DNA of 51,965 nucleotides, taken from the NCBI GenBank assembly GCA_012026935.1, contig VEPI01000172.1, positions 1 through 51,965 on the forward strand, read 5' to 3'. This document shows positions 1 to 51,965 of this stretch, piece by piece. Positions within the stretch are counted from its first letter, which is position 1, and every line of letters starts with the position of its first letter. The stretch is from Melioribacter sp. (GTDB lineage: Bacteria > Bacteroidota > Ignavibacteria > Ignavibacteriales > Melioribacteraceae). A model generated the notes under the pieces. The model had not been told where the DNA came from and did no database searches. It worked only from the letters and a program-made list of their open reading frames with translations. Position numbers and translations under genes: made by a program.

Positions 1-2
1 AA

Positions 3-911
3 TTGGGACTTTTAATTGTTGGTTCAATTGGGCTTGATGATATAGAAACCCCTTTTGATAAAGTACAAAATGCTCTTGGCGGGTCAACAACTTATATATC
101 ACTTGCTGCAAGTTATTTTACGGGACCAATTGAGATAGTTGGAATTGTGGGCGATGATTTTCCTAAAGAGCACATGAAAATGCTGGAAGATCATAATGTA
201 GATCTTGAAGGATTGGAAATTGTTGAAGGCGCTAAAACCTTTCGATATGGATGTAAATATCATTATGATCTAAACGTGCGGGATTCATTATACACTCACT
301 TAAATGTTTTTGAAAAATTTAATCCCCAGCTGCCTGTTAAAAGTAAAAAAAGCAGTTATGTAATTCTTGGTAATATTGCACCTGGACTTCAGCTGAGTGT
401 CTTAGACCAATTGCAAAATCCAAAGTTCGTAGTTTGCGATACAATGAATTTTTGGATCAATGGTGCAATGGGAGATTTACTAAAAGTTTTAAAACGCGTT
501 AATGTTTTGATTATCAATGATTCGGAAGCCAGACTTCTGTCTAACGAGCCGAATTTGATTAAAGCCGCTCATAAAATTTCTAAAATGGGTCCGGAATATT
601 TGATTATTAAAAAAGGTGAGCACGGTGCACTTTTATTTGGATCAGATACGGTTTTCTCAGCTCCGGCTTATCCAATGGAAAACATTTTTGATCCGACCGG
701 TGCCGGCGATGCTTTTGCCGGCGGATTTACAGGCTATCTTCATAAGAACAGAGATTTTACTTTTGATAACTTAAAACGTGCTGTTGTATATGGAAGTATA
801 ATGGCTTCTTTCTGTGTTGAAAAATTTAGCACTAAAGGTTTGGAAGATTTAAGTCCGTTAGAAATCAGAAATCGTTTTATTGAATTTAGAGAGTTATCAA
901 GTTTTAGCTAA
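3..911 (+). CDS. PfkB/ribokinase-family carbohydrate or nucleoside kinase, 5' end probably cut by window edge
   Basis: Cytoplasmic ATP-dependent kinase of the PfkB family, phosphorylating a sugar or nucleoside-type hydroxyl. The N-terminus shows the family's GGS motif (LGGSTTYISLAAS, about residues 26-38) and the C-terminal DPTGAGDAFAGG motif, with the catalytic Asp at about residue 236 of the visible frame. The first in-frame codon that could start is TTG at base 3, but homologues usually begin only a few residues further upstream, so the true start is probably just outside the window. It sits 1 base before mtnA, which suggests a linked role in methylthioribose or ribose-phosphate salvage. 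The exact substrate cannot be read from the sequence. Family is confident; substrate is not. Confidence 0.85.
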   Translation: MGLLIVGSIGLDDIETPFDKVQNALGGSTTYISLAASYFTGPIEIVGIVGDDFPKEHMKMLEDHNVDLEGLEIVEGAKTFRYGCKYHYDLNVRDSLYTHLNVFEKFNPQLPVKSKKSSYVILGNIAPGLQLSVLDQLQNPKFVVCDTMNFWINGAMGDLLKVLKRVNVLIINDSEARLLSNEPNLIKAAHKISKMGPEYLIIKKGEHGALLFGSDTVFSAPAYPMENIFDPTGAGDAFAGGFTGYLHKNRDFTFDNLKRAVVYGSIMASFCVEKFSTKGLEDLSPLEIRNRFIEFRELSSFS

Positions 912-912
912 G

Positions 913-1926
913 ATGAGAACTCAACCTGCAATTGAATTTAAGAATGAACAACTCCACATCATTAATCAAACAAAACTTCCTTTGTTTGAAGAATTTATTA
1001 TTACGGATGATTATGAAAGAATTGCTATTGCAATAGAGCGGTTGGAAGTTCGCGGTGCGCCGGCAATCGGAGTAGCCGCCGCATACGGATTAGTACTTTC
1101 ACTAAAGAAAATTTCCAAAGAAAAATATTCAGACATTTTTGAAAAAGCCTATAATAGATTAGCTTCGACAAGACCTACGGCAGTAAATCTTTTTTTTGCT
1201 CTTAATGAAATAAAAAAAGTATTTGATGAAAAAAAGAATGAAACTGATATTTATAATCTGTTGATTTCAAAAGCGGTTTCTATTCATCAGAATGATATTG
1301 ATCTGTGTGAAGGGATAGCAAATAACGGGTTGAATATTTTTTCCAAGAAAAGCCGGGTATTAACTCATTGCAATGCCGGTGCATTAGCAACCAGCGGGGA
1401 CGGGACTGCGTTAAATGTAATTCGAAAAGCGTTTGAAAACGGATTGATAGAACATGTCCATGTGGATGAAACACGTCCGCTTTTACAGGGATCTCGTTTA
1501 ACTGCATGGGAATTAAATAAAATCGGAGTTCCATTTTCCATCAACACAGATTCTGCCTCTGCATTTTTAATGCAGCAAAATAAAATTGATTTGGTCATCA
1601 CCGGTGCGGATAGAATTGCTGTTAATGGAGATACTGCAAATAAAATCGGAACATACAATCTTGCAGTACTATGCCATTATCATAAAATCCCTCTCTATAT
1701 TGCAGCACCTACAACTACAATAGACAAGAATTGTCAAAGCGGTGAAGAGATCAAGATAGAATTACGAAACAAGAGTGAACTAATCTATTTTTACGATAAA
1801 CAAATTACAAAGGAAGAATATCCGGCTTACACACCGGCATTTGATATTACACCAAATAAATTGATAACTGCAATCATCACTGAAAAATCTATTCACAATC
1901 CGCCATTTGATTTCAAAAATGTCTGA
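913..1926 (+). CDS. mtnA: S-methyl-5-thioribose-1-phosphate isomerase
   Basis: Methionine salvage enzyme that isomerises 5-methylthioribose 1-phosphate to 5-methylthioribulose 1-phosphate. The 337-residue protein has RGAPAIGVAAAYG near the N-terminus, THCNAGALATSGDGTA with the catalytic Cys at residue 153, VDETRPLLQGSRLTAWEL, and VITGADRI with the catalytic Asp at residue 233. The 80-residue Cys-Asp spacing equals that of B. subtilis MtnA (C160/D240). I place the start at ATG 913, one base after the kinase stop; a longer frame from TTG 880 would add 11 non-conserved residues. Archaeal ribose-1,5-bisphosphate isomerases are related, but the ETRPLLQGSRLTAWEL block favours MtnA. The 3' end overlaps recO by 8 bases. 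Confidence 0.92.
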   Translation: MRTQPAIEFKNEQLHIINQTKLPLFEEFIITDDYERIAIAIERLEVRGAPAIGVAAAYGLVLSLKKISKEKYSDIFEKAYNRLASTRPTAVNLFFALNEIKKVFDEKKNETDIYNLLISKAVSIHQNDIDLCEGIANNGLNIFSKKSRVLTHCNAGALATSGDGTALNVIRKAFENGLIEHVHVDETRPLLQGSRLTAWELNKIGVPFSINTDSASAFLMQQNKIDLVITGADRIAVNGDTANKIGTYNLAVLCHYHKIPLYIAAPTTTIDKNCQSGEEIKIELRNKSELIYFYDKQITKEEYPAYTPAFDITPNKLITAIITEKSIHNPPFDFKNV

Positions 1927-2656
1927 GATAATTAAAACAGAAGCAATTGTACTGCGCAAAATAAATTTTGGCGACAGCAGTCGTATTGCATTATTCTACT
2001 CAAAAGATTTTGGGAAAATATCCGGAATAATAAAAGGTGCGCGTTCCTCAACATCTAAAATCGGATCAATGGTTGATACGATTAATTTGTTGCAACTTGT
2101 TATTTATAAAAAAGAAGTGAGAGAAGTTCAACTTATTAGAGATGTTGATCTGATCAAACATTATCCACATATAAAAGACGATTATCAAAAATTAAAATAT
2201 GCAACTGCAATAATTGAACTCCTGACAACTATGACATCCGAGAATGAACATAACATTAAACTTTTTGATGGGACTGTCCGCATTCTGACTTTACTTGATA
2301 GTACTGAAGAAAATCCGCAGTTATTATTTATAAAATATTTTTTCTTTTTCTTAAAAGAAATTGGTTATGAATTTCAGATAAACCATTGCAATGTTTGCGG
2401 AAAGAAGATTCAATCGGGTGATCAAGCATCTTACAATTATGAAAGCGGACTAATGTGTTCTGATTGCCGTAAAGATAGATTAACAAATTTTAATTTTACT
2501 GAGGAACTTTTTGATTTGCTTATATGTCTAAACAGCAAAAGAAATAACATTAAATATTCTGAAAAAGATCTGGATCTAATTATGAAAATGCTCGAAAAAT
2601 TTTTAATGTATCAGTTACATGAATTCAAAGGTTTAAAAACTTTTAATTTGAGTTAA
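1919..2656 (+). CDS. recO: DNA repair protein RecO
   Basis: RecO mediates RecF-pathway recombination, helping RecA load on SSB-coated DNA and annealing strands. The 245-residue protein begins with the typical SEIIKTEAIVLRKINFGDSSRI segment of the N-terminal OB fold. In the C-terminal half it has a four-cysteine zinc site, CNVC and CSDC separated by about 18 residues. The ATG at 1919 overlaps the mtnA stop by 8 bases, pointing to translational coupling; the frame also extends upstream to TTG 1907, but the ATG fits family starts better. Length is normal for the family. Confidence 0.9.
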   Translation: MSEIIKTEAIVLRKINFGDSSRIALFYSKDFGKISGIIKGARSSTSKIGSMVDTINLLQLVIYKKEVREVQLIRDVDLIKHYPHIKDDYQKLKYATAIIELLTTMTSENEHNIKLFDGTVRILTLLDSTEENPQLLFIKYFFFFLKEIGYEFQINHCNVCGKKIQSGDQASYNYESGLMCSDCRKDRLTNFNFTEELFDLLICLNSKRNNIKYSEKDLDLIMKMLEKFLMYQLHEFKGLKTFNLS

Positions 2657-2677
2657 ATATTAGGAGGAAAAATATAT

Positions 2678-4177
2678 ATGCGTAAGAAAAATCTAATAGG
2701 CACTGCCTCACTTATTCTGATTGGTATTGTTTTCGGTGCTATACTTGTGTCCGGATTCGGTTGGGTTCGTCCAAGTTATGGCGATGTAAAGATCGGCGCA
2801 GATAGACCGCCGGTTGAACAGTTAAATGCCGATGCCGCTGCTTTCAATAATGCATTCGTTCAAGTAGCGGAAAAAGTTACCCCGTCTATCGTTCAAATTA
2901 CTGTTGTATCCTCAGTTAAATTAAATTCAAATAATCCGCATTTCTTTTTCCAATTTCCGTTTGGCGATAATAATCAGCCGCAAGAACAGCAGGGCGGCGG
3001 AAGCGGAATAATTATTTCTGAAGATGGATACATATTAACAAATAACCACGTTGTTGATGAAGCAAAAGAAGTTACCGTAAAGTTGCACGATAAAAGAGAA
3101 TTGAATGCAACTGTTATTGGAACCGATCCGTTAACGGACCTTGCGGTAATTAAAGTAGATGCAAAAAATTTACCGGCTGCATATTTAGGTGATTCAGAAA
3201 AAATTAAAGTTGGTCAGTGGGTAATGGCTATCGGAAATCCGTTATCGTTAGCTTCAACCGTAACAGCTGGAATTATTAGTGCTACAAGTAGAAATATAAA
3301 TATTAATTCTGACCGTTACGCAGTTGAAGATTATATCCAAACAGATGCAGCAATAAACCCGGGTAACAGCGGCGGAGCTTTGGTTGATTTGAACGGTGCT
3401 GTAGTTGGAATTAATTCTGCAATTGCTACTAACGGATTTTCTCAGACATATATTGGTTACGGATTTGCAATACCAATTAATCTTGCTAAGTCGGTTGCAA
3501 ATGATCTGATCGCAAACGGAAAAATAAGCCGCGGTTATATTGGTGTTGAGATTAATGAAGTGGATGCTGCTACAGCAAAAGCAGTTGGTTTAGGTGAACC
3601 GCGCGGAGTTTTAGTACAAAATATTGTTGAAGGGGGCGCTGCATCAAAAGCTGATATAAAAGTAGGAGATATAATTCTTAAGATTGATCAAAAAGAGACT
3701 AATCAAGCGAACGAACTGCAATCTTATGTTGCATCAAAGAGAGCAGGAACAGTTGTTAAGTTAACAATCTTCCGTGATGGAAAGCAGATAGAACGTGAAG
3801 TAACTTTGAAAGCACGCGATGGGGAAGACACAAAGACCGTTATAGCATCGAATAAACTAAACAAAGGTAGAGATGTTGATGCAAAAGAAATGTCATTTGA
3901 TAATGTCGGACTTACGGTTAGAAATTTAACAAGTGATGAACGTGAAGAATATAAAGTTAAAAGCGGTCTTTTGATTACGAGCGTTAAAAACTACGGCAAA
4001 GCATTTAATCAAGGATTAGGAGCCGGGGCAGTCATAGTTTCAGCTGATAAGAAAGAAATAAATTCAGTTTCAGAATTAAAAGCAATTTTTGATAACAAGA
4101 AAGGTGATGCAATTCTTCTTAAAGTTGTTGATGGTAAAGGAAATTCACGTTTAGTCGGTATTGATATACCAAGATAA
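2678..4177 (+). CDS. HtrA/Deg-family serine protease with two PDZ domains
   Basis: Envelope quality-control protease/chaperone that degrades misfolded periplasmic proteins. Residues about 7-28 form a hydrophobic signal or anchor segment. The trypsin-like domain carries a complete triad: His124 in TNNHVV, Asp154 in TDLAVIKV and Ser231 in GNSGGAL. A Q/G-rich linker lies just before the GSGIIISEDGYILTNNH block. Two PDZ regions follow, at roughly residues 285-375 and 400-499, as in DegP/DegQ. Length, 499 aa, is typical. A strong AGGAGG site at 2662-2667 sets the ATG at 2678. It is separated from recO by 21 bases and is followed by a perfect 10-bp terminator, so it probably ends the first operon. 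Confidence 0.94.
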   Translation: MRKKNLIGTASLILIGIVFGAILVSGFGWVRPSYGDVKIGADRPPVEQLNADAAAFNNAFVQVAEKVTPSIVQITVVSSVKLNSNNPHFFFQFPFGDNNQPQEQQGGGSGIIISEDGYILTNNHVVDEAKEVTVKLHDKRELNATVIGTDPLTDLAVIKVDAKNLPAAYLGDSEKIKVGQWVMAIGNPLSLASTVTAGIISATSRNININSDRYAVEDYIQTDAAINPGNSGGALVDLNGAVVGINSAIATNGFSQTYIGYGFAIPINLAKSVANDLIANGKISRGYIGVEINEVDAATAKAVGLGEPRGVLVQNIVEGGAASKADIKVGDIILKIDQKETNQANELQSYVASKRAGTVVKLTIFRDGKQIEREVTLKARDGEDTKTVIASNKLNKGRDVDAKEMSFDNVGLTVRNLTSDEREEYKVKSGLLITSVKNYGKAFNQGLGAGAVIVSADKKEINSVSELKAIFDNKKGDAILLKVVDGKGNSRLVGIDIPR

Positions 4178-4200
4178 ATTAAATAGTATTCTCAGAAAGA

Positions 4201-4229
4201 AAAGCGCTCATCATTTGAGCGCTTTTTTT
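4201..4229 (+). terminator. Rho-independent terminator after the HtrA gene
   Basis: Perfect 10-bp stem, AAAGCGCTCA paired with TGAGCGCTTT, with a 5-base loop (4211-4215), followed directly by a T run at 4223-4229. It lies 23 bases after the protease stop and before aroC. Confidence 0.93.
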
Positions 4230-4261
4230 ATATTTGCACATAACACATAAAGAAAATTAAT

Positions 4262-5476
4262 ATGATAAAATATGTCACAGCAGGCGAGTCACACGGTAAA
4301 GGATTAATTTCTGTTGTCTCCGGATTTCCTTCCAATCTTAATATTTCAGAAGGCTACATCAATGAACAATTAAAAAGAAGACAGGCAGGTTACGGGCGCG
4401 GACTTCGTATGAAAATTGAATCTGATACTGCCGAGATTATTTCCGGAGTTCGTTTTAATAAAACTCTTGGTTCTCCAATCTCTTTATTTATTAAAAATAA
4501 TGATTGGGAAAATTGGACCGTTAAAATGAGTGTATCGGAAAAAAGCGGCGATGTTGAAAAGATTTCTATTCCTCGACCGGGACATGCCGATTTGGTAGGA
4601 ACATTAAAGTATAATTATGATGATATCAGGAATTCGATTGAAAGATCAAGCGCAAGAGAAACTGCAGCAAGAGTAGCAGCTTGTTCAGTTGCACGCAAGC
4701 TTTTAAATGTATTTGGTATTGAAGTAGGAAGTTATGTTGAAAGTATCGGCGGAATATTTTCAAAAAATAATTATTCCGATAAATTGTTTGATGGTAAAAA
4801 TGTTGACTCGCTGAGTGCGGAGAGAATTAATCATAAATCCGATAAAAGCAGTGTACGAGTTTTAGATTCACTGCAGGAAAAAAAGATCATAAATAAAATT
4901 AAACTAGCCAAGAAAAAAGGAGATACACTCGGCGGAACTTTTTTTGTGATTGCTACTGGTGTTCCGGTTGGACTTGGAAGTTTTGTTGATTATGAATCGC
5001 GCCTTGATGCCGAGTTATCAAAATCAATAATGTCAATTCAAGCTGTAAAGGGAGTTGAAATTGGTTTAGGTTTTGAATCAGTAATGAGATTTGGTTCAGA
5101 AGTTCATGATGAAATTACCTTAAAAGGAAAACAGTTTACAAGAAGAACTAATCGTGCAGGTGGAATTGAGGGGAGTATATCTACAGGATTACCAATTATT
5201 ATCCGCGGAGCTATGAAACCGATTTCTACATTAATGAGTCCGCTTGAAACAATTGATCTATCAACAATGAAAAAAATAGAATCAAGAAGAGAGAGAAGTG
5301 ATTTTGTAGCTGTTCCGGCTTGTGCTGTAATTGCCGAATCAATGGTAGCATGGACTCTTGCAAATTTCTTTTTACAAAAATTCAGTGGCGATTCGATGGA
5401 AGATGTTAAAGATAATTATATGAATTATGCGGGAAAACTATATAGCAGGACCAAGAAAAATTTTTCCGGAAGATAG
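4262..5476 (+). CDS. aroC: chorismate synthase
   Basis: Last enzyme of the shikimate pathway: converts 5-enolpyruvylshikimate 3-phosphate to chorismate with reduced FMN. Family signatures are all present: GESHGKGL at the N-terminus, RRQAGYGRGLRMKIESD, RPGHADLVGTLKY, RSSARETAARVAA and TNRAGGIEGSISTGLPIIIR. The length of 404 aa is at the long end of the normal range. It starts 85 bases after the HtrA stop, beyond the terminator. The following hydrolase ATG abuts its TAG directly, so the two are likely co-transcribed. Confident call. Confidence 0.95.
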   Translation: MIKYVTAGESHGKGLISVVSGFPSNLNISEGYINEQLKRRQAGYGRGLRMKIESDTAEIISGVRFNKTLGSPISLFIKNNDWENWTVKMSVSEKSGDVEKISIPRPGHADLVGTLKYNYDDIRNSIERSSARETAARVAACSVARKLLNVFGIEVGSYVESIGGIFSKNNYSDKLFDGKNVDSLSAERINHKSDKSSVRVLDSLQEKKIINKIKLAKKKGDTLGGTFFVIATGVPVGLGSFVDYESRLDAELSKSIMSIQAVKGVEIGLGFESVMRFGSEVHDEITLKGKQFTRRTNRAGGIEGSISTGLPIIIRGAMKPISTLMSPLETIDLSTMKKIESRRERSDFVAVPACAVIAESMVAWTLANFFLQKFSGDSMEDVKDNYMNYAGKLYSRTKKNFSGR

Positions 5477-6121
5477 ATGCTCATCATTCAGAGATTTGTC
5501 TTCAGTCCCTTCTACGAAAATACTTATTTAATCTGGGATGATAACACAAAAGCTGCGGCTATTATTGATCCTGGCTGCTATGACGATAAAGAGAGAAGTA
5601 CGCTGGATGAATTTATAAAAAAAGAATTGCTGCAAATAAAGTTTCTTATTAACACTCACTGTCACATAGATCACATTTTTGGTAATGCTTACATAAAAGA
5701 AAAATATAATCCAACATTTTTAGCACCGGAAAAAGATTTATTTATGTTAGACTTAATGATAGATACTGCAAAAAGTTATGGAGTTGAATTTACACCGTCA
5801 CCTAAACCGGATAAATTGATTGATGAAACCGAGCCATTCATTCTTGGTAAATCAATTGGGAAGTTTATTTTTACACCAGGGCATACCCCGGGTGAGTACT
5901 GCCTCTATTTTGAAAAAGGAAAGATTTGTTTTACCGGTGATGTATTATTTAGAAGAAGCATAGGAAGAACCGATCTTTGGGGAGGAAATTACGAAACATT
6001 GTTGGAATCAATAAGGATTAAACTGTTCACACTGCCTGATGAAACAATTATTTATCCCGGTCATGATTCACATAGTACAATTGAAGAAGAGAAAGAGAAC
6101 AATCCTTTTTTCAAAATGTAA
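5477..6121 (+). CDS. metallo-beta-lactamase-fold hydrolase, glyoxalase II-like
   Basis: Cytoplasmic zinc hydrolase of the MBL superfamily. Metal-binding motifs are complete: THCHIDH about one third in, PGHTPGEYC, GDVLF plus GRTD, and a final PGHDSHSTI. The 214-aa length and the tail ENNPFF match the hydroxyacylglutathione hydrolase-like (YcbL-type) subgroup, which acts on thioesters or related substrates. The ATG begins at the base right after the aroC stop. The physiological substrate cannot be inferred; no glutathione or bacillithiol genes are visible nearby. Confidence 0.87.
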   Translation: MLIIQRFVFSPFYENTYLIWDDNTKAAAIIDPGCYDDKERSTLDEFIKKELLQIKFLINTHCHIDHIFGNAYIKEKYNPTFLAPEKDLFMLDLMIDTAKSYGVEFTPSPKPDKLIDETEPFILGKSIGKFIFTPGHTPGEYCLYFEKGKICFTGDVLFRRSIGRTDLWGGNYETLLESIRIKLFTLPDETIIYPGHDSHSTIEEEKENNPFFKM

Positions 6122-6188
6122 CAATTGATTTAACCGCTATTAATGGATAAATTGATTTTAGAAAATTGAAGGATGCAATTCAAAAGTA

Positions 6189-6947
6189 ATGAAAGAGAAA
6201 AAGATTTTACTTCCAAATAGTGTCGCTTTATTTGTAACTCTTTTTTTTGTCTATGTCGTTTTATTTGAATTCATATTGCCTATTAACAAAGTACTACCGA
6301 AACCAAGCTCACTTTACGAGTCCTTCATCCATATCTGGTCGGATTACAATTTACTTCTTGCATTCACTACAACCACTTCAGTTATATATATAGCAATTGC
6401 ATTAAGTATACTATTCCTTTACGCAGGAGCTGGATACTGTATAAAATTATTAGTCGAATTAAAGTATTCTATTCAATCTTTCCAAATATTTAGATTTATA
6501 CCGATATTTTTTGTTGCGGTATTATTTAATTTTTGGTTGCCGAATAATTTGCCAGCAGAATTATTATTTGGATTTTTAATCGCTGCATTCTTAGTGATAA
6601 TTAAATTGTTTGATGAATCAAAGAAAATAAAAAAAGAATATTTACTTGTAGCTTGGAATCTCAACTTATCACAGAATAGTATCTATAAAAAAGTTTATTG
6701 GAAATCTGCACTGCCTGCTTTGTCAAAATATTATGAAAAAGTACATCTTTCACTTTGGACTTTAATTTTGATTTATGAATTTATAGATAACACTCATGGT
6801 TTTGGATTTATATTCCGTACTGCTCTGGATTACAAGGATTTTACAGCGTTATATACTTTGGCTATAGTATTATCATTGTTAATATGGTTCGGTAACTCAG
6901 TAATAAAATATGTTAACAGTAAAATTATTTACTGGAGTGCCGAATGA
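6189..6947 (+). CDS. ABC transporter permease, divergent SsuC/TauC-like
   Basis: Inner-membrane permease of about 252 aa with five to six hydrophobic segments. The arrangement resembles nitrate/sulfonate/bicarbonate-type permeases: the N-terminal FxxxLPxPSSLYESF-like stretch (LPKPSSLYES) and a cytoplasmic EAA-like loop, KEYLLVAWNLNLSQNSIYKKVYWKSALP, split here for length as EYLLVAWNLNL and KVYWKSALP. The loop lacks the usual conserved glycine (normally LGAS, here LNLS). Its stop overlaps the ATPase start in an ATGA tetranucleotide. No substrate-binding protein is adjacent. Membrane role is clear; the substrate is unknown. Confidence 0.7.
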   Translation: MKEKKILLPNSVALFVTLFFVYVVLFEFILPINKVLPKPSSLYESFIHIWSDYNLLLAFTTTTSVIYIAIALSILFLYAGAGYCIKLLVELKYSIQSFQIFRFIPIFFVAVLFNFWLPNNLPAELLFGFLIAAFLVIIKLFDESKKIKKEYLLVAWNLNLSQNSIYKKVYWKSALPALSKYYEKVHLSLWTLILIYEFIDNTHGFGFIFRTALDYKDFTALYTLAIVLSLLIWFGNSVIKYVNSKIIYWSAE

Positions 6948-7690
6948 TTGAAGTAAAAAATATTTCGAAAGAATATTCAGACGATAACCGTTTCAAAAAG
7001 ACTATACTGAGAAATGTTTCGTTAGATATCCCGTCTGAAAAAATTACTTCTGTAATTGCACCAAGTGGTTCAGGTAAATCAACATTACTGAAAATAATAT
7101 CCGGATTAGAACATACAACACATGGTGAAATAATTAAAAGCGGAAATAAAAAGATTATATACATCCCTTCGCAATTATTTTCATTCCCTTGGCTGAATGT
7201 TGAAGAGAATATTTCTTTTGGTCTGCTAAAAAAAGATTCTGCTAAAATTCAAAGTATTATTAGTTTTGTCGGCTTAGAAGGATACGAAACTTTTCATCCG
7301 AATAATAAAAGTTATGGATTCCGTTTTAGAATAGCTTTAGCACGTTCGTTGGCATATAATCCAGCGACTATTCTTTTAGATGAACCATTCAACCAAATGG
7401 ATATTCAGACTAAAAAGGAAATATTATTTCTTATTCGGGAGACACAAAGCACATACAAGACAAGTTTTCTTTTAGCAACTACAAATATTACCGAAGCACT
7501 TTTCTTATCAGAAAAAATTTATTTGATGAAGAAAGATCCCGGAGAGATAATATTCGATCATGTTGTAGATCTTCCTCAAAAACGTGATGAAGCGATTTAT
7601 GATTCCGAAAAATTTATTCAGTTGAGGTTACAAATCGAAAAATCCTTAAAGAAAATAGATTCACAAAAGTTATTTAGTCTTTCCATATAA
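6944..7690 (+). CDS. ABC transporter ATP-binding protein with altered signature and H-loop
   Basis: Nucleotide-binding subunit partner of the overlapping permease. Walker A is intact (APSGSGKST, about 39-47) and so is Walker B with its catalytic Glu (ILLDEP, D146/E147). The Q-loop Gln is present (IPSQLFSFPW). Two motifs are unusual. The signature that should read LSGGQ/M is KSYGF (residues 122-126). The H-loop that normally reads THD is TTN, with Thr180 at the His position. Length of 248 aa is normal for the SsuB/TauB type. It may hydrolyse ATP slowly or differently from relatives. Confidence 0.8.
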   Translation: MIEVKNISKEYSDDNRFKKTILRNVSLDIPSEKITSVIAPSGSGKSTLLKIISGLEHTTHGEIIKSGNKKIIYIPSQLFSFPWLNVEENISFGLLKKDSAKIQSIISFVGLEGYETFHPNNKSYGFRFRIALARSLAYNPATILLDEPFNQMDIQTKKEILFLIRETQSTYKTSFLLATTNITEALFLSEKIYLMKKDPGEIIFDHVVDLPQKRDEAIYDSEKFIQLRLQIEKSLKKIDSQKLFSLSI

Positions 7691-7701
7691 GGAATTAACC
7701 T

Positions 7702-9246
7702 GTGAAAGAAAGAATTGATAAACTTATTAAACAGCGTGAAGAAGCAAAACTCGGCGGCGGAACCGATAGAATTAAAGCTCAACATGATAAAGGAAAATTA
7801 ACTGCACGTGAAAGAATACAATTATTGGTTGATGAAGGAAGTTTTAATGAAATTGATATGTTTGTTACGCACAGAGCAAGTGATTTTGGTTTAGACAAGC
7901 AAAAAATTGCCGGAGACGGAGTCATCACAGGTTTTGCTAAAATCAATGGCAGACAAGTTGCATTGTTCAGTCAAGATTTTACTGTTTTTGGCGGATCGTT
8001 ATCAGAATCTCATGCAGAAAAAATTTGCAAAGTGATGGATATGGCAATGAAGATAGGTATTCCGGTTGTTGGTCTAAATGATTCAGGAGGGGCCAGAATT
8101 CAAGAGGGAGTTGTTAGTCTTGGCGGGTACGCAGAAATTTTTCTTCGAAATACATTAGCTTCCGGTGTAATACCTCAAATTTCAGCGGTATTAGGACCTT
8201 GTGCAGGCGGAGCTGTTTATTCACCGGCTATAACAGATTATGTATTCATGGTTAGAAATACAAGCCATATGTTCGTTACCGGGCCGAATGTTGTCAAAAC
8301 TGTTACTCATGAAGAAGTAAGTTTTGAAGATCTTGGAGGGGCAGATACTCATGCTGCAAAAAGTGGTGTTGCACATTTTGTTTTTGATAGTGAATTGGAA
8401 GTACTGGAGAATATCAGAAAGCTTTTAAGTTATCTTCCATTGAATTGGAAAGATCTTCCCCCGGAAAAGGATTTTGATCTAACAAAAAATCTTGTAGAAG
8501 AAAAATTAGACAATATAATTCCGGATACTCCGAACAAACCTTATAACATGAAAGATATTGTTACTTTGCTGCTTGATGATGGTGATTTTTTAGAGGTTCA
8601 CGAAAATTATGCTCAAAATATAATTGTAGGATTTGGAAGAGTTGGAGGAGTAGCAGTTGGTGTGGTTGCTAATCAGCCAATGGTCTTGGCTGGAGTATTA
8701 GATATAAATTCTTCTGTAAAAGGTGCCCGCTTCATTCGATTTTGTGATTCTTTTAATATTCCCTTACTTGTTCTGGAAGATGTACCCGGATTTTTACCCG
8801 GTACAGAACAAGAGTGGAATGGTATTATCCGGCATGGTTCAAAACTGCTCTTTGCATTCTGTGAAGCTACTGTCCCAAAGGTTACGGTTATATTACGCAA
8901 AGCTTATGGCGGGGCTTATGATGTTATGAATTCAAAACACATTAGAGGTGATTTTAATTTTGCATGGCCGAGTGCTGAGATTGCTGTAATGGGTCCTAAA
9001 GGGGCTGTAGAGATTATTTTTAAGAAGGAAATAACATCTGATAAAAATCCTGAAGCTAAACTGAATGAAAAGCTATCCGAGTATATTGAAAAATTTACTA
9101 ATCCTTACATTGCCGCAGAACGTGGTTATATTGACGAAGTTATAATCCCCAAAGAAACAAAAATCAAAATCATTCAAGCGTTTCAGTTATTAAAAACTAA
9201 AGTAGATACAAATCCGAAGAAGAAACACTGCAACATTCCTCTGTAG
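7702..9246 (+). CDS. acyl-CoA carboxylase carboxyltransferase subunit (propionyl-CoA carboxylase beta / methylmalonyl-CoA decarboxylase alpha family)
   Basis: Transfers carboxyl between carboxybiotin and an acyl-CoA, probably propionyl-CoA. The 514-aa protein has both crotonase-fold carboxyltransferase halves. Landmarks are [12 protein letters not shown] near the N-terminus, [25 protein letters not shown], the second-half motif [16 protein letters not shown], and [14 protein letters not shown]; it ends with KHCNIPL, near the family's usual KHGNIPL. It starts at GTG 7702, with the AAGGA site at 7689-7693 overlapping the preceding stop. No biotin subunits are adjacent; the likely partners are at 42.8-44.8 kb. 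The same fold occurs in sodium-pumping decarboxylases, but no membrane beta subunit is seen here. Confidence 0.9.
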
Positions 9247-9382
9247 AAAAGCTTTTAATGAAAGATTTGTTTTCATAACTCCTTTAATATCAATTACTAA
9301 AGTGAAGGAATATGATAAGTAACTTGACAATCCAAGCGTAAGAGACTAAATTGCATCCAAAATTAAATCCGACGGAGTCTGA

Positions 9383-11980
9383 GTGAAAAAACTGCTATTC
9401 CTACCAATAGTTTTGTGTGTTACAGTTATTTTGTCCTCATGTTCAGTTCTTAAATCATCACAAAAATTTACAACACAAACTATAAAAGATACAGTACACA
9501 CAGTAGAAGCTTCATCTAATATTAATGAATTGTTGGAAAGTGCCCGTAAAGATTATGTAAATGCACTTTATCAACAAAAGCTTGGTTTTAAAGTTGAGAC
9601 TCTTAATTATTTTGAATCAGCTTTATCCACTGTTAATAAACTTAGCTATTATCCTGAAATAGAGGAAAACACAACTTACGTTGAGTTAGAAAATTCAATC
9701 GTTGAAGATTATCAAAAGTATATTGAAAGTCTGGACGAATTGCCTGAAAATGCTTCCATCAGTGCCTTTGATGAATGGATGAATAAAAAAATACCGGATG
9801 TTATTGCTGAAGAGGATAGTACAAAACCTATTCCTGTTGAAAAGGGTGTTACAGTCGTAGTTGGTGATTTTCCATTAGAAGTTAATCGTTATGTTGAACA
9901 GTACATAGAATATTTTACCGGAAAAGGAAGACATTATATTGAAAGTTGGCTTTCTCGTTCAGGAAAATATTTCCCATTAATGGCTAAAATTTTTGAAGAA
10001 GAAAAAGTCCCTCAGCAATTAATTTTTCTTAGTATGCCAGAAAGTGGTTTAAGTCCATATGCTCGTTCGTGGGCAAAGGCAGTAGGGATGTGGCAATTTG
10101 TAAAGGGAACAGCACGCTTGTACGATCTCAGTGTAAGTTTTAATATTGATGAAAGAAGAGATCCTGAAAAGGCTACACGCGCTGCAGCCAAACATCTTAG
10201 AGATTTATATTATTCATTAGGTGATTGGTATTTAGCTGTAGCATCTTATAATAGTGGTGAAGGAAGAGTTCGCAAAGCAATGAGAAGATCCGGATCAAGT
10301 GATTTTTGGGCAATTAGACCTTACCTGCCTCGAGAAACTAGAAATTATATTCCACAATATATAGCAGTAACTCTTATTGCTAGTCAGCCGGAAAAATATG
10401 GCTTTACAAATATTCAGTATGAAAAACCGCACGAGTTTACCATTTATAAAATTAATGAGGCGATTGATCTGGGAGTTTTAGCAAAATGTGCTGGAATAAG
10501 TGTGGAATCGTTACGTGAGATGAATCCCGAACTCACTCAAAGTATTACTCCAGCAGATTATGATGGCGGATATCCATTACGTATTCCAACAAAATCCTTC
10601 GATGCTTTTGTTGAAAATTTGAAGAACATTCCAGATGATGCAAAAATTTTATATACATCCCATACCGTAAAACACGGTGAAAAATTATCTGGAATTGCTG
10701 CAAAGTATGATGTAAGCATAACACAACTCGCAGATTTAAATAATATTTCTACCCGGTCAAAACTTCAACCGGGAACTGAATTAAGAATTCCAGTCTCCAA
10801 AATAAATGAGAATGATATAGCCATTAATACCGATATTCTTCCGGCAGTTGAAGAAGAAATAAAATCATTAGATGAAAATCCATCTTATAAATTAGAACTT
10901 ACCAATAATGTAGATCAGGATAAATTCACAAAGATGTATCAAGCGATGGCCGGTGATTCAATAAAATTTATTCAACCGGAAGGCAAATCACCAGTTGCTT
11001 ACACTGTTAAGAGTAAAGATAATCTAATTGATATTGCTGATTTATTCAACGTTCGTGTTACTGATATAAGGAACTGGAATAATCTGCCTTATACATCTAC
11101 AATAAAAGTTGGACAAGTACTTAATCTATATGTGCCAAACGAAAAGTTAGAATATTTTTCTTCCCTCGACAAGATGAGTGAAGCTGAAAAGAATAATCTA
11201 ATTTTTGTTAATTCAGGTGATACATGGGTAGAGCACCGTATTAGAAACGGTGAATCACTTTCGAGTATAGCCAACAGATATGGTGTCTCAACTTCTCAAA
11301 TAAAGGAATGGAATAATTTAAAGAGCAACAGATTAGTTCGCGGCAAAAAATTAATGATTTACTCAGGTGATACGAAACGTATCGCCAGTAGTTCAAAAAA
11401 TTTGAATAGCACAAGTAGAATTACAAAGTACAAGGTTAAAAGAGGTGATTCAATTGGAGAAATTGCCGAAAAGTTTGGTGTCTCTACAGCACAACTGAGA
11501 AACTGGAATAAACTTACTTCTAATAAAATTATTGCAGGATCCATATTATCTGTTCATGGAAAAGATAATGCAAAATCAATTGGTGATAATACCAGCAGAA
11601 AAGAATCCAATGTTCTTAGTTATACAATTAAACCAAATGATACAATTGGTGAAATCGCGGAAATGTTCAAAGTAACAATTGCCGATATTAAACAGTGGAA
11701 TAATCTAAGTAGCAATAAGCTCATTGCCGGAAAATCACTTTCAATTTATTCTGATATTGATGTATCTAAAGTTTCAAAATCAAAAACTGCTTCAATAAAT
11801 AAAAATAATTCAAAAGAAACATCGTCCAAGAGTTCGTCAACATTTCATAAAATTAAAGAAGGTGAGTCCCTTTGGACAATTGCTAAAAAATACCAGGTAC
11901 ATGTTTCAGATTTGATTGAATGGAATAAATTAAAAGATGAACGTGTTAAAATCGGTCAAAGTATAAAAATTCAAAATTAA
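9383..11980 (+). CDS. MltD-like lytic transglycosylase lipoprotein with six LysM repeats
   Basis: Envelope enzyme that cleaves the glycan strand of peptidoglycan. A lipoprotein signal ends in LSSC with Cys20. The SLT domain contains the catalytic Glu220 in MPESGL, then AVGMWQF and [12 protein letters not shown]. After it come six recognisable LysM modules, each with a pattern like Y.VK.GDS..EIA..F.VS...L..WN.L, at roughly residues 430-865, plus a poorly conserved LysM-like segment just before them. At 865 aa it is about twice E. coli MltD, which has two LysM. Start is GTG 9383 with GGAG at 9374-9377. It stands alone, 136 bases after the carboxyltransferase gene. Confidence 0.91.
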
Positions 11981-12006
11981 AAATTGTTCTATTAAATAAT
12001 TTCAAG

Positions 12007-12095
12007 CTGTTAGGGGTGTCTCCCGATTCTCGGGATGTCTGAGAGTAAACCCTTGAACCTGATCTGGGTAATGCCAGCGTAGGAAAACGGGACAG
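12007..12095 (+). promoter_or_regulatory. TPP riboswitch aptamer (THI element)
   Basis: The conserved thi-box core is present: GGGGTGTC at 12013-12020, a P3 hairpin TCCCGA/TCGGGA, CTGAGAG, ACCCTTGAACCTGATCTGG and GTAATGCCAGCGTAGG. Short outer pairing CTGT (12007-12010) with ACAG (12092-12095) closes P1. It lies upstream of a TonB-dependent receptor and thiamine pyrophosphokinase, so thiamine diphosphate is the expected ligand. Confidence 0.95.
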
Positions 12096-12120
12096 GAATA
12101 ATTAAGTGTAGCCGTTTTCC
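12082..12120 (+). promoter_or_regulatory. Antiterminator pairing of the TPP riboswitch
   Basis: GGAAAACGG at 12082-12090, part of the 3' aptamer edge, is exactly complementary over 9 bases to CCGTTTTCC at 12112-12120, which includes most of the left arm of the terminator. The two pairings exclude each other, so ligand-bound aptamer should free the left arm for termination. Confidence 0.8.
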
Positions 12121-12133
12121 CAAACGGCTTTTT
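12110..12133 (+). terminator. Riboswitch-controlled intrinsic terminator
   Basis: Perfect 8-bp stem AGCCGTTT (12110-12117) and AAACGGCT (12122-12129), 4-base loop, followed by a T run to 12133. It lies 27 bases before the receptor start codon, as expected for transcriptional attenuation. Confidence 0.9.
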
Positions 12134-12159
12134 AAATTCTTTTTGAAAGGAGAATTAAA

Positions 12160-14673
12160 ATGAAATACTTAGTTATTCTTTTTTTATTATTTGTAGAAAG
12201 TCTCACTGCTCAAATTACGGGGGTCAAAGGAAGAGTAGTTGGAGGGGACGACAAAAATCCACTCTCTTATGTCAACGTTTTCATAGAGGGGAAAAATATT
12301 ACTGCAGTAACAAATGATGACGGCTATTTTGAATTAAGCGGGGAGATAAAAGATAATGATGTGATTCTTTTTTCTCATGTTGCTTTTGAGCCGTACACCA
12401 TCAGTGTCTCTGAGTTTCAACACGAAAAATCGAACATTGTTTTTCTAAAAAGTAAAATTATTACAAGCCAAACCGTACTAGTTAAGGGCAGTATCGGCAA
12501 TGAGGGGATCACACCGGTTACATTTTCCAAAATCACTAAGCTAACATTGAGGAAATCGTACACTGATCAAGATATTCCCGAATTATTAAGCTATCAGCCA
12601 TCTGTAACATTTTATTCTGAAAACGGTAACGGGCTTGGTTATAATTATTTAAGTATTCGCGGATTTGATCAAAGACGAATTTCGGTTTCGATAAACGGTA
12701 TTCCCCAGAACGATCCGGAAGATAACAATGTATATTGGTTGGATTTCCCTGATCTTCTTGAAAGTACCGAAGTTATCCAAATTCAACGAGGCGCCGGTTC
12801 CGGAATAATTGGTTATCCTGCAGTTGGCGGTTCAATAAATATTATCACATCAACTTTTTCAGATAAACCGCTTTATGAATTTTCATCATCATTAGGAGAC
12901 TATAATACAAGAAAGTATTCGCTGCAATTTTCCAGTGGATTAATTTCAAATAAATATTCTTTATACACAAAAATCTCACAAACATTGAGCAGCGGATATA
13001 GAAACTCAAGTTGGATTAATTTTGTTTCATATCATTTAAGTGCTGTTCGCTATGATGAGAATATTACCACTCAAATTAATTTATATGGCGGACCTATTTC
13101 TGATGGATTAGCTTACACCGGGTTACCAAAATTTGCAATACAAAATAAAGAACAGCGAAGAGCAAATTATTCTTATTGGGAAGCTAATGATAAAAATTAT
13201 ACATACACTCTCGATCGAAGACCTGATGAAATTGAAAATTTTTCCCAGCCGCATTTTGAACTACTAAATGAAATTAGATTCAATGATAATATTACTTTGA
13301 ACAATACTTTGTTTTTAGTTTTAGGTAATGGATATTTTGACTACGACGGTTCATGGAGTATTTATTACAATGATTATTTCCGTCTTAGAGAAAACGGTTT
13401 CGATACACTTATGGTTCCGACCAACGCTTTGATAAGAGCGCAAGTTGAAAACAAACAATGGGGATGGAATCCTCGTTTAAGCATTAAGCATAATAATGGA
13501 GAATTGATTGTTGGCGGAGAAGCAAGATTACACAGATCAATTCATTGGGGAAGTATCAACTATGCCGAAAATTTACCCACCGGCGTAACAAAAGATTACC
13601 GATACTACTACTATGAAGGAGGTAAAAATATATACAGCATATATGCACATGAAAACTATCAGGTTAATTCCGGTTTCAATATTCTTGCAGAAGCTCAGTT
13701 GACATATCATAAATATATGATTGAAAATGAGAAGTTTCTTAATAACGATTTCACTATAGATAATTTATTTTTTAATCTCAGATTGGGAATAAATTATCGT
13801 TTCTCACCGGACTTAAATGTTTATTTTTCATTTGCAAGAATAACCCGTGAACCACGATTAAATAATTATTATAATGCCGCAGAATCAAGTGATGGAAAAA
13901 CTTTTCCGCAATTTGAAACAACAGCATCCGGTGTTTACGATTTCAACAAACCTTTGGTGAAACCAGAAACTATGAACGATTTTGAAATCGGAACATCATA
14001 TCGTAAAGGCAACATTTCAACTTCAATGAATTTCTTTTATATGTTGTTCAATGATGAGATTGTAAAACAAGGACTGGTAGACAGATTCGGTCAGCCGGTA
14101 ACGGGCAATGTTGATAGAACAATTCATTTAGGAGCAGAACTATCCGGCAGTATCAAGTTTACCGATAATATTGAGTTTATTTTTAATGGTACTTACAGCA
14201 AAAATTATATCAGCAAAGGAGCTACGTTTATTAAGTACAATAAGGGTAAAAATATTATTCCGCTTGATATTAGCAACAATAGAATTAGCGGTTTCCCTGA
14301 TCTATTATTTAACGGAATGATTAAACTGAATTATGGAAATTTTTTCGCAAATATCTCGGCTAAATATGTTGGCAAATTTTATTCAGATAATTATGACGAG
14401 AATCTGAAACAATATCTTCAATTATATCCCGGCATAGTTGATGAATATGACGATGGTGCTGATGATTATTTTGATAATGTTGTCCCAGCATATTTCTCGA
14501 CTGATATTTACGTTAGCTATGAATTCAATTTAAATTCTTTTTCTAATACGATTAAGATTTTTGGGCAAGTGCGTAATCTGTTTGATAATTTGTACGCATC
14601 ATATGCAATCGGTAAAGAATTTTTTCCGGCAGCAGAAAGAAATTTTTTATTTGGTATAAAATTAGGTCTATGA
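12160..14673 (+). CDS. TonB-dependent outer-membrane receptor, probably for thiamine
   Basis: Energy-coupled outer-membrane importer. A signal peptide (about residues 1-18, ending in LTAQ) is followed by a carboxypeptidase-regulatory-like beta-sandwich (GRVVGGDDKNPLSYVNVFI...TNDDGYFEL). The plug carries the features LSIRGFDQRRISVSINGIP and the block IQRGAGSGIIGYPAVGGSI. A long barrel makes up the rest of 837 residues and ends in FGIKLGL, with an aromatic/hydrophobic final strand. It is the first gene after the TPP riboswitch and is followed at once by thiamine pyrophosphokinase. That arrangement matches the thiamine-related receptor (Omr1-type) loci described in Bacteroidetes. RBS AAAGGAG at 12147-12153. 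Confidence 0.9.
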   Translation: MKYLVILFLLFVESLTAQITGVKGRVVGGDDKNPLSYVNVFIEGKNITAVTNDDGYFELSGEIKDNDVILFSHVAFEPYTISVSEFQHEKSNIVFLKSKIITSQTVLVKGSIGNEGITPVTFSKITKLTLRKSYTDQDIPELLSYQPSVTFYSENGNGLGYNYLSIRGFDQRRISVSINGIPQNDPEDNNVYWLDFPDLLESTEVIQIQRGAGSGIIGYPAVGGSINIITSTFSDKPLYEFSSSLGDYNTRKYSLQFSSGLISNKYSLYTKISQTLSSGYRNSSWINFVSYHLSAVRYDENITTQINLYGGPISDGLAYTGLPKFAIQNKEQRRANYSYWEANDKNYTYTLDRRPDEIENFSQPHFELLNEIRFNDNITLNNTLFLVLGNGYFDYDGSWSIYYNDYFRLRENGFDTLMVPTNALIRAQVENKQWGWNPRLSIKHNNGELIVGGEARLHRSIHWGSINYAENLPTGVTKDYRYYYYEGGKNIYSIYAHENYQVNSGFNILAEAQLTYHKYMIENEKFLNNDFTIDNLFFNLRLGINYRFSPDLNVYFSFARITREPRLNNYYNAAESSDGKTFPQFETTASGVYDFNKPLVKPETMNDFEIGTSYRKGNISTSMNFFYMLFNDEIVKQGLVDRFGQPVTGNVDRTIHLGAELSGSIKFTDNIEFIFNGTYSKNYISKGATFIKYNKGKNIIPLDISNNRISGFPDLLFNGMIKLNYGNFFANISAKYVGKFYSDNYDENLKQYLQLYPGIVDEYDDGADDYFDNVVPAYFSTDIYVSYEFNLNSFSNTIKIFGQVRNLFDNLYASYAIGKEFFPAAERNFLFGIKLGL

Positions 14674-15326
14674 TGAAAAAATGCATAATACTTGCTAACG
14701 GGCATCCTCCTAGTAAGAGTATAATCAAATTTTTGCAATCTAAAGGATACAAGACATTAATCTGCGCGGATGGCGGAGCCAATTCAGCAAAGACATTAAA
14801 TCTAATTCCCGAGTATATAATTGGAGACCTTGATTCTATAAAACCTAATGTGTATAAGTATTTCAGCGACAAATCTGAAATAATAAAAATTGATAGACAA
14901 AATGATACAGATGTTGAAAAGTGTTTGAAATTTGTAATTAGGAAAAAGTTTGATGAGGTAATGTTGCTTGGTGCAACAGGAGACAGATTAGATCATTCTT
15001 TCTGTAATCTCGGTATGGTATTAAAGTATTTTAATGAAATTAATATCAAGATTATTCATCAAAGATCATTGCTATCTGCCTATACAGGAAATATTATTCT
15101 AAGTACTGTTCCTGATGAAATCATTTCACTTTACGGAATTGATTCTAAAACCCGTATTAAATCTTCAGGATTGAAATATTCGCTGAATAATATTACTCTC
15201 CCATTCGGACAAAAAGAAAGTACTAGTAACATTGCAGTAAGTAACAAAGTACAATTACGTATAACAGGCGGGAAAATTTTCGTTATACGTGATTTTGATT
15301 TATTGAGAAAACATGATCTCTTTTAG
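14670..15326 (+). CDS. thiamine pyrophosphokinase
   Basis: Cytoplasmic enzyme that transfers pyrophosphate from ATP to thiamine, giving TPP. The 218-aa protein shows CADGGANSAK, PEYIIGDLDSI, a DTDVEKC segment and LLGATGDRLDHSFCN, the family's substrate-binding motifs. It overlaps the receptor stop by 4 bases (ATGA); two consecutive ATG codons at 14670 and 14673 both fit. It in turn overlaps the SSS transporter start by 14 bases. Expression is predicted to be switched off by its own product through the upstream riboswitch. Confidence 0.93.
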   Translation: MMKKCIILANGHPPSKSIIKFLQSKGYKTLICADGGANSAKTLNLIPEYIIGDLDSIKPNVYKYFSDKSEIIKIDRQNDTDVEKCLKFVIRKKFDEVMLLGATGDRLDHSFCNLGMVLKYFNEINIKIIHQRSLLSAYTGNIILSTVPDEIISLYGIDSKTRIKSSGLKYSLNNITLPFGQKESTSNIAVSNKVQLRITGGKIFVIRDFDLLRKHDLF

Positions 15327-16725
15327 CTCACTCGATTTTATCATTGTATCTGTATTCTTTGCCATACTATTTCTAATTGGGTTTCTGCCTAAGAAAGAGC
15401 AAAAAGGAGATTCATCCGAGTATTTATTAGCGGGAAGAAATGTTGGTTTATTTCTTTTTATAATGACTAATGTTTCTACCTGGTATGGTGGAATTCTTGG
15501 TGTTGGTGAATTTACTTATCGCTATGGTCTGTTGAGTTGGTTTACGCAAGGGTTACCTTACTACATCTTTGCGATTTTGTTTGCAGTATTTTTTGCAAAA
15601 AAAATTCGAAGTGCTGAATTATTTACTATCCCAGATAAGTTAGAACAGATTTATGGAAGATCGGTAGGGATACTTTCTTCAGTTATCGTATTCATTCTTG
15701 TCTCACCAGCACCATATTTATTGATGACAGCAAGTCTAATAAGTATGATCTTCAACATTAATTTACTTTCTGCATTGCTCATAAGTTTTATTGTTTCCGG
15801 AATTTACTTGCTTAAAGGTGGGTATAAATCAGATTTATATACTGATGTCTTTCAGTTTTTTATAATGTTTATTGGATTCATCATAATTGTTTACATTTCC
15901 TTTATTCAAGTTGGCGACATAAATTTTTTAAAACAGAATTTACCACAAGAACATTTATCATTAACTTCGAATGTTCCGCCAATTTACATTTTGGTTTGGT
16001 TTCTAATTGCGCTTTGGACTTTTGCTGATCCCGGATTTCACCAAAGATGTTATGCAGCTAAAAATGGAAATATTGCCAAGTGGGGAATTATTATCTCGGT
16101 TTTGTTCATGGGTTTGTTTGACTTTCTTACAACAACAACCGGTTTATTTGCCAGGGCTTCGTTACCAAATCTGACAAATCCTGTTCAATCATTTCCACTG
16201 TATGCAGAAAAAATATTAGGCAGCGGAATGAAAGGAATATTTTATGCTGCAATGTTCGCAACAATAATTTCAACTCTTAACAGTTTTATTTTTTTGAGTG
16301 CTACTACATTCGGAAGAGATTTTGTTTTTAAGCTCAAGAAAAACTCATTTGTAGAAAGAATTCCAAATTATACAAGAGCTGGATTAATTCTTACAGCAAT
16401 TGTAAGTATTCTAATCGCTTATTTTGTGCAATCTGTAATTACTATTTGGTATTTGATTGGAAGTATCTGTATCCCGGGCATTATTTTTCTTGTCTTTGGA
16501 GCCTACTATGAAAAAATAAGAATTTCAGAGACATTTGCTGTTATAGAAATTATTGGAGGAGTAACTTCAAGTATTATTTGGTTTTTTGTTCGAGAGAAAT
16601 TGAATAACGAATTTTTACAACAAATCGAACCAATGATAGCCGGATTATTATTCGTATTTGTTGTTCATATAATTGGGATAATTAATTTTAAGAAAAGTTT
16701 TTTCCCTTCATTAAAGAAAGAATAA
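15313..16725 (+). CDS. sodium:solute symporter family transporter, candidate thiamine (or precursor) transporter
   Basis: Inner-membrane SSS-family protein of 470 aa with about 13 hydrophobic segments. Family traits: an early YLLAGRNVGLFLFI segment, TNVSTWYGG in the following helix, and FADPGFHQRCYAAK in the central loop. It shares the TPP-regulated operon with an outer-membrane receptor and thiamine pyrophosphokinase and overlaps the kinase by 14 bases, so thiamine or a thiamine precursor is the most economical substrate. An SSS-type transporter (ThiV, PanF-like) has been predicted in thiamine regulons elsewhere; here it fills the place PnuT holds in many Bacteroidetes. The 3' end overlaps terC, on the opposite strand, by 38 bases. 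Confidence 0.83.
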   Translation: MISFSSLDFIIVSVFFAILFLIGFLPKKEQKGDSSEYLLAGRNVGLFLFIMTNVSTWYGGILGVGEFTYRYGLLSWFTQGLPYYIFAILFAVFFAKKIRSAELFTIPDKLEQIYGRSVGILSSVIVFILVSPAPYLLMTASLISMIFNINLLSALLISFIVSGIYLLKGGYKSDLYTDVFQFFIMFIGFIIIVYISFIQVGDINFLKQNLPQEHLSLTSNVPPIYILVWFLIALWTFADPGFHQRCYAAKNGNIAKWGIIISVLFMGLFDFLTTTTGLFARASLPNLTNPVQSFPLYAEKILGSGMKGIFYAAMFATIISTLNSFIFLSATTFGRDFVFKLKKNSFVERIPNYTRAGLILTAIVSILIAYFVQSVITIWYLIGSICIPGIIFLVFGAYYEKIRISETFAVIEIIGGVTSSIIWFFVREKLNNEFLQQIEPMIAGLLFVFVVHIIGIINFKKSFFPSLKKE

Positions 16726-17611
16726 CTGAAACAGCAATACATAGAATAATTATCCCTAAAGATAAAGCAGTAGATATTTCGAGATAATCAGCAACCAGCA
16801 TTTTCAATCCAACGAAAGCAAGAATAACCGAAACACCATATTTGAGATATACAAACAAGTCTACAATTCCTGCTAAAGCAAAATATAGCGCTCGAAGACC
16901 AAGTATAGCGAATATGTTTGATGTAATTACAATAAAAGAATCTGTTGTGATTGCAATAACAGCTGGAACAGAATCAAGATTAAATACAATATCAGCTGCT
17001 TCAATTAAAATCAAAGTTAAGAAAAGAGGAGTGACAAATAATTTGCCTTCCTGCGTCAAAAAGAATTTTCTTCCTTCATACTTCGGTAAAATTCTAAATG
17101 CTTTAGAAACAAATTTTACTAATCGGTTATTCTCCAGATCAATTTGTGTTTCTTCTCCAAAAGCCATATGATATGCAGCATAAAGTAAGAGAGCTCCAAA
17201 GAAATAAATAATCGGATGGAACATGTTAATGAGAGCAATGCCTGCCAGGATAAAAATTATTCTCATCACTATTGCGGAAATTATTCCCCACTTTAGTACA
17301 TGAGGTTGATTCTCTTCTCTGATTCCCATGACATTAAAGATCATAAGAAAGACAAAAAGATTATCTACGGAGAGAGATTTCTCAACCAGATAACCGGCAA
17401 GAAATTCCAGAGCCTTTTGTTTTCCATCTTCTAAAAAAAGAAGAATGAGGAGATTAAATAGAAGTGCTGTACCAATCCACACACCGCTCCAGATCAGGCT
17501 TGTTTTTATACCAATCTTACCTTTTCTATGAGATGTGATGTTAAGATCAATATAAAACATCACTATGATTATAACTGAAAATATTACCCAGAAAATAAAA
17601 TGATTATGCAT
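16688..17611 (-). CDS. TerC/Alx-family integral membrane protein
   Basis: Predicted metal (probably Mn2+) exporter or membrane partner of exoenzyme metallation, based on the TerC family. The 307-aa protein has about nine hydrophobic segments and the two acidic family motifs, EKSLSVDNLFVF (about residues 77-88) and EAADIVFNLDSVPAVIAIT. It is the last gene of the minus-strand operon, 9 bases after the arginine decarboxylase. I see no yybP-ykoY-type manganese riboswitch directly upstream. Its 3' end overlaps the SSS gene by 38 bases in convergent orientation. Confidence 0.88.
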   Translation of the reverse strand: MHNHFIFWVIFSVIIIVMFYIDLNITSHRKGKIGIKTSLIWSGVWIGTALLFNLLILLFLEDGKQKALEFLAGYLVEKSLSVDNLFVFLMIFNVMGIREENQPHVLKWGIISAIVMRIIFILAGIALINMFHPIIYFFGALLLYAAYHMAFGEETQIDLENNRLVKFVSKAFRILPKYEGRKFFLTQEGKLFVTPLFLTLILIEAADIVFNLDSVPAVIAITTDSFIVITSNIFAILGLRALYFALAGIVDLFVYLKYGVSVILAFVGLKMLVADYLEISTALSLGIIILCIAVSVILSLMKGKNFS

Positions 17612-17620
17612 ATTGATCTC

Positions 17621-18181
17621 TTATGGAAGCAGAATTCCTACTGCAATCACAGTTGTCCATAATCCTTTTTTATCACCTTGAGCTGACTGAGTAATATTAA
17701 AAGTGTTAACAATTTTTCCGGACATTTTATAAACTTGCTCTCTTTCATTCCATGCTTTATCAGAATCGAAATCAATTCCTAAAGTGGTTGCAAGCATTGT
17801 AGCGGCAAGATCCTCTGCATAATCGCCGGCAACTTTTTCAGTTTCACCGTAAGGATGATGTTCTGATAGATATCCGTACATTTGTTTATCAGCAGGAATT
17901 GCTACACCAAGAGAGGATGCAATTAATCTGTTTGGTTCGCATGTTGCGTTCCTGGCCATTACACAATGTGTAATTTGTCCCGGTTTTAATAATTTTAATC
18001 CTTGATCTTTGCTCAGTCTTTTACATCCGATAGGGAAGATGCTGCTTACCGAGACTAGATTACAGATTTCAATACCGGCGTTGCGAAGAGCAAGCTCGAA
18101 TGAAGCGAGATACTCTTTATGTTTGCCGACACCTTTCGTAAAAAAGATTTTTGTTGGAACGTACAAGTTATAATCCTCCAT
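17621..18181 (-). CDS. pyruvoyl-dependent arginine decarboxylase
   Basis: Decarboxylates arginine to agmatine, the first step of polyamine synthesis by the agmatine route. The proenzyme cleaves itself at a Ser-Ser pair; here SVSSIFP gives Ser46-Ser47, with Ser47 expected to become the pyruvoyl group. Other family blocks are [10 protein letters not shown] at the N-terminus, [20 protein letters not shown], and SEHHPYGE. The length of 186 aa is slightly longer than archaeal PvlArgDC. It starts 2 bases after the tyrS stop and is followed by terC 9 bases later, so all belong to one operon. Confidence 0.93.
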
Positions 18182-18183
18182 TT

Positions 18184-19416
18184 TTAATTGCCTATTATTT
18201 TTATAAAATTTCTTTTCCCCACCTTAAGAATCATTGTTTTATCTAATCGAACTACTTCTTTAATATTACCAATTTTTTCTCCGTCAATCGTTACACCGCC
18301 TTGTTGAACTAAACGTCTTGCTTCCCCTTTAGATGGTGCAAATCCTACTTCAACAATTAAGTCAATAATTTCTAATTCCTTCTTGTTTGGATCCATTTTG
18401 TATTCTGGGACTTCATCAGGAAGACCTTTTTTAACGAAGATGTTGTCAAACTCAGACTCAGCTTCCATTGCAGCTTCCGCCGAATGGTACATCTCTACTA
18501 ACTTTCTTGCAAGAAATCTTTTAATATCTCTCGGATTATTTCTCTTATCAGAAAGATTTTTTTTGATCGTTTTCAATTCTTCATTTGGAATATCAGTCGT
18601 TAATTCGAAATAAGGATAGATCATGTCATCAGAGATTGAAAGTGTTTTACCATAAATATCTTTCGGAGTTTCATTTATTCCAATATAGTTGTCAAGGGAT
18701 TTACTCATCTTCTCAACGCCATCAGTACCAATCAGCAGCGGCAACGTAAGAATTACTTGCGGCTGTATTCCAAACTCTCGTTGAATATCGCGCCCGACAA
18801 GCAAATTAAATTTTTGATCCGTTCCTCCTAATTCAACATCACTTTGAATTGCGACTGAATCCATAGCTTGAGCTAAAGGATACAGTACTTCGTGCATGCT
18901 GATCGGAACTCCGCCTCTATATCTTTTTGTGAAGTCATCACGCTCCAACATTCTTGCAACAGTATATTTGGATGCAAGTTTGATCACATCTTCAAACGTC
19001 ATTTTGCCGAGCCATTCAGAATTGTAAACAATTCTTGTATTATCACGGTCTAAAATTTTTGATGCTTGTTCAAAATAACTTTTTCCATTTTCACGGGACT
19101 CCGCAAAAGAAAGGGGAGGGCGTGAGCTGTTCCTGCCGGATGGATCACCGATCATTCCTGTAAAATCACCAATGATCAAAATAGCCGTATGGCCAAGCTG
19201 CTGGAACTGAGCCAATTTGCGTAATACTACAGAATGACCGAGATGAAGATCGGGGCGTGTAGGATCGCATCCAAGTTTGATGTTGAGCGGTTTATTTTCT
19301 TTTATGGATTTTTCTAATTTCTGAACTAATTCGTCTTCTGGGATAATTTCTGAAGCGCCTCTTTTTATCAAGTCCATTTGTTCTTTAAGAGGTGGGAAGA
19401 GAGTTTTTTTATTCAA
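18184..19416 (-). CDS. tyrS: tyrosyl-tRNA synthetase
   Basis: Charges tRNA-Tyr. Class I landmarks are [12 protein letters not shown] (HLGH at residues 58-61), [23 protein letters not shown] and KMSKS at 236-240. The C-terminus carries an S4 RNA-binding domain (about 340-410, with [17 protein letters not shown]). The start is TTG at 19416, supported by a good CAGGAGAT site at 19421-19428 on the minus strand and no nearby ATG. The ligand and tail type resemble the TyrZ-like bacterial branch. It sits 18 bases after smpB. Confidence 0.95.
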
Positions 19417-19434
19417 TATTATCTCCTGAATAAG

Positions 19435-19890
19435 CTACTTAAATTTTCTTTGCATTTCTCTGATTAAATCTCGCTTGGCAATATCTTCGCGTTTATCGTA
19501 CTGTCTTTTACCGGTTGCCACAGCCAATTCAACTTTTACTAAACCATTCTTAAAATAAAGCCGTAGTGGAATTAACGTATTTCCTTTTTCGGTAACTGCT
19601 TTATTCAATTTTCTAATTTCACTTTTATTAAGAAGTAATTTTCTTTTTCTAACCGGATCGTGATTGTTTATACTTCCTTGTTCATAGACTGATATGTTTG
19701 CATTATGTAACCAGACCTCACCGTTTGTGAGTGTTGCGTAGCTATCAACAAGATTAGCTTTGTTTTGTCTTAATGCTTTGACTTCCGTTCCTACTAAAAC
19801 TATACCCGCTTCATAAGTCTGAAGGATGAAATAGTCATGACTTGCTTTTCGATTAACGGTTATGTTCTTTTCTGCTGGACTCTCAGTCAT
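19435..19890 (-). CDS. smpB: SsrA-binding protein SmpB
   Basis: Partner of tmRNA in ribosome rescue. The 151-aa protein has the family core: [32 protein letters not shown], and a basic C-terminal tail ([19 protein letters not shown]) that inserts in the empty mRNA channel. It is the first gene of a minus-strand operon with tyrS, the arginine decarboxylase and terC. It is divergent from a methyltransferase across about 158 bases. No tmRNA gene is seen in this window. Confidence 0.95.
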
Positions 19891-20048
19891 AATTCTAAAA
19901 TTGATGGCAAAATTTATTTTTATTGCAAGTTAATTGCAAGAATATATGGAAAATTCAAAAAAAAGATTTTCTACTATAAAAGACTTGTAAAATTTTGGCT
20001 CGTTCCAAATGTTTGATTAAATTTTCATACAACTTCTAAAAGAATACT

Positions 20049-20798
20049 ATGGCCGAAAAACATTTCTACGAACAAAAACAATATACAAAAGAATATTTAC
20101 TTCCTTATTTCCAAAAACTGATCCCTGACTTTCATAAGAAGAAGGTTTTAGAAGTTGGATGCGCCGAAGGCGGTTTACTAGAAGTTCTGCAAGAGATTGG
20201 AATGCACGTTGTCGGAGTTGAACTTAGTCCGGAGCGAGCAGAGACCGCCATTAAGAAAAATTCCAACCTTAAAATTTTGGTCGGTGATATTACTGATTCT
20301 AGACTACCGGAAAAATTATCTGAAACCTTTGATGTAATTATTATCCGTGAAGTCATCGAACATGTTCGGGATAAAAAAGCAGCCTTTGATAATCTTGGTA
20401 AATTATTAAACGATAACGGATTTATATTTATAAGTTTTCCACCCAAGCGATCGCCATTTGCCGGTCATCAACAAATTGGAAAGAGTTTCTTAAAGGCTAT
20501 TCCCTACTTGCATATTCTTCCAAAGTTTGTATTAAAACCAACTGCAAAATTACTTGGTGAGAATGCCGGATATGTAGATGAGATCAAACTGCATTACGGT
20601 ACGGGATGTACAATCCACGAATTGGAATTTCAATGTTTGCTTCAAAATTTCATACCGATTAAAAAGGATCTTTTTCTATTTAGACCTATATATGCTTTAC
20701 GTTTTGGATTACCGACAATCAAACTCCCGAAGATACCAATATTAAAAGAGTATATTTCTTTTGGATGCGAATCTTTGTTGCAGAAAAAACCTTTTTAA
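20049..20798 (+). CDS. class I SAM-dependent methyltransferase
   Basis: The Rossmann-fold methyltransferase core is clear: VLEVGCAEGGLLEVL (motif I), VVGVELSPERAE (acidic end of beta 2), VGDITDSRLP and FDVIIIREVIEHV (motif IV region), then ISFPPKRSPFAGHQQ. After about residue 140 it continues into an unassigned 110-residue region that may bind substrate. The 249 aa fit a small-molecule or lipid/glycan methyltransferase of the UbiG-like group, but the acceptor cannot be read. It is followed by an MFS transporter 53 bases on. Confidence 0.82.
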   Translation: MAEKHFYEQKQYTKEYLLPYFQKLIPDFHKKKVLEVGCAEGGLLEVLQEIGMHVVGVELSPERAETAIKKNSNLKILVGDITDSRLPEKLSETFDVIIIREVIEHVRDKKAAFDNLGKLLNDNGFIFISFPPKRSPFAGHQQIGKSFLKAIPYLHILPKFVLKPTAKLLGENAGYVDEIKLHYGTGCTIHELEFQCLLQNFIPIKKDLFLFRPIYALRFGLPTIKLPKIPILKEYISFGCESLLQKKPF

Positions 20799-20851
20799 TT
20801 AATTATGCAATCAATATCTTTACACAAAACTTGAAATAGTCCGAGGTAATA

Positions 20852-22117
20852 ATGTTAGAGATGCAGAAAAAACTTTCCAATACTTTTTATTCAATATTAA
20901 GTTTACCTTCTACCGCAATGGGATTTGCTTTGTCAATTCAAATTGCTGCACTTAGTTGGTTAATGCGGACAAAATATAATTTAGATCTGCACGAAATTGG
21001 TTTCGTTTGGGCAGCGGGACCACTTGCGGGAATTATCGGCCAACCAATTGTAGGATTAATAAGTGATAAAGTTTGGTTTTGGAAGGGAAGAAGAAGGCCT
21101 TTCATTTTAATTGGCGGAACTATTGCAGCATTAATGTTATTTGCACTTCCTAACATAGATAGAATTAGCGGATTTTTTGGCGTTGGTAATATTATTGTTG
21201 TCGCTGTTTTTGTCGCTTTAACTCTGGATTTGGCAATTAATGTTTCATTTAATCCAACAAGAGCTATTATCGCTGATGTTACTCCAGAAGGTGTCCCAAG
21301 AACTAAGGGTTATACCTGGATGCAAACAATATCCGGTTCATTTGGAGTTCTTGCATACGCACTTGGTGCAATCTTTGGAAATTATTTTTTGATTTACTTT
21401 GGAGTATTTTTAGTTCTAGCTTTTTCTTTAATTCCAATGTTTTTTATTGATGAACCTCGTGAATTAAGAACAACTGTTGCAGGAACCGAACCTGAATCTA
21501 AAACTGATTGGAACCAATACTTAAAACTTTTATTCGCGCATTCGTTTTCGTGGATTGGTGTTCAGACGATGTTTGTTTATATGATAGGTTATGTTGAACA
21601 AAAATTAAATCCGTCCTCACCGGATGAGACGGGACAAATATTATCAATATCATTTTTAATTTTGAATGCTGTCGGTGCGTTGCTTCCAGCACTTGTTTTA
21701 GAACCGATTACTGAAAAGATAGGAAGAGTGCGAACACATTTATCATGCGTAGCAGTAATGTCTCTTGCTTACTTTGGAATTGTCTTATTAGGAACAAGTT
21801 CTATTATCGTTTGGATTCTTATGGCTGTTGCCGGAGTTGGCTGGGCTGCAATAGTAAGTCTGCCGTTTGCTATAATGTCTGAAAAAGTAAATAAGAATCG
21901 AATGGGATTATTTATGGGAATATTCAACCTTTCGGTGGTACTGCCCCAATTATTTGTCAGTTTAGTTCTAGGTTCTTTTGTTCAAAATGCAGGAGACAAG
22001 AATATTATTTTCATTATAAGTGCTGTGTCTTTAGCCATCTCTGCTTTTCTTTGGTTCATGGTTCATGATTCACAAGTTAAAACAGTTGGCGAAAAAGTAT
22101 TCGCAAAAGGACATTAG
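20852..22117 (+). CDS. MFS transporter, SLC45/sugar-symporter-like
   Basis: Inner-membrane transporter of 421 aa with about 12 helices. The loop between helices 2 and 3 reads GLISDKVWFWKGRRRPF, the GRRRPF element typical of the SLC45/GPH-like sugar:proton symporters. A long cytoplasmic loop between the two halves (about residues 200-225) is rich in charged residues. A GAGG site at 20843-20846 supports ATG 20852. A homologous transporter lies at 23.0-24.3 kb on the other strand. A disaccharide or other sugar is a likely substrate, but nothing in the context names it. Confidence 0.85.
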   Translation: MLEMQKKLSNTFYSILSLPSTAMGFALSIQIAALSWLMRTKYNLDLHEIGFVWAAGPLAGIIGQPIVGLISDKVWFWKGRRRPFILIGGTIAALMLFALPNIDRISGFFGVGNIIVVAVFVALTLDLAINVSFNPTRAIIADVTPEGVPRTKGYTWMQTISGSFGVLAYALGAIFGNYFLIYFGVFLVLAFSLIPMFFIDEPRELRTTVAGTEPESKTDWNQYLKLLFAHSFSWIGVQTMFVYMIGYVEQKLNPSSPDETGQILSISFLILNAVGALLPALVLEPITEKIGRVRTHLSCVAVMSLAYFGIVLLGTSSIIVWILMAVAGVGWAAIVSLPFAIMSEKVNKNRMGLFMGIFNLSVVLPQLFVSLVLGSFVQNAGDKNIIFIISAVSLAISAFLWFMVHDSQVKTVGEKVFAKGH

Positions 22118-22140
22118 TATTGAATTCATGAGGTATAAAA

Positions 22141-22989
22141 ATGAAAGTTTGGCAATATGTTTTCATTGCGGTAATATTTATTTCTCATATTAATTATGCC
22201 CAAGAGAAACCCAAAAAAGTCCAGGTTGATTTTAATGAAATCAAAGGAGAGTTAACTGCCAAGGATTTATATAAAAAAGATTTTGGCCGGTATGACGGTT
22301 ATGAAATTGAACTCTTCGAGGGAGAAGCGGTTAATTTTGTTGTATACACACAAAAATTTCAACCGTCTCTTGCGTTGGTAAATTCAAAAGGAGAGATATT
22401 TAAGCAAAGTGATAGAAATGATAAAGGCTATGGAAATATTGTAACTACTATTCCGGTATCCGGGAAATATGTTCTGTATGTTGTTGGATCGGACAATTCT
22501 TTTGGAAGTTATGTTTTACAAACTGCGATAGCAGAACCAAATGCTTTAACGCTTGATAGTACATCAGATTTTTGTAACACATTAGATTTTTTACTTGCTC
22601 ATTCTATTGCATATTTCTTCTTATTGGAAAACCCAAATTTAGCTACACAACAACTAGTAAAACTGAATGATGCCCAAGATGCTTTTATTGATGAAGATGA
22701 TGGTTCGTATAATGCTTCTTTTTATACTGGAAATGAATTGCAAAAAGCTGAAGCTCTTTTCAAATCATTAACTAACAAAATTAAATTGTGTACTGATAAA
22801 GAGTGGAAGATGAAATCAACCGGTTGGTTAGCTATTGAAGATTCTAGAGAGAAAACTTTTACATTTACTGAGAATGTAAAAGATAGACCACGCTATATAG
22901 TAATTGGCCTATTCGATTATGCAGGATCAAAACAAAAGTATAAGAATAATTACAGCTTAGAAGTTAAAATAAATCGCAAAACTCAATAA
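22141..22989 (+). CDS. secreted protein with a PPC-like beta-sandwich, unknown function
   Basis: A signal peptide (about residues 1-20, ending in NYA) exports the 282-aa protein. Residues about 50-140 resemble a bacterial pre-peptidase C-terminal-like sandwich: GYEIELFEGEAVNFVVYTQ, a middle block PSLALVNSKGEIF, and GKYVLYVVGSDNSFGSYVLQ. The remainder has no fold I recognise; there is a Cys-containing helical patch and a final beta-rich tail. It starts 23 bases after the MFS gene and may share its transcript. Export is reasonably sure; function is unknown. Confidence 0.68.
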   Translation: MKVWQYVFIAVIFISHINYAQEKPKKVQVDFNEIKGELTAKDLYKKDFGRYDGYEIELFEGEAVNFVVYTQKFQPSLALVNSKGEIFKQSDRNDKGYGNIVTTIPVSGKYVLYVVGSDNSFGSYVLQTAIAEPNALTLDSTSDFCNTLDFLLAHSIAYFFLLENPNLATQQLVKLNDAQDAFIDEDDGSYNASFYTGNELQKAEALFKSLTNKIKLCTDKEWKMKSTGWLAIEDSREKTFTFTENVKDRPRYIVIGLFDYAGSKQKYKNNYSLEVKINRKTQ

Positions 22990-23035
22990 TAAACTAGAAA
23001 TAGTTAATCTATTTTCGTCTGTTTATTATTTCTTC

Positions 23036-24343
23036 CTATTTGACTTCATCTAAATCATTTACAAACATTACTAAAGCAGCCGCAATGATCATTGATGCAC
23101 CACCTATCAGTAGTGCATAAATAGCCTCATTATTGAAAAGATGTTTTACAAAAAAACCTAATATGGCTGCAGCAGTAATTTGAGGTATAACAATAAAGAA
23201 ATTAAAGATTCCCATATATACGCCCATCTTTTCAGAGGGGATTGAACCTGCAAGTATTGCATAAGGCATAGCAAGAATTGATGACCAGGCTAAACCGATT
23301 CCTAATTCAGAAATGAGCAAAAGATTTGGGTCTTTAATAACATAAAATGATGCAAGTCCTATTCCGCCACAAATTAAACTAATCATGTGTACAGTTTTAC
23401 GCGAGCTTCGTTTTGCGATCCATGGAAGAAGAAATGCTGTAAGAGCTGCAAAGCCATTATAAATTGCGAATAAAACACCTACCCAATTTGCTCCCTCATT
23501 AAATAAATCAGAAGAAGTATCAGTAGCTCCATAAATATGATGTGTTACGGCTGGAGTAGTATAAATCCACATTGCAAAAAGTGCAAACCACGAAAAAAAT
23601 TGTACCACAGCAAGTTGAATCATTGTCTTCGGCATTCCAACGAATGATCTGAATATTTCAACAACTCCTTTAAGTAAACCTTTATTTTGTAATTTGTTAT
23701 GCTCAAATTTATCCAAATTTTCTGGAGGATATTCTTTGGTGCTGAAGACTGTCCAACCGACAGCTGATATAAATGCAAATGCCCCTATATAAAAAGAATA
23801 TCTAACTGATGGTGGAATTTCTCCTGCAGGTGCAGTATTACTTATTCCGAGCCAATTCGTAAAAATATATGGTAACACAGAAGCAATTATTGCTCCGGTT
23901 CCAATAAAAAAACTTTGAACTGCGAAACCTGTTGTTCTTTGTTCTGAAGGAAGGAGATCAGCAACTAAAGCACGGAAAGGTTCCATTGAAATATTTATAG
24001 ACGCATCCATAATCCATAACATTCCTGCTGCAACCCAAAGTGCTGGTGAGTTGGGCATTATTAATAAAGCGAGAGAAGCTAATATTGCACCGAAAAGAAA
24101 ATACGGACGACGTCTGCCTAATTTTCCCCAAGTTCTATCACTTAGATAGCCAATGATTGGCTGAACAATTAATCCTGTAACTGGCGCTGCTATCCATAGG
24201 ATTGGTATTTGATCTATACTAGCTCCTAAAGTCTCAAATATCCTGCTAACGTTTGCATTCTGTAGAGCGAAACCGAATTGTATTCCTAAAAATCCAAAAC
24301 TCATATTCCAAACTTGCCAGAAGTTTAATCGTACTTTTGCCAT
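23036..24343 (-). CDS. MFS transporter, SLC45/sugar-symporter-like (second copy)
   Basis: A 435-aa 12-helix transporter related to the one at 20.9 kb. The helix 2-3 loop reads GYLSDRTWGKLGRRRPYF and later blocks such as PSEKMGVYMGIFNFFIVIPQI match the partner's KNRMGLFMGIFNLSVVLPQL. It converges with the secreted protein and is divergent from fni across a 185-base gap. The two copies differ clearly in the N-terminal and central loops, so they may carry different sugars. Substrate unknown. Confidence 0.85.
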   Translation of the reverse strand: MAKVRLNFWQVWNMSFGFLGIQFGFALQNANVSRIFETLGASIDQIPILWIAAPVTGLIVQPIIGYLSDRTWGKLGRRRPYFLFGAILASLALLIMPNSPALWVAAGMLWIMDASINISMEPFRALVADLLPSEQRTTGFAVQSFFIGTGAIIASVLPYIFTNWLGISNTAPAGEIPPSVRYSFYIGAFAFISAVGWTVFSTKEYPPENLDKFEHNKLQNKGLLKGVVEIFRSFVGMPKTMIQLAVVQFFSWFALFAMWIYTTPAVTHHIYGATDTSSDLFNEGANWVGVLFAIYNGFAALTAFLLPWIAKRSSRKTVHMISLICGGIGLASFYVIKDPNLLLISELGIGLAWSSILAMPYAILAGSIPSEKMGVYMGIFNFFIVIPQITAAAILGFFVKHLFNNEAIYALLIGGASMIIAAALVMFVNDLDEVK

Positions 24344-24528
24344 ATAGTTACCTTATGATTTAAAAATTATCTTAAGAGCAATTTAACCGATTGTTATATA
24401 AAATTCTTAAAAAATAATTGATAATGCGCAATGCAAGAACAATTAAAATCTGTTTAATGGGATATCAGCAAACAAAGATTCTCATAAAAAAAATATTTAT
24501 TTTGTTCACGAAATAAAAAGCAATATTC

Positions 24529-25569
24529 ATGCAAGAAAGCAACACTTCAAAACGTAAAAAAGATCACATAGAACTCTGTCTTTCGGATAATGTTGCATTC
24601 AAAACCAAGACTAACGGATTTGAGAACTATGAATTTGAACATTTTGCAATAACAGAAGTTGAGTTTGATAAGATTGACTTATCGACAGTGTTTCTTAAGA
24701 AGAAAATTAATTACCCTTTTCTAATTTCATGTATGACTGGAGGAACTGAGGAAGCTGAAAATATTAATGAAAAATTAGCAGTTGTAGCCAATGAACTACA
24801 AATTCCAATAGGTGTTGGCAGTCAAAGGCAAGCTTTAGAAGATAAAAAGTATCACTCCAGTTATAGAGTGGTTAGAAAAAATGCTGGAAAAGTACCTGTA
24901 CTTGGAAATATTGGCGCTGCTCAAGTCGCAAAATCAAAAAAAATAATTGATGATATTAGATTACTTATTGATCTTGTTGAAGCGGATGCGATGGTAATTC
25001 ATGTTAATCCTCTTCAAGAATTGTTACAAGCCGAGGGCGAACCGGAATTTAAAGGATTAGTTAAAAATATTGAAAAGATTTGTTCTAAAATAAAAACTCC
25101 GATGATAGTGAAAGAAGTTGGCTCTGGCATAAGTAAGAAGGCAGCCAAAAGACTTTTGGAAGCAGGTGTTAAAGGGATTGATGTTTCCGGTGCAGGCGGT
25201 ACAAGCTGGGCTGCTGTGGAATTAATAAGAAGTAACAAAGCAGATAGTTATTTTCAAGAATGGGGCTTATCAACTTCATATTGTGTAAGAAAAGTGAAGG
25301 AATTAAAAAAAGATTTCAATTTTACACTTATTTCTTCAGGTGGAATTTCAAACGGAGTTGATATTGCAAAATCAATTGCACTTGGTGCTGATGTTACAGC
25401 TTCTGCAAGAATTATTTTACAGGAAGTGATGAAAAATGATATCAATTATGTTGTACATTTAATTCAATCTTGGTTCTTGACTGTAAGAAGAATTCTGTAT
25501 TTAACCGGTTGTAAGGATATTAATAATTTTAAGAAAGTCGGATTAATAAGAAAAGAGGAAATGTATTGA
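24529..25569 (+). CDS. fni: type 2 isopentenyl-diphosphate delta-isomerase
   Basis: FMN- and NADPH-dependent interconversion of IPP and DMAPP. Family traits in the 346-aa TIM-barrel protein: RKKDHIELCL at the N-terminus, ISCMTGGTEEAE, IGVGSQRQALED, a middle VHVNPLQELLQAEGE-like block (here VIHVNPLQELLQ), VKEVGSGIS, and IDVSGAGGTSWAAVE followed by SSGGISNGVDIAKSIALGAD. It begins a run of tightly packed genes and overlaps the polyprenyl synthase by 4 bases (TTGA). This pairs substrate balancing with chain elongation. Confidence 0.94.
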   Translation: MQESNTSKRKKDHIELCLSDNVAFKTKTNGFENYEFEHFAITEVEFDKIDLSTVFLKKKINYPFLISCMTGGTEEAENINEKLAVVANELQIPIGVGSQRQALEDKKYHSSYRVVRKNAGKVPVLGNIGAAQVAKSKKIIDDIRLLIDLVEADAMVIHVNPLQELLQAEGEPEFKGLVKNIEKICSKIKTPMIVKEVGSGISKKAAKRLLEAGVKGIDVSGAGGTSWAAVELIRSNKADSYFQEWGLSTSYCVRKVKELKKDFNFTLISSGGISNGVDIAKSIALGADVTASARIILQEVMKNDINYVVHLIQSWFLTVRRILYLTGCKDINNFKKVGLIRKEEMY

Positions 25570-26558
25570 ATTCGAATTCAGAGAACTATAATAACATTTA
25601 TCGTACGGAAATTTCGAAAATTGAAAAGAGATTAAGTTTGTTTATTAAAGGGAAAGAACCTAAATCTCTATATGAACCTTGTTCCTATATTCTAAATGGA
25701 GGAGGCAAACGCCTTCGTCCTTTTCTTGTTCTGATTTCAGCTAAAGCTGTTGGTGGAAGATTTAATGATGTTTATAATGCAGCAATCGCAGTAGAAATAC
25801 TTCACAACTTTACTCTAGCGCATGATGATATTATGGACAATTCCCCGAAACGGCGGGGAAGAATAACCCTTCACAAAAAGTATGATGTAAATACTGCAAT
25901 TCTTGCTGGAGATAATTTAATAGCTCTTGCTTACGAAAACTTATTGAAAGATTGTAATGCAAATACTAAAAAAATTGTTTCAACATTTACTCAAGCAGTA
26001 ATTGAAGTTTGCGAAGGACAGAGTATGGATAAAGATTTTGAACTTCGGAAAAATGTTTCAATATCAGAATACCAAAGAATGATTTATAAAAAAACTGCAG
26101 CATTAGCCGAAATGTGCTGTTCAATTGGCGCACAATTATGTGACGCTTCAACAAATGAAATTAGGGCCGTTTCTAATTATGGAAAAAATCTCGGTATGGC
26201 TTTTCAAATACAGGATGATCTGCTCGATATCGTTGGCAAGGAAAATCATTTTGGAAAGACAATCGGGAGCGATTTAGTGGAAGGGAAAAAGACTTACTTA
26301 TTCTTACGTGCTCTCGAAAAATCAAATTTTAAGGATCGGTCTCAACTAATCAGAATAATTAAGCGAAAGGGAATTACACGAAGCGAAATATATAAGTATA
26401 GTAGTCTCTATCTAAAATTGGGAGTTATTAAAGATGCCGAGAAAGAAATTACGAAATACACTAAATTGGCATTAAAGAATTTATCTTCATTAAAAGATGG
26501 TGAAGGAAAAAATTTAATGATCTGGTTAGCTAATGTGCTTATAAAAAGGAACAAATGA
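25566..26558 (+). CDS. polyprenyl diphosphate synthase (trans-isoprenyl, FPP/GGPP-type)
   Basis: Condenses IPP with allylic diphosphates to make C15 or longer isoprenoid chains. Both Asp-rich motifs are present: LAHDDIMD (DDIMD at 87-91) and FQIQDDLLD (217-221), with GGGKRLRPFLVLI upstream and GQSMDKDFE between. The length, 330 aa, suits bacterial FPP/GGPP/octaprenyl synthases; product length cannot be told. The start is TTG at 25566, overlapping the fni stop as TTGA, with AGAGGAA upstream; no usable ATG is near. It ends in an ATGA overlap with ptsH. Confidence 0.9.
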   Translation: MNSNSENYNNIYRTEISKIEKRLSLFIKGKEPKSLYEPCSYILNGGGKRLRPFLVLISAKAVGGRFNDVYNAAIAVEILHNFTLAHDDIMDNSPKRRGRITLHKKYDVNTAILAGDNLIALAYENLLKDCNANTKKIVSTFTQAVIEVCEGQSMDKDFELRKNVSISEYQRMIYKKTAALAEMCCSIGAQLCDASTNEIRAVSNYGKNLGMAFQIQDDLLDIVGKENHFGKTIGSDLVEGKKTYLFLRALEKSNFKDRSQLIRIIKRKGITRSEIYKYSSLYLKLGVIKDAEKEITKYTKLALKNLSSLKDGEGKNLMIWLANVLIKRNK

Positions 26559-26821
26559 TCGAACATAAAATAAAAATAATAAATAATGCCGGTTTACATA
26601 CTCGTCCGGCAGCGACGATTGTTAAATTAGCATCAAAATACAAATGCGATTTTTTCTTAAATAAAGACGGTCTTCATATAAACGGGAAAAGTATAATTGG
26701 TGTAATGACACTTGCTGCTGAAAAAGGATCTGAAATTGTGTTGATCTTTAACGGCGAAGACGAAGAAAATGCTTCCAAAGAAATTGTAGATTATTTTAAC
26801 AGAGGATTTGACGAGCTATAA
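26555..26821 (+). CDS. ptsH: phosphocarrier protein HPr
   Basis: Small phosphotransfer protein of the PTS. The 88-aa sequence has the active site GLHTRPA with His15 and a regulatory Ser46 in NGKSIIGVM, the site used by HPr kinase in many bacteria. It starts in an ATGA overlap with the prenyl synthase and is followed 2 bases later by ptsI. No EII component is present in the window, so it may be part of a regulatory or partial PTS, or its partners lie elsewhere. Confidence 0.95.
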   Translation: MIEHKIKIINNAGLHTRPAATIVKLASKYKCDFFLNKDGLHINGKSIIGVMTLAAEKGSEIVLIFNGEDEENASKEIVDYFNRGFDEL

Positions 26822-26823
26822 TT

Positions 26824-28557
26824 ATGAAATCCGAATCAGAAAATATATTAAAAGGAATTGCAGCTGCACCGGGTATAGCAATATCGAAAGCATTTCTTTA
26901 CAAGAAAGAAAGAGAAGAAATTGTAAATGATCCGATTACTGATGTAAATGATGCTCTCCAAAATCTTGATACAGCACTGCAACAATCCAAAAAAGAATTA
27001 AGAAAAATATTTTCTCTTGCAGTGGATAAACTAGGTGAAAAAAGAGCCGCAATATTCGAAGCTCAAATTATGATTCTTGATGATCCCATTCTTGTGGAAA
27101 CTATTCAAAACAGAATTAGAAATGAAAAACGCGTTCCTGAATACATTGTTAATGATGAAATCTCAAAATACACTGACCTTATGAACCTCTCTCACGAATC
27201 TTATATGAAAGAGCGCTCACATGACATTGAAGACATAAAAAATAGAATTATTAGAAATTTAAAAAAGAAAAAATGGAAATCCAGAATTACCAACGATGTT
27301 GTTGTGATAACTACAACAGTCACTCCATCTGATACGGTTTTATTCTCGCGTGTAAATGTGAAAGGATACGTTACGGATTTTGGAGGATTAACTTCCCATG
27401 CAGCAATTGTTGCAAGATCCTTAAATATACCCGCAGTTGTCGGGTTACACGATGCCACAAATAGAATTAATGAAAACGATCAGATAATTATTGACGGTTA
27501 TAAAGGTGAAGTAATTATTAATCCTACAGATAAACAACTTCAGCATTATCAGAATAAAATTGATAAACATGCAAAAGAAGATCATGAATTAATAAAACTC
27601 CGCGATTTATCTGCGACAACATTAGACGGTAAGGAAATTCAATTGATGTCAAATCTTGATCTAATGGAAGAGATGGAGTTTATTGTTCAAAACAAGGCTA
27701 AAGGAATTGGGCTGGTGCGTACTGAGCAATTGTTCGAAGTTTATGAAACATTTGCCGATGAGGAAGAACAGTTTAATGTTTATAAAAAAATTGCGGAGAG
27801 AATCTATCCCGAAATTGTAACAATCCGCGCATTTGATATCGGCGGAGATAAAGTTCTGCCTGTTGATCTAAAAGAACCAAATCCGTTTTTAGGATGGAGA
27901 GGAATTCGTTTGTTATTGGATAATCCTCAGCTTTTTAAAACACAAGTACGCGCCGTTTTAAGAGCCAGTACACATAAAAATATAAAATTTATGCTTCCTA
28001 TGATTTCTTCTGTTGATGAAGTAAGGGCTTCAAAAGAAATCATTGATCACTGTAAATCAGAATTGAAAAAAGAAGGGAAACAATTTGATAAGCATATGAA
28101 TCTAGGAATTATGATTGAGATTCCTTCCGCTGCTGTTATAATGAATGATTTTGCCGGCGAAGTTGATTTTGTAAGTATTGGTACGAATGATCTAATCCAG
28201 TATCTACTTGCAGTTGATAGAGGAAATGATATTGTCTCTAGTATTTATCAAGAATTTCATCCTGCTGTTGTTAGAACACTTTACGATATTATAAAAAGCG
28301 GTAAAAAATCAAAGACGCCGGTTAGTATTTGCGGAGAAATGGCTGCAGATCCGTTTGCTGTTCCATTATTGATCGGATTCGGATTGGATTCATTAAGTGT
28401 TTTTGCTTCCGCTATTCCACACATTAAAAAAATAATTAGAAACATTGATTTGAATGAAGTAGAGCTTATGGCAAATAAATGTATAGAGCTCAAAACTGAA
28501 AAAGAAATAAGAAACATAATTCATGAATATTATAACAAAAAAATAAAAACTAAATAA
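26824..28557 (+). CDS. ptsI: PTS enzyme I, phosphoenolpyruvate-protein phosphotransferase
   Basis: Takes phosphate from PEP and passes it to HPr. The 577-aa protein has the phospho-His domain with GGLTSHAAIVAR, active His192 (E. coli His189), and a C-terminal PEP-binding barrel with GIGLVRTEQLF, FDIGGDKVLP, GWRGIRLLL, DFVSIGTNDLIQYL and SICGEMAADP. It is complete and follows HPr by 2 bases. The stop is 22 bases before the next start. Sugar import by PTS cannot be claimed because no EII gene is visible. Confidence 0.95.
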   Translation: MKSESENILKGIAAAPGIAISKAFLYKKEREEIVNDPITDVNDALQNLDTALQQSKKELRKIFSLAVDKLGEKRAAIFEAQIMILDDPILVETIQNRIRNEKRVPEYIVNDEISKYTDLMNLSHESYMKERSHDIEDIKNRIIRNLKKKKWKSRITNDVVVITTTVTPSDTVLFSRVNVKGYVTDFGGLTSHAAIVARSLNIPAVVGLHDATNRINENDQIIIDGYKGEVIINPTDKQLQHYQNKIDKHAKEDHELIKLRDLSATTLDGKEIQLMSNLDLMEEMEFIVQNKAKGIGLVRTEQLFEVYETFADEEEQFNVYKKIAERIYPEIVTIRAFDIGGDKVLPVDLKEPNPFLGWRGIRLLLDNPQLFKTQVRAVLRASTHKNIKFMLPMISSVDEVRASKEIIDHCKSELKKEGKQFDKHMNLGIMIEIPSAAVIMNDFAGEVDFVSIGTNDLIQYLLAVDRGNDIVSSIYQEFHPAVVRTLYDIIKSGKKSKTPVSICGEMAADPFAVPLLIGFGLDSLSVFASAIPHIKKIIRNIDLNEVELMANKCIELKTEKEIRNIIHEYYNKKIKTK

Positions 28558-28579
28558 TAAATCTTTGTTGAGGATAAAA

Positions 28580-29608
28580 ATGAACTTACAAGAAATGATT
28601 TCAAAATATGACGTCCATAATCAATTCAAAGTTTTAACTGATTCTTACGAACAGGTGGAATACGCATGGAACAATAAATTTAGTGTATCATCCGTTAAAA
28701 CATCAAAAATCAAAAATATTATTCTAACCGGACTTGGCGGATCAGCTATCGGTGGCGATCTTTTACAAAATTATCTTCGCACGGAATTGAAATATCCATA
28801 CACTGTAAACAGAAATTACGAATTGCCCCCATATGCAAATGAAAATACTTTGGTAATTGCATCTTCTTACTCAGGCAATACGGAAGAAACTATTTCAGCA
28901 TTAAATCAAGCAATTAAAAAGAAATGCCAAATTGTTTGTATTTCCACCGGCGGTAAGATTGAAGAGATCGCTATGAAAAAGAAGATCCCGTTTGCAAAAC
29001 TTTTGAAAGGATATCAGCCGCGCTTCGCTCTCTGGATAAATTTTTTTACATTGCTTAAAATTGTCCATTCATTGAAATTAGTCCCCAGTCAAACAAAAAA
29101 CGTTAAACAAGTAATTGATTTATTAAAAAGAAAAGGGTTAGAATATTCTAAAGAAACTAATGCTGCATTGAATTTAGCTGAACAGATGCTTGGTTTTATT
29201 CCGTTGATTTATGCAGTTAGCGATTATACGTCAGTTGTTGGGACAAGAATAAAAGGACAGTTTAATGAGAATGCAAAACATCATGCATTCTTTGGATATT
29301 TGCCTGAACTTGATCACAATGAAATATTAGGATGGGAAGGATATAAATCTACAATGAATTTAAAATTGATCAATATTCTTGATGAAGGTTATCATCCTCA
29401 AGTTAAGAAACGTTATGATCTAACTTCCGAAATGGTAAAAAAAGCCGGAGCGGATGTAATTAATCTTTCCAGTAGCGAAGCAAACGCTAAATTAAGATTA
29501 GTAGATTTAATTTACTTAGGAGATTGGGCAACTTTTTATCACGCTGTATTACGCGCTTTTGATCCGACGAGTATTGATAGTATAAATTATTTAAAGGCTC
29601 ATCTTTGA
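28580..29608 (+). CDS. bifunctional phosphoglucose/phosphomannose isomerase
   Basis: Interconverts glucose-6-P or mannose-6-P with fructose-6-P. The SIS-domain protein shows GLGGSAIGGDLLQNYL, ASSYSGNTEETISA and GGKIEEIA, and ends with GDWATFYHAVLRAFDPTSID, which resembles the C-terminal block of archaeal and bacterial PGI/PMI enzymes. I take ATG 28580 (342 aa) because GAGGA at 28570-28574 sits 5 bases before it; TTG 28565 is a weaker alternative. It overlaps the next gene in a TTGA tetranucleotide. Confidence 0.88.
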   Translation: MNLQEMISKYDVHNQFKVLTDSYEQVEYAWNNKFSVSSVKTSKIKNIILTGLGGSAIGGDLLQNYLRTELKYPYTVNRNYELPPYANENTLVIASSYSGNTEETISALNQAIKKKCQIVCISTGGKIEEIAMKKKIPFAKLLKGYQPRFALWINFFTLLKIVHSLKLVPSQTKNVKQVIDLLKRKGLEYSKETNAALNLAEQMLGFIPLIYAVSDYTSVVGTRIKGQFNENAKHHAFFGYLPELDHNEILGWEGYKSTMNLKLINILDEGYHPQVKKRYDLTSEMVKKAGADVINLSSSEANAKLRLVDLIYLGDWATFYHAVLRAFDPTSIDSINYLKAHL

Positions 29609-32409
29609 TAAAAAATTGGCGGATATATTTGCTCATATTTTTTTTGGTTCCTCAAATTATTTCCGCCCAATTTTACTTCTTTGGACGTAACAAAGTTCAA
29701 TACGAAAAATTTAATTGGAAAGTTCTTAAGACCGAGCATTTCAATATTTACTATTATGATGATTTTACAGAAATAGCAGAGATCGGTGCTAAGTTTGCAG
29801 AAGAAGCATTCGAGTCTCATAAAGTAAGATTCAATCATTATGTAACAAATAAAATTCCTCTAATTTTTTATAACACCCATACACATTTTCAGCAGACAAA
29901 TATTTCTCCCGGATTTATCCCCGAAGGTATCGGCGGTTTCTTTGAATTTATGAAAGGAAGAGTTGTAATTCCTTATTTGGGAAATCTTGCGCAATTCAAA
30001 CACGTTATCAGACATGAATTGGTTCATGTATTCATGACAAATAAAATTTATAATGAGTTGAATGATCACCGAATTAATACTGAAAAAATGCCGCCGCTTT
30101 GGTTTATAGAAGGTTTGGCAGAATATTGGTCATCCGATTGGGATACGCAATCAGAAATGGTGATGCGTGATGCAGTTCTTAACGGAAATTTTATTCCTCT
30201 TGTTGATTTGGAATATCTAGCTGGATATTTGATGTATAAAGAAGGACAAAAATTTTTAGAATTTGTTAGCAAGAATTACGGTGAAGATAAAATTCTTTCA
30301 ATATTAGAAAATTTCTGGAGGTTCAATAAATTTACTGATCTATTAGAATTTGTTACAGGAGAAAAAATAAATGATCTTGATAATAAATGGACATACGACT
30401 TAAGACAAAAATATTTTCCGCTTTACAAAGAAAATTACCCGCATTTCATCCAAGCAAAAAAAATCACTAATGCCGGTTTTAACTTTGCGCCAAGATTTTA
30501 TCAGAACGGCGGAAAGAAAGAAATTTATTTTATCGGTAACCATAACGGTTATACTTCCGTCATGAAAATGGATTACAAACCCGATAGTTCAGATTATGCC
30601 GGCTCTGAAGTTTTGATTGAAGGCGAGCGTGATGCAATTTTTGAAGCATTTCATTTACTCGAAAATACTTTTTCTGTTTCATCAAACGGATTACTTGCTT
30701 TTGTTACTAGAAGTAAAGCCACGGACGTTTTGCACGTTTATTCCATTAAAGAAGAAGAAGTTATTAATACTCTGCAGTTTGACGGACTGATTAGAATAAA
30801 GGCTCCAAGCTACTCTACAGATGGTAATCAAATTGTTTTTACCGCAACAGATACTAAAGGTTTTGGTGACTTGTTTATTTATGATCTAAATACAAAACAA
30901 CTTACTCGTTTAACTAATGATTATTATGAAGATATTGATCCAACATTTAATAAGGACGGAAGTAAAATAATATTTTCATCTGACCGCACAGACGGACTGT
31001 TTAAGCAGAAGTATAATCTGTTTGAATATGATCTGACAACACATGAAATTTCATACATGACAAATGTTAACGCAAATATTTCCACTCCGCATTTCTCTCC
31101 GGATTTTTCAGAACTTTACTTTACAAGCGATTATGACGGCACATATAATATTTGGAAAATTCCAGTGAACGGGGATAGGGCAAACGGAATGACTCAAGTT
31201 ACAAAGTTCATTACAAGTGTTTATGATTTTTCATTTGTTGATAAGAATACTATGGTTACTTCCGGATTTGAAAATTTTTCTTTTCAGTTCTATTCTCTTG
31301 ATTTGAATTCAACACAAAACGAAAAATACGTTGCATTTAATTTTGAGAATTTAGGCTCTAAATGGATTTCTGAGAGAATTAAACTGGCTGCTGAGTATGA
31401 TCGTCTCAAATATGAAAAAGAATACAATTTAGATTATGCCGTAAGTCAATTAATAACCGATCCTGTTTACGGAACACGGGGCGGTGCGTTATTAAGTTTA
31501 AGCGATCTTTTGGGCGATGAACAATATGTATTTTATATTTCCAATACTGCTGAAGTACAAAGTGAAATTCTGAAAAATTTTAATATATCTTTGGCGCGTG
31601 TGAGTTTGAAAGACAGAACAAATTACGGATTTGGAGTTTTCAATTATTCCGGAAGACGTTACGATATAAGAGAATCAGACGAATATTTTTATGAAAGGGT
31701 TTTCGGCGGCTATATTTCTCTTATTTATCCGTTCTCCTCATTTCAACGTCTCGAAGCTGAAATGGACATAGCAAATTCAGATAAAGAATTATCCGGAAGT
31801 TTCATTACAAGAAAATCTCTTTTGGTTACTAACACAATCTCTTTTGTTCATGACAATTCTATTTGGGTTGTTACAGGTCCAGTTGATGGTTCACGATTTA
31901 GATTATTACTCGGTTACACAAGCGATGTGAAATACAGTAACGTAAACTACTATTCCCTTATAGCAGATTACAGAAAGTATTTCCGTTTAGGCCTAAGAAG
32001 CAGTTTAGCTACAAGAGCCGCAATTTTTATTAACGACGGGAAAGAAGCTAGAAGGTATTTCGCGGGCGGAAGCTGGGATTTACGCGGTTGGGATCGTTGG
32101 TCTATACGCGGCGAGAAAATGTGGTTATCATCAATCGAATTAAGATTTCCTCTTGTTGATCAATTTACAATCAATTTCCCATTCTTTGGTTTATCATTTT
32201 TCCAGATAAGAGGAGCGGCATTTTTTGATGCGGGAGCTGCATGGGATAAAAATTATAAAGAAACATTAGGAAGCATAGGTGCAGGAATTAGAATAAATAT
32301 ATTCAATGCATTTGCTTTGAGATATGATATTGGTAAAAAAATTGAAAAAGATTTTACTCAATTTCAACCGGGATTATTTTATCAGTTTTTCTTCGGATGG
32401 GATTTTTGA
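29605..32409 (+). CDS. secreted zinc metallopeptidase (MA-like) fused to TolB-like propeller and Omp85-like barrel
   Basis: A 934-aa exported protein in three parts. Residues 1-22 are a signal peptide ending in ISAQ. Residues about 30-280 form a gluzincin-like domain with HELVH (His137, Glu138, His141) and FIEGLAEYW, whose Glu169 fits the third zinc ligand. Residues about 285-600 contain repeated propeller blades such as PTFNKDGSKIIFSSDR and PHFSPDFSELYFTSDYDG. From about 620 to the end lies a beta-rich region ending in FFFGWDF, with GGSWDLRGW near residue 827 resembling the Omp85 RGF/Y loop motif. It is presumably an outer-membrane barrel with a periplasmic or surface peptidase. Start TTG 29605 overlaps the upstream stop. 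No substrate can be named. Confidence 0.8.
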   Translation: MIKNWRIYLLIFFLVPQIISAQFYFFGRNKVQYEKFNWKVLKTEHFNIYYYDDFTEIAEIGAKFAEEAFESHKVRFNHYVTNKIPLIFYNTHTHFQQTNISPGFIPEGIGGFFEFMKGRVVIPYLGNLAQFKHVIRHELVHVFMTNKIYNELNDHRINTEKMPPLWFIEGLAEYWSSDWDTQSEMVMRDAVLNGNFIPLVDLEYLAGYLMYKEGQKFLEFVSKNYGEDKILSILENFWRFNKFTDLLEFVTGEKINDLDNKWTYDLRQKYFPLYKENYPHFIQAKKITNAGFNFAPRFYQNGGKKEIYFIGNHNGYTSVMKMDYKPDSSDYAGSEVLIEGERDAIFEAFHLLENTFSVSSNGLLAFVTRSKATDVLHVYSIKEEEVINTLQFDGLIRIKAPSYSTDGNQIVFTATDTKGFGDLFIYDLNTKQLTRLTNDYYEDIDPTFNKDGSKIIFSSDRTDGLFKQKYNLFEYDLTTHEISYMTNVNANISTPHFSPDFSELYFTSDYDGTYNIWKIPVNGDRANGMTQVTKFITSVYDFSFVDKNTMVTSGFENFSFQFYSLDLNSTQNEKYVAFNFENLGSKWISERIKLAAEYDRLKYEKEYNLDYAVSQLITDPVYGTRGGALLSLSDLLGDEQYVFYISNTAEVQSEILKNFNISLARVSLKDRTNYGFGVFNYSGRRYDIRESDEYFYERVFGGYISLIYPFSSFQRLEAEMDIANSDKELSGSFITRKSLLVTNTISFVHDNSIWVVTGPVDGSRFRLLLGYTSDVKYSNVNYYSLIADYRKYFRLGLRSSLATRAAIFINDGKEARRYFAGGSWDLRGWDRWSIRGEKMWLSSIELRFPLVDQFTINFPFFGLSFFQIRGAAFFDAGAAWDKNYKETLGSIGAGIRINIFNAFALRYDIGKKIEKDFTQFQPGLFYQFFFGWDF

Positions 32410-33557
32410 AAAAGTTATATATCAAATGTAACACAGTAATTATTGCTCTAATTCTTGTTAGCTGCACACAGCCAATAGCTTTCAAAAATATGATCATTGG
32501 CGGTTCGGGATATTTTATGTTCGGAAAAAATCCTGAAAGAAGTTTTTATCAAAATATATCTATTGAGCCGGATATAAAATTAAAATGGAGTGTAGAAACC
32601 AGCGGAAGCCAAACTAATACATCTGTTATTATTTATGATAATGTACTTTTCGTTGGAGATTTATCCGGCAAACTATATGCGTTTGATAGAACTTCAGGTA
32701 AAATGTTCGGTTATGAAAAATATACCGGCTCTCTTTCAGTTGCTCCTATAGTAAGTAATTTAAGAATATTTATTTTGCTTAATCAGTTCAATGAAAAATA
32801 TTCAGTGCTTAAGCTTTTTGATTACATTAATGGAAATATTTTATTGGAATCAAAGTTCTACGGCAGTGTGCAGAATGAAATGTTAAAGCTAAGTGATGGA
32901 ATTGTTGTGCTTACTGATCAAGGTGAAATTATTAAATTTAATTTTGTAGGATCAAAAGAGTGGAATTTAAATACGGAAGTCTCTACAAAAACCTCGCCTG
33001 CATCGAATGGAAATTTAATTCTTTTTGGCAATGAAAAAGGTGAATTGATTGCAATTTCATCTCATACTGGAGAAATAAAATATAGAACAAAAATAAGTAA
33101 TGGTATTGAAGGGGATTTTTCGATAGACGGAAATTATGCGTACTTCGGAGATAATAACGGAAAATTGTTTTGTGTCTTGGTTGGTGATGGTAGAGTTGTA
33201 TGGACAATTGATACCAAAAGTAAAATTCTTTCTACCCCGGTACTAAATAATGAAAATGTATTTGTTGGAAATCTTGCAGGTGAAATATTTTGTATCAATA
33301 AATCATCTGGCAAGGTAGTATGGAAAATTGAGACAGGCGGAATTATAAATACCGCTCCAACTGTATTCAAAAATTATCTTGTTCAACCTGATCTGAACAG
33401 AAAAGTTTTTTTTATTGATACTAACAACGGTGAAATAACCAAAACATATGATTTTGAAAAGAGAGTCAAACTCTCCCCGGTTTATTACGACGGCATTTTA
33501 TATTTAGGTGTTGATAAAGGAATAATCAATGCGTATCAGATCTCAAATAAAGAATAA
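32397..33557 (+). CDS. PQQ-repeat beta-propeller lipoprotein, BamB-like
   Basis: A 386-aa lipoprotein: the signal sequence ends in ILVSC, with Cys23 from ATG 32397 (Cys20 if it starts at TTG 32406, which makes a TTGA overlap with the upstream gene). The mature part has repeated PQQ-like blades, for example VFVGDLSGKLYAFDRTSGK and VFVGNLAGEIFCINKSSGK, each about 40 residues. BamB has this fold and helps BamA insert barrels. The position directly after an Omp85-like gene makes an assembly partner plausible but not shown. It overlaps the next gene by 29 bases. Confidence 0.78.
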   Translation: MGFLKKLYIKCNTVIIALILVSCTQPIAFKNMIIGGSGYFMFGKNPERSFYQNISIEPDIKLKWSVETSGSQTNTSVIIYDNVLFVGDLSGKLYAFDRTSGKMFGYEKYTGSLSVAPIVSNLRIFILLNQFNEKYSVLKLFDYINGNILLESKFYGSVQNEMLKLSDGIVVLTDQGEIIKFNFVGSKEWNLNTEVSTKTSPASNGNLILFGNEKGELIAISSHTGEIKYRTKISNGIEGDFSIDGNYAYFGDNNGKLFCVLVGDGRVVWTIDTKSKILSTPVLNNENVFVGNLAGEIFCINKSSGKVVWKIETGGIINTAPTVFKNYLVQPDLNRKVFFIDTNNGEITKTYDFEKRVKLSPVYYDGILYLGVDKGIINAYQISNKE

Positions 33558-34134
33558 TAATTTTATTATAAAACTGATTACTGTTTTTTTAATCTCTTTT
33601 GCGAGCAGCATTGCTCAAGATTGCAAAAGCAAGGTCGAAATTACTGCTAATAATTTAGGCGCCAACATTTATATTGATTCATTATTTATTGCGAAAGGCA
33701 AAACTGAGATTAGTCTTTCTAAAGGAAACCATTTATTATTTATTAAAAATCCCTCCTTGATGTGGGGTAAGAAAAATATTTATGATACTCTTAGAATTGA
33801 AGAATGTGATAAAAACTATAAGTTCAATTATGATTTGAAAGGGGAAGAGAATTCTTTAATCCAACCAAATATTTATGAGTACATTAATAAAAACAAGGCA
33901 GAAAGTTTCTTCGGCTCCGGTACATTTAAAATTTTGATCGGAAGTGCCGCGGTTCTTGGCGGAGTTGCCGCATATTTCAAGATCAAAGCCGATAAAAAAT
34001 ATGATGATTATCTTCAAACAAAAAATCATTCCATGCTTGATGAAGTTGATCGTCTTGATCTATACAGCGGAGTAGCATTCGGATTGCTGCAAATAAATTT
34101 CGGCTATTTGATTTATAAATTTCTCACCGATTAA
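33529..34134 (+). CDS. small secreted/membrane protein with PEGA-like segment
   Basis: A 201-aa protein with an N-terminal signal peptide (about 1-29, ending in SIAQ). A PEGA-like beta segment follows: VEITANNLGANIYIDSLFI and KGNHLLFIKNPS. A second hydrophobic stretch (FFGSGTFKILIGSAAVLGGVA, cut here for length) spans about 125-146, and a final one lies near the C-terminus. It starts inside the last 29 bases of the lipoprotein gene, so the two are probably translated together. Function unknown; an accessory to the adjacent envelope proteins is an inference. Confidence 0.62.
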   Translation: MRIRSQIKNNNFIIKLITVFLISFASSIAQDCKSKVEITANNLGANIYIDSLFIAKGKTEISLSKGNHLLFIKNPSLMWGKKNIYDTLRIEECDKNYKFNYDLKGEENSLIQPNIYEYINKNKAESFFGSGTFKILIGSAAVLGGVAAYFKIKADKKYDDYLQTKNHSMLDEVDRLDLYSGVAFGLLQINFGYLIYKFLTD

Positions 34135-34145
34135 ATTTTTGCAAA

Positions 34146-34163
34146 GACGCCATATATGGCATC
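34146..34163. repeat. Degenerate REP-like palindrome upstream of the RAYT gene
   Basis: An 18-base near-palindrome, GACGCCATATATGGCATC, with one mismatched pair (34148 with 34161) and a perfect 12-base core at 34149-34160. Its left side shares AGACGCC with the perfect palindrome inside the transposase gene, and its right side (GGCATCAC) is a decayed match to GGGCGTCTC. It lies 16 bases before the probable start codon. Confidence 0.55.
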
Positions 34164-34179
34164 ACATATAATTATTCAT

Positions 34180-34698
34180 ATGACGAAATACAAAGGATCA
34201 TTTCGTATTGAATCTTCCAGATTGAAAACATGGGATTATTCTAATCCGTGGTGGTATTATATTACGGTAAATACCAAAATCCATGTTTCATACTTTGGCA
34301 GGGTCGAAAAAGGAAAAATGATTTTGAGTGAAATTGGAAAAATTGTAGAGAAATATTGGAAGGAAATTCCAACTCATTTTCCAGGCATTGAGTTGGATTA
34401 TTATATAATTATGCCAAATCACTTGCATGGAATTATTATTATTAATCCCCAAGTAGAGACGCCCGATCGGGCGTCTCTACAAAACCCGCTTCTAAGCCAA
34501 ATTATAAATCAATTCAAAGGTTCTGTAAAACGTTGGGCTAATAAGAACAATTATACGAACTTTTCCTGGCAGCCACGATTTTACGATCGTATAATTCGAA
34601 ATGAAAAGGAACTATTTAACATCAGAAAATATATTGAACAGAACCCGTTAAAATGGGAATTAGAAAAAGATAAACTTGAAAATATATATGAATTATAA
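34180..34698 (+). CDS. REP-associated tyrosine transposase (RAYT, Y1_Tnp family)
   Basis: HUH-family single-strand transposase of 172 aa. The two histidines of the HUH motif are His81 and His83 in MPNHLHGII, and the catalytic tyrosine is most likely Tyr151 in NIRKYIEQNP; QPRFYDRIIRNEKEL precedes it. The start is ATG 34180 (MTKYKGSFRIESSRLK), as typical RAYTs begin; the frame extends to ATG 34156 but that lies inside a palindrome-like sequence. A perfect 28-base palindrome (34453-34480) is translated as VETPDRASLQ, residues 92-101. No inverted-repeat ends or paired transposon are visible, as expected for a single-copy, host-fixed RAYT. Confidence 0.9.
   Translation: MTKYKGSFRIESSRLKTWDYSNPWWYYITVNTKIHVSYFGRVEKGKMILSEIGKIVEKYWKEIPTHFPGIELDYYIIMPNHLHGIIIINPQVETPDRASLQNPLLSQIINQFKGSVKRWANKNNYTNFSWQPRFYDRIIRNEKELFNIRKYIEQNPLKWELEKDKLENIYEL
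34453..34480. repeat. Perfect 28-bp REP-type palindrome inside the RAYT coding sequence
   Basis: The left half GTAGAGACGCCCGA is followed directly by its exact reverse complement TCGGGCGTCTCTAC, with no loop. It lies in frame and encodes VETPDRASLQ between the HUH motif and the tyrosine. Palindromes beginning GTAGAGAC and ending GTCTCTAC are the kind moved by RAYT enzymes, and here the repeat sits in the enzyme's own gene. Confidence 0.88.
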
Positions 34699-34751
34699 AT
34701 ATAAATTGATAGCACTGTACTGTCTCTAATAGCTAAGTGCTAATTGCTTTT

Positions 34752-37583
34752 TCAATGTGCGTCCAACCAATTATCACCGACACCCGTCTCGGCAACAACG
34801 GGAACATCTAACGGTAAAGCATTCTCCATAAGTTCTACAATTAAAGGACGCAGTTCTTCAACTTCATCTTTGTGTGCATCAAATACCAATTCATCGTGTA
34901 CCTGTAAAACCATCTTTGTCTTTGCTTTTCTTTTTTCCAGCTCTTTGTGAATTTTAATCATAGCAAGTTTTATCATATCAGCCGCACTTCCTTGAATCGG
35001 CATATTAATGGCAACACGTGCTTCAAATTGCTGAACAACTCTGTTCTTACTATTAATGTTTTTCAAATATCTTCTTCGTCCATAAAGAGTTTCTGCGTAT
35101 TCTTTCTTTTTGGCATTAGCAACACAGTCGTCCATGAATTTTCTTACGTTCCTAAATGATGAAAAATAACCATCAATAATATTTTTTGCTTCTGCATGTG
35201 TAATTCCCAATCGGGTTTTCAGACCGAATGGACCAAGTCCATATAGAATTCCAAAATTCACCTCCTTAGCTTTGCGTCGCATATCTTGTGTAACATCTTT
35301 TGGATCAACTTTGAAAATTAAAGCGGCAGTTCTTCTATGAATATCTTCTCCCGATTTGAATGCTTTGGTTAGAGTTTCATCCTTGCAGATACTTGCCATA
35401 ATTCTTAATTCGATCTGGCTGTAATCTGCAGAAAGAATTACGTGATTTTTATCCCGAGGCACAAAAGCTTTGCGGATTTCTTTACCAAGATCAGTTCTGA
35501 TTGGAATATTTTGAAGATTTGGATCGTTGCTTGAAAGTCTTCCCGTTGAAACAGCAGCTTGATTGTAAGATGTATGTAATCTTCCGGTGCTGGGATGAAT
35601 CAACAGGGGAAGTGAATCTGCGTAAGTTGATTTTAATTTTGATACTTGACGGTAATCGGAAATTATATCAATGATAGGATGTGTGCCGCGTAAAGATTCC
35701 AAAGATTTTGCATCTGTAGAATATCCGGTTTTGGTTTTAGTTGTCTGCGGGAGTTTTAGTTTATCAAAAAGTATTTTTTGAAGTTGTTGAGTGGAATTTA
35801 TATTAAAATTCTCTCCGGCATGATTTATTATTTCTTTGGAATAGTCTTCGAGTAAAATTTGTAAATCATCGCTAAATATTTTTAAACTCTTGGTATCAAT
35901 TCTTATTCCTGTCCGTTCCATATCTTCCAACACCGGTACAAGAGGGAATTCAATATCATATGCCAGTTTTTCTAATTTCTCTTTTCTTAGTTGTTTATCG
36001 AGAAGTTCATAAAGTCTAAATGTTATATCTGCATCTTCTGCGGAATAATCCGAAAGCTGATTCGGATCTACCTCAAAAATATTTTCGGGATTCTTTTTAG
36101 ACCCGATTAAATCACTAAGTGGAATTGGTTTGTACTTTAAATACTTTTCTGATAAATCATCCATGCCGTGTTTTTGATCCGGATCAATAACATAACTGGC
36201 AAGCATTGTATCGAAATAAAAATTCTTTACATCAATTCCGTAATGACGGAGTACCCCAATATCATACTTACCGTTTTGGCAGACCTTTTTAATTTTATTA
36301 TTCTCAAAAACGGGTTTGAACAATTTTACAAAATCATCTGTAGGTAAACGGTCGGACATATCGGTCGCAAATAGGGAAGAAGATTCAGCTGAAGGATTTG
36401 TTGCAACAAAAAATGCCTCTTTCGGTTTTACTGCAAATGAACATCCGGCAAGATTAACATTTAAAGTATCAAGACCGTCTGTTTCGGTATCGAAGACAAA
36501 TAATTCACTATCTAATAATTTCTGTACAAGTTCTTTAGCGTCTTTATAAGATAATATCAATTTATACTTCACTTTGCCTTTATCGAAAACAGCAACTTCT
36601 GAATTGTCCGTTTCCACAACAGGTTCTTCTTTTATTTTTTCTTTAATTGGTTCTTGTAAATTCTGTTCAAGAAAAAGCTTTTTTAGTTTATTTGCGAATG
36701 ATTTGAATTCAAGAATCCCGAAAATCTTTAGAAGTTTTTCAATATCGGGATTATGGAATTTTGCTTCATCAAAATTCATGTGGAATGGTGTATCGGTTTT
36801 AATTGTAGCAAGTTCTTTTGAAAGGAATGCGTTTTCTTTGCTCTCGGTAAGTTTGTTAACAATACTTGCTTTATCAATTTGGTTTAAATTTTTGTATATG
36901 TTCTCAAGCGTTTTAAATTTTTGGATTAATGGAACGGCAGTTTTAGGACCGATACCCGCAACTCCCGGTATATCATCGGACGAATCACCAACCAGTGCAA
37001 GATAATCTATCATTTGAATCGGCTCAAAACCCATTTCTTCGCGTACTTTATCTTCATCAAGAATCACAATCTCATCAGTTGATTTCCCCGGTTTTACGAC
37101 CCTAATATTTTCTGAAATTAGTTGAATGTAGTCTTTATCCGGAGTGATAGCATAACAATCAAAGCCTTGTTTCTCAGCTTCTTTAACTGCTGTGCCTATT
37201 AGATCATCAGCTTCGTAGCCGGGTAAAATATAAATTGGAATATTAAACGCTTCTATAATTTCTTTTATCCTTTGAATTTGCGGAATCATATCTTCAGGCA
37301 TTGCTTCGCGGGATGATTTATAATGCTCATACCTCTCATGTCTAAAAGTTTTTTCTTTTGAATCAAAACCGACTGCGAGGTAATCCGGTTTGGTGTCTTC
37401 TATAATTTTGAAGAGTTGATTCAGAAATCCAAAAACTGCGGATGTTGGTTCTCCGCCGGCTGTTACAAGAGGACGGGAGATAAAAGCATAGTATCCCTTG
37501 TAAGCGAGTGCCATGGCATCAATAATTACAAATTTTCTCTTTATAGAATTTTTACTGTTAGTTGTTTTTTTAACGGTGCCCAT
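34752..37583 (-). CDS. polA: DNA polymerase I
   Basis: Repair polymerase that also removes Okazaki primers. N-terminal 5'-3' nuclease: VIIDAMALAYKGYYAF and GYEADDLIGTAVKEAE, then TPDKDYIQLI. The 3'-5' exonuclease keeps its catalytic Asp/Glu in FDTETDGLD, so proofreading is likely active. The polymerase has SADYSQIELRIMA, EVNFGILYGLGPFGL and VLQVHDELVFD. I choose ATG 37583 (943 aa; MGTVKKTTNSK). An earlier ATG at 37658 would leave only 13 bases to the divergent gene at 37672 and adds an unconserved leader. Confidence 0.94.
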   Translation of the reverse strand: MGTVKKTTNSKNSIKRKFVIIDAMALAYKGYYAFISRPLVTAGGEPTSAVFGFLNQLFKIIEDTKPDYLAVGFDSKEKTFRHERYEHYKSSREAMPEDMIPQIQRIKEIIEAFNIPIYILPGYEADDLIGTAVKEAEKQGFDCYAITPDKDYIQLISENIRVVKPGKSTDEIVILDEDKVREEMGFEPIQMIDYLALVGDSSDDIPGVAGIGPKTAVPLIQKFKTLENIYKNLNQIDKASIVNKLTESKENAFLSKELATIKTDTPFHMNFDEAKFHNPDIEKLLKIFGILEFKSFANKLKKLFLEQNLQEPIKEKIKEEPVVETDNSEVAVFDKGKVKYKLILSYKDAKELVQKLLDSELFVFDTETDGLDTLNVNLAGCSFAVKPKEAFFVATNPSAESSSLFATDMSDRLPTDDFVKLFKPVFENNKIKKVCQNGKYDIGVLRHYGIDVKNFYFDTMLASYVIDPDQKHGMDDLSEKYLKYKPIPLSDLIGSKKNPENIFEVDPNQLSDYSAEDADITFRLYELLDKQLRKEKLEKLAYDIEFPLVPVLEDMERTGIRIDTKSLKIFSDDLQILLEDYSKEIINHAGENFNINSTQQLQKILFDKLKLPQTTKTKTGYSTDAKSLESLRGTHPIIDIISDYRQVSKLKSTYADSLPLLIHPSTGRLHTSYNQAAVSTGRLSSNDPNLQNIPIRTDLGKEIRKAFVPRDKNHVILSADYSQIELRIMASICKDETLTKAFKSGEDIHRRTAALIFKVDPKDVTQDMRRKAKEVNFGILYGLGPFGLKTRLGITHAEAKNIIDGYFSSFRNVRKFMDDCVANAKKKEYAETLYGRRRYLKNINSKNRVVQQFEARVAINMPIQGSAADMIKLAMIKIHKELEKRKAKTKMVLQVHDELVFDAHKDEVEELRPLIVELMENALPLDVPVVAETGVGDNWLDAH

Positions 37584-37671
37584 CTTAACTCGTTTAGTTA
37601 TTTTGGTTATATTTTCAATAGAGAATATAGTTACATTCACACAATATCTACAAAACAATAGGACATTCTTT

Positions 37672-38703
37672 ATGCGGATCCTTTTAAGAGTAATTATTAC
37701 ACTTGTTTTTTTTCTGCCTTTTATTTCAAATTGTCAAAATGCTCAAAGAGATTCCTTTTACGTTGCGAATTGGAACCTTGAAAATTTGTTCGATACAATT
37801 GATGATCCAATTAAGGATGATAAAGAATTCTTGCCTGATTCACCTCACCGTTGGGATGACGAAAAGTATGAGCAAAAACTTTCCAATCTGGCAAAAGTTA
37901 TTAATTACATGAATAACGGATGCGGCCCGGATATTTTATCAGTTGAGGAAGTTGAAAATATAAATGTTCTTAAAAGACTGATCTATGAATTAAGAGACAG
38001 AGATTATATTGTTGCCCACAGAGATTCTCCGGATACAAGAGGAATTGATGTAGGGCTACTCTATGATAGAAGTATATTTGATATTGACAGCTTGGCTGCA
38101 ATCCATGTAGAACTTCCTGATCACATCCCAACGCGGGATATTCTTCACGTAGTTTTGATCCATAAAAAGAGTAAAGAAAAAATTCATATTTATGTTAATC
38201 ATTGGCCGTCAAGAAGGGGCGGGGAACAAAAATCGAATATTAATCGTGTGACAGCGGCGGAAGTTTTAAAATGTAGTTTGGATACGCTTACATCCACTTC
38301 GCCAAAAAGTAATGTAATTATCCTTGGCGATTTTAACGATGAACCGAATAATGAATCCGTTGAACGGTATTTAGGTGCAAAAGATTTTAATTGCAACGAT
38401 AAAACAAATTCAGCATTTGTTAATCTGGCCTATAAAAAATTTTCTAATAAAGAAGGATCATATCTTTTCGGTGGAAAGTTTGATATGATTGATCAAATAA
38501 TTATTTCCACAACTTTTCTTGATGGAAATCGTCTTGAGTATGAATGTAATTCGTTTGATGTTATTAAACCGCCGTTTATGATATCACAAGAGGGGAATCG
38601 AAAGGGTGGTGCAATTCCAACTTTTAATGGAAATATTTATGTCGGCGGTTATAGTGATCACTATCCCGTTGGTGCAAAATTCAGAGTGAAAGGGAAAGAA
38701 TGA
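37672..38703 (+). CDS. secreted endonuclease/exonuclease/phosphatase-family protein
   Basis: A metal-dependent hydrolase of the EEP superfamily, exported: residues 1-19 are hydrophobic and end in ISNCQNAQ, which may be a signal peptide or an imperfect lipobox. Catalytic blocks are WNLENLFDT, LSVEEVENI (Glu), HRDSPDTRGIDVGLLY, VNHWPSRRGGEQ, ILGDFNDEPN and YSDHYPVGA, i.e. the complete Asn/Glu/Asp/His set. The 343-aa length fits nuclease or phosphodiesterase members. It overlaps the following SDR by 4 bases (ATGA). Substrate, whether DNA or a phosphoester, is undetermined. Confidence 0.84.
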   Translation: MRILLRVIITLVFFLPFISNCQNAQRDSFYVANWNLENLFDTIDDPIKDDKEFLPDSPHRWDDEKYEQKLSNLAKVINYMNNGCGPDILSVEEVENINVLKRLIYELRDRDYIVAHRDSPDTRGIDVGLLYDRSIFDIDSLAAIHVELPDHIPTRDILHVVLIHKKSKEKIHIYVNHWPSRRGGEQKSNINRVTAAEVLKCSLDTLTSTSPKSNVIILGDFNDEPNNESVERYLGAKDFNCNDKTNSAFVNLAYKKFSNKEGSYLFGGKFDMIDQIIISTTFLDGNRLEYECNSFDVIKPPFMISQEGNRKGGAIPTFNGNIYVGGYSDHYPVGAKFRVKGKE

Positions 38704-39386
38704 AATTCGAAAAAGTATTTCTTTTGTTTGGAGCTTCCGGTGATTTGGGAAGGACGGCAGTTGATTATTTTTTAAATCAAGATTACGATCAATATTATTT
38801 TTTTACGCGCAAAATATTTGAAGTGAAATCCGCTAAAAAAAATAAGGTTATTTTAATTTCTGATATGACCGGCGAAGAAAATGTTGCACAGGCTTTTCAA
38901 AATGTTATTCCGAAAGACGGTGAAAATTATTTTTTATTTGATACAATAGGTGCTTATACAGGCGGTGAATCAATAGCAGATACCCAGTACGCAGACTTCT
39001 TAAAAATGCTTAACATAAATCTTTGTACTGCTTTCTTAATATCAAAATATTTCTATAAACTAGTCGAACATTCTAACGGTTCTTCGATTTGTTTTACAAG
39101 CGCACAATCAAGTATGCATCCGGAAGAAAATAGAGCCGCTTATAATATTTCCAAACACGCACTTAATTTTTTAGTTAGAACATTATCATTTGAGGGGAAG
39201 AAAATTAATTTAAGCGCTAACGCCGTTGCACCGTACATTATTGATAGTGCTGAAAATCGTGAATGGGTCAAAGATACGGCACAATTGGTTACAACTTCTG
39301 AAATTTGCAATGTAGCTCATTCTTTTTTTCAAAACTTTAAAACTGTTACGGGAAATATTGTTGAACTTCCAGGAAGTATCGGTTGA
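38700..39386 (+). CDS. short-chain dehydrogenase/reductase
   Basis: NAD(P)-binding Rossmann oxidoreductase of 228 aa. The cofactor loop is FGASGDLGRTA (family TGxxxGxG type), the catalytic Tyr-Lys pair appears in AAYNISKHAL, and the Ser lies in FTSAQSSMHP. A segment NAVAPYIIDSAEN matches the usual NAVAPG...T stretch. It starts inside the stop of the preceding gene (ATGA) and ends 53 bases before yqeY. Substrate not deducible. Confidence 0.82.
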   Translation: MKFEKVFLLFGASGDLGRTAVDYFLNQDYDQYYFFTRKIFEVKSAKKNKVILISDMTGEENVAQAFQNVIPKDGENYFLFDTIGAYTGGESIADTQYADFLKMLNINLCTAFLISKYFYKLVEHSNGSSICFTSAQSSMHPEENRAAYNISKHALNFLVRTLSFEGKKINLSANAVAPYIIDSAENREWVKDTAQLVTTSEICNVAHSFFQNFKTVTGNIVELPGSIG

Positions 39387-39439
39387 AATGGTTATTTTGT
39401 TTTTATAAAATAAATTTTATCTGAATAAATGGAGTATAC

Positions 39440-39892
39440 ATGAGTTTAAGTGAAAAAATAAATCAAGACTTAAAAGCTTCGATGCGTTCCGGAGACAAAA
39501 TTCGTTTAGAGACGATTCGTTCCATACGTGCTTTGATTCTAGAATTTGAAAAAAGCGGAAGCGGCAAAGACTTAACTCCCGAAGAAGAAATAAAAATGCT
39601 TACATCTGCGGCAAAGAAAAGGAAAGAATCAATCGAGCAGTTCCGCAACGGAGGCAGAAACGAACTTGCAGAAAAAGAGGAAGCAGAATTGAAGATCATT
39701 GAAGAATATTTGCCGAAACAACTTTCATCGGATGAAATTTTAGAAGAGATAAAGAAAATAGCTCTTGAGGTCGGTGCAAAAGTAAAAGAAGATTTCCCAA
39801 AATTAATGCCCGCTGCCGCAAAAGCACTAAAAGGCAGAGCAGATGGGAAAATTGTTAAAGAGATCGTTGAAAAATTATTGAGCGGTAATTGA
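39440..39892 (+). CDS. GatB/YqeY-domain protein
   Basis: A 150-aa helical protein of the YqeY family, related to the tail domain of the GatB subunit of aspartyl/glutamyl-tRNA amidotransferase. It has the pattern KINQDLKASMRSGDKIRLET followed by SIRALILEFEK, KRKESIEQFRNGGRNELAEKE and EYLPKQLS, typical of the family. The ATG at 39440 follows a GGAG element by a few bases. Its stop overlaps the start of cvpA as TTGA. The role in bacteria is poorly defined; tRNA-related activity is inferred from the domain. Confidence 0.88.
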   Translation: MSLSEKINQDLKASMRSGDKIRLETIRSIRALILEFEKSGSGKDLTPEEEIKMLTSAAKKRKESIEQFRNGGRNELAEKEEAELKIIEEYLPKQLSSDEILEEIKKIALEVGAKVKEDFPKLMPAAAKALKGRADGKIVKEIVEKLLSGN

Positions 39893-40377
39893 ATTATCTT
39901 GATTATATAATCATCGTTATAATACTGATCGGGTTTTTACTCGGGTTTAAGGACGGACTTGTAAGAAAGATCATTGGATTACTAGGATTAATTTTCGGGA
40001 TTGGATTAGCTTTTCAGTTTTCGGGAAGCGTCGGCAAATTGCTGGTTCGCTTTTTCAACAACGATGAATATTTATCAAGTGTTATAGCGGGTATTTTAAT
40101 ATTTTTAATTGTAATTCTAATTGCGACAATAATTAAAAGAATTGTGCATCCGTTCGATAAAGTAAACCGTTTAATCAATCAAGTCCTTGGCGGAGTTATA
40201 GGCGCTGTTCAGATTATTTATTTTATGAGTGCACTATTTTTATTTCTAAATATTTTTGGATTTCCAAAAACCGAACAAAAAAATAATTCGTTTTCCTACA
40301 ACTTTGTTCTTAATTTGATTCCGAAGACAATAGATTTGGCGATGGGTCAGAAATCAAAAGCATCTGATTATTTCTAA
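39889..40377 (+). CDS. CvpA-family membrane protein
   Basis: A 162-aa integral membrane protein with four hydrophobic segments, opening with LDYIIIVIILIGFLLGFKDG, where the GFxxGxxxG/R-like start (GFKDGLVRKI) is typical of CvpA. A central stretch GILIFLIVILIATIIKRI is followed by a short basic loop, and the tail is hydrophilic (SKASDYF). The start is TTG 39889, overlapping the YqeY stop in TTGA. CvpA is linked to colicin V production and envelope stress in enterobacteria; its role here is not established. Confidence 0.8.
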   Translation: MNYLDYIIIVIILIGFLLGFKDGLVRKIIGLLGLIFGIGLAFQFSGSVGKLLVRFFNNDEYLSSVIAGILIFLIVILIATIIKRIVHPFDKVNRLINQVLGGVIGAVQIIYFMSALFLFLNIFGFPKTEQKNNSFSYNFVLNLIPKTIDLAMGQKSKASDYF

Positions 40378-40439
40378 AAATATATAGAAGAAAACGACAT
40401 TGATAATCCATCGCAAATTGAATCGCACCAGAAAAAATA

Positions 40440-42788
40440 ATGATTACTAAAGACGTTTTAGAAAAATTAGAGTTCTATAAAGTTATAACTCATATTGAGA
40501 AGTATTGCTCAACAGATAATGGCAGAAGTGCAATTCAAAATTTAGTTCCGCTTGAATCTATTGATGAAATAAAAAAAAACGGTGAGCAGGTAAACGAAGC
40601 AAAAGAAATTCTTATCAAGAATGATATACCTCCATTTGAATATTTACCCGATCTCAATGAAGTTCTTTCACGAAGCAGAATTGAAGGTTCAGTTCTAACT
40701 TCAAAACAAATTTTAGATGTTTTAAAACTGGCTGAAACTTCACGCAAACTTTTTCAATTCTTAAAATCAAAAGATAATTCAGAAACATATTTAGGGGAAT
40801 TTTCCGATCAACTCTTAGTTGATAAAGTATTTGAACATCAGATTGGGAAAGTGTTTACCGAGAATGGTGAGATTAGAGACGATGCAAGTCCAAAGCTTAA
40901 AGAGATTCGAATTGAGATAAGAGAAAAAGATGCTGCGCTTCGTAAACAGGTTCAAAAATTATTGAAGCAGCTAAGCGATTCTTATTTAGTTCAAGAAGAA
41001 TATATAACTCAACGTGACGGCAGAATTGTTCTGCCTGTAAAGTCGGAACACAAACGGCACGTTAGAGGATTTGTTCATTCTGAGTCTTCAACGGGGCAGA
41101 CTGTGTACATAGAACCCGAAGAAACTTTGGAATTGAATAATGAAATCTTGTCGCTCAGCTTTGCCGAAAAAAGAGAGATAGAAAAAATATTAAGAGTATT
41201 AACTGAAAGAATCGGGCAAATAAGCATTGAGTTAAAAAAATCGCTTCAAGCTATTGCCAAATTGGATTCAATATTTTCTCGTGCAAAATACTCAATAGAA
41301 ATTATCGGCTCGCATCCGGGATTTAATGAAGACAAACCCTTCGCTTTCATTGATGCGCGCCATCCAATTTTGATAAAACGGATCGGGCATAAGAATACTG
41401 TACCTATGAATTTGAAGATGGATAACGTAAATGTTATTCTTATTACAGGACCGAATGCAGGCGGTAAAACAGTGACTCTGAAAACAACCGGTTTATTGAT
41501 CTGTCTTGCTCTTGCAGGTATTCCAATTTCGGCACATCCGGATTCCAATTTTCATTTTGTCGAAAAAGTTTTGGTTGATATAGGAGATGCGCAATCCATT
41601 GAAGATGATCTTAGTACTTTTAGTTCACATCTAAAAAATATTAAACATATTAGCGAAGAAGCTAATGATAAAACTTTAATAGTTCTTGATGAGATCGGGA
41701 CAGGAACAGATCCGGCAGAAGGATCGGCTATTGCTACCGGAATATTAATTACACTCCGTGATAAAGGAGCGAAAGTTTTAGCAACCACACATCACGGAAG
41801 TTTGAAATTAATTGCAAACCAGTTGGATAAATTTCAGAATGCTTCTATGGAATTTGATACCGATGAATTGAAACCGACATACAAATTTAATCAAGGAATG
41901 CCCGGCTCAAGTTATGCTTTCGAGGTTGCTAACAGAATCGGGTTTGATGAAAAATTTATTACTCTTGCAAAAGAGTATTTGGATACCGACAAAACCAAAA
42001 TTGAAGATTTTCTTGTGTCGCTTGAAAAGAAATCAAAAAACTTAAAAGAACAATTAAATAAAATCGAAAGAGAGAATTCCAGACTGAAGGGATTAACAAA
42101 TCTTTATCAAGACAAGATTGAAAAACTTGAGCAGCAGAAAAAAGAAATTTTAGCTCAAACGAAAGAGAAAGCTGAAACTTATTTGAGTGAGGTAAACAAA
42201 AAGGTAGAGGAATCAATAAGAAATATCCGCGAGTCGCAGGCTAAGAAAGAAGTAATTAAAGAAGAAAAAATGAAGATTGAAGAGATCAAAAAAGAAAGTA
42301 CCATAATCTTTAAGAAGGAGAAGAAGACTAAAGACGAAAAAGTTGAATTGACGAAAGGAGATTATGCTTCGATAAAGGATACAACTTCGGTTGGAGTGAT
42401 CGAAGAAATTAATAAAGAAAAAAATAAAGCTGTGCTTAGTGTTGGTACGCTAAAAATCAAAACAAAATATTCTGATTTGGTTCCGGCCAGGAAATCTGAA
42501 ATTGATCATAGAGAAAAAAAATCATTTAGTTTAAATCAAGATGAAATAAGTTATCGTCTGGATATTCGCGGTAAAAGAGCTGACGAAGCCGAGTTCGAAA
42601 TAATAAAATTTTTGGATAACACCTACGTTGGTGGCGCTGACCGTGTTGAAATACTTCATGGAAAAGGTACAGGTGCGCTCAAACAATTAGTTCATGGAAT
42701 TTTGAGGAATAATCATTCCGTTAAAAATTACTATTTTGCAAATATTGAATATGGCGGTGATGGTATCACTATAGTTGAATTCAAATAA
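40440..42788 (+). CDS. mutS2: endonuclease MutS2 (ribosome-rescue/recombination ATPase)
   Basis: MutS2 blocks recombination and in some bacteria rescues collided ribosomes. The 782-aa protein has the MutS-type ATPase: ITGPNAGGKTVTLKT (Walker A), LIVLDEIGTGTDPAEG (Walker B and signature), and THHGSLK. A long charged coiled coil covers about 520-640. The C-terminal Smr domain carries LDIRGKRADEAE and HGKGTGALKQLV, which mark the nuclease core. The absence of MutS N-terminal mismatch domains is normal for MutS2. It is 3 bases upstream of accC. Confidence 0.94.
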   Translation: MITKDVLEKLEFYKVITHIEKYCSTDNGRSAIQNLVPLESIDEIKKNGEQVNEAKEILIKNDIPPFEYLPDLNEVLSRSRIEGSVLTSKQILDVLKLAETSRKLFQFLKSKDNSETYLGEFSDQLLVDKVFEHQIGKVFTENGEIRDDASPKLKEIRIEIREKDAALRKQVQKLLKQLSDSYLVQEEYITQRDGRIVLPVKSEHKRHVRGFVHSESSTGQTVYIEPEETLELNNEILSLSFAEKREIEKILRVLTERIGQISIELKKSLQAIAKLDSIFSRAKYSIEIIGSHPGFNEDKPFAFIDARHPILIKRIGHKNTVPMNLKMDNVNVILITGPNAGGKTVTLKTTGLLICLALAGIPISAHPDSNFHFVEKVLVDIGDAQSIEDDLSTFSSHLKNIKHISEEANDKTLIVLDEIGTGTDPAEGSAIATGILITLRDKGAKVLATTHHGSLKLIANQLDKFQNASMEFDTDELKPTYKFNQGMPGSSYAFEVANRIGFDEKFITLAKEYLDTDKTKIEDFLVSLEKKSKNLKEQLNKIERENSRLKGLTNLYQDKIEKLEQQKKEILAQTKEKAETYLSEVNKKVEESIRNIRESQAKKEVIKEEKMKIEEIKKESTIIFKKEKKTKDEKVELTKGDYASIKDTTSVGVIEEINKEKNKAVLSVGTLKIKTKYSDLVPARKSEIDHREKKSFSLNQDEISYRLDIRGKRADEAEFEIIKFLDNTYVGGADRVEILHGKGTGALKQLVHGILRNNHSVKNYYFANIEYGGDGITIVEFK

Positions 42789-42791
42789 TTT

Positions 42792-44288
42792 ATGATTAAA
42801 AAAATACTAATTGCTAACCGCGGTGAAATTGCTCATCGAATAATTAAAGCCTGCAGAGAATTAAATATTACTTCTGCAGCAATTTATTCCGAAGCAGATA
42901 AATTAGCTTTACACGTTCGAAGAGCAGATGAAGCTTATCTTATTGGACCGTCACCTGCAAGCGAATCGTACCTTAACAAAGAAAAAATTATAAAGCTGGC
43001 AAAAGAAATTGGGGCAGATGCAATTCATCCAGGATATGGTTTCTTATCTGAAAATGCAGAATTTATTCGAATGGTAGAAGAATCGGGAATAATTTTTATC
43101 GGTCCTTCTTCAAAATCAGTTAAGATGATGGGAGAGAAAACATCAGCAAGAAGATTAATGAAGGCTAATAATGTTCCGATAGTACCCGGTACAACAGAAC
43201 CAATAAAAAATATTGAGGAAGGGAAAAAGATTTCTTCCGAAATCGGTTATCCGGTTATGCTTAAAGCCGCGGCAGGTGGTGGCGGAAAAGGAATGCGAAA
43301 AATTTCCTATGATGAAGAATTTGAATCTGCATACAATCGTGCAAAGAATGAATCACTAAAAGCTTTTGGCAATGATGACGTTTACATCGAAAAATTTATC
43401 GAGCGTCCGAAACATATAGAAGTACAAATTTTTGCAGATAAATTCGGAAATTATATTCATCTCTTTGAAAGAGAATGTTCTATTCAGAGAAGACATCAAA
43501 AAGTTGTTGAAGAAGCTCCATCAATAGCAGTTGATGAAGCGACAAGGAAGAAAATTACAACTGCAGCAATTGATGCTGCAAAAGCTTGCAATTATTTTAA
43601 CGCCGGTACAATTGAATTCTTGATGGACTCAAATAAAAATTTTTATTTTCTTGAAATGAATACACGCCTTCAAGTTGAACATCCGGTTACAGAAATGATT
43701 ACGGGAATTGATATAGTCAAACTGCAAATAAAAATTGCATCCGGCGAAAAACTTTCTCTGCAACAAAAAGATATTAAAATTCATGGTCATTCTGTTGAAT
43801 GCAGAATCTATGCCGAAGATGTTGATAACAATTTTGCTCCGTCTACAGGCAAAATTGTTCATCACCGTTTAACTTCCGGCCCGGGAATCCGGATTGACAG
43901 AGGAATAGATGTAATGAGTGAGGTACCGATCTATTACGACCCTATGTTATCAAAAGTTATCGCTTGGGGTATTGACCGGGAAGAAGCGGTTGTAAGAATG
44001 CAGAGAGCCTTGGGAGAATATCAAATCAGCGGAGTTGTCACAAACATTCCGGTCTTCAGATGGATACTTAATCAAAAAATATTTTTAGAGGGAACATTCG
44101 ATATCAATTTTCTTGATAACGAATTCATGCCGCTTGTCCCGGATAAATGGAAAGATACTTCATCGGTAGAGTATGAAGAAATTGCTGCAGTACTTTCAGC
44201 ATTATTGAAATCACAAGAATTGGAATTATCAGTATCAAAAAATCATATTGATTCCAGTAATTTATGGCGGGATCAGAATTATGAATGA
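42792..44288 (+). CDS. biotin carboxylase subunit of an acyl-CoA carboxylase
   Basis: ATP-grasp enzyme that carboxylates biotin with bicarbonate. The 498-aa protein opens with KKILIANRGEIAHRIIKACRE and has KAAAGGGGKGMR (ATP lid), FIERPKHIEVQIFAD, ERECSIQRRHQKVVEEAPS and FLEMNTRLQVEHPVTE. The extra C-terminal part beyond about 450 is typical of acyl-CoA carboxylase alpha subunits rather than the short AccC of fatty-acid synthesis. Its stop overlaps the biotin carrier by 8 bases. The carboxyltransferase partner is probably the gene at 7.7 kb. Confidence 0.93.
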   Translation: MIKKILIANRGEIAHRIIKACRELNITSAAIYSEADKLALHVRRADEAYLIGPSPASESYLNKEKIIKLAKEIGADAIHPGYGFLSENAEFIRMVEESGIIFIGPSSKSVKMMGEKTSARRLMKANNVPIVPGTTEPIKNIEEGKKISSEIGYPVMLKAAAGGGGKGMRKISYDEEFESAYNRAKNESLKAFGNDDVYIEKFIERPKHIEVQIFADKFGNYIHLFERECSIQRRHQKVVEEAPSIAVDEATRKKITTAAIDAAKACNYFNAGTIEFLMDSNKNFYFLEMNTRLQVEHPVTEMITGIDIVKLQIKIASGEKLSLQQKDIKIHGHSVECRIYAEDVDNNFAPSTGKIVHHRLTSGPGIRIDRGIDVMSEVPIYYDPMLSKVIAWGIDREEAVVRMQRALGEYQISGVVTNIPVFRWILNQKIFLEGTFDINFLDNEFMPLVPDKWKDTSSVEYEEIAAVLSALLKSQELELSVSKNHIDSSNLWRDQNYE

Positions 44289-44781
44289 TATGATAATTAC
44301 CGTCAATAATAGAAAACGTTCTATCAGAATCAATAACGGTAATGAAATAGAAATCAACAACAGTAAAGTTCCCGTTGAGGTATCACAAATAAATAACAGC
44401 TCTTATTTGCTGAAGTTTGGAAATAAAATTTTTGAAATAACAGCCCATAAATTAGAGAAAGAGAAATATGGAATATTAATTGACGGTTCATATTTTGATG
44501 TCTTGGTACGTACTCAGCTTCAGGAAAATGCAAATGATCTTCAAAAAAATAAAAATGTTTCATCCAAGAAATTGAATATTAAGGCACCTATGCCGGGGCT
44601 GCTGTTGAAACTGAAAAAAAATATCGGTGATTTGGTAACAGCCGGTGAGCCGTTGTTAATCCTTGAAGCAATGAAAATGGAGAATGAAATTCGATCGCCT
44701 GTCAATGGAATAATAAAAGAAATCCTATTTAAGGAAGGACAGTCGGTAGAAAAGAATTCCATTATTCTGACATTTGAATAA
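44281..44781 (+). CDS. biotin carboxyl carrier protein
   Basis: Carries biotin between the carboxylase and carboxyltransferase active sites. The 166-aa protein has an N-terminal region of beta strands (about 1-80) and a C-terminal biotinyl domain with APMPGLLLKLKKNIGD and EAMKMENEI; Lys132 is the biotinylation site. I choose ATG 44281, which overlaps the biotin carboxylase stop; a longer frame from an earlier start would run through the carboxylase tail and lacks support. The tail NSIILTFE is the usual end of this family. Confidence 0.93.
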   Translation: MNDMIITVNNRKRSIRINNGNEIEINNSKVPVEVSQINNSSYLLKFGNKIFEITAHKLEKEKYGILIDGSYFDVLVRTQLQENANDLQKNKNVSSKKLNIKAPMPGLLLKLKKNIGDLVTAGEPLLILEAMKMENEIRSPVNGIIKEILFKEGQSVEKNSIILTFE

Positions 44782-44842
44782 GAAATCTTATTTGCTTTTA
44801 GAATACATTTACTTATATTTTCTAAGAAATTAATTCATTCAA

Positions 44843-44850
44843 GAGGAGGA
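44843..44850 (+). promoter_or_regulatory. Shine-Dalgarno site setting the GTG start of the FadL-type gene
   Basis: GAGGAGGA lies 3-4 bases before GTG 44854, closer than average. An out-of-frame ATG at 44852 is followed immediately by TGA, so it cannot be the start. The GTG frame alone yields the signal peptide. Confidence 0.75.
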
Positions 44851-44853
44851 TAT

Positions 44854-46128
44854 GTGAAGAAATTAATTACCTTATTATTAATCTCTATTTTATTTGTAAG
44901 CAGTGCATATGCAGGTGGTTTCCAAATTGGAACTCAAAATGCAAGAGCCATGGGGATGGCAGGTGCTTTTGTTGGTATGGCATCGGATGCTTCATCAATT
45001 TATTTTAATCCAGCTGGTTTATCAAATGTAAAAGGTTTTAATATAGTTGCTGGCACAACTTTAATCATGCCTACGGTGGATTTTACCGGACCAAAACCAT
45101 TAACCACCAAGACAGAGACAGTTGCAAGAACATTTACTCCGATTAATTTTTATGGTGCTTACGCAGTTAATGATAAATGGACTGTGGGCGTAGGCGTTTT
45201 TAATCCTTATGGCCTCGGTTCAGAGTGGCCTGATGGATGGATTGGGAAAAGTTTAGCAGTAAAAACCGAGTTACAAACTTTTTATGTAAATCCTACAATT
45301 GCATACAAAGTAAATGAATATTTTTCGGTTGGTGTTGGATTTTCTTTCGTTATTTCCAAAGTAACATTCTTACAAGCAATTGATATTCCACCTATTCCTT
45401 TAGCTCCAGGTGCAACCTTGCCGGCTGCTAATAATGTAAAAATAAATTTAGATGGCCAGGGTGATCCTACATTTACTTTTAATTTCGGATTTTTATTTAA
45501 ACCGGATGATAAATTTTCATTTGGATTTTCTTACCGTCATAATGTAGAATTGAATTTCTCAGGAGATCTTACATTTGATGGCTTACCGGCAAAACCAACA
45601 GGCTTCCCGGTCGGACATTCTGATTTATTCCCAAACGGCAAAGGAAAAACAACTATAGTTATGCCTTATGATATCCGTGGCGGTGTTTCTTTTAATGCTA
45701 CAAAAGATTTGACAATCAATGCTGATGTAATGTTCGTAGGTTGGTCAAGCTATAAATATCTCAATGTAGATTTCGATAAAAATACTTCTGCTTGGAAAGA
45801 TTTGATGTCACCAAAATATTGGGAAAATTCAATCACATTTAGAATCGGTGGTGAATATAGAATTAAAGATTTAGCACTACGTGCAGGTTACGTTAGAGAT
45901 GGTTCACCCATTCCTACAAAATATATGGACCCATCATTACCGGGTGCTAACCGTAATGAATTTACTCTCGGCGTTGGATATCAATTTACACCTATGATTC
46001 GTGCTGATGTAGCCTATCAATATATTTCATTCAAAAATGATTTAGGCGATTCAGCAATGGGATTTAATGGTTTGTATGAAAACTCAACCAACTTGTTCGG
46101 ATTTAATTTAGCTTTTAATTTTAATTAA
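44854..46128 (+). CDS. outer-membrane FadL/OmpP1/TodX-family channel
   Basis: Outer-membrane transport protein for long-chain fatty acids or other hydrophobic compounds. The signal peptide (MKKLITLLLISILFVSSAYA, 1-20) is followed at once by GGFQIGTQNARAMGMAGAFV and SSIYFNPAGLSN, the classic N-terminal hatch region. Many alternate beta strands follow up to the C-terminal FGFNLAFNFN. The 424-aa length is normal. The start is GTG 44854 with a strong GAGGAGGA site at 44843-44850. It is followed by a perfect 12-bp terminator-like hairpin. Confidence 0.9.
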   Translation: MKKLITLLLISILFVSSAYAGGFQIGTQNARAMGMAGAFVGMASDASSIYFNPAGLSNVKGFNIVAGTTLIMPTVDFTGPKPLTTKTETVARTFTPINFYGAYAVNDKWTVGVGVFNPYGLGSEWPDGWIGKSLAVKTELQTFYVNPTIAYKVNEYFSVGVGFSFVISKVTFLQAIDIPPIPLAPGATLPAANNVKINLDGQGDPTFTFNFGFLFKPDDKFSFGFSYRHNVELNFSGDLTFDGLPAKPTGFPVGHSDLFPNGKGKTTIVMPYDIRGGVSFNATKDLTINADVMFVGWSSYKYLNVDFDKNTSAWKDLMSPKYWENSITFRIGGEYRIKDLALRAGYVRDGSPIPTKYMDPSLPGANRNEFTLGVGYQFTPMIRADVAYQYISFKNDLGDSAMGFNGLYENSTNLFGFNLAFNFN

Positions 46129-46137
46129 TTTTTTTTA

Positions 46138-46170
46138 AGAGGGATGATAGTTATATCATCCCTCTATTTT
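46138..46170 (+). terminator. Intrinsic terminator after the FadL-type gene
   Basis: Perfect 12-bp stem AGAGGGATGATA (46138-46149) and TATCATCCCTCT (46154-46165), 4-base loop, then ATTTT. A run of eight T bases (46129-46136) precedes it. The stem is strong; the T tract after it is short. Confidence 0.8.
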
Positions 46171-46215
46171 AATCTATTAGTTTATTACACGATTTATTTT
46201 TTGTTTTTGTAAATT

Positions 46216-46241
46216 AAGGATGACATTAGTCATCCTTTTTT
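46216..46241 (+). terminator. Second terminator-like hairpin just before the SPOR gene
   Basis: Perfect 9-bp stem AAGGATGAC (46216-46224) and GTCATCCTT (46229-46237), 4-base loop, followed by T residues to 46241. It ends 19 bases before the next ATG, so it is either a second terminator or an attenuator; the stem shares the GGATGA/TCATCC core with the first hairpin. Confidence 0.7.
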
Positions 46242-46260
46242 AATTTATGCAGGTTTGATT

Positions 46261-46731
46261 ATGAAAGCATTAGAAGTTTTTTCGATCATTCTTTTAATAG
46301 GAATTTTCGGATGTTCGACTTCGGAAGACACTACTAAACAGACCGAGAAGAAGGAACCTGATGTTTATATTTTTGACGATGTACAAAAAGATGCAGTAAA
46401 TATTAATGATACAACTAAAGCTGTTCCATCTGTCGAAGAAGTAAAAGTTGAACCGGTGAAAACTGAACCAATTAAAATAGAACAGGCAATTAGTACTAAG
46501 AAATTTATTATTCAGTTAGGTGCATTTACAACAAAAGAACGTGCAGAAACTTTTATTAATGAAAACAAAAGCAAAACTGAATTAACCATGAGTATTGTTT
46601 ACAGAGAACAAATAAAACTTTTTGCCGTTCAACTCCCGCCATTTACAACAAAAGAAGAAGCAGAAAAAACCCGCAATAATCTTTGGCTAACCCCGTCTTT
46701 CAAAGATGCTTTTATCATTACAGTAGAATAA
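46261..46731 (+). CDS. SPOR-domain lipoprotein
   Basis: A 156-aa envelope protein. The signal ends in IFGC (Cys18), an imperfect lipobox because of the Phe. A low-complexity linker rich in K, E, T and V follows, including VEEVKVEPVKTEPIKIEQ. The C-terminal SPOR domain, KKFIIQLGAFTTKERAETF and LFAVQLPPFTTKEEAEKT, binds denuded septal peptidoglycan in the family. ATG 46261 follows AGG at 46251; TTG 46255 is a less likely start. The next gene begins 3 bases after its stop. Confidence 0.84.
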   Translation: MKALEVFSIILLIGIFGCSTSEDTTKQTEKKEPDVYIFDDVQKDAVNINDTTKAVPSVEEVKVEPVKTEPIKIEQAISTKKFIIQLGAFTTKERAETFINENKSKTELTMSIVYREQIKLFAVQLPPFTTKEEAEKTRNNLWLTPSFKDAFIITVE

Positions 46732-46734
46732 ACT

Positions 46735-47415
46735 ATGAATCCGGTTTTACAAAATATTATTGTCACAATCGGTGGATTGGTATATGTGTTTGGAATAGTT
46801 GCAATAATGGATTTTGTAGTAAAGAAAGGATTTCCTCAGGATTTATCACGCAAAGTAGTTCATATAGCAGCAGGTTCATGGTTAATCTTTTGGCCATTAT
46901 ATAATCCAGAACATTGGACTAAATATTTAAATATTACCCCGGCATTAATCTGGACAATATTGCTTCTAATAAAGGGATTTACAGCTAAGCCTGATGATCA
47001 AGCAGTTAAAACTATGACAAGAACAGGTGATAGAAGAGAACTTCTAAAAGGTCCGTTATACTTTACAGTGATTATGAATATAATGGGAACAATATTTTTT
47101 TACTCGCCCGGTGCATTATTATCAATGGGTTTTCTAGGGTGGGGCGATGGATTAGCTCCGGTATTTGGCAAAAGGTTCGGTAAACATAAATATCATATAT
47201 TTTCTGACAAAACTATTGAAGGAAGCATTGCCTTCCTTTGTTTCGGTTTTTTGGGTGCTTTGATTTTTAATTTACTATTCTTTGGACAAATCAATATATT
47301 ATTATTAGTTTCAACAGCACTTGTAACTACAATTATAGAAGGATTTAGCCCAAAGGATGTTGACAATATTTTAATTCCTTTTTCTGCAATGATTGTCTAT
47401 TATCTCTTTTTATGA
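46735..47415 (+). CDS. dolichol/phytol-kinase-like CTP-dependent prenol kinase
   Basis: A 226-aa membrane protein with about seven hydrophobic segments. It carries the CTP-transferase-fold motif GWGDGLAPVFGKRFGKHKY followed by DKTIEGSIAF, as in the SEC59 dolichol-kinase and VTE5 phytol-kinase families. Such enzymes phosphorylate a long-chain isoprenoid alcohol with CTP. A phosphatidate cytidylyltransferase is the other possibility, because the families are related. It starts 3 bases after the SPOR gene. Confidence 0.7.
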   Translation: MNPVLQNIIVTIGGLVYVFGIVAIMDFVVKKGFPQDLSRKVVHIAAGSWLIFWPLYNPEHWTKYLNITPALIWTILLLIKGFTAKPDDQAVKTMTRTGDRRELLKGPLYFTVIMNIMGTIFFYSPGALLSMGFLGWGDGLAPVFGKRFGKHKYHIFSDKTIEGSIAFLCFGFLGALIFNLLFFGQINILLLVSTALVTTIIEGFSPKDVDNILIPFSAMIVYYLFL

Positions 47416-47458
47416 TAAATTAATTATGGTATTCATTAACAACTAATAAGGGGGCGTT

Positions 47459-47887
47459 ATGGCTTTCTCATTAAACAAAGTAATGTTAATTGGTAATCTC
47501 GGTAATGATGCCGAGACAAGATTTACAACCAATAATTTATCCGTTACATCATTTTCAGTAGCTACAACAAACAGCTACAAAGGTAAAGACGGTAACTGGG
47601 TAAATGAAACGACTTGGCACAATGTAGTTTCTTTCAATCTTCCGGATTTTTATAAAGAATCCTTAAAGAAAGGAAAGAAATTTTATGTTGAAGGTCGAAT
47701 TCAAAAAAGAGATTACACAGATAAAGAAGGTGTTAAACGGTATGTCACCGAAGTGATCTCTGAAAAACTTATTCCTCTCGAAGGTAGGGAAGCAGGCGGA
47801 GGAGAAAGTGCTGGAGATAAATCCGGATTTTCCGCAGGTGAACCGGACACAGCTTCACAGGGTGTTGACGACGATCTACCATTTTAA
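47459..47887 (+). CDS. ssb: single-stranded DNA-binding protein
   Basis: Coats ssDNA in replication and repair. The 142-aa protein has the OB fold, NKVMLIGNLGNDAETRFTTN, WHNVVSF and FYVEGRIQKRDYTDKEG, a flexible Gly/Ser/Ala-rich linker, and the acidic C-terminal tip DDDLPF that recruits partners such as RecO. The upstream AAGGGGG site is G-richer than usual. It stands between two membrane protein genes with gaps of about 43 and 34 bases. Confidence 0.96.
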   Translation: MAFSLNKVMLIGNLGNDAETRFTTNNLSVTSFSVATTNSYKGKDGNWVNETTWHNVVSFNLPDFYKESLKKGKKFYVEGRIQKRDYTDKEGVKRYVTEVISEKLIPLEGREAGGGESAGDKSGFSAGEPDTASQGVDDDLPF

Positions 47888-47921
47888 TGCATATGTTGAA
47901 CAAGCAAGGATAATATCTTAG

Positions 47922-49199
47922 TTGGAATTTGGCTGGTCTATAAAAATTCTTCTTATAGTAATTTGTTTTATTCTTTCGGCTTTTTTCTCCGGTTCTGAAG
48001 TTGCGTTATTTTCATTTGATAAAAAGAAAACACGCGAATTTAAGAAGCAGCATAAAATTATAGGCAGCTATCTCCAATCGCTATTAGATAATCCTCGCCG
48101 ACTTCTTGTAACTATTCTTATTGGGAATACAATAGTTAATGTGGCAGCTTCAATCATAGCAGTAATGCTTGCTCTTGAAGCTGCACATATATTTAATTTT
48201 TCTGTTGAGTTAGCATTATTAATTCAAATTCCACTTTTAACAATTCTAATTTTAATATTTGGTGAAGTTAGCCCTAAACTTTGGGCAAACAAATATCCCA
48301 ATCAATTTACGCGTGTAGTTGTAATACCGTTATACTGGCTGGGAATTATATTATATCCTATTTCAAAAATATTAACAGATCTACTAAAACTATTATCATC
48401 AAAACTGAATTTTGATAAAACTAAAACTGCTCTTCATAGTACGGATATCAAGGAACTTGCAGATTTGAGTATTGAAACAGGTACTATTGAAGAAGGTGAA
48501 CACGAGCTAATTCATGGAATAGTTTCATTTAAGACTGTAACAGCAAGAGAAGTAATGACACCACGCGTAGATATTGCTGCTGTTTCTCTTGATGCAAATT
48601 TTGATGAAATGATGAAAATTATTAATGAGTCCGGCCACAGCAGGATTCCTCTTTATGAAAATAGTTTAGATAAAGTAATTGGAATAATTTACGCCAAAGA
48701 TCTACTGCCGTATTTAAGTAACCCGGAAATTCGTAAATCACTTTCTCTTAGAAACATTGCCCGTGAGGCGATGTTTGTACCGGAGACAAAACTGATTAAT
48801 GTCCTGCTGCATGACTTCCAGGAAAAGAATATGCATCTGGGAATTGTTGTTGATGAATATGGTGGCACATCGGGATTGATTTCACTCGAAGATATTCTTG
48901 AAGAAATTGTTGGCGAGATTCGCGATGAATACGACAGAGAAGAAAATGAAATTGTGAAATTGAGTGAAAATAGTTTTATGATCCTTGGTAAGGTTTCAAT
49001 TGATGAATTGAATGAACTTCTGGATCAAGATTTTTCATCGGAGAATGACGATTATGATACTGTTGGTGGATTTATTTTTAATCAAGCCGGAATAATTCCA
49101 CATCAGGGGTTTCACTTAATCCACAATAACTATAAATTTACCGTGAAAGAAGTAATCAACCAACGTGTAAATAAAGTTCTTGTTGAAAAAGTGAACTAG
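47922..49199 (+). CDS. CNNM/CorC-type membrane protein with CBS domains
   Basis: A 425-aa hemolysin C-like transporter family protein, possibly a Mg2+/Na+ or Co2+ exporter. The N-terminal DUF21 membrane domain (about 1-190) has three or four helices, with AFFSGSEVALFSFDK near the start. Two CBS domains follow (about 205-330): REVMTPRVDIAAVSLD and GIVVDEYGGTSGLISLEDIL. A C-terminal CorC_HlyC domain (about 345-420) contains NELLDQDFSSENDDYDTVGG. The start must be TTG 47922 because TAG at 47919 lies immediately in frame before it; the nearest AAGGA is 11 bases upstream. Confidence 0.9.
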   Translation: MEFGWSIKILLIVICFILSAFFSGSEVALFSFDKKKTREFKKQHKIIGSYLQSLLDNPRRLLVTILIGNTIVNVAASIIAVMLALEAAHIFNFSVELALLIQIPLLTILILIFGEVSPKLWANKYPNQFTRVVVIPLYWLGIILYPISKILTDLLKLLSSKLNFDKTKTALHSTDIKELADLSIETGTIEEGEHELIHGIVSFKTVTAREVMTPRVDIAAVSLDANFDEMMKIINESGHSRIPLYENSLDKVIGIIYAKDLLPYLSNPEIRKSLSLRNIAREAMFVPETKLINVLLHDFQEKNMHLGIVVDEYGGTSGLISLEDILEEIVGEIRDEYDREENEIVKLSENSFMILGKVSIDELNELLDQDFSSENDDYDTVGGFIFNQAGIIPHQGFHLIHNNYKFTVKEVINQRVNKVLVEKVN

Positions 49200-49213
49200 C
49201 TTATTGGATATAA

Positions 49214-49591
49214 ATGAAAAAAGGATGTTTCATTTCAGCCGTTGTTGTGTTCACTCTTCTTGTAGGAACAGTTGTTTATTTTGTAAAATATAAAAAAGAT
49301 TTCTTTAAGAATTTTTCAAGGGATAAGATCATTGGTGTGGCTTTTGATGAATTCGACAAGAAATTAAAAGATGTGAAGGCATCTGTTTACCGCGATTCGA
49401 TGAAAATAGCCGTTCATAATTTTTTAGATGAATCAAAGAAATATAATTTCGATTCTGCAATCACACGTTTACAAGATGTTATGGACGAAGCCCGTTTTCT
49501 TTATCACGATGGTATTGTGGATTCGGCAGATTTTAATCATATAAAACAAATTATAAATCGTTATGAAAGACCAGAGAAAAACAGAAATTAA
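49214..49591 (+). CDS. small single-pass membrane protein of unknown function
   Basis: A 125-aa protein: residues about 5-25 are a transmembrane helix (GCFISAVVVFTLLVGTVVYF), followed by a charged helical region rich in Lys, Asp and Glu that may form a coiled coil. No family is recognised. It starts 14 bases after the CorC gene and overlaps the MCE-domain gene by 29 bases, so it is probably co-translated with it. Confidence 0.62.
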   Translation: MKKGCFISAVVVFTLLVGTVVYFVKYKKDFFKNFSRDKIIGVAFDEFDKKLKDVKASVYRDSMKIAVHNFLDESKKYNFDSAITRLQDVMDEARFLYHDGIVDSADFNHIKQIINRYERPEKNRN

Positions 49592-50477
49592 AGTTGGTGT
49601 TACAGTTTTACTCGGCTTAATTATTCTTTTATGGATTTATGGCTGGGCAAAAAATTGGACTGTTAGTTCACAGCGTAAAGAAGTTTCCGTTGAGTTTAGT
49701 TCGGTATCGGGACTTGAAGTTGGCGATGCGGTAACAGTTAACGGTGTCCGTAAAGGTTATGTTGATGATATAAAAATCAGCGGTGATAAAGTTGTAACAC
49801 TTTTAAATATTCCTTCAGACATAATTATAAAAGAGGATGCAAAATTTTCCGTTATGATGCTCGATCTGATGGGCGGAAAGAAAATTGAAATTAAACCCGG
49901 CTCATCAAGTAATGAATTGGACTATAAAAAGCTTCAGCAGGGAAGCTTTGAAGGTGATGTTGCTTCGGCGATGGCTATGCTCGGTTCTGTTCAAAATGAT
50001 CTTGTAGATGTGATCAAAGAAGTGAAAGTTTCTATTACATCACTTAATAAAGCAATCACCGATGAAAAATTTACAAGCGATCTAAAAACATCTGTAGAAA
50101 ATCTTACCAAGTTGACGGATAATCTAAATAAACTTGTCGTGAACAATAAAGATGAGATAAGTAAATTATTGAAATCCGGGAATGAGTTAGCCAAGAATGT
50201 GAACAGTTTCCTGGAAACGAACCGCGACACAATTACTTTGACAATCAATTCTGTTCACGATGTATTGAAAACATCGAAGGAGATTTTGAGCAAGGTAAAT
50301 GATTTTATGGATAAGACTAATAAGAACCAGAATAATTTTGGCAAACTGTTAAATGATTCCGGGTTGATGGATGATCTCAAAGCAACAATTCAGCAAGCAA
50401 AAGAATTGACAAAAATTATAATTGAACAATTGAAATCAAAAGGTTTTAAGGTTGATGCCGATGTCAGTCTCTTTTAA
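49563..50477 (+). CDS. MlaD/MCE-domain protein
   Basis: A 304-aa membrane-anchored protein with a single N-terminal helix (VGVTVLLGLIILLWIYGWA) and one MCE domain, about residues 38-125, with VEFSSVSGLEVGDAVTVNGV and GGKKIEIKPG. The rest, about 140-300, is a long helical, Ser/Lys/Asn-rich tail typical of MCE proteins that span the periplasm. MCE proteins bind lipids for ABC transport, but no mlaE or mlaF permease/ATPase is adjacent. The start, ATG 49563, lies inside the last 29 bases of the small membrane protein gene. Confidence 0.85.
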   Translation: MKDQRKTEIKVGVTVLLGLIILLWIYGWAKNWTVSSQRKEVSVEFSSVSGLEVGDAVTVNGVRKGYVDDIKISGDKVVTLLNIPSDIIIKEDAKFSVMMLDLMGGKKIEIKPGSSSNELDYKKLQQGSFEGDVASAMAMLGSVQNDLVDVIKEVKVSITSLNKAITDEKFTSDLKTSVENLTKLTDNLNKLVVNNKDEISKLLKSGNELAKNVNSFLETNRDTITLTINSVHDVLKTSKEILSKVNDFMDKTNKNQNNFGKLLNDSGLMDDLKATIQQAKELTKIIIEQLKSKGFKVDADVSLF

Positions 50478-50524
50478 TTTCATATTCAATTCAAAAATTC
50501 CAATTCGAAAGGGAAGAAAGTAAT

Positions 50525-50902
50525 ATGGTATTGGGAATTGGAATTGACATAATCGAAATTGAAAGAATTAAAAAGAGCATTGATAAGTTCGGCAATGCTT
50601 TCTTAAAAAAGATTTATACCAAAACGGAACTTGATTACTCACTTTCACGCAAAAACAAATACCAGCATCTTGCCGCACGCTTTGCAGCTAAAGAAGCGAT
50701 CTACAAAGCACTCTCCAACGATACCAATACAGCTTATAGCTGGCAGGATGTTGAGATTTACAATGAATTGAACGGACTTCCGAAAGTAAAATTCTACGGC
50801 ACACTAAAAGATTATCTCAATCACGGTAAAGAATTGAAAATTTCAATGAGTCATTCTGAAAATTACGTTACATGTGTTGCGATACTATCTAAATCTAAGT
50901 AA
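50525..50902 (+). CDS. acpS: holo-[acyl-carrier-protein] synthase
   Basis: Transfers the phosphopantetheine group from CoA to acyl carrier protein. The 125-aa protein has GIGIDIIEIERIK, with the Mg-binding Asp8, and RFAAKEAIYKAL, with Glu57; these align with E. coli Asp9 and Glu58. The tail SMSHSENYVTCVAIL matches the last conserved block. It lies 47 bases after the MCE gene, with GAAAGGGAAG upstream, and converges with an outer-membrane barrel gene. Confidence 0.95.
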   Translation: MVLGIGIDIIEIERIKKSIDKFGNAFLKKIYTKTELDYSLSRKNKYQHLAARFAAKEAIYKALSNDTNTAYSWQDVEIYNELNGLPKVKFYGTLKDYLNHGKELKISMSHSENYVTCVAILSKSK

Positions 50903-50941
50903 GCTATAGTAACCTAATACAGATTTATCAAGTTTAATTTA

Positions 50942-51811
50942 TTACTCACTAGCATTAAAATAATACGCTACTCCAAGTGATAATTTGTTGCCGACTTTAT
51001 ATTCATAATCTTTTTTATCTTGATATACATTTACTGCACCGCTGCTGATAAGAACATTTTCTCTACTGTACGAACTAAAAATATATTGCCATTCTGCTTT
51101 TAAACTGATGTTATATGTAATAAAATACTCTGATCCCAATCCTAACATCATAATAAAAGAACTGCGGCTGAATTTACCTCCGCTGCTATAATCACCTATA
51201 TCGTACCAATCGGCTTTCCCGATTGTTTTGATATCATATCCGCGGCTCTCTGCATATGCAGTTGCTGCAGACTTAAATGATTGCCATCCAATACCCAAGC
51301 CGACAGTCCCATAAAACGACAGATTTAATTCTTCAAAAGGAAATACTCCAACATTTCCGAATAAAAGTAAATTTGAATTTTTCTGTTCTGTTTGAGAGAA
51401 AGTATTTGAAAAATTCTGCCAAGTAAGATTTGTACCGTTAAATAATTGTTCATCTAATACTTCTTTACTTTCCGGATGTGAATTAAATGAATAATTTAAT
51501 TCTACCGAAGCCATAAATATTTCCTCACGTATTTGGTAGCCGAGACCTCCGCCAAATCCCAAACCGCTTGATGTACCAAATTCTCCCGCATAGAAATAAT
51601 TTGCCGCAGCCGGACCGGTTGCCTTGTATGCATAAAAGGAAACTGGAAAAGCTGTTCCGGAAAATATTGATGATTGACCGGTTACATAAAATCGGCTATA
51701 TGATTTTTCATCAAAATCACCTTGACCAAAAACTTGAACATTTAAAACTAGTATAAGGGCGAGAAGAGTGAGGTATGAAAAAAGATTTAACTTTTGGAAT
51801 TTACAGAACAT
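50942..51811 (-). CDS. outer-membrane beta-barrel protein, unknown function
   Basis: A 289-aa exported protein: signal peptide about 1-29 (LALILVLNVQVFGQ), then alternating hydrophobic/aromatic strands such as SGLGFGGGLGYQI, NLSFYGTVGLGIGWQ and SFIMMLGLGSEYF, ending with KLSLGVAYYF. It resembles generic OprF/porin-like outer-membrane barrels with eight or more strands. The RBS CCGGAGGAAAG at 51813-51823 fixes ATG 51811. No function can be given. Confidence 0.72.
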   Translation of the reverse strand: MFCKFQKLNLFSYLTLLALILVLNVQVFGQGDFDEKSYSRFYVTGQSSIFSGTAFPVSFYAYKATGPAAANYFYAGEFGTSSGLGFGGGLGYQIREEIFMASVELNYSFNSHPESKEVLDEQLFNGTNLTWQNFSNTFSQTEQKNSNLLLFGNVGVFPFEELNLSFYGTVGLGIGWQSFKSAATAYAESRGYDIKTIGKADWYDIGDYSSGGKFSRSSFIMMLGLGSEYFITYNISLKAEWQYIFSSYSRENVLISSGAVNVYQDKKDYEYKVGNKLSLGVAYYFNASE

Positions 51812-51965
51812 ACTTTCCTCCGGTAATATTTATTATAATTTATTCCTTTCTATGAAATAATAATTATCAGGATATTATGCCCTATCCCTTCTTTCAAATT
51901 AGCATAAAGACCAAATTATTCAAACAATATTATTAAACTAAACTATTTCTTTATATTTGTTGTTA

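Follow-up and report, generated by a model that had tools for sequence, protein, structure and literature searches.

In E. coli, BepA, a soluble periplasmic M48 peptidase with TPR repeats, is a separate protein that is thought to trim or destroy faulty or stalled proteins at the BAM complex. The BAM of Bacteroidota is unlike that of E. coli, and whether any members of the phylum have BamB is described as not clear (PMC12578637, 2025). Fusions of a propeller to an Omp85 barrel without POTRA domains were named WD40-Omp85 in 2014 by Heinz and Lithgow, who saw them as reminiscent of a BamA-BamB fusion and whose survey gives genus-level conservation for the minor Omp85 subfamilies (PMC4104836). Enzymes are also found fused to Omp85 barrels, as in PlpD, where the enzyme domain stays in the periplasm (PMC11116518). 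Here we describe a Melioribacter-group bacterium in which one outer membrane protein combines a BamA-type barrel with a propeller and with what is likely a zinc protease.

The gene occupies positions 29605..32409 of the window, which is the whole analyzed stretch of 51,965 nucleotides from Melioribacter sp. (contig VEPI01000172.1); this and every feature of the window described below lies on the forward strand. Defined by its open reading frame, Pfam matches and an AlphaFold2 model, it encodes 934 amino acids from a TTG start that overlaps the TGA with which the gene upstream ends. The N-terminus is hydrophobic, running to IISA-QF, and was read by eye from the translation as a probable cleavable signal peptide (residues 1–21; 29605..29667). 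Within the protein Pfam finds Peptidase_MA_2, PD40 and Omp85, all above their curated cut-offs, and together with models and profiles these support the gluzincin-like peptidase, TolB-like propeller and Omp85-like barrel that had been claimed in the preliminary description of this DNA; the positions it gave also hold, with HELVH starting at residue 137, Glu169 opening EGLAE and RGW starting at residue 827. At E ≤ 0.1 Pfam matched no POTRA model to the protein, and the same library found POTRA domains in the other four Omp85 proteins that the genome encodes. The AlphaFold2 model of the full chain has a mean pLDDT of 74.1 and a pTM of 0.59; its first barrel strands are weak, and with pLDDT below 50 at residues 584–626 it does not fix where the domains sit relative to each other. 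A broken gene is ruled out, as the frame runs from 29605 to 32409 with no internal stop, and a duplicate of BamA is rejected because the protein has no POTRA domain. A chance fusion or assembly artefact is likewise ruled out, the family profile or the protein itself matching at approximately full length in many assemblies; the fusion is more than chance because the family profile finds matches at E ≤ 1e-100 in 194 of the 197 genomes of the class.

The gluzincin-type peptidase domain spans residues 26–275 (29680..30429), as judged from a Peptidase_MA_2 match with an E-value of 9.1e-10 on the stretch and from the model of the N-terminal domain. On the protein, Peptidase_MA_2 (PF13485) covers residues 84–263 (E 1.2e-8; 35.4 bits against a cut-off of 32.4), and among 46 family N-domains picked for an intact site 41 match it at E ≤ 0.001. 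The N-domain (residues 22–286) was modelled apart because the matches listed by fold searches with the whole chain were all propellers, giving a model with a pLDDT of 78.8. This resembles M9 collagenases (Z 12.9–15.5, the top match being collagenase 8jt1 at 15.5) and M1 aminopeptidases (Z 12.3–13.7), though in a largely helical domain Z-scores below about 13 may reflect a common arrangement only, and the M1 matches sit at that line. Peptidases of family M61 are among the Foldseek matches listed, but no M48 chain is among the fold matches listed for this model, nor is an M48 match listed by Pfam for the protein or the N-domains, absence from a list being compatible with a remote tie. In weak alignments, the profile built from the N-domains of the family pairs HExxH and the glutamate of EGxAEY with collagenase 7wss (E 0.011); with 7esi it pairs the glutamate (E 0.0017).

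Homologue conservation and profile alignment place the zinc site at the HELVH motif (residues 137–141; 30013..30027) and at Glu169 in FIEGLAEYW (30109..30111), the probable third ligand. Among the 155 distinct homologous ORFs whose sequence spans the site, 139 retain all four residues (H137, E138, H141 and E169), a figure that is not a rate because the set was built from best-scoring hits and from 20 weaker-scoring genomes chosen deliberately. The gluzincin-type site first proposed from the sequence is thereby upheld by the Peptidase MA profile, the fold resemblance and the presence of HExxH with Glu169, and the conservation of HELVH and Glu169, on which that proposal had been staked, is what the homologues display. 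The remaining 16 ORFs have lost the site and kept the family architecture. In a quick-search, midpoint-rooted tree, 14 of them make up one branch, the tree holding 14 of the 16 because rows shorter than 900 aa were left out, and the site is retained in the three other large branches; the length labels in the tree leave rows L153 and L158 on the other side. Loss in 16 homologues indicates that part of the function needs no catalysis, while retention in 139 ORFs and in the other three branches argues for selection on catalysis there. Zinc binding and proteolysis by the N-domain are predicted.

The TolB-like β-propeller follows at residues about 281–572 (30445..31320), assigned from a fold match to TolB and from PD40. 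Its model, over the range 304–572, matches TolB 1c5k with a Z-score of 25.8 and an rmsd of 2.4 over 243 residues, and PD40 is found at residues 433–467 with an E-value of 2.4e-12. The Omp85-type barrel occupies residues 603–934 (31411..32406; PF01103, E 1.2e-12 on the stretch), and in the full protein PF01103 matches residues 669–915 with an E-value of 1.1e-11 and 45.3 bits against a cut-off of 24. When family barrels are taken singly, 12 of 43 are not matched by PF01103, and the same is true of L045, L055, L059 and L063; the family barrel profile finds solved BamA at E 1.8e-14 and TamA at E 4e-5. The AlphaFold2 strand list contains 16 long strands within residues 613–932, with the short strands at 753–755, 816–819 and 831–835 set aside. 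Placed by model, alignment and profile, the RGW motif (residues 827–829; 32083..32091) lies between long strand 11 (800–812) and long strand 12 (838–856), which is the position of loop 6 and its RGF/Y motif in BamA. The barrel had been a second point on which the three-domain reading was made to depend, and both the sequence profile and the count of 16 strands agree with it.

With a C-terminal Omp85 barrel, a TolB-like propeller before it and no POTRA domain, the protein fits the WD40-Omp85 subfamily. It differs in distribution, as the Melioribacter family is kept across the class, near-universal there and common in two phyla, while minor Omp85 subfamilies are given as conserved at genus level (PMC4104836). 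That the layout is unusual, as initially claimed, is not borne out, given this spread and the naming of WD40-Omp85 in 2014 (PMC4104836). At least two matches at E ≤ 1e-100 occur in 129 of the 197 genomes, a gene split between contigs counting twice, and the short type, as distinct from longer paralogues, is not universal, being counted in 44 of 57 related genomes, in three as fragments. The gluzincin domain and the BamB-like partner gene described below are not named in the main-text parts of the 2014 survey that deal with WD40-Omp85, and the words “peptidase” and “gluzincin” are absent from its main text (PMC4104836). The literature search covered open-licence articles in PMC and led to this survey for propeller-Omp85 proteins; another description of a gluzincin domain on this layout may exist.

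Other described systems share single elements with this protein. PlpD and the patatin-like Omp85 proteins also fuse an N-terminal enzyme to the barrel, but PlpD is a lipase with a POTRA domain, whereas the Melioribacter protein is a predicted peptidase without one. Pfam finds no patatin domain in it, and the genome has a patatin-POTRA-Omp85 protein in another gene (L066:3335-6040). The “Metallo” Omp85 proteins similarly carry a hydrolase-type domain; theirs is PF00149, a calcineurin-like phosphoesterase family and not a gluzincin, and it has no Pfam match in the 934-aa protein at E ≤ 0.1. In common with BamA and its BamB there is an Omp85 barrel with an RGF/Y/W loop and an adjacent gene for a BamB-like PQQ propeller lipoprotein, but the POTRA domains of BamA are missing and a peptidase and a TolB-like propeller are present instead. 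Since a POTRA-bearing BamA is encoded elsewhere in the genome (L062:986-3481), the peptidase-propeller-barrel protein is an added module. The likeness to BepA is by hypothesis, a gluzincin peptidase working near an Omp85 barrel; BepA belongs to M48, whereas the protein here gives Peptidase_MA_2 by Pfam and M9, M1 and M61 by fold.

The strongest new fact, and the most informative feature of the locus, is the BamB-like neighbour, on which the preliminary description is silent. Its gene (32397..33557) overlaps the barrel gene by 13 bases and encodes a PQQ-repeat propeller lipoprotein matched by PQQ_2 with an E-value of 1.2e-26 and 94.2 bits against a cut-off of 27.6. We call the protein only “BamB-like” because the NCBIfam equivalog TIGR03300 scores 109.3 bits, below its cut-off of 285.2; with the PQQ profile, designed and some other natural propellers match better than BamB. 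The lipobox cysteine (LVSC, residue 23; 32463..32465) is invariant in the 25 sequences, out of 66, that the alignment took in. A strict lipobox pattern is found in 34 of 50 BamB-like neighbours and a looser one in 63 of 66, and the other three have, by eye, a cysteine behind a hydrophobic stretch. None of the 25 aligned proteins has two acidic residues within six after this cysteine, which in Bacteroides are taken as a mark of surface lipoproteins (PMC12578637). The lipoprotein therefore probably faces the periplasm, although the acidic rule was set up for Bacteroides and need not apply to this protein.

The pairing of the two genes is tight within the short type. In the class and its named kin, 51 distinct ORFs of the short type have at least 600 bp downstream, and behind every one of them a BamB-like gene comes next on the same strand (5 of 56 were left out for having less, and some of the 56 are contig-end fragments); a narrower window gave 50 of 51, L108, with a larger overlap, having the gene under the wider window. 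The same holds for all 16 short-type loci picked in other families of the phylum, scored with a profile containing none of these. By comparison, it is found in none of 16 longer-paralogue loci, within flanks of about 3 kb, and in none of 29 Gemmatimonadota loci matching the family profile, within about 1.5 kb, and the Gemmatimonadota copies that the tree groups with the short type (L111, L119, L127, L129 and L130) are also without it. Both sets of 16 were hand-chosen from profile-search rows and are not random, and one of the longer loci, L239, falls outside the long branch, in a third group, judging from its near relative L158. The partner is thus not general to the family. Behind the BamB-like gene, here and in many relatives, sits a gene whose small product matches PEGA weakly (33529..34134; 15.6 bits, under the cut-off of 20.8). 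This PEGA-like gene and the neighbouring ptsI are often kept, so other causes may lie behind part of the inherited gene order. Upstream, the sugar isomerase gene is kept at 35 of 52 short-type loci, and this, with the lack of a BamB-like neighbour at the longer paralogues, weakens an explanation of the pair as mere short-range synteny. The short-type pair hints at an undescribed unit of outer membrane assembly or quality control.

We prefer to think of the protein as an outer membrane-tethered, periplasm-facing peptidase that works with the BamB-like lipoprotein in maturing outer membrane proteins or controlling their quality, a reading to which we give slightly less than an even chance. The barrel, with 16 strands in the model, would sit in the outer membrane with the peptidase and the propeller hanging on its periplasmic side, the propeller holding the place that the POTRA domains have in BamA. 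The lipoprotein encoded directly behind would be its working partner, possibly in physical contact, and close to the barrel the propellers would bind clients or partners, allowing the peptidase to trim or destroy those that are faulty or stalled, as BepA may do at the BAM of E. coli. Both the periplasmic location and the quality-control role are proposals. It is doubtful that the enzyme part is secreted, as was first stated, and by analogy with PlpD the periplasm is more likely (PMC11116518).

The most substantial competing explanation, though an improbable one in our estimate, is that the protein is chiefly an insertase or conduit without POTRA domains, in which the peptidase-like domain has a binding or structural role and the propeller and BamB-like protein replace the BAM accessories. 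It gains from the 16 homologues that have the family architecture without HExxH and the glutamate, most of them in one branch, and from the comparison of WD40-Omp85 to a BamA-BamB fusion by Heinz and Lithgow (PMC4104836). It accords poorly with the full site in the great majority of the ORFs and in three other large branches, and the genome already has a POTRA-bearing BamA. We consider it unlikely that the barrel brings its peptidase and propeller out onto the cell surface, an idea first put forward for PlpD, with the enzyme serving nutrition or defence. Collagenases, the nearest solved peptidases to the N-domain model, are secreted enzymes. Omp85 and TpsB barrels are able to translocate proteins, and surface export has been raised for enzyme-bearing Omp85 proteins (PMC4104836); however, the enzyme domain of PlpD is periplasmic (PMC11116518), export of a folded propeller some 290 residues long that comes immediately before the barrel should be difficult, the co-encoded lipoprotein is without the acidic export mark in all 25 aligned sequences, and retention of the family throughout nearly the whole class suits a housekeeping role. 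A peptidase with one specific target, either an outer membrane or surface precursor or its own chain, instead of general quality control, seems to us similarly unlikely. Separate clients would fit the multiple family matches per genome (split genes again counting twice) and a two-gene unit confined to the short type, but beside the short type we noticed no conserved gene that might encode a substrate, apart from the BamB-like and PEGA-like genes, although substrates can be encoded elsewhere.

If a periplasm-facing peptidase does work with the BamB-like lipoprotein, a broader picture can be drawn, which we offer as speculation and think rather doubtful in full: Ignavibacteria and other Bacteroidota lineages may possess a stand-alone machine for outer membrane assembly and quality control, with a BepA-like peptidase, a propeller and a BamA-type barrel in one chain and a BamB-like partner, and in another branch the peptidase may have been made non-catalytic. 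Were this true, functions held by separate proteins in E. coli would be united in a single chain with a lipoprotein partner. Near-universal in its class, the family includes one subtype in which the genes for the barrel protein and a BamB-like lipoprotein form a tight pair; this provides a concrete candidate, and the branch that has lost the zinc site offers a natural comparison of catalytic and structural roles.

The ORF at 29605-32409 on the forward strand encodes 934 residues, and Pfam matches above the curated cut-offs place Peptidase_MA_2 at residues 84-263, PD40 at residues 433-467 and Omp85 at residues 669-915. Together with fold comparisons, these matches bear out the preliminary description of a protein joining a peptidase, a propeller and an Omp85-type barrel, and HELVH, Glu169 and RGW827 all lie at the positions it had assigned to them. 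The TTG start overlaps the stop of an upstream sugar isomerase gene and the downstream gene starts 13 bases before the end of the ORF; because of both overlaps, the three genes are probably translated together.

The whole-chain AlphaFold2 model (mean pLDDT 74.1, pTM 0.59) is of low confidence at residues 584-626 and in the first barrel strands, and its propeller matches TolB with Z 25.8 and rmsd 2.4 over 243 residues. Modeled alone (residues 22-286; pLDDT 78.8, pTM 0.79), the N-terminal domain is structurally closest to M9 collagenases, with a top Z of 15.5 and rmsd of 3.5 over 224 residues, where for helical models values below about 13 may say little. Next come M1 aminopeptidases and LTA4 hydrolase, and the Foldseek matches also include an M61 peptidase. 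In a profile of 46 family N-domains, selected for an intact site, both HExxH and EGxAEY align weakly with collagenase 7wss (E 0.011); with 7esi (E 0.0017), the weak alignment takes in EGxAEY.

At the C-terminus, a profile built from 43 family barrels, 31 of which match PF01103 singly, matches solved BamA (E 1.8e-14) and TamA (E 4e-5). By hhalign, the last 138 aligned columns of this profile match the genome's four remaining Omp85 barrels, taken together as an alignment, with a probability of 97.5. In the model, 16 long strands can be counted with three short strands set aside, and RGW827 falls in the connection from the 11th to the 12th long strand, the same place as loop 6 of BamA.

Among 168 distinct ORFs examined for the active site, 13 do not cover it; HExxH and the glutamate are kept in 139 of the remaining 155, one of which has Asp for Glu173, and the site is lost in 16, apparent pseudo-peptidases at loci L059, L060, L183, L185-L195, L197 and L198. 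Four groups can be told apart on a tree of 81 rows. The window protein, its kin and five copies from Gemmatimonadota make up the short branch; a long branch is the second group; the third combines copies from Gemmatimonadota with some from Bacteroidota; and the fourth is a branch that lacks the active site. The 14 lost-site rows included in the tree make up one side of one branch (support 100); the site is retained in the three remaining groups. These counts and this grouping support a catalytic role for most family members and a non-catalytic one for a single branch. In 11 of the 16 lost-site loci, the opposite strand carries a gene grouped with a 226-aa ORF of L059.

The layout had been thought unusual, a view not borne out by the genome counts, which show it to be common. 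The family profile matches 194 of 197 genomes of the class at E<=1e-100, at least twice in 129 of them, and at E<=1e-20 matches 161 of 247 genomes sampled from the phylum and 149 of 150, a few partial, from the phylum of the Gemmatimonadota relative. Of 57 kin genomes, 56 give a match (E<=0.001): the short type is near whole query length in 41 and fragmentary in 3, 12 have other matches only, and 1 has nothing. The window's own genome has a second, 1062-aa copy (L063:2749-5934), with a stronger peptidase match than the window protein (E 9.7e-17) and no match to PF01103 in one Pfam scan. A putative RNase R-like gene adjoins the longer paralogue in 13 of 16 loci (L225-L240), and a different protein in a genome of the phylum, the 1119-aa ORF of L205 with a HEFTH motif and a propeller match, is perhaps another peptidase-propeller layout.

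The gene directly downstream (32397-33557, forward strand) encodes a PQQ-propeller lipoprotein resembling BamB (PQQ_2, E 1.2e-26; TIGR03300, 109.3 bits, below the cut-off of 285.2), and a single further PQQ_2 locus occurs in the genome. Among the 56 distinct short-type ORFs from the class and named kin, 51 are followed by 600 bp or more of sequence, and every one of these 51 has the BamB-like gene as its immediate downstream neighbor in the same orientation; the sugar isomerase gene upstream is kept in 35 of 52. A profile built from 50 of these neighbors finds the gene, again immediately downstream in the same orientation, at all 16 short-type loci hand-picked from the phylum's other families (weakest E 1.8e-6). 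It finds none beside longer paralogues (0/16; about 3 kb flanks), in the phylum of the Gemmatimonadota relative (0/29; about 1.5 kb flanks) or beside lost-site loci, where flanks are partly short. We keep the name "BamB-like" because the partner profile matches designed propellers (E 1.4e-78) and certain natural PQQ proteins more strongly than BamB, whose best E is 1.5e-44.

Behind this gene, many relatives encode a small protein that weakly matches PEGA (33529-34134, forward strand, in the window); a gene of about 280 aa (for example at L209) occupies that position in 9 of the 16 other-family loci. The following ORF (34156-34695, forward strand) matches Y1_Tnp (E 1.5e-6) and, below cut-off, a REP-associated tyrosine transposase model, and contains a perfect inverted repeat of 14 nt with no spacer (34453-34480). 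It may be a recent insertion, since the PEGA-like and polA ORFs almost touch in the 97%-identical relative L036.

Heinz and Lithgow defined ten Omp85/TpsB subfamilies, including WD40-Omp85, which has a TolB-like propeller and which they compared to a BamA-BamB fusion (PMC4104836). Their "Metallo" group carries PF00149, different from the peptidase here, and the words "peptidase" and "gluzincin" are absent from the main text. Minor subfamilies are described there as conserved at genus level, whereas the present family is kept across a class. The consulted portions of the 2025 cryo-EM work on Bacteroidota BAM name no such subunit (PMC12611786, PMC12578637), and the latter leaves it uncertain whether BamB occurs in any Bacteroidota. 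Our searches of the open-licence literature found no description of a peptidase on a propeller-Omp85 protein, nor of the gene pair with a BamB-like lipoprotein.

The same genome also codes for a POTRA-bearing BamA, two more POTRA-Omp85 proteins and a patatin-POTRA-Omp85 protein of the PlpD type (L066:3335-6040), which leads us to regard the window protein as an added Omp85 module. The enzyme domain of PlpD stays in the periplasm (PMC11116518). The partner lipoprotein also seems periplasmic: its lipobox Cys is invariant in 25 aligned sequences, and the two acidic residues within the following six positions that mark surface lipoproteins (PMC12578637) occur in none of the 25. By analogy with PlpD and given the apparent location of the partner, the peptidase and propeller would lie on the periplasmic side of the outer membrane, the peptidase being held at the membrane beside the barrel and two propellers. 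Such an arrangement would fit a role in outer membrane protein maturation or quality control.
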